Of a stretch of DNA of 31,842 nucleotides, positions 1 to 31,842 are shown in pieces. This DNA is from a virus: positions 1 to 31,842 of the IMG/VR virus record IMGVR_UViG_3300042905_000015, one strand, 5' to 3'. Positions within the stretch are counted from its first letter, which is position 1. The number at the start of each line of letters is the position of its first letter. A model generated the notes under the pieces. The model had not been told where the DNA came from, did not search any database, and saw only the letters and a program-made list of their open reading frames with translations. Both the position numbers and the translations under genes were made by a program.

Positions 1-2
1 AA

Positions 3-65
3 GCCAAACAGCGCGTGTTGATGGATAACAGTAACGTGGTAGATGTGGAAGCAAAGCAGGCGTAA
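3..65 (+). CDS. C-terminal end of an upstream gene (partial)
   Basis: An open frame enters from the left edge and stops at TAA 63-65, giving about 20 residues that end in VVDVEAKQA. It points the same way as the terminase gene. Its place upstream of the large terminase is where phages often keep the small terminase subunit, but 20 residues are too few to identify it and I give no name. A 365-nt non-coding region follows. Confidence 0.5.
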   Translation, partial: AKQRVLMDNSNVVDVEAKQA

Positions 66-430
66 TCGGGAAGGTTATGCGCTTTTTGCATAAAAATTGT
101 ACGGTTACGCGCACGCGCGCGTGTTGCATAAACGCAACGAAAAGAAAGCCAAACAACAAGAAAAGCATCGTCTGCTTTATACAATGACCATTATGTTAAG
201 TTGACCCTGAGTTATCCACAGAAAAAATACTACTCAGGCATTACAGTCTGAGTTATCCACAGGCAATTGTGGACAACTGTGGAAAAGTACCTGTGGACAA
301 GCGCCCACAGGCCGCCAGCCGGCCAATGGGGAGGGGGTAGGGCCGGCGCAAAAGGGCCGCAGGAACGGTAGCCCCGCGAACATTTTTTAAAATATTTTTA
401 ATTTTTATTTTTTCGTTTAACATCGCCCTA
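66..430. other. Non-coding region with origin-like features
   Basis: No convincing gene lies here. From left to right it holds: a direct repeat TTGCATAAA (86-94 and 124-132); a 19-bp strictly alternating purine/pyrimidine CG-rich tract (106-124); a small inverted repeat GTTGC/GCAAC (123-127, 134-138); the DnaA-box-like cluster (207-300, listed separately); a GC-rich inverted repeat GCCGGCC/GGCCGGC (318-324, 341-347); and an almost pure A/T run (382-420) just before the terminase start. Boxes followed by an AT-rich stretch are the layout of a DnaA-type replication origin. A packaging (pac or cos) site is an alternative or additional role because of the terminase neighbour. Weak promoter elements (TTGACC 201-206, AATACT 226-231, 19-nt spacing) might drive the terminase gene. 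Confidence 0.6.
207..300. promoter_or_regulatory. Cluster of five DnaA-box-like 9-mers
   Basis: TTATCCACA, the perfect E. coli-type DnaA box, occurs at 212-220 and 253-261 on the plus strand. Each lies inside a perfect 15-bp direct repeat CTGAGTTATCCACAG (207-221, 248-262) with a 41-nt period, close to four helical turns. Three more boxes lie on the minus strand: 268-276 (TTGTCCACA, one mismatch), 278-286 (TTTTCCACA, perfect to TTWTNCACA) and 292-300 (TTGTCCACA, one mismatch). Five boxes in 89 nt with two orientations is far beyond chance. Binding of host DnaA is inferred, for replication initiation or for transcription control of the terminase operon. Confidence 0.6.
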
Positions 431-1957
431 ATGCAAACCACAATCTACAAGCCCGAAGACGAACAAGAGTTGATGGCCACGCTGTGGACACCGGCCATTG
501 CCGATGACCCAGAGGCGTTTGTGCTGTTTGCCTTCCCTTGGGGTCAGGAAAATACACCTCTCCAAAACTTCAAAGGCCCTCGCAAGTGGCAGCGCGAAGT
601 CCTGCGTGAGATAACTCAGCACATTAAAAACAACCAGGGCAAAGTTGACTTCAACACCCTGCGCAGTGCTGTGTCCTCTGGCCGTGGTATTGGTAAGTCT
701 GCGCTAGTCAGCTGGCTCACTATCTGGATGCTATCGACACGCATAGGCTCAACAACGATCATTTCGGCCAACAGCGAAGCCCAGCTGCGTGCGGTGACAT
801 GGGCCGAGATCACAAAGTGGTTGGCCATGAGCATCAACAGCCACTGGTTTGAGGTTGCAGCCACCAAGATCACCCCTGCGGCATGGCTCACTGAACTGGT
901 TGAAAAAGACCTTAAAAAAGGCACAAGATATTGGGCTGTTGAGGGCCGCCTGTGGTCAGCAGAGAATCCTGATGCTTACGCTGGTGTCCACAACTTTGAT
1001 GGTGTGATGGTGATCTTTGATGAGGCATCAGGTATTGATGACTCGATTTGGGCTGTGACGGCTGGCTTCTTTACGGAGAACACACCAAACCGCCTTTGGC
1101 TGGCTTTTTCCAATCCACGCCGAAACACTGGTTATTTTTATGAGTGCTTTAACTCCAAGCGCGACTTCTGGAGTAATAAGGTGGTTGACGCACGCACGGT
1201 GGAAGGCACGGACAAACAGGTTTACCAGAACATTATTGACGAATACGGCCCCGACAGCTCACAAGCCCACGTTGAGGTTTATGGCATGTTCCCATCTGAG
1301 GGTGATGACCAGTTTATTCCGGCTGACATTGTGGATGAGGCCATGAGCAGGCCAAAATACAAGGATCAGACGGCGCCAATCATCATTGGAGTTGACCCTG
1401 CACGCTTTGGCGCTGACGCAACGGTGATTGCTATTCGCCAAGGCCGCGACATTGTGAGGATTGACCGCCACAGGGGCGATGACACCATGACTGTGGTTGG
1501 CCACATCATTGAGGCCATCGAAGAATTCAGCCCTGCCCTAGTGGTTATTGACGAAGGTGGGCTTGGCGCTGGCATTGTTGACCGTTTGAAAGAACAACGG
1601 TACAAAATCAAAGGTGTCAACTTTGGCAATAAATCGGCAAATCCCATCATGTATGGCAATAAAAGGGCCGAAATGTGGGGAAAAATGAAGGAATGGCTAC
1701 GTTCTGCCAGCATTCCCAAAGATAGGTTCTTGAAAACTGATTTGGTTTCGCCTATGATCAAACCAGATTCGAGGGGCACTATATTTTTGGAGTCAAAGAA
1801 GGACATGAAGGCAAGGGGCCTTGCATCTCCTGACGCAGCTGACGCAATATGCGTGACGTTTGCGTTTCCGGTGGCTCATAGGGAATATACTGCGAAGGAA
1901 AGAACCCGCGCATATTCTGACCGCACGGCAGTTGCAACTTCATGGATGGGAAGTTAG
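431..1957 (+). CDS. terL: Terminase large subunit (packaging ATPase/nuclease)
   Basis: This is the DNA-packaging motor: the ATPase pumps DNA into the procapsid through the portal and the nuclease cuts the concatemer. The 508 aa match the size of the family (P22 gp2 is 499 aa). Walker A is SGRGIGKS at residues 83-90 and Walker B with the catalytic acid is VMVIFDEA at 192-199. The C-terminal RNase-H-like nuclease shows D322 in IGVDPARFGADA, D374 in VVIDEGG, and the third acid in SPDAADAI (about 468-471). No good ribosome binding site precedes ATG 431, and an AT-rich run lies just upstream. The next gene begins directly after the stop. Confidence 0.96.
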   Translation: MQTTIYKPEDEQELMATLWTPAIADDPEAFVLFAFPWGQENTPLQNFKGPRKWQREVLREITQHIKNNQGKVDFNTLRSAVSSGRGIGKSALVSWLTIWMLSTRIGSTTIISANSEAQLRAVTWAEITKWLAMSINSHWFEVAATKITPAAWLTELVEKDLKKGTRYWAVEGRLWSAENPDAYAGVHNFDGVMVIFDEASGIDDSIWAVTAGFFTENTPNRLWLAFSNPRRNTGYFYECFNSKRDFWSNKVVDARTVEGTDKQVYQNIIDEYGPDSSQAHVEVYGMFPSEGDDQFIPADIVDEAMSRPKYKDQTAPIIIGVDPARFGADATVIAIRQGRDIVRIDRHRGDDTMTVVGHIIEAIEEFSPALVVIDEGGLGAGIVDRLKEQRYKIKGVNFGNKSANPIMYGNKRAEMWGKMKEWLRSASIPKDRFLKTDLVSPMIKPDSRGTIFLESKKDMKARGLASPDAADAICVTFAFPVAHREYTAKERTRAYSDRTAVATSWMGS

Positions 1958-2218
1958 ATGGCTACAAAGAAAAATGTCTCTCTAAGCGTTGGCCGTGGCG
2001 AAAAGTTGCCGGTGTCTAAGGGTGCTGGCTTGACCGCCAAAGGGCGCGAGAAGTACAATCGAGAAACTGGCTCTAATCTTAAGGCGCCAGCGCCTAACCC
2101 TAAGACTAAAGCAGATCAGGGGCGCAAGGATTCATTTTGTGCAAGAATGGGCGCAGTAGCGGCCAACGCCAAAGATGGCGAACGCGCTAAAGCAGCTCTT
2201 AAACGATGGAAGTGTTGA
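1958..2218 (+). CDS. Small basic conserved phage protein (DUF6321-like)
   Basis: 86 aa, rich in Lys, Arg and Ala. The GAGLTAKGREKYNR stretch and the RKDSFCARMGA motif followed by a Lys/Arg-rich end are what I recognise from a small family (DUF6321-like) often found beside phage terminase genes. Function is unknown; the basic charge would fit nucleic-acid contact, but that is inference. The ATG follows the terL stop with no gap (TAGATG), so translation is probably coupled. Confidence 0.75.
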   Translation: MATKKNVSLSVGRGEKLPVSKGAGLTAKGREKYNRETGSNLKAPAPNPKTKADQGRKDSFCARMGAVAANAKDGERAKAALKRWKC

Positions 2219-2219
2219 T

Positions 2220-2372
2220 ATGGCTACCAAACCCGGCTTATATGCCAATATCCATGCAAAACGTGAGCGCATAGCCGCTGGCAGCAAAGAAAAGATGCGC
2301 CAGCCAGGCGACAAGGGTGCGCCCACTGCCAAAGCGTTTAAAGAATCTGCCAAAACTGCGAAAAAGAAATAA
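2220..2372 (+). CDS. Small basic phage protein
   Basis: 50 aa starting at ATG 2220, one base after the previous stop, with a GGAAG element (2208-2212) as a likely ribosome binding site. A longer version starting at 2175 would run into the preceding gene and is rejected. The protein is Lys/Ala-rich with the segments KPGLYANIHAKRERIAAGS and KGAPTAKAFKESAK, and it ends in a run of lysines. I recognise similar short proteins near terminase and portal genes of metagenomic phages. No function is known. Confidence 0.7.
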   Translation: MATKPGLYANIHAKRERIAAGSKEKMRQPGDKGAPTAKAFKESAKTAKKK

Positions 2373-2374
2373 TC

Positions 2375-2803
2375 ATGGCAAATACCAAGCCAATTGGCGT
2401 TGCATACGAAGACCAGAACATCATTGGTGCTGATATTGTTCAAGCCACCAACATTGCCACCACTGGCACGATTGGTTATGCAGCTGGCGCTTACGACACC
2501 GTAACTCAGCAAAATAACAAAACAACAGCAGTCACGATTAACACGCCTTCTGGCCAGATTATTACGGCCAACGCTCAGATGGCCCCTAGCGCCAATGCGG
2601 TGTTTGTGGTCAATTGCAGTGCAGTCAGCACCAAAGATGTGGTGGTGATCAGTGTGGCCTCTGGCGGTACATTGGGCGCGTACAACGTGTTTATCGTGGC
2701 AGTCAGCAATGGCTCGTTCACGGTAGAAATCAAGAACGTGACAAACAACGCATACAGCGAAGCCATCCATTTGAACTACGCCATTTTCCACACGGAGACT
2801 TAA
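2375..2803 (+). CDS. Putative small virion protein, unknown function
   Basis: 142 aa, rich in Ala, Val, Thr, Asn and Ser with a beta-strand pattern typical of phage decoration or accessory virion proteins. There are no catalytic motifs and no signal peptide. Its N-terminus (PIGVAYEDQNIIGADI) resembles that of the protein at 11522-11842 (AVGVAFEDAQLDGAIM), which sits just after the coat gene, so both may use a similar tag or docking segment. A virion role is inferred from position and composition only. Confidence 0.6.
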   Translation: MANTKPIGVAYEDQNIIGADIVQATNIATTGTIGYAAGAYDTVTQQNNKTTAVTINTPSGQIITANAQMAPSANAVFVVNCSAVSTKDVVVISVASGGTLGAYNVFIVAVSNGSFTVEIKNVTNNAYSEAIHLNYAIFHTET

Positions 2804-2941
2804 ATGCCACTGGTTAAATCAAAATCACCCGAAGCCTTTCGCAAGAACGTCAAAGCTGAAGTTAAAGCTGGCAAGCCCGTCAAGCAGGCCGTGGCCATCG
2901 CGTATTCAGTCAAACGTGAAGCAGAAAAGAAGAAAAAATAA
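2804..2941 (+). CDS. Small basic conserved phage protein (45 aa)
   Basis: ATG 2804 directly follows the previous TAA, and its own TAA (2939-2941) shares an A with the portal ATG (TAATG). The 45 aa contain [16 protein letters not shown] and [19 protein letters not shown], a pattern I recognise from a widespread small protein family of phages (DUF6496-like). Function is unknown. The tight fit on both sides supports a real gene. Confidence 0.75.
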
Positions 2942-5130
2942 TGGCTGATCCAACCGGAATGGTCGCGGCGGCTAATGTAGCCGCTGGCGGCAAACCACCA
3001 AAGTCTGACTCAGATATTCTGACAACCGCCCGCGCTCGGTTGGACATGGCAGTCTCCGCACTGGCCGAGAGCCGCGAAGATGAGATAGACGATCTGCGCT
3101 TTTATGCCGGATCACCTGACAACCACTGGCAGTGGCCTGCTGACGTCCTTGCCACTCGCGGTGCGGTGCAAGGTCAGACGATCAACGCACGCCCAACATT
3201 AACGATTAACAAACTGCCGCAGCACGTTCGTCAAGTGACGAATGACATGCGTCAGAACCGCCCAGGCGCAAAGGTCATCCCAGTCGATGACAACGCTGAC
3301 GTGGAAGTGGCTGAGATTTTTAACGGCATGATTCGCCATATTGAGTACATCTCTGACGCTGACGTGGCATACGACACGGCCTGCGAGAATCAGGTGTCTT
3401 ACGGCGAGGGTTACATCACCCTGATGACCGAGTACTGTGACGAGAACACATTCGATCAAGACATCAAGATTGGCCGAATTCGCAATAGCTTCTCGGTTTA
3501 CATGGATCCGCTGATCCAAGACCCAACGGGTGCAGACGCCAAGTATTGCTTTATCACCGAAGACCTGACCAAAGCAGAATACGAGCGCCAGTACCCAGAT
3601 GCTGCGCCTATCTCTACGCTCCAGTCCCTTGGTGTAGGCGATCAGTCAATCAGCAACTGGCTCAACGAAGACACAGTGCGTATTGCAAGTTACTACTACA
3701 TTGACTACGACAAAACCAAGCTGAATTTGTACCCTGGCAACCAGTCGGCCTTTGAAGGCACGCCTGAAGACAAGATGCTCAAGGACATGTTTGGCAAGCC
3801 TGTCAAATCACGCATGTCTGAGCGCCCACGGGTGATGTATTGCAAGATCAACGGCTATGAAATCCTTGAACAAAAAGAGTGGGCTGGCAAATGGATTCCT
3901 GTGATCCGTGTGATCGGCAACGAGTTTGAGGTTGATGGCCGTATCTACATTTCTGGCCTTGTGCGTAACGCCAAAGATGCCCAGCGCATGTACAACTATT
4001 GGGTCAGCCAAGAAGCTGAGATGCTGGCTCTGGCGCCCAAGGCTCCGTTCATTGGCTATGGTGGCCAGTTCGAGGGTTACGAGGACAAGTGGAAGACCGC
4101 CAATACGAACAACTGGCCCTATCTGGAAGTCAATCCAGACGTTACAGACGGCCAAGGCGCAGTTCTGCCACTACCCCAGCGTGCGCAGCCGCCAATGGCC
4201 TCCACGGGTCTATTACAAGCCAAGGCAGGGGCATCTGAGGACATCAAGTCTACAACTGGCCAATATAACGCTTCTCTTGGCATGGGTTCCAACGAACGCT
4301 CTGGCAGGGCTATCTTGGCTCGTCAGCGCGAGGGTGATGTTGGCACATACCACTATGGTGACAACCTGACCCGTGCCGTGCGCCATGTGGCTCGTCAGTT
4401 GGTGGACTTGATTCCTAAGATTTACGACACCCAGCGCATTGCTCGCATCATTGGTGAAGATGGCGAGACTAAAATGGTCAAGATTAACCCTGACCAACCA
4501 ATGCCAGTCAACAAGATTGTCAATGAACAGGGTATTGTGATTGAGAAAATCTACAATCCTGGTGTTGGCAAGTACGATGTGGTGGCCACAACTGGCCCAG
4601 GCTACGCAACCAAGCGCCAAGCGGCATTAGAAGCCATGGCGCAGCTGTTGCAAGGCAACCCACAATTGTGGTCTGTGGCTGGCGACTTGTTTGTGAAGAA
4701 CATGGACTGGCCTGGCGCTCAAGAGATGGCCAAGCGGTTCCAGAAGACCATTGATCCTAAGTTCTTGTCGGACGACAATGACGATCCAGCATTGCAGGCG
4801 GCGCAGCAACAGATTCAGGCCATGGGCGCTGAGATGGAGCAGATGTACCAGATGATCCAGAATGTCGGCAAATCTATTGAGATGCAAGACATGGAGCGCA
4901 AGGACTTTGAGGCTCAGATCAAAGCATACGATGCCGAAACCAAGCGGATTGCTGCTGTGCAGGCCGGTATGACTGAAGAACAAATCCAAGACATTGCTAT
5001 GGGTGTTGTCGCTGCGGCCATGGAGTCGCAAAACACAATGAACCAGATGCCTGAGATGCGTGAGGAATCCATGCCCATGGAGATGATGCCCCAGCAAGAA
5101 ATAATGCCTCCACAAGGAATGCCACAATGA
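2941..5130 (+). CDS. Portal protein, P22 gp1-like
   Basis: It forms the dodecameric ring at the capsid vertex through which DNA is packaged and ejected. The 729 aa compare with 725 in P22 gp1. The N-terminal half carries the family hallmark around residues 90-150 (NDMRQNRPGAKVIPVDD, IFNGMIRHIE, SDADVAYDTACENQV), followed by GEGYITLMTEY and a FSVYMDPLIQDP segment. The last 120 residues are Gln/Met-rich, partly coiled coil, then a Met/Pro/Glu-rich tail, comparable to the barrel region of P22-type portals. It overlaps the next gene by ATGA. Confidence 0.94.
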   Translation: MADPTGMVAAANVAAGGKPPKSDSDILTTARARLDMAVSALAESREDEIDDLRFYAGSPDNHWQWPADVLATRGAVQGQTINARPTLTINKLPQHVRQVTNDMRQNRPGAKVIPVDDNADVEVAEIFNGMIRHIEYISDADVAYDTACENQVSYGEGYITLMTEYCDENTFDQDIKIGRIRNSFSVYMDPLIQDPTGADAKYCFITEDLTKAEYERQYPDAAPISTLQSLGVGDQSISNWLNEDTVRIASYYYIDYDKTKLNLYPGNQSAFEGTPEDKMLKDMFGKPVKSRMSERPRVMYCKINGYEILEQKEWAGKWIPVIRVIGNEFEVDGRIYISGLVRNAKDAQRMYNYWVSQEAEMLALAPKAPFIGYGGQFEGYEDKWKTANTNNWPYLEVNPDVTDGQGAVLPLPQRAQPPMASTGLLQAKAGASEDIKSTTGQYNASLGMGSNERSGRAILARQREGDVGTYHYGDNLTRAVRHVARQLVDLIPKIYDTQRIARIIGEDGETKMVKINPDQPMPVNKIVNEQGIVIEKIYNPGVGKYDVVATTGPGYATKRQAALEAMAQLLQGNPQLWSVAGDLFVKNMDWPGAQEMAKRFQKTIDPKFLSDDNDDPALQAAQQQIQAMGAEMEQMYQMIQNVGKSIEMQDMERKDFEAQIKAYDAETKRIAAVQAGMTEEQIQDIAMGVVAAAMESQNTMNQMPEMREESMPMEMMPQQEIMPPQGMPQ

Positions 5131-5489
5131 AAGCAAATGAATTTTTAGGCTTGCTGTTCTTGGCGCGGGATGTTGCACATTCCGTACACTTGAACACCCG
5201 CAGTTTTAGCAAGCACGAAGCGCTCAACATCTTCTACAACCGCATCATTGGTGCGGCTGACGACTTTGCCGAAACCTATCAGGGCCGGTATGGTCTAATT
5301 GGCCCTATTACCTTGAATTCGGCCAAGAAGACGGCTAACATCACTGAATTCTTGCAGGACTCACTTGCTGAAATTGAAGCAGCCCGTTACGATGTGTGTG
5401 ATAAATCTGATTCAACAATGCAACAATTGATAGATAATATCGTTGAGATATATCTTCGCACGCTGTACAAGCTCAAATTCTTGGCATAA
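5127..5489 (+). CDS. DUF5856-like phage protein
   Basis: 120 aa, mostly helical. The pattern LLFLARDVAHSVHLNTRSFS-KH-A-N-FYNRI, then DDFAETYQGRYGLIG, resembles the DUF5856 family that I recall from several phage groups. It suggests a small helical bundle with conserved His, Asp and Glu, possibly metal-binding (inference). It is coupled to the portal by a 4-nt overlap. Its role is unknown. Confidence 0.7.
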   Translation: MKANEFLGLLFLARDVAHSVHLNTRSFSKHEALNIFYNRIIGAADDFAETYQGRYGLIGPITLNSAKKTANITEFLQDSLAEIEAARYDVCDKSDSTMQQLIDNIVEIYLRTLYKLKFLA

Positions 5490-5495
5490 GGAAAC

Positions 5496-5807
5496 ATGAT
5501 GGAACTTTTAAACCCAATGAGCAAAGCGGATTTCCCCGCTTTTACCGCAACAGCCGGTGCAAGCGCAGGCAACACAACCGCATGGAATGCAGGCCCACAA
5601 GGCGTTTTGGTTTGGTGCGAAGTGCCTTGCTACGTTGAAGTTGGTGTGGGTGCTGTTGCCACTAGCGCCAGCACACCGATCCCTGCTTACACGCCAATTC
5701 CTTTTGTTCTGACACTCAGTTCAAACGGTTCTCCTTGGCGCGTCAGTGTGCTGCGAATTGGTAGCACAGACGGCACTGCGTACTGCAAACCTATTAACAA
5801 GCAATGA
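5496..5807 (+). CDS. Conserved small virion-region protein
   Basis: 103 aa, preceded by AAGGA (5488-5492). Two adjacent ATGs (5496, 5499) are possible starts, and the second is better spaced from that site. The sequence LNPMSKADFPAFTATAGAS, then a beta-rich middle with VLVWCEVPCYVEVG and an end YCKPINKQ, resembles small proteins I have seen between portal and coat genes of podoviruses. It looks like a compact beta domain. Capsid decoration or head completion is possible but not shown. Confidence 0.6.
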   Translation: MMELLNPMSKADFPAFTATAGASAGNTTAWNAGPQGVLVWCEVPCYVEVGVGAVATSASTPIPAYTPIPFVLTLSSNGSPWRVSVLRIGSTDGTAYCKPINKQ

Positions 5808-5968
5808 GCTTTGGTGTCGCCCTTCGCAATTCGGTGGCCATTGGCCTAGCCGGTATTGTCACGCTGTTTTCAGGTACACGCGACAGTGGCGCATCGGTAG
5901 GCAATCTTCTCACTGAATCTGGAGATAATTTGGTGCAAGAAGATGGTGGACAAATTCTTTTGGAGTGA
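5804..5968 (+). CDS. Small phage protein (54 aa)
   Basis: ATG 5804 overlaps the previous TGA (ATGA), and the stop is TGA 5966-5968. The N-terminal half is mildly hydrophobic (VALRNSVAIGLAGIVTLF). The C-terminal half repeats a short acidic pattern: LLTESGDNLV, then QEDGGQILLE. The same LLTE-G-xxLxxE pattern is common at the ends of small virion proteins in related phages (memory, not checked). Function is unknown. Confidence 0.6.
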   Translation: MSFGVALRNSVAIGLAGIVTLFSGTRDSGASVGNLLTESGDNLVQEDGGQILLE

Positions 5969-5973
5969 CCTAA

Positions 5974-6453
5974 ATGGCCGTATTTCTCTCCCCCGTGGGC
6001 GGCGTTGCGGCCCAGTTTTTCACAAATACTGGCGCAGTATTGACTGGCGGCAAGCTGTTTACTTATGCGGCTGGGACAACAACGCCGCAAGTTACTTACA
6101 CAACTAGCGCGGGGAATGTAGCTCGTACCAATCCCGTTGTGTTGGATGCTGCGGGCCGTGTTCCTGGCAGCGGCGAAATTTGGATTTTGCCAGTTTCATA
6201 CAAGTTTGTTTTAAAAGATTCAAACGATGTATTGATTGCAACATACGACAATATTTTTGGCTCTGGCGCTTTTGCGGTTACAAATTACACAGGCAATGGC
6301 TCAACTGTTGCGTATGCAGTTACGGGAAATGTGGTTGCTGTTTACATTAACGGCGTATATCAAAACAGAAACACATATTCTGTTACGGGCGGCACTTTGA
6401 CATTTACTGAGGCTCCGCCTGTTACTTCTTTAATTGAAATTCTGTACAACTGA
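5974..6453 (+). CDS. Tail fibre/spike head-binding protein
   Basis: 159 aa. The first 80 residues carry the P22-tailspike-like head-binding pattern (GGKLFTYAAGTTTPQVTYT, then TNPVVLDAAGRVPG), which normally anchors a spike to the tail machine. The rest has a short fibre-type beta domain (NYTGNGSTVAYAV, VYINGVYQNRNTYSV, LTFTEAPP). It lacks a receptor-binding body, so it probably acts as an adaptor on which the proteins from the next two genes assemble. That division of labour is inference. Confidence 0.75.
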   Translation: MAVFLSPVGGVAAQFFTNTGAVLTGGKLFTYAAGTTTPQVTYTTSAGNVARTNPVVLDAAGRVPGSGEIWILPVSYKFVLKDSNDVLIATYDNIFGSGAFAVTNYTGNGSTVAYAVTGNVVAVYINGVYQNRNTYSVTGGTLTFTEAPPVTSLIEILYN

Positions 6454-6465
6454 TAAGGGATCATC

Positions 6466-7098
6466 ATGGCAGATAAAAAGATTTCCGCGCTGACCGCAGC
6501 CTCAACTCCGTTGGCGGGGACTGAAGTTCTGCCAATTGTTCAATCAGGCGCAACGGTTAAAGTTGCCGTATCGGATTTAACAGCAGGCCGCGCAATTAGT
6601 GCGACTACTGTAACTGCATCAACCGGCGATATAACATCAACTGCTGGAAATTTTGTAGTTGGTACGTCTGGCAAAGGCATCGACTTTTCTGCCACACCAG
6701 GCACAGGCACAAGCGAGTTGTTGGCTGACTATGAGGAAGGTACGTTTACGGCAACAATGACCCCTGAAACAAGTGGAACAATCACACTTGAAACCACTGT
6801 GCAGACACTTGTTTACACTAAAGTTGGACGATTAGTGTATGTAAACGGGCTTCTTCAAGTAAATTCAGTTTCATTGCCAGTAGGCAGCTACGTATCAGTC
6901 ACGCTACCTTTTGTCGTTATTAACACGGGCAATCAGTCAAGATTTGGTAGCGCTTCTGTGGTAAATCAAGCTGGCACATATTCAAATAAAGTGTTGTTGG
7001 GCGTAGAGGGCACTAGCGTTGTTCGGTTGTATATCACCGCATCTACTATTGCTAGTACTGATCAATTTTCTTTTGGTTTTAGCTACGCAACAACATAA
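6466..7098 (+). CDS. Tail fibre-like protein
   Basis: 210 aa. The N-terminus (KISALTAASTPLAGTEVLPIVQSG) matches a short motif found at the start of many phage fibre proteins and also in the protein at 12781-13539. A middle element, GIDFSATPGTGTSELLADYEEGTF, leads into a beta-sandwich-like C-terminal domain (YTKVGRLVYVNGLLQ, SVTLPFVV) of the kind seen at fibre tips. A ribosome binding site (AAGGGA, 6453-6458) precedes ATG 6466. It probably takes part in adsorption. The exact partner is unknown. Confidence 0.7.
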   Translation: MADKKISALTAASTPLAGTEVLPIVQSGATVKVAVSDLTAGRAISATTVTASTGDITSTAGNFVVGTSGKGIDFSATPGTGTSELLADYEEGTFTATMTPETSGTITLETTVQTLVYTKVGRLVYVNGLLQVNSVSLPVGSYVSVTLPFVVINTGNQSRFGSASVVNQAGTYSNKVLLGVEGTSVVRLYITASTIASTDQFSFGFSYATT

Positions 7099-7107
7099 GG
7101 AAAAATT

Positions 7108-8628
7108 ATGGCATTAACCAAAGCAACTTATTCCATGATTACTGGCGCAAGCATTAACGTGCTTGATTATGGCGCTACTGGCAATGGCACTACGGATGAC
7201 ACAACGGCAATTCAAGCCGCTGTAAACGCTGGCGTTGCACAAAATAAAGCGGTGTATTTTCCAAATGGAACTTACATCATTACTTCCACAATAAACTTAC
7301 CAAACAACATTGCATTACTTGGTGAAACACCAAGAAAAATTAACCAAAATATAAATACATACGGCACAATTATTAAAACAGCCGCTGACATCACAATGAT
7401 GAAAACAACGGCTGTAATGCCAGCGTTTACATTTGGTATTCGAATTGAAAATATTTCATTTTGGGGTAATGGAAGCACTGGTTCTGCATTGACCATTGGT
7501 GATGACGCTGAAAATCATTTGTCTTTTGGTATTACGCTACGCAACATTGACATTGAGTATGTTGGCAATGGCATTAAATTAAATGGCGCTGCTTATGTGA
7601 CATATCTTGAAAATATCACAATGGCTGGTACAGACCGAGCAGGAAGCTACGGGATTTGGTATAGGCGTTGCCAGATTGCAGAATGTCATGCAATGAAGAT
7701 TGAAAACTTTGCCAATCTTTACTTTATCCAATGGAGTAGTCACATTTCGCTTTACGATTGCTCTGCATCTTTCAATGTTCCTGCAATTGCAAACGGCAAT
7801 AATTTGCTAAGAATTTATGGCAGCTACCATTGCAACTTTTATGGTTGCGTTTGGGAAAATCTGGCTGATAGTTCTGGGTCTGTTATTGAAGTAAACATTT
7901 TTGAATTTTTTAGCGATCCAGCAAAATCAACAAGTAATCGTTTTTACAATTGCATTTGGAATGGAATTGGCACTAGCGCTTGCCGTGTAAAAATTGGAAG
8001 TCTTGTTCCGCTTGGGCCTGCGGTTGAAAAAACATACTTTGAAAACTGCACCTTTCTTAAATTCGGTACTGTTGCAACCGATTTTGCATTAGATAACGCA
8101 CGGGGTACGGTGCTAAATCAATGCTACTCAATTACTGGTTATGATGGTTCTGACGATGACCTGCCTTTTATGACTGGTGTTGATGCCGAGATGCAGATTT
8201 ACAGCATTAACGGCATACAGTTTAACGGTGCGGAATCAACATTCTCGCCAGCTTTGACAAGCGTAAGCGGAGGGGGTGGTGTTGGTGTTGCATATTCGGC
8301 CCAAGTTGGAAATTGCTACAAGGTTGACAAGACTGTTACTTTTAACATTCGCATGACGCTCAGTAACAAAGGTGCAAATACTGGTAATGTTGCGCTTGGT
8401 AATTTGCCATTTGTTGCTGATGGTGGCGCGTCTGACACATACCCTGTAACAATTATTGGCACATCACTTGCCGCTGGTGTTACGCAACCCATTGTCGGCT
8501 ACATCATTGGCGCATCGCAACAGATAAATTTGTTTAAGTTTGTGACTGGAAGCATTGGTCCATTGCTTGATACCGACTTAACGAACACAAGCAGCATCTT
8601 AATTTCTGGAACTTACATTGCGGTATAA
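7108..8628 (+). CDS. Tail spike with pectate-lyase-type beta-helix
   Basis: 506 aa. Residues 18-41 (VLDYGATGNGTTDDTTAIQ) are the classic start of the Pectate_lyase_3 right-handed beta-helix. Many Asn/Gly/Ile-rich turns follow (ISFWGNGSTGS, YHCNFYGCVWENL, NRFYNCIWNGIG). The last 120 residues form a separate beta domain (YSAQVGNCYKVDKTVTFNI, NVALGNLPFVADGG) resembling the tip of the preceding protein. Such spikes bind and often cleave surface polysaccharide. No active-site residues can be assigned by eye. The gene is visibly more AT-rich than the packaging genes, consistent with exchange of host-range modules. Confidence 0.88.
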   Translation: MALTKATYSMITGASINVLDYGATGNGTTDDTTAIQAAVNAGVAQNKAVYFPNGTYIITSTINLPNNIALLGETPRKINQNINTYGTIIKTAADITMMKTTAVMPAFTFGIRIENISFWGNGSTGSALTIGDDAENHLSFGITLRNIDIEYVGNGIKLNGAAYVTYLENITMAGTDRAGSYGIWYRRCQIAECHAMKIENFANLYFIQWSSHISLYDCSASFNVPAIANGNNLLRIYGSYHCNFYGCVWENLADSSGSVIEVNIFEFFSDPAKSTSNRFYNCIWNGIGTSACRVKIGSLVPLGPAVEKTYFENCTFLKFGTVATDFALDNARGTVLNQCYSITGYDGSDDDLPFMTGVDAEMQIYSINGIQFNGAESTFSPALTSVSGGGGVGVAYSAQVGNCYKVDKTVTFNIRMTLSNKGANTGNVALGNLPFVADGGASDTYPVTIIGTSLAAGVTQPIVGYIIGASQQINLFKFVTGSIGPLLDTDLTNTSSILISGTYIAV

Positions 8629-8633
8629 ACGTG

Positions 8634-8650
8634 CCAGTCCGTTTGACTGG
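8634..8650 (+). terminator. Hairpin after spike gene
   Basis: A perfect 6-bp inverted repeat CCAGTC/GACTGG with a 5-nt loop lies 5 nt after the spike stop codon. It has no clear T-run, so it may be a weak terminator or an mRNA-stability element between the adsorption genes and the capsid block. Confidence 0.4.
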
Positions 8651-8698
8651 AAATCTTAATACCTGACTGGATAGTTGGGTTGGAAACAAGGAAATATC

Positions 8699-8938
8699 AT
8701 GGCTCTCGAAAAAATTGAAATTGTCGATCTGATTGAAGTAATTGAAAACGGTTCAATCCAAGTTCGCACCAAGACCGCTATCATGGAAGATGGAAAGCAA
8801 ATCAGTAGCAACTTTCACCGCCACGTTGTCGTGCCCGGTGCTGACGTAAGCGCTGAAGATGCTAAAGTGCAAGCAATTGCAGCTGCTGTCCACACACCTG
8901 AAGTTATTGCTGCATATCAAGTTGCACAGCCAGAGTAA
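8699..8938 (+). CDS. Conserved small phage protein, unknown function
   Basis: 79 aa. ATG 8699 is chosen because AAGGAA (8688-8693) lies at good spacing; a TTG start at 8675 would read through that site. The sequence is acidic and well conserved as I recall it (EIVDLIEVIENGSIQVRTKT, FHRHVVVPGADVSAEDAKVQ, HTPEVIAAYQ). It has no signal or membrane segment. It sits between spike and scaffold. Its role is unknown. Confidence 0.7.
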   Translation: MALEKIEIVDLIEVIENGSIQVRTKTAIMEDGKQISSNFHRHVVVPGADVSAEDAKVQAIAAAVHTPEVIAAYQVAQPE

Positions 8939-8964
8939 TCTGGTGTAAGATTAAAACAACTGTA

Positions 8965-8996
8965 TCGGCCCAGTAGACCGAGGAATCTTAGGATTC
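8965..8996 (+). promoter_or_regulatory. Tandem small hairpins before scaffold gene
   Basis: TCGG/CCGA (8965-8968, 8978-8981) and GGAATC-type GAATC/GATTC (8983-8987, 8992-8996, loop of 4) lie directly upstream of the scaffold start at 9004. The second stem ends 7 nt before the ATG and contains the AGGA that could serve as ribosome binding site, so it could modulate scaffold translation. This is inferred from sequence only. Confidence 0.3.
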
Positions 8997-9003
8997 ATAA
9001 AAA

Positions 9004-9795
9004 ATGACTGAAGAAGTCCAAGCCCTAGCGGAAGTAGACTCCGCGCCAACCACGGATGTGACGGCCACACCTGAAGTTGCTGAAAGTACGCCGGAAGTCG
9101 CTGAGAACCAAGTCGAACAAGCCGCAGAGGAAAAGAAGTACTCTCAGGCTGAAATTGATGCGATGATCGGCAAACGCCTCGCAAGAGAGCAACGTAAGTG
9201 GGAAAGAGAGCAAGCAAATCGGTCTGCGGAATCGCAAATCGTGAAAGCTGCACCAACTGCGTCCGTTGACCAGTTTGAAAGCCCTGAAGCCTATGCGGAA
9301 GCAATGGCCTATCAGAAAGCCGAAGAACTATTGGCCAAACGTGAAGCAGCCAAGCAGCAATCAGCCGTTCTCGAAAGCTATCAAGAGCGTGAGGAAGCAG
9401 CGCGGGACAAGTATGATGACTTTGAACAAGTCGCCTACAACCCCAAGCTACCGATCACAAACGTGATGGCTGAAACGATCCAGTCTTCGGACATTGGGCC
9501 TGAGTTAGCGTACTACCTTGGCTCAAATCCAAAAGAAGCAGATCGCATCTCACGCATGACGCCACTCAGTCAGGCGAAAGAGATTGGGAGAATTGAAGCC
9601 AAATTGGCGTCAGCGCCCCCGATCAAGAAAACAACATCTGCGCCCGCGCCGATTTCTCCTGTCACTGCACGCTCCGCTGGAGCAGCAACTTTGGACACTA
9701 CAGACCCACGCTCTATCAAGAGCATGACGACTTCGCAGTGGATTGAAGCTGAACGTGCAAGACAGATTAAGAAGCTACAAGCACAGACCCGCTAA
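9004..9795 (+). CDS. Capsid scaffolding protein
   Basis: 263 aa, highly charged, Ala/Glu/Lys/Gln-rich and mostly helical. It has a disordered acidic N-terminus, a YSQAEIDAMIGKRLAREQRK motif typical of phage scaffold proteins, long coiled-coil stretches (residues about 50-140) and a basic helical C-terminus (WIEAERARQIKKLQAQ). P22-type scaffolds bind coat through a basic C-terminal helix and leave the procapsid during packaging. Its place directly before the coat gene supports the call. Confidence 0.85.
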   Translation: MTEEVQALAEVDSAPTTDVTATPEVAESTPEVAENQVEQAAEEKKYSQAEIDAMIGKRLAREQRKWEREQANRSAESQIVKAAPTASVDQFESPEAYAEAMAYQKAEELLAKREAAKQQSAVLESYQEREEAARDKYDDFEQVAYNPKLPITNVMAETIQSSDIGPELAYYLGSNPKEADRISRMTPLSQAKEIGRIEAKLASAPPIKKTTSAPAPISPVTARSAGAATLDTTDPRSIKSMTTSQWIEAERARQIKKLQAQTR

Positions 9796-9814
9796 TTTTT
9801 AAAGGATTTTTAAA

Positions 9815-11017
9815 ATGTCTAACAGTATTCTGACCATTGACATGATCACAAGGAAGGCCTTGGAGATCTTGGAAAATAACCTCGTTCTTACCCGTAACGT
9901 GAACCGCCAGTATGACGACAGCTTCGCTGTTGAAGGTGCTAAGATTGGTTCAACCCTCCGTATCCGTTTACCTGACCGCGCTCTGGTAACTGACGGCGCC
10001 GCCTTGCAAGTTCAAGACGACAACGAGCAGTTCACCACTTTGACCGTTGCCAGCCAAAAGCACATCGGTGTCAACTTCACATCTGCTGAATTGACCATGC
10101 AATTGGATGACTTCGCAGAGCGTGTGTTGAAGCCTCGTATCAGCCAGTTGGCATCTTCTATTGATGCAGACGTGGCCAATGCGTACAAAACCATCGGTAA
10201 CACCGTTGGTACACCTGGCACAACTCCTTCTACTTCTTTGGTCTTGTTGCAAGCCCAGCAGAAGCTGAACGAGAACGCAGCTGTGATGTCACCACGTTAC
10301 GCTACCGTGAACCCTGCTGCTAATGCTGGCTTGGTTGAAGGCATGAAAGGTCTGTTCAATCCTACAGATACTATCAGCAAGCAATTCAAGAACGGCATGA
10401 TGGGCACTGGCGTGTTGGGCTTTGACGAGATCAACATGTCTCAGTCTATCAAGCAACACACTACTGGTTCGCGCGTTGCTACCGGCAACTCTGTGACCAC
10501 CACTGTGACTTCTCAAGGTGCTTCTAGCATTGCTTTGACTATTGGCTCTGGCCTGACAGTTAAAGCCGGTGACGTGTTCACCGTTGCTGATTGCTTTGCT
10601 GTGAACCCACAGACCCGTGAATCCACTGGTTCGTTGTTCCAGTTCGTTGCTTTGGCTGACGCCACTGCCAGCGGCACTGCAATTGTCGTGTCTGTTGCTC
10701 CTATCTACACCGCCGCCAATGCTTTGGCTACCGTTGACAGCTTCCCTGTCTCTGGTAAGGCTGTCGTGTTCGTAGGCGCTGCTTCTAGCCAGTACGCACA
10801 GAACTTGGTCTATCACAAGGACGCCATCACCTTCGCAACTGCTGACTTGCTGTTGCCACAAGGTGTTGACATGGCTGCTCGCGCAGTCCACAACGGTATT
10901 TCCCTAAGAATTGTGAGGCAATACGATATAAATAACGACAGAATGCCTTGCCGTATTGACGTTTTGTACGGCTTCAACACGATCCGCCCACAAATGGGCT
11001 GCCGTATCTGGGGCTAA
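9815..11017 (+). CDS. Major capsid protein, P22 coat-like
   Basis: 400 aa (P22 gp5 is 430). It shows the family N-terminus (ITRKALEILENNLVLTRNV), then TLRIRLPDRALVTDGA, a QKHIGVNFTSAELTMQLDDF stretch and the helix FAERVLKPRISQLASSIDAD, all typical of P22 coat-family proteins with an HK97 fold. The middle region (about 220-300) is a beta-rich insertion-like domain. A strong AAGGA site (9801-9805) and a hairpin after the stop suit a highly expressed gene. Confidence 0.92.
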   Translation: MSNSILTIDMITRKALEILENNLVLTRNVNRQYDDSFAVEGAKIGSTLRIRLPDRALVTDGAALQVQDDNEQFTTLTVASQKHIGVNFTSAELTMQLDDFAERVLKPRISQLASSIDADVANAYKTIGNTVGTPGTTPSTSLVLLQAQQKLNENAAVMSPRYATVNPAANAGLVEGMKGLFNPTDTISKQFKNGMMGTGVLGFDEINMSQSIKQHTTGSRVATGNSVTTTVTSQGASSIALTIGSGLTVKAGDVFTVADCFAVNPQTRESTGSLFQFVALADATASGTAIVVSVAPIYTAANALATVDSFPVSGKAVVFVGAASSQYAQNLVYHKDAITFATADLLLPQGVDMAARAVHNGISLRIVRQYDINNDRMPCRIDVLYGFNTIRPQMGCRIWG

Positions 11018-11024
11018 TCTGATT

Positions 11025-11038
11025 GGGGCTTCGGCCCC
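11025..11038 (+). terminator. Hairpin terminator after coat gene
   Basis: GGGGC-TTCG-GCCCC is a 5-bp GC stem with a stable TTCG tetraloop, starting 8 nt after the coat stop. Only short pyrimidine patches follow (TATCTCTATCTT), so read-through is likely and the element may mainly raise coat mRNA levels. Confidence 0.6.
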
Positions 11039-11070
11039 TATCTCTATCTTAATATTGAAAGGAAATTATC

Positions 11071-11478
11071 ATGGCATTACCTAATGGCGCAGGCGGTTAC
11101 CAAGTTGGTGACGGCAACCTGACAGAAGCACAACTGACGGTTCAAACTATTCCTACAACCTTGACTGGCGACACCACGTTGACCGCTGATCAAGTGGTTG
11201 TTGGTTTGGTTGTTTGCAACAAAGGCAGCGATGCTACATTGACCGTGACTCTGCCCACAGCAGCGTTGCTCGATGCAGCCGTTCCTAGTGCAAAAGTTGG
11301 CTCTGCTTTTGAGTTGACAATCTGCAACAACAACAACACCGGCGCTTCGTCTACCGTTCCTGTCACCACAGGCACTGGTATCACGATCTTCGGCTCTGTG
11401 ACTGTTCCACGTTTCGGCGCACACACATACCGTTTTGTGCGTACCGGTGACGCAGCTTACTCGGCTTTCTTGAAGTAA
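11071..11478 (+). CDS. Small virion protein, unknown (coat-adjacent)
   Basis: 135 aa. AAAGGAAA (11059-11066) precedes the ATG. The composition is Thr/Val/Ala/Gly-rich with alternating beta-strands (GLVVCNKGSDATLTVTL, SAFELTICNNNNTGAS, GAHTYRFVRTGDAAY). It lies between two hairpin terminators, so it is its own small transcription step after the coat gene. A decoration or head-completion role is plausible from position but not shown. Confidence 0.6.
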   Translation: MALPNGAGGYQVGDGNLTEAQLTVQTIPTTLTGDTTLTADQVVVGLVVCNKGSDATLTVTLPTAALLDAAVPSAKVGSAFELTICNNNNTGASSTVPVTTGTGITIFGSVTVPRFGAHTYRFVRTGDAAYSAFLK

Positions 11479-11482
11479 ATAA

Positions 11483-11505
11483 TGGGGGCTTCGGCCCTCA
11501 TTTTT
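11483..11505 (+). terminator. Intrinsic terminator with TTCG loop
   Basis: A 7-bp stem TGGGGGC/GCCCTCA (one G-T pair) with a TTCG loop is followed at once by five T (11501-11505). This is the best rho-independent terminator in the window. Confidence 0.8.
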
Positions 11506-11521
11506 AAAAGGAAACAAAATC

Positions 11522-11842
11522 ATGCCAAATACTATTGCTGTAGGCGTTGCGTTTGAAGACGCACAACTTGACGGCGCAATTATGGGTAAATCTGGCGGCA
11601 CAGCAGGTTTTTACGGCGCTACGCCGACAACTAAACCTGCGGCCAACACTGCTGCCTTAACTACAATCACGTCTACTGCACCCGGCACGCCGGACTTTGC
11701 AATTCAAGACTTGACTCAAACAACCCCATTTGGTTTTGTTACCAAAGACGAGGGTAATTCAGTTCTGGCGGTGATTGCAAATTTGCAAGCTCGTGTAGGA
11801 CAGTTGGAAACTAAACTTCAAACTCTTGGTTTGTTGGCTTAA
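11522..11842 (+). CDS. Small virion-region protein with C-terminal coiled coil
   Basis: 106 aa. AAAAGGAAA lies just upstream of the ATG. The N-terminus (VGVAFEDAQLDGAI) resembles that of the protein at 2375-2803. The C-terminal 30 residues (VLAVIANLQARVGQLETKLQ) form a heptad-like coiled coil suited to trimer formation. Flanking hairpins make it a separate small unit. Function is unknown; a virion component is the likely role. Confidence 0.6.
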   Translation: MPNTIAVGVAFEDAQLDGAIMGKSGGTAGFYGATPTTKPAANTAALTTITSTAPGTPDFAIQDLTQTTPFGFVTKDEGNSVLAVIANLQARVGQLETKLQTLGLLA

Positions 11843-11846
11843 ACTA

Positions 11847-11869
11847 AATGGGGGCTAATCACCCCCATT
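11847..11869 (+). terminator. Hairpin terminator (8-bp stem)
   Basis: AATGGGGG/CCCCCATT with a 7-nt loop starts 4 nt after the previous stop. It is followed by TCTTAAATT, a weak T-tract. It resembles the two earlier G-rich hairpins and may be a partial terminator. It also lies close to the start of the next gene (11878). Confidence 0.6.
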
Positions 11870-11877
11870 CTTAAATT

Positions 11878-12063
11878 ATGAACATTACATTGACACACCC
11901 CATCCACGGCGCAAAGATTGCAACAATGGAGTCTGAGGTTGAAATGGATGAAAGAAATGGCTGGACTCGTTATAATCCAGACACGCCTTCTGAAACTGAA
12001 GAAGCGGCTCCTGTGAACGTGCTGGAAGTTAAACGCCGTAGAAAAACCACTGCAGAGGTTTAA
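11878..12063 (+). CDS. Small hypothetical phage protein
   Basis: 61 aa. The first half reads LTHPIHGAKIATMESEVEMD-ERNGWTRYNP, and the second half is acidic then basic (EVKRRRKTTAEV). Similar short proteins with HP-HGAK and NGW-RY patterns occur between coat and adaptor genes of related phages (memory). No good ribosome binding site is visible and the start lies close to the hairpin, so expression may be low. Two bases separate it from the next gene. Confidence 0.55.
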   Translation: MNITLTHPIHGAKIATMESEVEMDERNGWTRYNPDTPSETEEAAPVNVLEVKRRRKTTAEV

Positions 12064-12065
12064 AA

Positions 12066-12779
12066 ATGACAACGTACACCGCTGGCCAACAAATCGAACG
12101 GGCGCTTAGACTTCTCGGTGTGCTTGCTGAAGGTGAAACGCCCTCTGCGGCTACGTCACAAGACGCCTTGATGGCGTTCAATCAAATGATTGATTCGTGG
12201 AACACAGAGCGTTTAGCCGTGTTTTGCACACAAGATCAAGTCTTTACATGGCCAGCAGGCTTAATTAGCCGCACCCTTGGCCCATCTGGTGACTTTGTGG
12301 GCCTTCGCCCTATTTTGCTTGACGACTCTACATACTTTAGAGCGCCCACCAATGTCTCGTATGGCATTAAGTTTATCAATCAACAGCAGTACAACGGTAT
12401 TGCTGTTAAGACCGTAACGTCTACTTACCCACAAGTGATGTGGGTCAACATGACGTTTCCTAACATCGAGATGTACGTCTATCCACGGCCTACGCAGGAC
12501 TTGGAGTTTCACTTTGTCTCGGTTGAAGAACTAAACAACCCTGCCACGTTGTCCACAATTTTGTACTATCCACCAGGCTATCTGCGTGCATTTACATACA
12601 ACTTGGCCATGGAGTTTGCCCCTGAGTTTGGCGTTGAGCCAAGCCCACAAGTGCAGCGCATTGCAATGACTTCTAAACGTGACTTAAAGCGCATCAATAA
12701 CCCAGATGATGTGATGGCATTGCCATACGCATTAGTTGCTAACCGCCAACGATTCAACATTTACGCAGGAAACTACTAA
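12066..12779 (+). CDS. Head-tail adaptor, P22 gp4-like tail accessory factor
   Basis: 237 aa (P22 gp4 is 166). The N-terminus AGQQIERALRLLGVLAEGE, followed by ALMAFNQMIDSWNTERLAVF, is the family signature; it goes on to YVYPRPTQDLEFHFVSVEEL and a helical end LKRINNPDDVMALP. In P22 this protein attaches under the portal and plugs the connector after packaging. Its position before the gp10-like gene agrees. Confidence 0.85.
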   Translation: MTTYTAGQQIERALRLLGVLAEGETPSAATSQDALMAFNQMIDSWNTERLAVFCTQDQVFTWPAGLISRTLGPSGDFVGLRPILLDDSTYFRAPTNVSYGIKFINQQQYNGIAVKTVTSTYPQVMWVNMTFPNIEMYVYPRPTQDLEFHFVSVEELNNPATLSTILYYPPGYLRAFTYNLAMEFAPEFGVEPSPQVQRIAMTSKRDLKRINNPDDVMALPYALVANRQRFNIYAGNY

Positions 12780-12780
12780 C

Positions 12781-13539
12781 ATGGCCACCATTGCAATTAC
12801 TTCCCTTCCCGTAGCAACTGCTGCTGCTAGTACTGATGTTTTGCCAATTGTGCAGTCAGGCACAACTAAACAAGTTACCAACGCGCTGTTGTTTACTAAT
12901 GCAACATTAGTTGCGCCTGCGCTTGGTACGCCCACCGCCCTTGTCGGAACAAACATTACAGGCACAGCTGCTGGATTGACTGCGGGCAATGTGACTACAA
13001 ACGCAAACCTGACTGGTGCTATTACATCAGTCGGCAATACCACATCTTTGGGTTCATTTACATCGGCAAATCTTGCATCGGCATTAACCGATGAAACTGG
13101 CACAGGCGCAAATGTATTTGCCAACACACCTACATTGGTGACACCAGTAATTGGTGCAGCCACAGGAACAAGTTTAGCAGTCACAGGGTTACTTAGATCA
13201 TCTGGCACGGCTGGCGTGGGTTATTCCACAGGCGCAGGCGGTGTAGTTATTCAAGGCACAAGCCGAACCACAGGTGTGACGATTAACAAAACAACTGGTC
13301 AAATCACGTTATTTTCTGCGGCAGGCACAACCAGTGCAACAACTTTCACTGTGACCAACAGCACCGTTGCGACAACCGATGTGATTATCCTCAATCAGCA
13401 CACTGGCACTGATTTGTATGATTTGATGGTTACTAAGACAACCTTGGGTTCTTTTGATATTACATTCCGCACCACTGGCGGCACAACAACTGAACAGCCA
13501 ATATTTAACTTTGCAGTTATCAAAGGCACGGATTCATAA
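12781..13539 (+). CDS. Fibre-like virion protein
   Basis: 252 aa from ATG 12781, with AGGAAA at 12767-12772 as ribosome binding site; an upstream TTG frame start is rejected because it lies inside the preceding gene. The N-terminus (ITSLPVATAAASTDVLPIVQSG) shares the DVLPIVQSG element with the fibre protein at 6466. The middle is built of Thr/Asn/Gly-rich repeats (GTNITGTAAGLTAGNVTTNA, then LTGAITSVGNTTSLGSF) typical of fibre shafts. The last 100 residues form a beta domain. It sits between the two tail-accessory genes, unusual for a receptor-binding protein, so a tail-needle or knob role is also possible. Confidence 0.65.
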   Translation: MATIAITSLPVATAAASTDVLPIVQSGTTKQVTNALLFTNATLVAPALGTPTALVGTNITGTAAGLTAGNVTTNANLTGAITSVGNTTSLGSFTSANLASALTDETGTGANVFANTPTLVTPVIGAATGTSLAVTGLLRSSGTAGVGYSTGAGGVVIQGTSRTTGVTINKTTGQITLFSAAGTTSATTFTVTNSTVATTDVIILNQHTGTDLYDLMVTKTTLGSFDITFRTTGGTTTEQPIFNFAVIKGTDS

Positions 13540-13619
13540 TGGCAACCAAGCCCAAGTCATCGGTCAACGAGGCTGGCAACCCAATTTCATATGACATGCC
13601 AGTTGAAAGACATCAATGA
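13539..13619 (+). CDS. Possible 26-aa protein
   Basis: ATG 13539 overlaps the previous stop (TAATG) and TGA 13617-13619 overlaps the next start (ATGA). The frame fills the gap exactly and encodes 26 residues ending in NPISYDMPVERHQ. The coupling at both ends suggests either a real small protein or a ribosome ferry between neighbours. Function is unknown. Confidence 0.45.
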   Translation: MATKPKSSVNEAGNPISYDMPVERHQ

Positions 13620-15256
13620 AAACGCCCATCCTTGGCTCTACTTATGTAGCGCGTTCTGTCAATGCGGCAGACGCTCGGATGGTCAATCTGTTTCCAGAGA
13701 TCGTCCCAGAGGCCGGTAAAGAGCCTGCATTCCTAAACCGCGCCCCTGGTCTGAAACTACTCAACACTATTGGCAACGGCCCGATCCGTGGCCTTTGGGC
13801 GTTCTCATCTAATGACAGCACGGCCTTTGTTGTTTCTGGCACACAGCTTTACAAGATCAACACCTCGTATACCGCCACGCTAATTGGCACGGTGGCCGGT
13901 ACTGGCCCTGTCAGTCTGGCTGACAACGGCACGCAGCTGTTCATTGCGGCCAATGGCCCCAGCTACATCTACAACAACACGACAAACGCCTTTGGCCAGA
14001 TTACCGATCCTGACTTCCCAGGCGCTGTGACTGTCTGCTATCTGGACGGCTACTTTGTGTTCAACGAGCCAAACAGCCAAAAGCTGTGGATTACTGCACT
14101 GCTAGACGGCACATCCATTGACCCGCTTGAGTTTGCCAGCACCGAAGGCTCTCCTGACGGCTTGGTGGCCGTGGCCGCCAACTTCCGCGAGGTCTGGGCC
14201 TTTGGCACTAACTCAATTGAGGTCTGGTACGACTCTGGCGCAACTGACTTCCCCTTACAACGCATCCAAGGCGCGTTTAACGAGTTGGGCTGTGCTGCCC
14301 CTTATTCAGTTGCCAAAATGGACAATGGCCTATTCTGGCTTGGCCGTGACCGCCGTGGACAAGGTATTGTCTACCGAGCCAACGGCTACACCGGCGTGCG
14401 CATCTCAACCCACGCTGTTGAGTGGCAGATTCAACAATACGCCGATCTGTCGGACGCCATTGCTTACACTTATCAGCAAGACGGCCACAGCTTCTATGTA
14501 CTGGTTTTTCCTAGTGCTAACACCACTTGGGTCTATGATGCGGCCACACAAGCTTGGCATGAGCGTGCAGGGTTTTCTGACGGCAACTTTACACGCCACC
14601 GTGGCAACTGCCAGATGGCGTTCAACAACAAGGTTGTCGTTGGCGACTTTGAAAACGGCAACATCTATGCGTTTGACTTGGACGACTTCAGCGACAACGG
14701 CAGCATTCAGAAATGGTTGCGTTCATGGCGTGCATTGCCGACTGGCCAGAACACTCTGCGCCGCACAACCCAACACATGATGCAACTTGATTGTGAATCT
14801 GGCGTTGGTTTAAATGCGTTTCCCGGCAATGAAAGTGAAAATATAGATACTGAATCAGGGTTAAATCTTGTTGCAGAATATGTGCAAACATATTTAGCTA
14901 CTCAATCAGGCGACATCTTGACTACTGAGGCAGGAGATGGCTTTGAACCTTTGGGTCAGTTTGACTTACCAGATACTGACATTACGGGTTATGAAATTGT
15001 TACTAATTCCTACCCTGCTACACCAGGATATGACCCACAAGTTATGCTCCGCTGGTCAGACGATGGCGGCCACACATGGTCAAACGAGCATTGGGCGTCC
15101 GTGGGCAAGATTGGCCAGTATTACAAACGTGTAATCTGGCGGCGCTTGGGCATGACAACCAAGTTGCGTGACCGTGTTTATGAAGTGTCTGGCACTGATC
15201 CTGTGAAGATTGCAATCATGGGCGCAGAACTTATTCTGAGTCCAACGAATGCCTAG
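13616..15256 (+). CDS. Tail accessory factor, P22 gp10-like
   Basis: 546 aa (P22 gp10 is 472). It begins with the signature GSTYVARSVNAADARMVNLF-PE and RAPGLKLL, and continues as a beta-propeller-like series of short beta repeats (VVSGTQLYKIN, LADNGTQLFIA, WAFGTNSIEVWYDSGA, LGRDRRGQGIVYRANG). In P22 this factor stabilises packaged DNA and links gp4 to the needle. Residues about 395-440 (roughly 14800-14940) are more AT-rich and look like an insertion relative to the rest. It is coupled to the next gene by an 8-nt overlap. Confidence 0.9.
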   Translation: MKTPILGSTYVARSVNAADARMVNLFPEIVPEAGKEPAFLNRAPGLKLLNTIGNGPIRGLWAFSSNDSTAFVVSGTQLYKINTSYTATLIGTVAGTGPVSLADNGTQLFIAANGPSYIYNNTTNAFGQITDPDFPGAVTVCYLDGYFVFNEPNSQKLWITALLDGTSIDPLEFASTEGSPDGLVAVAANFREVWAFGTNSIEVWYDSGATDFPLQRIQGAFNELGCAAPYSVAKMDNGLFWLGRDRRGQGIVYRANGYTGVRISTHAVEWQIQQYADLSDAIAYTYQQDGHSFYVLVFPSANTTWVYDAATQAWHERAGFSDGNFTRHRGNCQMAFNNKVVVGDFENGNIYAFDLDDFSDNGSIQKWLRSWRALPTGQNTLRRTTQHMMQLDCESGVGLNAFPGNESENIDTESGLNLVAEYVQTYLATQSGDILTTEAGDGFEPLGQFDLPDTDITGYEIVTNSYPATPGYDPQVMLRWSDDGGHTWSNEHWASVGKIGQYYKRVIWRRLGMTTKLRDRVYEVSGTDPVKIAIMGAELILSPTNA

Positions 15257-15944
15257 CCCTAACGCTACGCCAACGCCGATCACGCCACCACGGGTGCCGC
15301 TGATTGACCCTCGCACGGGTTTAATTGACCGCGCTTGGTATCTGTTTTTTCTGTCGTTGAATGATATTGCAACGGGCGTTGTTGACGATGTTAACCTTGG
15401 CACTGATTCAATATCTTTGATTGCGTCCTACGATGCCGCCTTGCTGGCTCTGGCACAAGAAGTTGAAACTTTGCCGCCAGTAGTTACCTTACCAGTTCCT
15501 GACGTACTGGGCGACTGCTGTTCGGCTTTAGAATCTCAAATGGCTGAGATGCAAAAGCAGATTGAGGCTTTGCAAGTACAACCGATTGTTGATGTCGGCG
15601 CAATAAGCGCAAGCATTGCTGCGCTGTCTAGCGCGCCAGTTACCAAGACCGCTGACTTTACTGTCGCCGCTAATGAGACTTGGCTTATCAATAACAAGTC
15701 AGGATCGACTTGCACGGTGACCTTGCCTTCAGCGTCTTTGTACGTTGGTAGGTATCTGACTTTTAAGAACATGCAGGCACAGACTTTAGTGTCGGCATCA
15801 AGCAACGTTGTGCCAATCGACAGTACCAGTGCTGGCACAGCAATCCTCTTGGCAGTTGTAGGAAATTGGGCGACAATGGTGTCTGACGGCACAAATTGGG
15901 TCATCATGCAACAAGCCGCAAACAACTGCCTCTTATTGGAGTAA
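15249..15944 (+). CDS. Virion protein in tail-needle position
   Basis: 231 aa. The N-terminus carries PRVPLIDPRTGLIDRAWYLF, which I recognise in many phage virion proteins. Residues 91-110 form a short coiled coil (SALESQMAEMQKQIEALQV). The C-terminal 110 residues are a beta domain (TWLINNKSGSTCTVTLPSAS). In P22 the needle gp26 (233 aa) follows gp10, so length and position fit, but the long coiled-coil shaft of gp26 is missing. Needle analogue or short fibre is an open choice. Confidence 0.55.
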   Translation: MPSPNATPTPITPPRVPLIDPRTGLIDRAWYLFFLSLNDIATGVVDDVNLGTDSISLIASYDAALLALAQEVETLPPVVTLPVPDVLGDCCSALESQMAEMQKQIEALQVQPIVDVGAISASIAALSSAPVTKTADFTVAANETWLINNKSGSTCTVTLPSASLYVGRYLTFKNMQAQTLVSASSNVVPIDSTSAGTAILLAVVGNWATMVSDGTNWVIMQQAANNCLLLE

Positions 15945-15947
15945 ATT

Positions 15948-16283
15948 ATGACAGTCACCGTCAAAGTCCTCGTACCGGCTAAATTTGCCGAGAACGCACA
16001 AACAACCCAGTACACTGCGACTGGCGTTACCGCCATTATTGACAAGTTCACCGCAACTAACATCAGCGCGTCTGCCGCTACGATTAGCGTGAACTTGGTA
16101 ACGACTGCTGGCTCTGCTGGCAATACTAACTTGATCACCAAGACCAAGACCTTGCAAGCGTCTGAGGTCTACACGTTCCCCGAACTGGTTGGCCAAGTGC
16201 TTGGCGTGGGCGACTTTATCAGTACAATTGCAGGCACAGCCAGCGCAATCAACATTCGCGTTTCTGGACGTGAGGTGACCTAA
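15948..16283 (+). CDS. Small virion-region protein, unknown function
   Basis: 111 aa, beta-rich, with no charged motif: VTVKVLVPAKFAENAQTTQ, then VTAIIDKFTATNISASAATI and a TFPELVGQVLGVGDFI segment. This pattern (attribute-like beta-sandwich with a bound for edge strands) recurs in small proteins beside tail genes in metagenomic phages. The stop overlaps the next start (TAATG). The role is not known. Confidence 0.6.
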   Translation: MTVTVKVLVPAKFAENAQTTQYTATGVTAIIDKFTATNISASAATISVNLVTTAGSAGNTNLITKTKTLQASEVYTFPELVGQVLGVGDFISTIAGTASAINIRVSGREVT

Positions 16284-16750
16284 TGATTGTTCGCAAGGCC
16301 ACTGAAGCCGATCTGCCTGAGTACATTAAATTAGCGCAGGCGTTTCACGCTGCGTCACCGATGCACGGGTCAATTGGTTTTGATGTGCCTGGCTACTCAC
16401 AGTTTTATTTGTCATCGCTACAAAACGACAGTATTGGTATCTGGCTTGCGGAGATTGAAAAAGAAGTTGTCGGTATATGCGGCGCTCTTGTGTACCCTCT
16501 TTACTTCAATCCTTCGGCGCTTGTCGTACAAGAGCTATGGTGGTGGCTAACCCCAGCCTCCCGTGGTAGCGGCGCTGGCGGTCAGATGTTTAAGCAGATT
16601 GAGCAATGGGCAAAAGATAAAGATGCGTCTGCATTATTTATGATTGCGTTAGAAGACAATCGGGCAAAAAAGATGGAAAATCTATACATCCGCGCTGGGT
16701 TTAGGCCAATGGAGCGCACATTTATCAAAGAGGTCACATCATGGCAATAG
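16283..16750 (+). CDS. GNAT-family N-acetyltransferase
   Basis: 155 aa, near the size of a single GNAT domain. The N-terminal IVRKATEADLPEYIKLAQAF is the usual first strand and helix. The acetyl-CoA binding motif A is ELWWWLTPASRGSGAGGQM (residues 84-102, with R94-G-S-G-A-G99). The C-terminal motif has ALEDNRAKKMENLYIRAGF. The substrate is unknown: a host protein, a virion protein or a small molecule. It lies inside the late virion operon, coupled by TAATG upstream and overlapping the next gene by 10 nt, so it is expressed late and possibly packaged. Confidence 0.88.
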   Translation: MIVRKATEADLPEYIKLAQAFHAASPMHGSIGFDVPGYSQFYLSSLQNDSIGIWLAEIEKEVVGICGALVYPLYFNPSALVVQELWWWLTPASRGSGAGGQMFKQIEQWAKDKDASALFMIALEDNRAKKMENLYIRAGFRPMERTFIKEVTSWQ

Positions 16751-17490
16751 GAACAGCAGCCGCAATTCTTGGAAGCGCAGCGTTAGGCGCAGTTGCATCA
16801 AGAAGCGCGTCTAAAACACAAGCCGGTGCAGCACAGCAAGCCGCTGATGTACAAAGAAGTCAGTTTGAACAAACACGCGCAGATCAAGCACCTTACCGTG
16901 AAGCTGGCTATAACGCACTAGCAAATTTACAGCGCACGGCTGGTAATGTGCCTGCGGCTTTTAAGTTTGGTGATTACGAATTTAAAGCTGACCCAGGTTT
17001 CGGTTTTCGTTTGTCAGAAGGCCAAAAAGCGCTTGATCGCCAAGCGGCTGCCCGTGGCGGTTTGATTTCTGGCGGCGCTTTAAGAGCAGCGCAACGCTAC
17101 GGTCAAGAGATGGGTTCGCAAGAATTTGGTAACGCTTTTAATCGAGCGCTAACATCATATGGCACAGATGTGGCGCGTGAAAACCAGTTGTATAACCGAC
17201 AGGCCGCATTGGCAGGCATTGGTCAAACATCAACTAATTTGGTTGGCCAAGCTGGTCAGAACTACGCTACCAATGTAGGCAACTTAATGACTGGCGCTGG
17301 CGCTGCTCAAGCAGCTGGCCAAGTTGGCATGGCCAACGCAGTTACTGGCGGTTTAGGTACTTACCTGAACTATACACAAGGTAATGCGTTGCTTGACGCA
17401 TTGCAAAGAAATCAAAATATGCAGTTGGTAAATACCGGCGGGTATTCTAATGTTCCAGCGTATATGGTTCAACCACCTGGAGGAAGATAA
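16741..17490 (+). CDS. DNA ejection (injection) protein 1
   Basis: 249 aa, Ala/Gly/Gln-rich. The N-terminus has a hydrophobic Gly/Ala segment (TAAAILGSAALGAVASR). Next come helical repeats and the characteristic block DPGFGFRLSEGQKALDRQAA, then GGLISGGALRAAQRYGQEMG, which I recognise from phage internal DNA-transfer proteins. The C-terminal part is small-residue-rich (LMTGAGAAQAAGQVGMANAV) and could insert in a membrane. Like P22 gp7, it would leave the head before the DNA and help form a channel. The next two genes are its partners. Confidence 0.8.
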   Translation: MAIGTAAAILGSAALGAVASRSASKTQAGAAQQAADVQRSQFEQTRADQAPYREAGYNALANLQRTAGNVPAAFKFGDYEFKADPGFGFRLSEGQKALDRQAAARGGLISGGALRAAQRYGQEMGSQEFGNAFNRALTSYGTDVARENQLYNRQAALAGIGQTSTNLVGQAGQNYATNVGNLMTGAGAAQAAGQVGMANAVTGGLGTYLNYTQGNALLDALQRNQNMQLVNTGGYSNVPAYMVQPPGGR

Positions 17491-17492
17491 TT

Positions 17493-19013
17493 ATGGCGCT
17501 CGATCCAAACATTTCTCTTGGCGTTAGGGGTATTGAATTGGCCAATCCGTTGGCTCAATATGGCCAAGTTGCAGCTATTCAAAACGCGCAAAATCAAAAC
17601 GCATTGGCGCAGTTTCAACTTGGTTCTGCTAGAAGACAAGAAGAATCACAAAACGTATTGGCTGACGTTTATAAAAGATCAATTAATCCTGAAACTGGCG
17701 CTATTGATAATCAAACCTTGCTAAAAAATTTGGCTGCATCTAACGCTGCGTATTTGATTCCTGATGTTCAAACCAAATTATTGGCAAGCGAAAAAGAACG
17801 AGGCTTGATCAAAAAAACTAACCTTGAAACAGAAGAAAAAGAATTTAAACTTAAAAACGATAAACTTAATTTTGCATGGAATTCTGTTGGTTCCGCGCCA
17901 ACACCTCAAGACGCCATTCAAAAAATTACTGAAGGTATGAGAAACGGCGTTTTTGATATGAAGACTGCGACAGCAGATATTCAGAAAATTCAAAATATGA
18001 CGCCTGAACAGTATCAACAATACAGAGTTCAAACAGTCATGGGCATTTTGGATGCCAAAGACAAACTTGGTTTTATGTTGCCAAAAACTGCTCGTCAAGA
18101 CATTGGCGGTCAGATTGTTAGCATTCAAGACAATCCTGCATTGCCTGGTTACGGTATGCCAATTGCTGGTGGGTCTATAGCTAAAACGCCAACATTTGGA
18201 GAAATGGCTAGTCAAGGTCAGCTTAACTTGGCACGACAAAAATTTGCATGGGAACAAGCTAACCCAGGCTTTGAACTTAAAGAAGCTGAAGACGGCTCAA
18301 TTGTTGGTGTCAACAAACGCACATTGCAAGCCTTCCCAGTATCTATTGGCGGGGCTGCACCAGCTGTTGCGCCAATGGCCGCGCCAGCTGCGTCTGGTAT
18401 GCCAGGCGCTAGAGTTCAAGCAATCCCTGGCATGACTAGCGTGTTAGATCAGCAAGCCCCTGCAACAGCGCCTATGGCTGGAACGCCATTGCGCGGCAAA
18501 GGCACTGCACTGACCGAATCGCAAGGCAACGCCACGGCTTACGGCATGAGGATGAGAGAAGCCAATGCCATTTTGGAGCCATTAGAAAACGCAGGGAAAA
18601 CAAATACTGGTTTGATCAAAGGCGCAGTTAGCGGGGCCGTGGGGCTTGTGCCATTTATTGGCGACAAACTTGAAGATGTGTCTGGCTCTATCTTTAATGC
18701 ACTGCCGCGAGTGCTGGGTGGTCTTAGCCCAGAGCAACAACAAGTGGCTCAAGCAAGGATCAATTTTATCACGGCCATTTTGCGGAAAGAATCTGGCGCT
18801 GCAATTGGTGCAAGTGAATTTGCGACTGCGGAGAAGAATTACTTTCCCAAGCCTGGTGATGACGCTGCCACAATTGCGCAAAAGCAAGCGGCTCGGAAGA
18901 CTGCAATTAAGGCAATGGAAATTCAAGCAGGGCCAGGCGCCAAGCAAATGGGCGGTGCTGGCGTTTTACCAGGCGCAACCGCAAACAATCCTTTGGGCTT
19001 ACCAGGACTTTAA
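17493..19013 (+). CDS. DNA ejection (internal virion) protein 2
   Basis: 506 aa, Gln/Ala-rich and mainly helical. The N-terminal 100 residues are Gln/Asn-rich (QVAAIQNAQNQNALAQFQLG). The middle has Lys/Glu-rich coiled coil (about 100-130) and a Pro/Ala linker (about 285-330). The C-terminal 150 residues contain the recognisable block INFITAILRKESGAAIGASE, then FATAEKNYFPKPGDD, seen in phage internal virion proteins. It probably corresponds in role to P22 gp20 or gp16. The first third of the gene is rather AT-rich. Confidence 0.75.
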   Translation: MALDPNISLGVRGIELANPLAQYGQVAAIQNAQNQNALAQFQLGSARRQEESQNVLADVYKRSINPETGAIDNQTLLKNLAASNAAYLIPDVQTKLLASEKERGLIKKTNLETEEKEFKLKNDKLNFAWNSVGSAPTPQDAIQKITEGMRNGVFDMKTATADIQKIQNMTPEQYQQYRVQTVMGILDAKDKLGFMLPKTARQDIGGQIVSIQDNPALPGYGMPIAGGSIAKTPTFGEMASQGQLNLARQKFAWEQANPGFELKEAEDGSIVGVNKRTLQAFPVSIGGAAPAVAPMAAPAASGMPGARVQAIPGMTSVLDQQAPATAPMAGTPLRGKGTALTESQGNATAYGMRMREANAILEPLENAGKTNTGLIKGAVSGAVGLVPFIGDKLEDVSGSIFNALPRVLGGLSPEQQQVAQARINFITAILRKESGAAIGASEFATAEKNYFPKPGDDAATIAQKQAARKTAIKAMEIQAGPGAKQMGGAGVLPGATANNPLGLPGL

Positions 19014-19015
19014 TC

Positions 19016-20908
19016 ATGGCAACACTTGCAGAGTTCCGCGCACAGTATCCGCAATACGATGCCGTGCCAGATGTCAAGCTGGCCGACTCGTTGCATCAAA
19101 AGTTTTACAGCCAGATTCCCAAAATGGAGTTTTACAAGACCATTGGGTTGGGTTCGGCTGCGGCAATACCTGGCGCTGAGAATGTTGTGACTGGTGTTAA
19201 ACAGCCAGAAGTGTCAATGCGTGACCGCATCATGGGCGTTATTGAAACGCCTTTGGCACTTGGCGCTACATTGGGCGGCGGGTTAATTTCTCCAATTGTT
19301 GGCGTTGTTGGTTCACTGACTAGCGGCAAATACGGCACACAAGAAGGTGTTCGTGCTGGCCAAGAAGCCATGAAGGCTGTGCAATATCAGCCACGCACAC
19401 AGACGGCCAGAGAAGCCTTGGGCGCTGTTGGTGAGTTCTTGCAGCCAGTTACTGGCGCTTTGCCCCCAACCCTCGGCTCTGTTGGTACAAGCATTAACGC
19501 TTTGGCGCCCGCCGCCATGATGCAGGCTGGTGCTGTTACTCGTCCTATTGCAAGACAAGTAACAACGCCAGTGCAAAATGCTTTGGCCAACGTGATGACA
19601 CGCGAACAACAGCCAAGCATGGTTGGCATGGGCGCGGCTAGTACTGATGAAGCCTTAAAGCGCCAGCAACGGTTGGAACAATTTGGCATTCGTGCAACAG
19701 CTGGTGAGCGTGAAAAGAACTTGGCCAAACAACAATTTGAATCTGAAGTTCAACGTGGCGTAATAACTGGCATTTCTGACGAAGCCAAATCCAAGCTGCA
19801 AGAACAAATGAAACTTTTTGAAGCTGGTAAACAAAAAGATATTGTTAGAAATTTTGAGCGTATGACTGAAGAAGTTGGCGCTGAAATAGCTGATCCAGAA
19901 AATATCCGTGCTGTCGGCAAACTTGTTGACAAAACGCTCAATGATGAGTACACAAAAAAGTACAACGCATACAAATCGTTGTATGCACAAGCAGATAATG
20001 CTGGCGAAACTTTGCAACAAGTGCCATACAAAAATCTACTTGATTTTATTGAAACCAAAACACCAACACAACGCAAAACATTAGACCCAATTTTGGATTC
20101 TGTGGCTGAGTCATTGAGAATGAATGACCCGCAAGGCACTGGCACAATTTCTGTCCGTGCGCTTGAAGACATCTATCAACAGATTGGCACAGTCAAAGAC
20201 TCGGCAAGCGCCAAGCCTATGAAAAACATCATTACCCAAATGGGTGAAGGTGCTGGCGGTGAGTTGTACCAAAAAGCACGCGCTGCCAGAGCGCAGTTGG
20301 CCAAAGAGTTTGAAGATGTCAGGCGTGTAGACAAGTTGCTTGGAACAAAAGCTGGTTACGTTGACCGCCAAGTGGCACTAGATGATGTATTTAAATATGT
20401 GGTACTTGACGGTTCATTAGAAGAAATGCGCACGGTCACAAAGCTACTTAAAAAAGGTGGCAAAGAAGGTGAACAGGCTTATGCAGAATTAAAAGGCCAG
20501 ACCATTCAACATATGAAAGACATGTTGATTAAAAGCGATCAACCGTCTTTTAGAAACCTTAACACGCTTGTTAATCAACTTGATGCCGAAGACAAACTGG
20601 TTTACATGTTTGGAAAAAAAGGCCGCGATGAAATTATGGATTTGCGTGATGCAATTAAAGATGTGTTGGTCAAAGAGCCTGGTGCTGTAAATTACAGCAA
20701 CACTTCTGGCGCTGTCTTGCGTGGCCTTGAAGCTTTACAAGCTTTAAGATTCCCTGGGGCTAAATCGGCTGCTGAACTTGCCCGTACTAGTGAAGTAACT
20801 GGCAAAGTCAAAGAAGCTCTTCAACAACCAAACCAATTGGCGCCTGCACAACGCAACAAAAACGCACTGCGCATTGACTTGACTGGCATGGCCAATGGAA
20901 AAGAATGA
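19016..20908 (+). CDS. DNA ejection (internal virion) protein 3, large
   Basis: 630 aa. The N-terminus FRAQYPQYDAVPDVKLADSL, followed by HQKFYSQIPKMEFYKTIG, is a motif I know from the start of phage injection proteins and peptidoglycan-hydrolase-like virion proteins. Residues about 75-190 are Gly/Ala-rich and hydrophobic (ALGATLGGGLISPIVGVVG), as in membrane-spanning channel proteins. The remaining 430 residues are a long helical region (EREKNLAKQQFESEV onward). No lysozyme or transglycosylase motif is visible. It ends by overlapping the next gene with ATGA. Confidence 0.75.
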   Translation: MATLAEFRAQYPQYDAVPDVKLADSLHQKFYSQIPKMEFYKTIGLGSAAAIPGAENVVTGVKQPEVSMRDRIMGVIETPLALGATLGGGLISPIVGVVGSLTSGKYGTQEGVRAGQEAMKAVQYQPRTQTAREALGAVGEFLQPVTGALPPTLGSVGTSINALAPAAMMQAGAVTRPIARQVTTPVQNALANVMTREQQPSMVGMGAASTDEALKRQQRLEQFGIRATAGEREKNLAKQQFESEVQRGVITGISDEAKSKLQEQMKLFEAGKQKDIVRNFERMTEEVGAEIADPENIRAVGKLVDKTLNDEYTKKYNAYKSLYAQADNAGETLQQVPYKNLLDFIETKTPTQRKTLDPILDSVAESLRMNDPQGTGTISVRALEDIYQQIGTVKDSASAKPMKNIITQMGEGAGGELYQKARAARAQLAKEFEDVRRVDKLLGTKAGYVDRQVALDDVFKYVVLDGSLEEMRTVTKLLKKGGKEGEQAYAELKGQTIQHMKDMLIKSDQPSFRNLNTLVNQLDAEDKLVYMFGKKGRDEIMDLRDAIKDVLVKEPGAVNYSNTSGAVLRGLEALQALRFPGAKSAAELARTSEVTGKVKEALQQPNQLAPAQRNKNALRIDLTGMANGKE

Positions 20909-21129
20909 TGGACTACCAAGTTTTATTCAACATTGCCGTGGCCATTGCTGGCTTCTTTGGTGGTTGGACACTGAACCGCATCTATCAGGCCATTGACCGG
21001 CTTGATGGCGATGTGCGTGGTATGCCTTTGAACTACGTCACACGCGATGACTATCGCAACGACATAAAAGACGTTCGGGAAATGCTCGGTAAGATTTTTG
21101 ACAAACTGGATGGTAAAGTTGACAAATGA
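20905..21129 (+). CDS. Small membrane protein (lysis region)
   Basis: 74 aa. Two ATGs (20905, 20908) are possible starts. One membrane helix lies at residues 7-24 (LFNIAVAIAGFFGGWTL), followed by an acidic/basic cytoplasmic-type tail (DRLDGDVRGMPLNYVTRDDY). Similar small one-helix proteins occur beside holin genes. Both ends overlap neighbours by 4 nt. Possible holin accessory or antiholin; not proven. Confidence 0.6.
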   Translation: MMDYQVLFNIAVAIAGFFGGWTLNRIYQAIDRLDGDVRGMPLNYVTRDDYRNDIKDVREMLGKIFDKLDGKVDK

Positions 21130-21623
21130 TCATCGATCCCATCACGGCGCTTGCGGGACTACAAAGCGCAATTAGCGTAGTCAAGAAAGCCAGCAAGGTT
21201 GCAAATGACCTAGCTGGCTTGGCCCCGTCTATCGCCAAGATGTTTGACGCCAAGAGCGTGGCTACCAGAGCTATGGTAGAAGCCAAACGATCTGGCAACA
21301 AATCAAACTTAGGTACTGCACTACAAATCGAGATGGCGCTTGATGAGGCGAAGCGGTTTGAGGCTGAATTGATGCTCTTATTCCAGGCTACAGGCCGTGC
21401 AGACGTGTGGACTAAGATTAAGCAACGCCAGCAGCAAATGGACATTGAAGATGCTCATTTAGCCAGACAAGCCAAAGAAGAAGAAAAGAAACGCAAAGAA
21501 GAAGAAGAAGAATACATGGCATGGGCGGTTGGTGTTGTTGTGATCGTTATGCTCTTGGGCGCAGTTGGTTGGGGCATTGCTGAGATACAAGATTTTTGTG
21601 CCAAAACAAGGTGTGGTAGGTGA
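21126..21623 (+). CDS. Tail-anchored coiled-coil membrane protein
   Basis: 165 aa. The N-terminal IDPITALAGLQSAISVVKKA resembles a phage family of unknown role. It is followed by helices, a Glu/Lys-rich charged coil (116-129) and a single membrane segment at 132-153 (AWAVGVVVIVMLLGAVGWG), with three or four polar residues and two Cys after it. The layout suggests insertion in the inner membrane with the bulk inside. It belongs to the lysis cassette by position. The function is unknown and spanin features (lipobox) are absent. Confidence 0.65.
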   Translation: MIIDPITALAGLQSAISVVKKASKVANDLAGLAPSIAKMFDAKSVATRAMVEAKRSGNKSNLGTALQIEMALDEAKRFEAELMLLFQATGRADVWTKIKQRQQQMDIEDAHLARQAKEEEKKRKEEEEEYMAWAVGVVVIVMLLGAVGWGIAEIQDFCAKTRCGR

Positions 21624-21769
21624 ATGAGTACCAGAAACAGTTTGATTTGTTTCTCAAAGTGTTCGTCAGGCTGTGCGTGGCTTGGTATGTCGTTGGTTTT
21701 CTGCGCTTTCTGCCTGATGAGCTGGCCGACAAGGTTGTGAATAAACTACTTGGAATGATTGGACTATGA
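21620..21769 (+). CDS. Small GTG-start membrane protein (49 aa)
   Basis: GTG 21620 overlaps the preceding TGA (GTGA), and its own TGA overlaps the next ATG (ATGA). The 49 aa begin MNEYQKQFDLFLKVFVRL, with an aromatic/aliphatic segment CVAWYVVGFLRFL (one likely membrane helix) and an acidic-to-basic tail. Upstream AGGTG-type pairing is weak, so it probably relies on coupling. It fills an otherwise empty 140-nt gap in a fully packed cassette. Confidence 0.6.
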   Translation: MNEYQKQFDLFLKVFVRLCVAWYVVGFLRFLPDELADKVVNKLLGMIGL

Positions 21770-22377
21770 GCGAAGAAAAGCCAGCAGATGTACTAAGCAA
21801 GGTGCTGTCTTATGTGGATAGCCCATTTAAGCTGTTTGCACTGATCCTTATGGCGGTGTTTGCGTTCTCTGGTTACTTTGTTTGGCAAAACCAAGAACTG
21901 CTGATGGGCGCATACAAAGAATCCAAGAAGATGCCAAGCATTGTTGAGGACAGGGTTGAAGACGCTGCGGCACACTTATTCAAAACCACCAACGCCACCA
22001 TTGTGGCCGTGTTTAAAGTAAACCCCATGTTTGGAACCAGAGTGCTGTACCGAGCTTACACCAAAGAAGGCCGAGACAAAACCAATGATGGGCTTGATGT
22101 TGGATTATTTACCCAGAACGCAGCCAACAATGCTGATGTGGTAAAGCTGATGGCAAGTGAGATTCCTTGTGGAGAGTACAAGTCAGCGCAATCTGAAATG
22201 GGCTTGTGGTATATCGCCAAAGGAGTTGCCTACACTTGCCGGATTAGCATCCCACCTGATCCAAGCCGGTTTGTTGGCCAAATTACTGTGGGCTGGGATA
22301 ATGAACCCACCGACATTCAGGTGACAAGAACCATGATGGAAATTGCAGCAACCATGCTTTCAAGGAGCAAACAATGA
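21766..22377 (+). CDS. Conserved inner-membrane-anchored phage protein
   Basis: 203 aa. One N-terminal membrane helix (residues 22-41, KLFALILMAVFAFSGYFVW) is followed by a soluble domain of 160 residues, which would face the periplasm if the short N-terminus is inside. The soluble part has GTRVLYRAYTKEGRDK, an IPCGEYKSAQSEMGLWYI stretch and VAYTCRISIPPDPSRFVGQI, with two Cys that could pair. I recognise this as a recurrent protein next to holin genes but know of no assigned function. Confidence 0.7.
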   Translation: MSEEKPADVLSKVLSYVDSPFKLFALILMAVFAFSGYFVWQNQELLMGAYKESKKMPSIVEDRVEDAAAHLFKTTNATIVAVFKVNPMFGTRVLYRAYTKEGRDKTNDGLDVGLFTQNAANNADVVKLMASEIPCGEYKSAQSEMGLWYIAKGVAYTCRISIPPDPSRFVGQITVGWDNEPTDIQVTRTMMEIAATMLSRSKQ

Positions 22378-22781
22378 TTGGACTAGACGCACTTCTAAAC
22401 GTGGGCGGCAAGCTCATTGACAAATTGATTCCAGACCCAGAGGCCAAAGCCAAGGCACAACTAGAACTTTCTAAAATGGCACAAGACGGTGAGCTGGCAA
22501 AGATGGCCAACGAAACCAAACTGTACGAGACTGAGCAAAACAACCTCACACAGCGCGTTCAGGCCGACATGGCATCTGACTCTTGGCTGTCTAAAAATAT
22601 ACGCCCTATGACGCTTATATTCCTTTTGGTAGCCTATTCTGGCTTTGCCATTGCATCGATCTTTGAATACGAAACCCGTGGCGCCTATGTTGAGCTGCTT
22701 GGCCAGTGGGGAATGCTCGTTATGTCGTTTTACTTCGGTGGCCGCACCATGGAAAAAATTGCAGACAGGATTAAGAAATGA
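22374..22781 (+). CDS. Holin, 3-TM family
   Basis: 135 aa. The amphipathic, charged N-terminal half (DKLIPDPEAKAKAQLELSKM) is followed by SDSWLSKNIRPMTLIFLLV, the recognisable core of the 3-TM holin family. The two clear membrane segments are at 79-97 and 109-122, and the tail is FGGRTMEKIADRIKK. Holins open the inner membrane to release the endolysin. The endolysin gene follows with a 4-nt overlap. Confidence 0.85.
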   Translation: MIGLDALLNVGGKLIDKLIPDPEAKAKAQLELSKMAQDGELAKMANETKLYETEQNNLTQRVQADMASDSWLSKNIRPMTLIFLLVAYSGFAIASIFEYETRGAYVELLGQWGMLVMSFYFGGRTMEKIADRIKK

Positions 22782-23206
22782 ACTTGACCGATCACTTTAC
22801 TTTAGAAGAACTCACGCACACAGACCACCGTGCGCTAGATAACACACCAAACGATGCTGAACTTGAGAACATTAAACGCCTGGCTGAATTCCTTGAAGAA
22901 CTTAAAACCGTCTTGGGTGGCAAGCCCATCATGGTTAATTCAGCTTTCCGATCAAAAGCTGTCAATGACGCTGTGGGCAGTAAAGATACTTCTCAGCATC
23001 GGATCGGCTGTGCTGCTGACATTCGTGTACCCGCTATGACGCCAGACCAAGTGGTCAGGGCAATCATTGCTTCAGACCTTGAGTTTGACCAGGTAATCCG
23101 CGAGTTTGACCGCTGGACGCATGTGAGCATACCCAATACGCCAGAGGCCAAACCACGCAAGCAAAAGCTGATCATTGACAAGGCTGGCACTAGGGCGTTT
23201 GTTTAG
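22778..23206 (+). CDS. Endolysin, peptidase M15-like
   Basis: 142 aa, a single-domain zinc D-Ala-D-Ala carboxypeptidase-type lysin that cuts the peptide stems of murein. The N-terminus FTLEELTHTDHRALDN is typical of the M15A group. Zinc ligands are H74 and D81 in SQHRIGCAAD, with the third being H115 in WTHVS. No signal peptide is present, so export depends on the holin. It is the last rightward gene and its last 17 nt overlap a leftward gene. Confidence 0.92.
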   Translation: MNLTDHFTLEELTHTDHRALDNTPNDAELENIKRLAEFLEELKTVLGGKPIMVNSAFRSKAVNDAVGSKDTSQHRIGCAADIRVPAMTPDQVVRAIIASDLEFDQVIREFDRWTHVSIPNTPEAKPRKQKLIIDKAGTRAFV

Positions 23207-23357
23207 TCACAGCGCGGTAAGCCTCAATGGCCGTCTTTAAGTCACACTGTAAGTGCTGAATGCGGTCATCTTGCTCACACAACTTGGCGTAGGCTTCTTC
23301 GGCAAACTTGGCCAAGTTAGCCTGGCTCCATGTAGAAAAGTCTGGTTTGTTACTCAC
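23190..23357 (-). CDS. Small GTG-start phage protein (55 aa)
   Basis: On the minus strand GTG (23357-23355) has a good AGGAG site upstream and overlaps the stop of the preceding leftward gene (GTGA). The frame encodes 55 aa, helical and polar (DFSTWSQANLAKFAEEAYAK, then CEQDDRIQHLQCDLKTAIEAY), and stops at TAG 23192-23190. Its tail lies 17 nt inside the convergent endolysin gene. Function is unknown. It occupies the whole interval that would otherwise look empty. Confidence 0.7.
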   Translation of the reverse strand: MSNKPDFSTWSQANLAKFAEEAYAKLCEQDDRIQHLQCDLKTAIEAYRAVTKQTP

Positions 23358-23983
23358 GTTCTCTCCTTGATGTCATAGAACCAGTCGTCACCGGCAGACC
23401 ACTTGCGCGTGCCGTCTACTGTCCACAGGCGCTGCGCCGCTTGGAAGTCAGGGAACTTTGTCTCGCTTGGTATCAGGCTCTGGTCATACCACAGGCATCG
23501 ATTGTTTGGCTGGCAGGCAAACTGGCCATTGTCTAGCGCAATCCAATTAAACGACTTGTGTTCTTCGGCCTGCTCAGTAAAGCCCGTGTCTAAGTCCATG
23601 CCCTCGGCGCAGAAGTCCACCGTGAACAAGTAGCGCCCAAAGTGCCACTCTTTGTCTTTGCCGAGGAACTTGACGCCAAGGTTACGCAAGCCGATCTTCT
23701 CAATGATTGTGAAGCGGTAGCCCATGCAATCCCACAGTTGCAACGTGTCAATCGGCAGATTGCCAGCGTCTTTGTGCCAGACGTAGGCGTGGATGGGCAG
23801 CTTGTCGTACAGGGCGCCGTAGTTGGGCAACAGCGACTCAATGCGAAACACTTGGCCACGCAAGGCTTTGAGGCTAACCCAGATGGCAGGCTCCAGTTCG
23901 CCGTGGCCCTTGTGGTCGTTGTACAAAAACTCGCGCTTAACAAAGCACTTCATGGGCGGCAGTGATGCCACGATATAACTCAT
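23354..23983 (-). CDS. Conserved phage protein, unknown function
   Basis: 209 aa. AAGGAAAAC precedes the ATG. The N-terminus YIVASLPPMKCFVKREFLYN and the motifs RIESLLPNYGALYDKLPIHA, LWDCMGYRFT and RYLFTVDFCAEG are conserved in my memory of early-region proteins from related phages. It is rich in aromatic residues and looks like a globular alpha/beta protein without membrane parts. It is the second-last gene of the leftward early block. No enzyme motif can be assigned. Confidence 0.7.
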   Translation of the reverse strand: MSYIVASLPPMKCFVKREFLYNDHKGHGELEPAIWVSLKALRGQVFRIESLLPNYGALYDKLPIHAYVWHKDAGNLPIDTLQLWDCMGYRFTIIEKIGLRNLGVKFLGKDKEWHFGRYLFTVDFCAEGMDLDTGFTEQAEEHKSFNWIALDNGQFACQPNNRCLWYDQSLIPSETKFPDFQAAQRLWTVDGTRKWSAGDDWFYDIKERT

Positions 23984-23992
23984 GTGTTTTCC

Positions 23993-24184
23993 TTAGTCAT
24001 TGATTTCTTTCTTTGAAGGTGCGTCTAATTCGAGGCGGTAATACTTGGCGGGCATCTTGGCGTTCTTGTCCAGTTGTTTGCGTAGCCAGTCAATGCCGCC
24101 AAGTTCTTGGAAGATCATCATGTGACGATCTGTGAGCCTGATCTGGCGGCCTTTAAGGGGTTCCGGTGGTTTTGGGCGTGGCAT
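23993..24184 (-). CDS. Small phage protein (63 aa)
   Basis: Start ATG 24184 is preferred, because the sequence beginning MPRPKPPEPLKGRQIRLTDR matches a short family I recognise (Pro-rich start, then ELGGIDWLRKQLDK and KMPAKYYRLEL). An in-frame ATG at 24208 is possible. Longer versions reach deep into the glutaredoxin gene and are rejected. It resembles a short ribbon-helix type (RLTDRHMMIFQELGG), so a DNA-binding role is conceivable. It overlaps glutaredoxin by 32 nt. Confidence 0.65.
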   Translation of the reverse strand: MPRPKPPEPLKGRQIRLTDRHMMIFQELGGIDWLRKQLDKNAKMPAKYYRLELDAPSKKEIND

Positions 24185-24407
24185 GTTTTGTCTTTGTAAG
24201 TGCTTCATGTAAGCCGGCCAAGCCGCCAACGTGCTGGCCATCAATAAAGATTTGCGGCATCTGGCGTGAGCTTTCTGGCAGATCACTAAGCAATGCAGGG
24301 TTTGACTCGATGTCAATCTCAACATACCTAATGTTTTCAGCCCTCAAAATCATCTTGGCTGTTACGCAGTTAGGGCATTTGTTCTTGGTGTAAATTAAGA
24401 TTTCCAT
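24153..24407 (-). CDS. Glutaredoxin
   Basis: 84 aa thioredoxin-fold redox protein. The active site is C11-P-N-C14 in YTKNKCPNCVTAK. The cis-proline (P51) lies in RQMPQIFIDGQHVGG, and the C-terminal helix carries GLAGLHEAL. Such phage glutaredoxins can supply electrons to ribonucleotide reductase for dNTP synthesis; no reductase gene lies in this window, so the host enzyme would be the partner. Its ATG overlaps the upstream stop by one base. Confidence 0.9.
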   Translation of the reverse strand: MEILIYTKNKCPNCVTAKMILRAENIRYVEIDIESNPALLSDLPESSRQMPQIFIDGQHVGGLAGLHEALTKTKHATPKTTGTP

Positions 24408-24646
24408 TATGTTTTCATTTCTCGAATAATTTGAGCAGGCTCATGTGGTTCATAAAATCCATTGCCGTTGTTACGGGCATCAAACGTTTTGGCTATTTCT
24501 TCTAGCACTTGGTTGCGCTGTGAGGGCGATACATACATATCAAAGTGATATGGCTGTCCTAAGTCACGCAGTATTTGCTTGCCAAGGTTGCTGTTCTTTT
24601 CAACATCGTTGAACGCTTCGTCTTCTTCTTTCGTCCAGTCAGTCAT
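24407..24646 (-). CDS. Small protein with GFYxPHEPAxIIR tail
   Basis: 79 aa, acidic. An AGGAGA site precedes ATG 24646. The C-terminal 25 residues (IAKTFDARNNGNGFYEPHEP, then AQIIR) match the C-terminus of the protein at 29864-30085 at 16 of 25 positions, and the DNA is also similar, so this is a duplicated module. The N-terminal part is different (WTKEEDEAFNDVEKNSNLGK). Function is unknown; a short protein-protein docking tail is one idea. Confidence 0.65.
   Translation of the reverse strand: MTDWTKEEDEAFNDVEKNSNLGKQILRDLGQPYHFDMYVSPSQRNQVLEEIAKTFDARNNGNGFYEPHEPAQIIREMKT
24425..24466. repeat. Duplicated 42-nt coding module, copy 1 (copy 2 at 29879-29920)
   Basis: The 42 nt match 29879-29920 at 36 positions. 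They encode the shared GFYxPHEPAxIIR tails of two leftward small genes. The differences include silent changes, so the protein motif seems to be under selection. Confidence 0.8.
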
Positions 24647-24655
24647 GCTTGTCTC

Positions 24656-24856
24656 CTAAAAAGGTATTTGATCCCATTCCCAATGCTCGCACTCAACCGT
24701 GCCGGTAATCCACTCTAGCGGTGGTTTAGCGCCAAACTGCTTACACATTCCAACTGCAAAGTTGTTGCACTGTTGGCAATTTACTTGTATCGAATTTACT
24801 TGCTTGACCTGGCTGTCCAGATGCCTCTTGATGGCGTTCAGTTCTATCAAATTCAT
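24656..24856 (-). CDS. Small Cys-containing protein overlapping the helicase
   Basis: 66 aa with an AGAGG site before ATG 24856. Four Cys (CQQC at 27-30, then GMCKQF and VECEHW) suit a small zinc finger. The end EHWEWDQIPF is also distinctive; I recall proteins ending the same way in other phages. The first 116 nt are shared, in another frame, with the C-terminus of the helicase gene, whose Gln-rich end is less conserved-looking. Possible cofactor of the helicase or nuclease (inference from position). Confidence 0.65.
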   Translation of the reverse strand: MNLIELNAIKRHLDSQVKQVNSIQVNCQQCNNFAVGMCKQFGAKPPLEWITGTVECEHWEWDQIPF

Positions 24857-26456
24857 AATCTTTTACCTCTGTATATTTTCCGTTTTTGCGGGTTGCAATT
24901 CTGACTGGCTCACTAATTTTTCGTCCTTGCAAATAGTCAAGCGCCATCTGAGTGCCAGACGGCATGACCATCTTGTCGCGCTTTAGCCACCAGTCCTGTG
25001 CCTTTTGCTTGGGGTAGCCAACGTGGTTAAAGCACACCCACTCGCTGGCCACGCGCAGCAGGCCGCTGTAGTAGTCAACCCTCATGCTGTCAGGCTTGCC
25101 TTCTTTCCTGTGCATGGCGTAACCAACCTTGGTGATGTCGTGCCACACTAGCTCGGCCATGGCGGTCTGACTTGACAAGAGAGCTGCATAAGACACCTTG
25201 GCGTCCATTGGCTTGGCTTCTTCTTCCCTGATCGTGCCACCGCAATGCACACACACCATGGCTGCTGGCAAGTTGCGCTCACCGCAGTCGGGGCAGATGC
25301 TGTAGGGCGCCTCTTGTGTGCCTGACTTCTTCTTGGCTTTGCCTTGGATCGTGTCCACCGGCCCCAAGCGCTCCACGGTGTCGGTAAAGTCAAGCACCAA
25401 GCAGTCTGTCTTGCCGTCTGCAATGCGAGTGCCTCGGCCCATGCCCTGCACATAAAGCACCGGCGACTTGGTGGGCCTGCACCAGACAATGCAGTCCACA
25501 TCTGGCACATCAAAGCCAACTGACAGCGCCAGCACAGTGACCAAGCAGTGAATCTGATGGCTCTTAAACTGGCGAATCAAGTCTTCGCGCTCTTGCTTTG
25601 GTGTCTCACCGCACACAACAGCGCTCACAATGCCAAGTTCATTTAGCTTGTCTGCAAGGCTTTCAGCGTTATCGACACTCGGTGTGAAGGCGATCCATTT
25701 CTTGCGCTCTGAGGCGATTCTGGTGGCTTCTGTGGCCACTTTGGCAAGGTATTTCTCAACCTCGCGGGATAGTTCACCAACCTTGTAGTCACCGTTTGAG
25801 ATGCCAACATGGCTGGCATCAATGCGGGTGCTGATTCTCTCAGCTGGTGGAACTAACGGCGCAATAAACTTCTGCTCAAGCAGCTCACCCATGGACACTC
25901 GGCTTGCGATGCCAGTAAACAAGGGATCGTCACCGTCAGTCAGCCAAACCTGATTGCCCCTGAACGGCGTGGCCGTCATGCCAACTATGCGAAATTTGCA
26001 TAACTCTCCGAGTTTAGACAAAAAGGTGCGGTACATGCCTGCGTCCCCTGCCTTCTGGCTCACTAGGTGAGCCTCATCGATCACCACGGCCTTGATGTTG
26101 CCAAGCAAATGCGCGGCCTTGTGGATGCTGCCAATGGTGGCCACAATCACATCGGCGTTGTACTTCTTTGTGCCCAGGCTGGCGCTGACAAAACCCACGC
26201 TGATGGTGTGTGGCAATAAGGCTCTGAGCTTGGCCGCATTCTGTTCGGCCAGTTCCTTGGAAGGAACCAGCACCACAGTGCGCGGGTGAAAGTCTGGCCA
26301 CTGCTCCCACATCTGGCGCACAATCTCAGCGCAGATCACCGACTTGCCGGCGGCGGTTGGCAACACCAAAAGAGGGATGTCGGCCTCCTCGGTGTGTTTT
26401 GTCCACCAAGCAAACAAGTCAGACACTGCGCGGGATTGGTACTCACGCAATTTCAC
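24741..26456 (-). CDS. DEAD/DEAH-box (SF2) helicase with zinc finger
   Basis: 571 aa from GTG 26456, chosen for GAGGAG 7 nt upstream; a TTG 15 nt further up would read across it. Residues 33-39 are Walker A (PTAAGKS), 127-130 DEAH, 161-163 TAT of motif III, and 337-344 motif VI (QGMGRGTR). A four-Cys zinc finger sits at 388-405 (CPDCGERNLPAAMVCVHC). The following C-terminal domain (DSMRVDYYSGLLRVASEWV) is typical of phage SF2 helicases of this type. It would unwind or remodel DNA in replication or recombination, with the nuclease, SSB-like and Sak4-like genes upstream in the operon. Confidence 0.92.
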   Translation of the reverse strand: MKLREYQSRAVSDLFAWWTKHTEEADIPLLVLPTAAGKSVICAEIVRQMWEQWPDFHPRTVVLVPSKELAEQNAAKLRALLPHTISVGFVSASLGTKKYNADVIVATIGSIHKAAHLLGNIKAVVIDEAHLVSQKAGDAGMYRTFLSKLGELCKFRIVGMTATPFRGNQVWLTDGDDPLFTGIASRVSMGELLEQKFIAPLVPPAERISTRIDASHVGISNGDYKVGELSREVEKYLAKVATEATRIASERKKWIAFTPSVDNAESLADKLNELGIVSAVVCGETPKQEREDLIRQFKSHQIHCLVTVLALSVGFDVPDVDCIVWCRPTKSPVLYVQGMGRGTRIADGKTDCLVLDFTDTVERLGPVDTIQGKAKKKSGTQEAPYSICPDCGERNLPAAMVCVHCGGTIREEEAKPMDAKVSYAALLSSQTAMAELVWHDITKVGYAMHRKEGKPDSMRVDYYSGLLRVASEWVCFNHVGYPKQKAQDWWLKRDKMVMPSGTQMALDYLQGRKISEPVRIATRKNGKYTEVKDYEFDRTERHQEASGQPGQASKFDTSKLPTVQQLCSWNV

Positions 26457-26601
26457 GGCTGCGCTCCTCAATCATTTTGTCGGCAATGGCGTAGGCATTT
26501 TCCACAGCTGTCTTTCTGTCGCCATTGGCCAACAAGCCAGTTAAGGCTGCGGCGGCCAGATAGTCTCTGAGGGTAATGTCTTGGATCGGTGGGGTGTTCA
26601 T
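26443..26601 (-). CDS. Small conserved phage protein (52 aa)
   Basis: ATG 26601 overlaps the stop of the nuclease gene (ATGA), and the TGA (26445-26443) lies 14 nt inside the helicase gene, whose ribosome binding site is within it. The 52 aa include DITLRDYLAAAALTGLLANG and ENAYAIADKMIEERSRE, a pattern (LRDYFAA...AY..AD.M...R) common in small phage proteins of unknown role. All-helical. Confidence 0.75.
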   Translation of the reverse strand: MNTPPIQDITLRDYLAAAALTGLLANGDRKTAVENAYAIADKMIEERSREIA

Positions 26602-27686
26602 ACAAACCTTCCGTTGTGTTTTGTGCGCAGCTCAAGCGCTTGTTGGTCAACCAACATGATCTTGTCTTTACAACCGTGGATTTCAGCGCTAGTGATAAAG
26701 TCAGGGCGAAACTCTGGGTCACCATTGACAAACTTCTTGCCATCGGGCATTTGGTAGACAATGCTGCTGTCGTGGGTTCTGTCAATTGGCGTGGCCGTCT
26801 TGGCCAGCAGAATGGGAATGTAGCGGTGACGGTTACAACCTTTGCGCTGATCTTCTGTGGCCAAGTCAATCTCATGCGAAGCGCATGACCAACGGCCTTG
26901 GCCGTCCATCTCTGGCGTGGCGTGAACGCATGACCGGCAAGTCGGGGCTGGCACATCCGTGCCGTGGCAAATAGCCTGGTAGTCGCAGAACTTGCACTCA
27001 AACCATGTCGGGTCAGTTGATATGCCAACTGGTGGCTCCACGCTGGTGATCACCGCCATGGCCTTGTCGATCAGCTTCTGCGCTTCGTCAGCGTCAAACT
27101 CTAAGCGCTCGGTGTAGATGTCGTCATTGTCTTTGTTGACCACCAGATAGAGTGCCCTGCGGCAACCGTCTTCGCCAAACTGATCGATGCTCCACTTCAT
27201 GTATATTTGCATCTGCGCGTAGTGTTCGGGCTTGGCCTTCTTTACGCCAGATTTTTGCATTTCCTTGTACATCTTGTCAGATGCTGTCTTTATCTCCAGT
27301 ATGTGCGGAGACTTAGGGGCTTGCGGCAAACCCGTGATGATGCCGTCAGCGTTGCCTTGGAAGTGGTGGCCAGTCGTGCTTTCGCTGAATGACCACTGCT
27401 TGCCGGTGGTTGGGTTAATCTGGTAGACCGTGCAGCCAATGCTTGCCAAGTCTTGGTAGACCCTTGGCTCTTGTAAGTGACCAGATTGGAACACTCGGTA
27501 CAAGCGGCCAGAAAACTCGGCAGGCTTGGCCCATCTGAATGAGTACCAGTGCTGGCGCAGACACGGCTTACCAATGGCAGAGGCGCCAAGGTAAGGGCGC
27601 TGCGCTTCCGCGCCATACTTTGCCTTGTAGTAGGCAAAGATGGCATCGGCCACAGGATCAGTAACTGATTGTGGTAGCAAGGCCAT
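26598..27686 (-). CDS. PD-(D/E)XK nuclease, Cas4/RecB-like with Fe-S cysteines
   Basis: 362 aa starting at ATG 27686; longer versions run into the SSB-like gene and are rejected. The GAAAGG site lies upstream. The nuclease core shows H70 (QSGHLQEPRV), D114 (GNADGII), E131-x-K133 (ILEIKTAS) and Q158/Q160 in HYAQMQIYM. One N-terminal Cys (C42) plus three C-terminal Cys (C231, C234, C240 in CKFCDYQAIC) form the [4Fe-4S] pattern of Cas4 and AddB. A second Cys set (250, 253, 268, 284) follows, maybe zinc-binding. It probably resects DNA ends for annealing or recombination. Confidence 0.9.
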   Translation of the reverse strand: MALLPQSVTDPVADAIFAYYKAKYGAEAQRPYLGASAIGKPCLRQHWYSFRWAKPAEFSGRLYRVFQSGHLQEPRVYQDLASIGCTVYQINPTTGKQWSFSESTTGHHFQGNADGIITGLPQAPKSPHILEIKTASDKMYKEMQKSGVKKAKPEHYAQMQIYMKWSIDQFGEDGCRRALYLVVNKDNDDIYTERLEFDADEAQKLIDKAMAVITSVEPPVGISTDPTWFECKFCDYQAICHGTDVPAPTCRSCVHATPEMDGQGRWSCASHEIDLATEDQRKGCNRHRYIPILLAKTATPIDRTHDSSIVYQMPDGKKFVNGDPEFRPDFITSAEIHGCKDKIMLVDQQALELRTKHNGRFV

Positions 27687-27687
27687 G

Positions 27688-28194
27688 TCAGCCTTTCCGT
27701 GCCCATGCGGGTGCTTTGGACTTGGCGGCCTCTTGCTCGGCTGTTGGCCATGCAGGCGTGTCAGCTGCGGGTGTTGGTGCAGCAGCTGGTGCGCTGAAAC
27801 CACCGGCAGACTCATAGCTTTTAATGTTGTTGCTGGCCTTGTACTGGCCTTGTGCCTCACGCACAGTCACACTGATGCGAACTGGCTTGAAGTGCAGGGC
27901 GGCAGTGTCCATCAACTTAATCACGTTCACAGCGTGGCAAAGCGCAGACAACTGGCTTTGTGCAATGCGCTGGGTGTCTTCGTTACTGTGGCGAATGTTC
28001 AAGTTCTCCCAAACCTTACGGCCTTTGAACTGGCCATCCATGATTTCAAAAGTCAACTTCAAACCCTCACCGTTGCCAGACTTCAATGGCTGCACATCGG
28101 ACTCGGTGATGTGTGCTAGGTATGTGCCAGCAGGCAGTGGGCCTGTAGATGCTTGGGGGGCGACTTGGGATGCGTCAAAATTAAACTGAGCCAT
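27688..28194 (-). CDS. SSB-like protein, DUF669 family
   Basis: 168 aa. AGGAAA precedes the ATG. The N-terminal 120 residues are an OB-fold-like domain with the DUF669 pattern (PAGTYLAHITESDVQPLKS, GLKLTFEIMDGQFKGRKVWE, IAQSQLSALCHAV). The Ala/Pro-rich tail ends in PAWARKG rather than the acidic tip of bacterial SSB. DUF669 proteins accompany phage recombinases such as Sak4, whose likely homologue lies just upstream. It probably coats single-stranded DNA. Confidence 0.85.
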   Translation of the reverse strand: MAQFNFDASQVAPQASTGPLPAGTYLAHITESDVQPLKSGNGEGLKLTFEIMDGQFKGRKVWENLNIRHSNEDTQRIAQSQLSALCHAVNVIKLMDTAALHFKPVRISVTVREAQGQYKASNNIKSYESAGGFSAPAAAPTPAADTPAWPTAEQEAAKSKAPAWARKG

Positions 28195-28233
28195 GATAAA
28201 TTTCCTAAAAAGTTAAGTTACGAACTGGGGTGA

Positions 28234-28980
28234 TCAAGACTGCGCTTGGGTAAGCGCTGCTTGGAATGCCGTCCAGTCAAGCGGCATATTCTGAAGGCCA
28301 AAGCGGTTACCACCGCAATGAGCCGGATGTGGTTCAACGTGCAAGATGCGCTCACCAGTGGTGGTGGCCTTGGTTTCTTTCTTAGAAAACCCTGCGTCTG
28401 TCTTGCTCGTAAAGATGCGGTAGCCTGCGTAGCCAATGACATCAGCCCATTCTTGCACCAAGCCAGCGGCCTTGTCGTGCAGTTTTAGGACATGGCTGTC
28501 ATAGCCCTCAGTCAACGGGTCTTCAATGCGCTTGATCTTGTCGTGAGCAATCAAAATGATGCCCATGCCCTTGGCAGAGCGCAAGACCTCAAGGCCAGAG
28601 AGCAAGTTGCGCCATTCCTCGGCGGCGGCCACATAGCCCTTACCAAAGCCTGGCTGCTCGATGTTCTTCCAGTTGTTCTGCTTGCACACATACTCTTGGA
28701 TCATTGGCTCTAACCAGTCAAGCGAGTCAATAAACAAGGTCTGAAAGTCATGGTTTTGGTTGATCAGCGTGTCGATGGCCGCATAGACTTCGGGCAGACT
28801 GGACGCCAGAGGGAAGGCGTTTGCGTCAACTGCGTCAGCGCCGTCTTCGGTCAGGATGCCAATGGCGTTGGGCGCCATGGCCGCGAAGGTTGTCTTGCCA
28901 ATCTTGCCTTGGCCAACCACAACAATCTTGGGTGAGCGTACACGTTTAGTCTTTGAGATGGAGGATAGATCGAATGCCAT
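28234..28980 (-). CDS. Sak4-like RecA-fold ATPase (AAA_24)
   Basis: 248 aa. Walker A is GQGKIGKTT at residues 23-31, Walker B TLFIDSLDW at 81-89, then the GFGKGYVAAAEEWRNLLSGL block and IILIAHDKIK that mark the phage AAA_24/Sak4 group. These ATPases promote strand annealing or exchange with an SSB partner. The DUF669 gene follows 39 nt downstream. One nucleotide separates its start from the preceding stop. Confidence 0.88.
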   Translation of the reverse strand: MAFDLSSISKTKRVRSPKIVVVGQGKIGKTTFAAMAPNAIGILTEDGADAVDANAFPLASSLPEVYAAIDTLINQNHDFQTLFIDSLDWLEPMIQEYVCKQNNWKNIEQPGFGKGYVAAAEEWRNLLSGLEVLRSAKGMGIILIAHDKIKRIEDPLTEGYDSHVLKLHDKAAGLVQEWADVIGYAGYRIFTSKTDAGFSKKETKATTTGERILHVEPHPAHCGGNRFGLQNMPLDWTAFQAALTQAQS

Positions 28981-28981
28981 G

Positions 28982-29350
28982 TTAGTCTTTCAGTTCAATA
29001 GATGGTTTTGCGGGTTTGCTAGTGATGAACACGGCAGCCTTGTTGTAGGACGCTGGGTCAATTTCGGATAGTTGTCGGAGGTAAGCCAAGTTAACTTCGG
29101 CTTTCCATCTAAATGCACGTTGGGCGTTGTCAGGCAGATCGTCATAGTCGGCGGCCAAGCGGTCAGTATCAACTGAACGGTTGAGCTTCCATGTAATGCT
29201 GAAGTCTTCGTCATTGTGCGTGCCTTCATTGCTCTCAGGCTTGGCAAACTGCTCGGTGATCAAGCCCTCAATGCGCAGGCGCTCGGCCTTGGCTTCGTTC
29301 TCGGCCAATTTAGCCTGGCGCAGCTGTTCTACCAAATTAGAGATCGTCAT
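28982..29350 (-). CDS. Conserved phage protein, coiled coil
   Basis: 122 aa from ATG 29350, with AGGACTTT just upstream inside the previous gene; a more distal start at 29365 is less likely. The N-terminal 35 residues are a charged coiled coil (VEQLRQAKLAENEAKAERLR). The rest has FSITWKLNRSVDTDRLAADY and ends in PAKPSIELKD. It lies in the recombination operon, before the Sak4-like gene. Its role is unknown; similar proteins accompany Sak4-type modules as far as I recall. Confidence 0.65.
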   Translation of the reverse strand: MTISNLVEQLRQAKLAENEAKAERLRIEGLITEQFAKPESNEGTHNDEDFSITWKLNRSVDTDRLAADYDDLPDNAQRAFRWKAEVNLAYLRQLSEIDPASYNKAAVFITSKPAKPSIELKD

Positions 29351-29867
29351 TTTTAAAGTCCTCAAGTGCTGTGGTTGTGATGTGGTCTACAAGGTACTGC
29401 AAGAGCAAGTGGCCAATGTCAACGTCAGTGTTTCTAACGTAAGCGTTGACCAGTTCAATATTCTCAGATGTGCCAGGCTCATTGAGTAAGCCATAGCTGT
29501 CGCGTGAGCCTTCTTCGTCTGGCGTGTACTCTAAGAAGCAAACCAGATCAACACCTTCAAGTTCGCACTCGTACTGGGTAAGCCCTTTGGGGCAGGCGGG
29601 TGTCAGCCCAACCCATGTGCGCTGTGGTGGGGTGGTGTAGAGTGGTTGGTTGTGAACACTGTCTTTTATGATTGGTTTAGTCACATACACCCAATCGCTA
29701 CCTGTCCCTTGTGGGAACTTTGAAACCCATGCTCTCCACGCCACAGGCTCCTGTTCTGGCTGTTCCAAGGCTTTAATCAATGCCTCACAAACAACGTATT
29801 CGGGCGTATTAGGTGAATGAATACCCATGCCAACTTGTGCTAGTTCAATCAATTTGTCTTTAGTCAT
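29337..29867 (-). CDS. Hypothetical phage protein with PLYTTPPQRTWVGLT motif
   Basis: 176 aa. The centre holds EPVAWRAWVSKF and NQPLYTTPPQRTWVGLT, a block that recurs in many phage and prophage proteins of unknown role. The N-terminus DKLIELAQVGMGIHSPNTPE is helical, and the end is acidic (TALEDFKNDDL). Its upstream site is nearly identical to that of the gene at 24646. It overlaps the genes on both sides, 4 nt upstream and 14 nt downstream. Confidence 0.65.
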   Translation of the reverse strand: MTKDKLIELAQVGMGIHSPNTPEYVVCEALIKALEQPEQEPVAWRAWVSKFPQGTGSDWVYVTKPIIKDSVHNQPLYTTPPQRTWVGLTPACPKGLTQYECELEGVDLVCFLEYTPDEEGSRDSYGLLNEPGTSENIELVNAYVRNTDVDIGHLLLQYLVDHITTTALEDFKNDDL

Positions 29868-30085
29868 GCTTGTCCCCTAATAATTTCAGCAGGCTCATGC
29901 GGGTCGTAAAACCCAATGCCCTTATCAAGTTTGTCAAACACCTTTGCCAAACGCTCACGCTCATGCTCCGCTACTAGCTTGGCAAAGATTTCAAGGTGCA
30001 ATAAAGCAGACGGATGAAATGGTTTTCCTTCTTCATCTATGCCATACGCCTTGTTTGCCATGCGAATAATGTCTTCTTTGTTCAT
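29864..30085 (-). CDS. Small protein with GFYxPHEPAxIIR tail (paralogue)
   Basis: 73 aa. The start segment EDIIRMANKAYGIDEEGKPF, then a helix (HLEIFAKLVAEHERERLAK), leads into FDKLDKGIGFYDPHEPAEII-R, matching the tail of the protein at 24407-24646. The first halves are unrelated, so only the tail module is shared. It overlaps both neighbours by 4 nt. Function is unknown. Confidence 0.65.
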   Translation of the reverse strand: MNKEDIIRMANKAYGIDEEGKPFHPSALLHLEIFAKLVAEHERERLAKVFDKLDKGIGFYDPHEPAEIIRGQA

Positions 30086-30177
30086 AGCGGTGCATCCTCA
30101 AAGTTGTCAGGGTTGAACTTGGGCTGACGTTTGTTGTTGTGCTTGGGGTTTGGGAATGGTGGGAATGGCCAAGTCAT
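30082..30177 (-). CDS. Possible 31-aa Pro/Asn-rich peptide
   Basis: ATG 30177 overlaps the upstream stop (ATGA) and TGA (30084-30082) overlaps the next start (ATGA). The product starts MTWPFPPFPNPKHNNKRQPK and ends NPDNFEDAPL. Coupling at both ends suggests it is translated, but the sequence is low in complexity and no function can be given. Confidence 0.5.
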   Translation of the reverse strand: MTWPFPPFPNPKHNNKRQPKFNPDNFEDAPL

Positions 30178-30317
30178 GCTGACCACCATGCAACGAGTAA
30201 GACGGCCATGCCAACGCCAATGGCAATGGCGACAATGAAATCAATGACTGCTTCGCCACGGGCGTTCAGCTTGGCGTTCTTGACTTCGGGGTAGTGAAAG
30301 TATTTGCTGTGTTTCAT
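30174..30317 (-). CDS. Small single-helix membrane protein (47 aa)
   Basis: ATG 30317 has GAAAG upstream. The 47 aa have a basic N-terminus (KHSKYFHYPEVKNAKLNARG) and one strong membrane helix at 24-45 (VIDFIVAIAIGVGMAVLLVA) ending in WWSA. It is placed in the early leftward operon, so an early host-membrane function such as superinfection exclusion is possible but not shown. Both ends fit the operon (hairpin upstream, ATGA downstream). Confidence 0.6.
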   Translation of the reverse strand: MKHSKYFHYPEVKNAKLNARGEAVIDFIVAIAIGVGMAVLLVAWWSA

Positions 30318-30332
30318 GTTGTGCTTTCTATG

Positions 30333-30346
30333 GGGGCCGAGGCCCC
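30333..30346 (-). terminator. GC hairpin between two leftward genes
   Basis: GGGGCC/GGCCCC on either strand, folding as a 5-bp stem with a 4-nt loop, lies 7 nt beyond the stop of the gene at 30353-30535. It has no T-run on the minus strand, so it is probably a partial terminator or attenuator that lowers expression of the rest of the early operon. Confidence 0.45.
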
Positions 30347-30352
30347 GTTGGT

Positions 30353-30535
30353 TTAGATTGTGAATTCGTTGTTAATGACTGCTTTTTTGGCATCTTTTAA
30401 ACGCAAGCAAGACCAGCGAAATTTGCCGTCAACATGAATTTCCCAGCTTGAAGACAATGTGTTGCAGCGGAAACCATAATCCTGAACACGAACGATGGTG
30501 ACGTTGCCTTGGGTAAAAACTGTTTTGCGGTTCAT
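30353..30535 (-). CDS. Small hypothetical protein (60 aa)
   Basis: AAGGAG lies at good spacing before ATG 30535. The 60 aa form a beta-rich basic domain (VTIVRVQDYGFRCNTLSSSW, then FRWSCLRLKDAKKAVINNEF). I do not recognise a family. It is the second gene from the early promoter. Confidence 0.65.
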   Translation of the reverse strand: MNRKTVFTQGNVTIVRVQDYGFRCNTLSSSWEIHVDGKFRWSCLRLKDAKKAVINNEFTI

Positions 30536-30547
30536 GTTGTTTGCTCC

Positions 30548-30808
30548 TTAAACCCGTGAAGATTGTGTGCCAACCAATTCGCCATCCATAACCATGAAAG
30601 TAAGAGTCTTGGCAATGTTGAGGGTTTGGCGTGCGCGTTCTGTGTCGTTAAAAGACATGAGGTGTTGAGCGTCTGACATCAAGCCAGCGATTACCATGTT
30701 GGCGCCAGTGAATTGGTATGTGATAGATTCTTTGACTGACTCAATGTATGAGTCGATGTCTTCGAAACCATACATTGCTACGTTGCGGCTAGTTTGTGTT
30801 GCGTTCAT
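30548..30808 (-). CDS. First gene of the leftward early operon (86 aa)
   Basis: ATG 30808 is chosen because AAAGGAAA lies just upstream; a longer frame would cover the promoter. The 86 aa are helical (YGFEDIDSYIESVKESITY, LMSDAQHLMSFNDTERARQT) with no known domain. Being first after a strong regulated promoter, it is probably abundant early. Function is unknown. Confidence 0.7.
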   Translation of the reverse strand: MNATQTSRNVAMYGFEDIDSYIESVKESITYQFTGANMVIAGLMSDAQHLMSFNDTERARQTLNIAKTLTFMVMDGELVGTQSSRV

Positions 30809-30835
30809 TTCGTTTCCTTTGGCCTTTCGGCGTGA

Positions 30836-30858
30836 TGCCAAGAACAATTTCGTTGGCA
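30836..30858. promoter_or_regulatory. Inverted repeat in early leader
   Basis: TGCCAA (30836-30841) and TTGGCA (30853-30858) form a perfect 6-bp inverted repeat with an 11-nt spacer, in the transcribed leader just downstream of the early -10 box. It could be a second protein-binding site or an mRNA stem. Confidence 0.35.
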
Positions 30859-30865
30859 TGGATGA

Positions 30866-30895
30866 ATTATCTAGCATATCGCTAGATGTCGTCAA
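30866..30895 (-). promoter_or_regulatory. Strong sigma70-like leftward promoter
   Basis: On the minus strand TTGACG (30895-30890) and GATAAT (30871-30866) are separated by 18 nt, each one mismatch from consensus. They lie about 58 nt upstream of the first leftward ATG (30808). All leftward genes follow in the same direction, so this is the likely early promoter. Confidence 0.7.
30869..30887. promoter_or_regulatory. 19-bp palindromic operator inside the promoter
   Basis: ATCTAGC and GCTAGAT are perfect 7-bp arms around a 5-nt centre, filling the spacer between the -35 and -10 boxes. The half-site GCTAGA recurs singly at 30903-30908 and 30966-30971, in front of the regulator gene. A second small palindrome TTGCT/AGCAA lies at 30951-30962. 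A repressor bound here would block RNA polymerase; the adjacent regulator is the obvious candidate. Confidence 0.65.
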
Positions 30896-30982
30896 GCGTT
30901 TTGCTAGAAATATTTAAATTATTTGTGTAGGTGCTTTCCCTAATACGGAATTGCTCAAGCAATCTGCTAGACTTTGCGTCCT

Positions 30983-31198
30983 ATGAACACACAAATACCC
31001 CCAGATGAGCGCCGACAACTGGCAGAAAAAGTTGGCATAAACGAGCAATACCTCTACCAATGCCTCACCGGCAGACGTGAGATGTCAGCATGGGAGGCCG
31101 TGAGAGTGGAGCAGGAAAGCCAAGGGCGGCTCACTCGCAAAATGGTGTGCCAGGGCAGCTGGCAGTCTATTTGGCCTGAGTTGGTGGAGACAACGTGA
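30983..31198 (+). CDS. YdaS/Cro-like transcriptional regulator
   Basis: 71 aa from ATG 30983; a TTG 9 nt upstream is a weaker start. Residues around 13-45 (QLAEKVGINEQYLYQCLTGR, then REMSAWEAVRVE) form a helix-turn-helix of the Cro/YdaS type, and the end SIWPELVETT is also typical. It lies divergent from the early operon with GCTAGA sites upstream of both, so it probably represses the early promoter and itself. No clear ribosome binding site precedes the ATG. Its stop overlaps the methyltransferase start (GTGA). Confidence 0.8.
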   Translation: MNTQIPPDERRQLAEKVGINEQYLYQCLTGRREMSAWEAVRVEQESQGRLTRKMVCQGSWQSIWPELVETT

Positions 31199-31842
31199 AT
31201 GAGTTGGCTCTTTTCGCGGGCGCTGGTGGAGGAATACTCGGAGGCCATTTGCTCGGATGGCGAACAGTCTGTGCCGTTGAATGGGAGCAATACCCCGCAA
31301 GCGTACTGTGCGCCAGACAAAATGACGGGCTTCTCCCGCCTTTCCCGATTTGGGATGACGTACAAACCTTTGACGGAAAGCCGTGGCGAGGAATTGTTGA
31401 TGTCGTATCTGGCGGCTTTCCATGCCAAGACATCTCAGCCGCGGGGGGGGGGGGGGAATTGATGGCGAAAGATCAGGAATGTGGCGAGAAATGGCGCGGA
31501 TCATTCACGAAGTACAGCCTGGATTCGTTTTCGTGGAAAACTCACCAATGCTCACTTCTAGGGGACTTGGAAGAGTTCTCGGAGACTTGGCCAAAATGGG
31601 GTTTGATGCGAAATGGGGAGTGTTGGGAGGCGAAGATGTTGGGGCCGTTCATAGAAGAGACAGAATTTGGATTGTCGCTTCCAACGATAGTCAAATCAGA
31701 CTCAAATGCGACATTAAAAAACAGATTCCTAAATTCACGCCATTTCCGTGGGGCAAAGATGTCAGAGGGATTGAGGATTTGCGAAACAGATCCGACCTCA
31801 GTCCATCCATCATTTGGCGAAAAGACTATGGGGTGGCCGACT
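31195..31842 (+). CDS. Cytosine-5 DNA methyltransferase (partial, frame broken at G-run)
   Basis: GTG 31195 overlaps the regulator stop; GGAG (31186-31189) is the ribosome binding site. Motif I is FAGAGGGILGG, the SAM-acid region is AVEWEQYP, motif IV with the catalytic Cys is SGGFPCQDIS, motif VI is FVFVENSPM, and motif VIII is HRRDRIWIVA. Up to 31443 the frame starts at 31195; after the 14-G run the methyltransferase sense continues in the frame beginning ATT at 31458, so a one-base gain (or two-base loss) in the run restores it. The 3' end, with motifs IX and X, lies outside the window. It would protect phage DNA from host restriction or mark it. Confidence 0.88.
   Translation, partial: MNELALFAGAGGGILGGHLLGWRTVCAVEWEQYPASVLCARQNDGLLPPFPIWDDVQTFDGKPWRGIVDVVSGGFPCQDISAAGGGGELMAKDQECGEKWRGSFTKYSLDSFSWKTHQCSLLGDLEEFSETWPKWGLMRNGECWEAKMLGPFIEETEFGLSLPTIVKSDSNATLKNRFLNSRHFRGAKMSEGLRICETDPTSVHPSFGEKTMGWPT
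31199..31842 (+). CDS. Overlapping reading frame inside the methyltransferase gene (partial, putative)
   Basis: From ATG 31199, 4 nt after the methyltransferase GTG, a second frame encodes a protein-like sequence: MSWLFSRALVEEYSEA, GFSRLSRFGMTYKPLTESRG, then after the G-run DQECGEKWRGSFTKYSLDSF, SWKTHQCSLL, FSETWPKWGLMRNGECWE and an end with HPSFGEKTMGWPT. With one G added it stays open for all 644 nt to the edge. The protein is rich in Trp and Cys and not low in complexity. I recall similar predicted phage proteins starting MSWL-SRALVEE, but have not checked this. It may be a true overlapping gene or a frame kept open by the methyltransferase codons. Confidence 0.45.
31443..31456 (+). repeat. 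14-G homopolymer run
   Basis: Fourteen consecutive G lie in the methyltransferase gene just after the catalytic PCQ motif. It is the longest homopolymer noticed in the window. The run coincides with the frame break of both overlapping frames. It may be a sequencing or assembly slip, or a real slippage site. Confidence 0.9.

Follow-up and report, generated by a model that had tools for sequence, protein, structure and literature searches.

A putative Xer recombination site joined to conserved DnaA boxes forms a candidate plasmid-like replication and resolution cassette in freshwater phages

XerCD recombination at the plasmid sites cer and psi is gated by ArgR/ArcA together with PepA, and the P1 origin oriR is a DnaA-dependent replicon. 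To our knowledge, no Xer system is under the control of a replication initiator, and XerCD recombination licensed by DnaA would be the first. The known accessory sequences adjoin the Xer core on its XerC side, as far as the available excerpts of two reports go (PMC11724359; PMC2409434). Similarly partial texts describe A. baumannii plasmid sites with T/CCGCCA centres that recombine without FtsK (PMC11705084) and a VGJphi attP whose central region departs from that of dif on its XerD side (PMC5357621). In the titles and abstracts searched (most subscription journals and all bioRxiv preprints lie outside them), we found no DnaA boxes joined to a phage Xer site. Here we describe such a junction near the start of a 31,842-nucleotide stretch of phage DNA from IMG/VR (hereafter the window, meaning the whole of this stretch), the features of which are as follows:

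3-65, + strand: C-terminal end of terS (Sf6-type small terminase); the frame ends in AKQRVLMDNSNVVDVEAKQA and a stop, same in L122:2923-3513 and L004:8352-8942
174-184, + strand: putative XerC arm, GCTTTATACAA, with two mismatches to the host-family dif arm ACTTTATACGA
185-190, + strand: putative 6-bp Xer central region, TGACCA
191-201, + strand: putative XerD arm, TTATGTTAAGT, identical to the Rhodoferax ferrireducens dif arm
212-220, + strand: DnaA box 1, TTATCCACA, exact to TTWTNCACA
253-261, + strand: DnaA box 2, TTATCCACA, exact to TTWTNCACA, 41 bp from box 1
268-276, - strand: DnaA-like box 3, TTGTCCACA, one off TTWTNCACA
278-286, - strand: DnaA box 4, TTTTCCACA, exact to TTWTNCACA
292-300, - strand: DnaA-like box 5, TTGTCCACA, one off TTWTNCACA
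324-420, + strand: GC-rich block then AT-run at the head of the terminase operon (nhmmer model match 334-399), a separate conserved element
431-1957, + strand: terL (phrog_2, E 1.1e-43)
31195-31842, + strand: start of a C5-methyltransferase (PF00145, phrog_363), frame-broken at a G-run and ending at the contig edge

An earlier note on this DNA had proposed a candidate DnaA-dependent origin here, composed of five DnaA boxes and the AT-run. The boxes are real and conserved, and that part of the proposal stands; its link to the AT-run and its argument from a missing primase do not, and the origin function is one that we infer. The count of five 9-mers within one base of TTWTNCACA was correct (three exact and two reading TTGTCCACA, with boxes 3-5 inverted), as was the perfect 15-bp repeat, CTGAGTTATCCACAG, at 207-221 and 248-262 with a period of 41. 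Sites matching TT[ATG]TNCACA number 11 in the whole window, 5 of them inside 100 bp, and 500 first-order Markov sequences of the window's length never gave more than 3 sites per 100 bp; the cluster is thus real and beyond chance. At loci chosen on the Xer site alone, position 5 was the sole freely varying box position (box 2: C 21, G 24, A 1), which is also the free position of TTATNCACA. The boxes are therefore DnaA-type, as the note had said, and are conserved far beyond close relatives. Host DnaA presumably binds them, and reliance on it is reasonable because the boxes are widely conserved in phages where no DNA polymerase A was detected. A phage-encoded DnaA-like protein was considered as the usual binder and rejected, since Bac_DnaA_C (PF08299) was found in just 1 of 39 records. 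That record, MW202483, encodes a small phage protein with DnaA domain IV (L082:7083-7379; Bac_DnaA_C, E 3.4e-19), and no cassette was seen in the 4 kb upstream of its terL.

Ten bases ahead of box 1 lies a 28-bp putative Xer site (174-201) that the earlier note had overlooked. Aligning 27 loci, among which the window and L001 are identical, revealed a near-invariant TATGT[TA]AAGT ten bases before box 1. In the available portion of its table, PMC2731167 gives the XerD arm of the Rhodoferax ferrireducens dif as TTATGTTAAGT and has TTATGTAAAGT in the Bordetella pertussis dif; the phage XerD arms read TTATGTTAAGT in 90 of 100 contexts and TTATGTAAAGT in the other 10. Using a degenerate dif pattern on 100 genomes from the family of a Burkholderiales MAG, we obtained exactly one match each in 8 genomes, all reading ACTT[TCG]ATACGA-TG[TC]ATA-TTATGT[TA]AAGT, and zero matches with the reversed pattern as a control. 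The window's XerD arm is identical to 6 of these 8 matches in the likely host family. When compared to the host-family dif, the phage XerC arm has one mismatch in 52 of 100 contexts and two in 37 (89 together). The site comprises an 11-bp XerC arm, a 6-bp centre and a conserved 11-bp XerD arm matching the inferred host family. The central regions across the 100 contexts are approximately YGNYCA, unlike the TGTATA of dif, and hence the phage site is not a copy of dif; set beside the A. baumannii plasmid sites, this hints at a plasmid-type use. Of the two halves of the element, the Xer site is the more strongly conserved, and the sequence-based assignments of both the Xer site and the boxes are well supported. 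Beside the Xer site, the window also has two matches to GGGNAGGG, the FtsK-loading motif, at 330-344 (GGGGAGGGGGTAGGG). This motif occurs in the GC block of many relatives and is missing from some, and since it is not kept in all relatives we give it no weight.

Positions 174-300 (127 bp) form, as we read them, one cassette of putative Xer site and boxes with fixed spacing. To avoid circular selection, we scanned IMG/VR with the Xer pattern alone and took the matches listed as contexts. Among these, 70 of 76 distinct contexts had a box no more than 130 nt away on the side of the XerD arm and 12 of 77 had one on the XerC side, against an expectation of about 0.01 box per context. Again among the matches listed, the slot that starts +10 relative to the XerD arm (box 1) held a box with at most one mismatch in 61 of 74 contexts, the one at +51 (box 2) was filled in 46 of 74, and 48 of 74 passed the TTATNCACA test at the inverted slot +66 (box 3); the median slot held 0 boxes across these 74 Xer-selected contexts. 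All loci fetched gave 138 distinct IMG/VR cassettes, a tally that includes loci picked by the box pattern.

The cassette is not confined to one phage lineage. In 96 cassette loci terL was in the locus, 49 belonging to the window's TerL group (A) and 47 to another (B), with TerL about 31% identical; in the remaining cassette loci neither of these TerLs is present. In both groups the cassette is upstream of terL, at a distance of up to 2.7 kb, with terS on its far side in the loci that we read. Many relatives have a 474-aa ORF without a Pfam match between cassette and terL (L024:8361-9785), which is missing from the window. The cassette is inverted in 10 of the 96 loci (2 and 8 in the two groups). 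Many phages with TerL more than 80% identical are without the cassette, and the lineage with about 31% identical TerL has it along with a PriCT_2-AAA_25 protein of its own. No cultured phage, plasmid or lysogen carrying the cassette came up in our searches, the best short matches of which were box stretches only; a matched Acinetobacter 'phage' record has genes that look chromosomal.

The AT-run at 382-420 is real, as the earlier note had it, and is interrupted by a single CG. The least stable 40-mer of the window is 382-421 and the most stable is 310-349, with 32 bp between them. We used cassette loci to build a model of this GC block with its AT-run; it matched 30 of 30 loci that have the Xer site, as well as 43 of 59 in which none was detected, some of these 59 having very short flanks and one (L009) being cut within its cassette. 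The element stands ahead of whichever gene opens the late operon (terS, terL or another). In two group A loci with an inverted cassette (L007 and L015) it stays in place, and an AT-run does likewise in L281. Boxes and AT-run as a single origin unit, which we considered, are therefore rejected: the AT-run occurs at those 43 loci and stays under inversion. Since the AT-run occurs box-free and does not follow inverted cassettes, the data do not support it as the unwinding element of these boxes, contrary to what had been proposed; an AT-rich stretch for unwinding that keeps a constant place relative to the boxes, as at oriC, was not found. The GC block and AT-run are an element of the terminase operon that is not specific to a replication or resolution function. 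A role in packaging or as a promoter, perhaps as a packaging site or late promoter, suits them better than one in unwinding at these boxes. Folding of 325-425 as DNA was no more stable than that of shuffles (z 0.56), promoter and terminator matches within 1-600 were weak consensus matches, and a search for known RNA families and tRNA found none.

The earlier note had also argued from the lack of an initiator, primase or polymerase gene in 31.8 kb. Inside the window, where part of the ORFs were scanned, this is uncontradicted; the window itself is incomplete. Its record has no end repeats, and contig L122 matches it with 99.96% identity across its first 10,139 bp and 100% across its last 213 bp, evidently being a different contig of the same phage. 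L122 bridges the two window ends and adds 3,235 bp absent from the window, and the bridged genome closes as a circle that would measure 35,077 bp. The bridge encodes a 696-aa toprim-RepA-type helicase, a 122-aa protein and TerS, the domains of which were read from L008 orthologues (Toprim_3 and AAA_25 in the helicase; Sf6_terminase, E 3.9e-31, in TerS). Because this helicase is encoded on the bridge, the argument from a missing primase falls. We found no protein structure match for the helicase by sequence. The 122-aa protein is taken for RusA by position alone, a Pfam search of its L008 orthologue giving no match. At the other end of the window, a run of 14 G at 31443-31456 disrupts the C5-methyltransferase frame, which is open in a relative (L008:5543-6379); the break may be an assembly error or phase variation.

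The cassette goes together with a type of replication gene. Of the 48 TerL relatives whose upstream sequence reaches 3.5 kb or more, 17 have the Xer site and 31 do not. All 17 encode a RepA-type helicase, with VirE/PolA matches in 0 of 17 loci; 16 of these helicases are of the toprim type, two being only 33-34% identical, and that of L198 is of the other type (45% identical). VirE-type genes occur in 28 of the 31 cassette-free relatives, mostly with PolA genes too, the remainder being L074, which has a RepA-type protein, and L081 and L197, which gave no match. The DNA_pol_A model, representing polymerase A as the one family covered by our DNA polymerase search, matched 0 of 38 cassette records versus 10 of 11 cassette-free records, and AAA_25 was above cut-off in 31 of 38 versus 1 of 11, the 7 cassette records without it being contigs of 10-28 kb. 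Shared ancestry inflates these counts, and the split within group A may represent few events; despite this kinship, the pattern is repeated in two kinds of RepA-type protein and in two TerL lineages. The boxes alone do not mark polymerase-less phages, as 7 of the 31 cassette-free loci have at least 4 boxes without an Xer site though VirE-type genes are present. In VirE-type relatives (L059:8930-9440; L035, L046, L057, L058, L063 and L195), 7-17 TTGTCCACA-type boxes stand upstream of terS, some of them head to tail at a 9-bp pitch, with no Xer site. In genome G036 (locus L074) a RepA-type helicase occurs with neither PolA nor the cassette; of its six boxes, two stand at 9325-9339 with a 14-bp spacing, and allowing up to 6 mismatches gave no Xer-like site. 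As a RepA-type relative free of both polymerase A and cassette, G036 (also L258-L259) offers a natural test case for where replication of such phages starts. Cumulative GC skew (detrended), a check that the earlier note had suggested, gave no consistent signal: in three group A genomes the maximum lay 0.2, 1.7 and 4.2 kb away from the cassette, and in three of group B the minimum lay 1.5-1.8 kb away, with opposite signs in the two lineages.

The likely hosts are Burkholderiales of the family Comamonadaceae, a call to which the dif-like arms contribute. Along with Rhodoferax and Burkholderiales, the MAG bins contain Methylococcaceae and actinobacteria, and for this reason the host call from bins is weak. 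The cultured Comamonadaceae phages described in PMC4657236 and PMC5964084 have DNA polymerases of their own.

We favor, with a probability of roughly 0.48, the reading that 174-300 is a self-contained, orientation-tolerant Xer-DnaA cassette serving as a plasmid-like replication and resolution locus. Host DnaA would occupy boxes 1-5, as their conservation suggests, and would nucleate initiation, probably at the cassette, on the circular phage genome, for which the phage supplies its toprim-RepA-type (primase-)helicase, a Sak4-type annealing protein, a DUF669 protein (PHROG: ssDNA-binding) and a Cas4-type exonuclease. Recombination between the copies could then produce multimers, and host XerC/XerD, judging from the arms, would recombine direct repeats of the 28-bp site to return monomers. 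The constancy of the 10-bp and 41-bp spacings points to contact between the two systems, in which case resolution could be tied to DnaA binding. Against this reading, inversion of the cassette at 10 of 96 loci leaves the AT-run in place, and an oriC-like geometry of boxes and unwinding element is not kept. The RepA-type G036 without the cassette, the Xer-free boxes of VirE-type loci, the inconsistent GC skew and the position of the boxes on the XerD side, where known accessory sequences are on the XerC side (PMC11724359), count against it too.

The main rival has DnaA as an accessory factor of Xer that wraps or bends the DNA at phased boxes and gates XerCD, with the replication origin elsewhere. 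It draws on the same fixed 10 bp between XerD arm and box 1 and on the 41-bp box spacing, as well as on the cassette moving and inverting as a unit independently of the AT-run. We hold it rather unlikely, because the known accessory sequences sit on the XerC side in the excerpt of PMC11724359 and the boxes here on the XerD side, because the literature searched held no phage DnaA-Xer link, and because Xer-free box arrays stand at the same place in VirE-type relatives, which argues that the boxes have a use of their own. A proposal that we hold doubtful is that DnaA, in phase with the XerD arm, licenses recombination by XerCD, and that phages without a polymerase would thereby resolve their circular multimers in step with the state of replication initiation in the host. 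Alternatively, the boxes might serve to titrate host DnaA or to control the late operon, no origin being involved, and the Xer site would be a separate stability element. The position upstream of the terminase and late operon in both TerL lineages would suit this, yet terL is up to 2.7 kb away, often behind the 474-aa ORF, the cassette may be inverted, and coupling to the type of replication gene is not predicted; we find it quite unlikely.

The Xer site could instead be an attP for XerCD integration at the host dif, as in integrative mobile elements exploiting Xer (IMEX) such as VGJphi, giving integrase-less lysogeny through host recombinases. Its arms match the host dif, a tyrosine integrase (PF00589) is absent from 40 of 40 cassette records, and a differing centre does not exclude integration, given that the VGJphi attP also departs from dif in the excerpt of PMC5357621 and that TGACCA retains the TG of TGTATA. 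Against it, 51 of 100 centres start with a base other than T, and exact patterns, which variants would escape, matched nothing: the full cassette in a collection of 84,980 species, and the junction pattern in 399 host-family genomes. We therefore consider integration at dif very unlikely, and less likely than either the plasmid-like locus or DnaA as Xer accessory. That TerS/TerL read all of this region as a packaging signal (pac/cos) seems highly improbable: the region lies between terS and terL, and the GC block and AT-run track the TerL family and differ in the other TerL lineage, but the cassette is common to phages with about 31% identical TerL and missing from many with TerL more than 80% identical. 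For 324-420 alone, a packaging role may well hold.

Taken as a plasmid-like locus, the cassette suggests that freshwater phages seemingly without a DNA polymerase of their own borrow host DnaA and Xer to copy and sort their genomes. If this is true, widespread uncultured freshwater phages would handle their genome in the manner of a plasmid through one 127-bp cassette that recruits both the host initiator and the host chromosome-dimer resolvase. If DnaA does license XerCD, a mobile cassette with this property would have spread among distantly related tailed phages, and the DnaA-Xer recombination link is testable in a small DNA fragment. The cassette may also serve as a sequence signature for such Burkholderiales phages, its dif arm pointing to hosts.

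When compared to known systems, the phage resembles epsilon15-like podoviruses in broad packaging genes and in TerL (about 39% identical to that of epsilon15); searching a phage collection by DNA similarity did not find the cassette. With the attP of IMEX (CTXphi, VGJphi and TLCphi) it shares a dif-like site in a phage lacking an integrase, as far as tyrosine integrases go; it differs in that no integrated copy at dif was found by exact pattern, centres are mostly unmatched to the host dif and the phages are tailed. DnaA-dependent replicons (oriC) likewise have a cluster of TTATNCACA boxes at fixed spacing, an AT-rich stretch nearby and, probably in common with these phages, the host polymerase; the cassette differs in its free orientation, its unlinked AT-run and the lack of any iterons or initiator found. 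The Burkholderiales chromosomal dif has an identical XerD arm, an XerC arm with mostly 1-2 mismatches and a 6-bp centre, but this centre is TGTATA (about YGNYCA in the phages), the inner XerC arm is ACGA (mostly ACAA in the phages) and no boxes are attached. Closest are cer of ColE1 and psi of pSC101, which are also host XerC/XerD sites with two 11-bp arms on an extrachromosomal circle, adjoined by sites for a host DNA-binding protein, and psi equals the phage site in its total of 28 bp. These are plasmid sites with ArgR/ArcA sites on the XerC side (PMC11724359, in excerpt), whereas the cassette belongs to tailed-phage genomes and has DnaA boxes on the XerD side.

Follow-up and report, generated by a model that had tools for sequence, protein, structure and literature searches.

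The window analysed here, the whole of a 31,842-base virus record (G000), ends within a C5-cytosine methyltransferase gene that occupies its last 648 bases. A second protein-like frame runs through the same gene on the same strand. Does this frame encode a protein of its own and, if so, what does that protein do for the enzyme? The original prediction took the second frame for a possible conserved overlapping gene encoding, for example, a partner or an inhibitor of the methyltransferase. In the following, the methyltransferase frame is called alpha and the frame at +1 relative to it is called beta.

As predicted, the alpha frame opened by the GTG exhibits the methyltransferase motifs through the catalytic PCQ; it resumes in another frame past a run of 14 Gs, both pieces matching PF00145 (Table 1). 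Given the same shift at the G-run, beta is open to the window edge, again as predicted, and yields both WPKWGLMRNGECWE and HPSFGEKTMGWPT. Without a correction at this point, the ORF starting at ATG 31199 is only 87 aa long, and positions 31195-31842 form one open chimera. With 15 Gs instead of 14, alpha stays in frame. No other run of seven or more Gs occurs in the window. Another viral record (G001) shares 1,336 nt with the window at 100% identity, the 14 Gs included, and provides the ends of both proteins: alpha with motif X (VDRVSAIGNGQIPRVAATAW), which lies beyond the window edge (the completed alpha is L426), and beta, which terminates with KFQEWQQQHGQYSVKEFND and a stop codon. Upstream, the TGA stop (31196-31198) of an HTH/YdaS-like ORF overlaps the alpha start and adjoins the beta ATG. 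Coupled translation of this ORF with alpha and beta is plausible, and the ORF perhaps also exerts regulation.

Table 1. Features of the methyltransferase locus in the window
Feature	Positions	Strand	Evidence or remark
HTH/repressor-like ORF upstream of alpha, 74 aa	30974..31198	+	phrog_35 1.3e-4; YdaS-like match below the Pfam cut-off
GGAG, Shine-Dalgarno-like	31186..31189	+	5 nt before GTG 31195, 9 nt before ATG 31199; sequence
Alpha, N-terminal part (GTG start; motif I to catalytic PCQ)	31195..31442	+	PF00145 8.5e-10; phrog_363 3e-23; translation
Present ORF, a chimera of alpha N-terminal part and beta C-terminal part, 216 aa to the edge	31195..31842	+	stop reached in G001
Beta, N-terminal part, +1 frame, ATG 31199 (MSWLFSRALVEEY...)	31199..31442	+	ATG conserved in 74/74 homologues
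Catalytic PCQ of alpha	31420-31428	+	
14-G run, directly 3' of PCQDISAAG	31443..31456	+	alpha and beta each shifted by one base; same run in G001
Alpha, C-terminal part, in the frame of 31197 through the shift at the G-run; motifs VI (ENS) and VIII (RRDR)	31455..31842	+	PF00145 2e-12; translation
Beta, C-terminal part, in the frame of 31195: WPKWGLMRNGECWE and motif-IX-like HPSFGEKTMGWPT	31456..31842	+	phrog_1008 1.9e-8; phrog_16143 1.9e-4; tblastn matches in 32 phage records
Motif-IX-like HPSFGEKTMGWPT of beta	31804-31842	+	

Conservation of the second frame

Homologues were gathered with a related phage's methyltransferase frame as the query, so that selection of the set did not depend on the second frame. 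In essentially all of the nearest 80, an open +1 frame begins just past the methyltransferase start and extends to a few codons before its stop, over 230-320 codons. Across 75 distinct viral homologues, which are related by descent and hence are not independent trials, 2 stops are observed in the +1 frame versus 372 expected by within-gene codon permutation. As a control, 119 neighbouring ORFs exhibit 4.8 +1 stops per 100 codons, and none of them is stop-free. Codons of the type xTA occur in motifs IV-VIII 0/616 times before A or G versus 68/321 times before C or T. The avoidance is thus limited to the contexts creating a +1 stop.

Further tests, concerning the start codon, third-position divergence and profile scores, agree with the stop avoidance. 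The second codon of alpha is AAT in 73 of 74 homologues and TAT in the remaining one; either leaves the +1 ATG, so that the beta start is kept in every case. Asparagine elsewhere is encoded by AAC 408 times and by AAT 300 times (58% AAC). Synonymous change in alpha, the third positions of which are the second positions of beta, is suppressed across the overlap: its d3/d1 ratio is 1.4-2.1 versus 1.7-5.2 in homologous neighbouring ORFs at matched divergence. A beta profile built from bacterial and archaeal loci only scores 315 bits on the viral loci versus 138 and 165 bits on recoded or permuted nulls preserving alpha, and 74 of 74 viral loci score above all of their own nulls.

Phage methyltransferases of the Streptococcus, Clostridioides and T4-like types were chosen as negative controls. 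The T4-like enzymes act as such, exhibiting 50 +1 stops versus 64 expected over motifs IV-VIII. As clean controls, the other ordinary single-chain enzymes failed, since the Streptococcus and Clostridioides types (L438-L597) keep the +1 frame open over motifs IV-VIII (0 stops versus 166 and 132 expected, respectively). In both types, four-fold divergence over these motifs is about half of that in the remaining gene.

Beta is a real conserved gene: the second frame exhibits stop avoidance, a conserved start and purifying selection, and both frames are conserved and under selection. The proposal of a conserved overlapping gene, open far beyond chance, is borne out, with homologues of the second frame found at other loci and nearly no stops among them. 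That the second frame is a mere shadow of the conserved methyltransferase, kept free of stops by codon usage or by constraint on the amino acids, is improbable in the extreme: part of the beta-profile similarity does remain in the alpha-preserving recodings, but the confinement of stop avoidance to +1-stop-making contexts, its absence in neighbouring ORFs and its weakness in T4-like enzymes, the suppressed alpha third positions and the conserved beta ATG all contradict it. A shadow frame arising through codon bias was ruled out by the stop counts, by the profile scores relative to the nulls and by the context specificity. The suggestion that any C5 methyltransferase yields such a frame was ruled out by the T4-like enzymes.

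The relation of beta to the methyltransferase

Alpha exhibits motifs I-VIII and X, including I, IV (PCQ), VI (EN), VIII and X, the last being read from G001. A motif-IX-like pattern is found in 0 of 74 alpha sequences versus 60 of 74 beta sequences, and beta contains a nearly invariant NP..EWLMG.P..WT region. Alpha does not unite a target-recognition domain with motif IX in one chain. Its structural model exhibits a confident core (residues 1-178), a segment with pLDDT below 50 over most of residues 181-228, and then the motif-X helices; the model aligns with M.HaeIII and M.HhaI across about 172 columns. This mostly disordered segment occupies the expected place of a target-recognition domain. 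When the C-terminal half of beta is aligned to a single-chain enzyme of a mycobacteriophage, it falls between motifs VIII and X of that enzyme (alignment probability 96%). A search of the beta profile against the PDB gave no convincing relative by sequence, beta had no match in Pfam, and its structural model is of low confidence (pLDDT 59), too poor for use.

The small polypeptide of the methyltransferase M.EcoHK31I is encoded in another frame inside the gene of the large one. This two-polypeptide C5 methyltransferase (YGGCCR) is described as having motifs I-VIII and X on the large chain and motif IX on the smaller, with the predicted target-recognition domain placed in the larger polypeptide (PMC3404938); both proteins are required in vitro (PMC3404938, citing Lee et al. 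1995). Compared by motif layout as described there, the present locus likewise has motif IX on the second polypeptide. In contrast to M.EcoHK31I, it is found in phages, is very widespread and has a G-run at one particular site; its beta, starting 4 nt downstream of the alpha start, spans the whole gene; and target recognition would probably lie in beta rather than in the larger chain. In M.AquI, alpha has motifs I-VIII and beta the rest, according to the description in PMC3404938. A similar division is seen in the mycobacteriophage "DNA methylase" pairs Goose gp80/gp79 and Firecracker gp6/gp5, the genes of which overlap, with motifs I-VIII on alpha and the rest on a beta in another frame. In M.AquI and these phage pairs beta also has motif X, and the overlap of the phage pairs is partial, unlike that in the window. 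The split with IX and X both on beta is found in Goose, L126, L163 and L176, and is not that of the window type, where X is on alpha. An overlapping frame within a phage methylase gene is also known from ShiLan, in the form of an out-of-frame HNH endonuclease (PMC11855218). Unlike this mobile insertion encoding an endonuclease, beta lacks a Pfam match and spans the conserved core.

Because alpha lacks motif IX, beta contains a motif-IX-like element and M.EcoHK31I offers a precedent, beta, judging from the sequences, probably serves as the second subunit of a methyltransferase made up of two polypeptides. For the same reason, of the two roles first suggested for beta, that of a partner fits better than that of an inhibitor. 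We consider it fairly likely that both chains of an M.EcoHK31I-like two-polypeptide C5-cytosine methyltransferase are encoded by the same piece of DNA at this locus, with the G-run toggling both proteins. Alpha would supply SAM binding, catalysis and motif X. The C-terminal element missing from it, comprising motif IX and probably also target recognition, would be contributed in trans by the coextensive beta. The N-terminal half of beta, overprinted on motifs I-VIII of alpha, would probably be a docking module.

Beta might instead regulate or inhibit the methyltransferase as a separate protein and be no catalytic subunit, which we regard as unlikely. Such a role would suit the Streptococcus-type product, a protein of about 140 aa (phrog_16143, as is the Clostridioides product) without motif IX, and the fact that an open N-terminal half of beta is retained also in genes whose enzyme has motifs IX and X of its own. 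Own-frame motifs IX and X are present in 30 of 41 distinct Streptococcus-type enzymes; since such enzymes keep the +1 frame open, the supply of motif IX cannot be the whole function of beta. A regulator is, however, at odds with the window family, where alpha is devoid of motif IX in 74 of 74 cases and the beta element aligns at the right place of single-chain enzymes. Moreover, the Streptococcus and Clostridioides betas end in DILE..YFLS, which T4-like enzymes have in the methyltransferase frame, so that these betas look like an enzyme piece too. This motif is located in the +1 frame, 9 codons after motif VIII, in 35 of 41 Streptococcus and 18 of 20 Clostridioides sequences, and in the methyltransferase frame in 7 of 9 T4-like enzymes. 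Given this difference of frame, beta may have originated in a frameshift downstream of motif VIII, by which part of the enzyme came to be read in the +1 frame. L434 and L440 are near-identical Streptococcus phage methyltransferases, one of which is split into two genes after residue ~250 and the other intact.

Returning to beta as an enzyme piece, we tentatively put forward, at slightly less than even chances, that overprinted betas represent a general class among phage C5 methyltransferases. In this class the piece following motif VIII would have shifted to the +1 frame and gained an N-terminal module overprinted on motifs IV-VIII, this module being retained also where alpha possesses a motif IX itself; in one branch, both proteins would be switched together by a G-run for phase-variable modification.

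The G-run as a possible switch

A run of at least nine Gs at this site was found in at least 154 viral contigs (at least 119 and 35 in the scans). Among the matches listed, 150 (including the window, L061 and L144) were resolved, of which 104 are in frame and 26 and 20 are shifted by one base either way; beta always shifts in parallel with alpha. When clusters with near-identical flanks are counted once, 78 exhibit the in-frame state and 18 and 17 the shifted states, again among the matches listed. Run lengths differ inside at least nine clusters with flanks of at least 95% identity (e.g. 9 and 10, 14 and 15, 11 and 12), although most lengths come from metagenome assemblies, where PCR or assembly slippage is possible, especially at 13 Gs or more. 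The 46 frameshifted genes among the matches listed are otherwise mostly intact, with other early stops in 1/46 for alpha and 2/46 for beta. The locus thus combines a coding homopolymer, length polymorphism among close relatives and an otherwise intact gene, as a phase-variable locus does. These data suggest phase variation acting on both proteins, though a slippage hotspot is another possible reading of the run. The one-base shift assumed in the original prediction is confirmed, but as a recurrent switch, by its looks, rather than a mere correction. Slippage at the run would shift both frames by one base, so that a single event would switch both proteins off or on; the window would represent an off state. 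We infer that beta is produced and associates with alpha, that the two together methylate DNA and that the G-run, more than a mutational hotspot, is a functional switch.

Coding homopolymers (poly-C or poly-G) toggling a methyltransferase are known from phasevarions, described for bacterial type III enzymes (PMC3711429). The present homopolymer is likewise in a methyltransferase coding region, but here a C5 gene of a virus and a pair of overlapping proteins are concerned. A G-run as a fixed feature of the family was ruled out, at least nine Gs being present at this site in 1 of the 80 nearest homologues. Along with this run, two C-runs, of 10 and 13, inside the overlapping gene after motif VIII (L024:2994 and L076:3003) are the only G or C runs of nine or more in the 405 kb of nearest-80 loci; the C-runs are a possible further slippage site. 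A scan for runs at the glycine-rich motif I revealed G-runs in about 13 related methyltransferases, with 9-13 Gs in L343, L356, L363, L400, L409 and others, L363 and L400 being seemingly frameshifted by them. In a bacterial genome locus (Gallionella MAG, L144:2746), a 9-G run is located at the same site as in the window, with the opposite shift.

Two other explanations of the run were considered. Transcriptional or ribosomal slippage at the run, giving a little alpha-beta fusion and involving no DNA switch, would account for the single open frame that the alpha N-terminal part and the beta C-terminal part form in the -1 state. We find it rather improbable, as the length of the run itself varies between near-identical contigs and the run is not required, 79 of the 80 nearest homologues being without it. 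Somewhat less probable again are sequencing or assembly errors, or gene decay, as the origin of the frameshifted runs. Long G-runs are error-prone and most of the contigs are metagenomic, but runs of only 9-11 Gs are frameshifted as well, the 14-G run is identical in G001, and the shifted genes have few other early stops. Under the preferred reading of the run as a DNA switch, our searches of open-licence papers gave no description of a phase-variable phage C5 methyltransferase, so that the probable switch appears as undescribed in that literature.

Distribution and annotation of the overlapping genes

When bacterial and archaeal genomes were searched with the beta alignment, 80 loci belonging to many phyla were obtained, nearly all of which exhibit the +1 overlap described above. 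These loci, probably prophages for the most part, were selected by the beta pattern itself. A search of E. coli for a restriction-modification copy comprised only 4 genomes. In Pseudomonas phage phPA-G (L004), the annotated CDS is the +1 frame and alpha is absent from the annotation; in most other annotated phages, alpha is the annotated one. The beta products correspond to phrog_1008 (window type) and phrog_16143 (Streptococcus type). Both PHROG families are labelled "DNA methyltransferase", after the overlapping gene, and we found no note of their being out-of-frame products; nor did the open-licence papers searched describe such an overlap in phages.

The observation behind the original prediction was confirmed and its interpretation supported, and the overlap is far more widespread than could have been seen from one sequence. 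As same-strand gene overlaps in phages go, it would be one of the longest and most widespread. Gene finders permit one gene here, so that hundreds of phage and prophage genomes are annotated with half an enzyme, or with the out-of-frame half misnamed "DNA methyltransferase". If the G-run is a switch, the DNA modification of phages would change randomly, like that of some bacteria, a matter relevant to their evasion of restriction.
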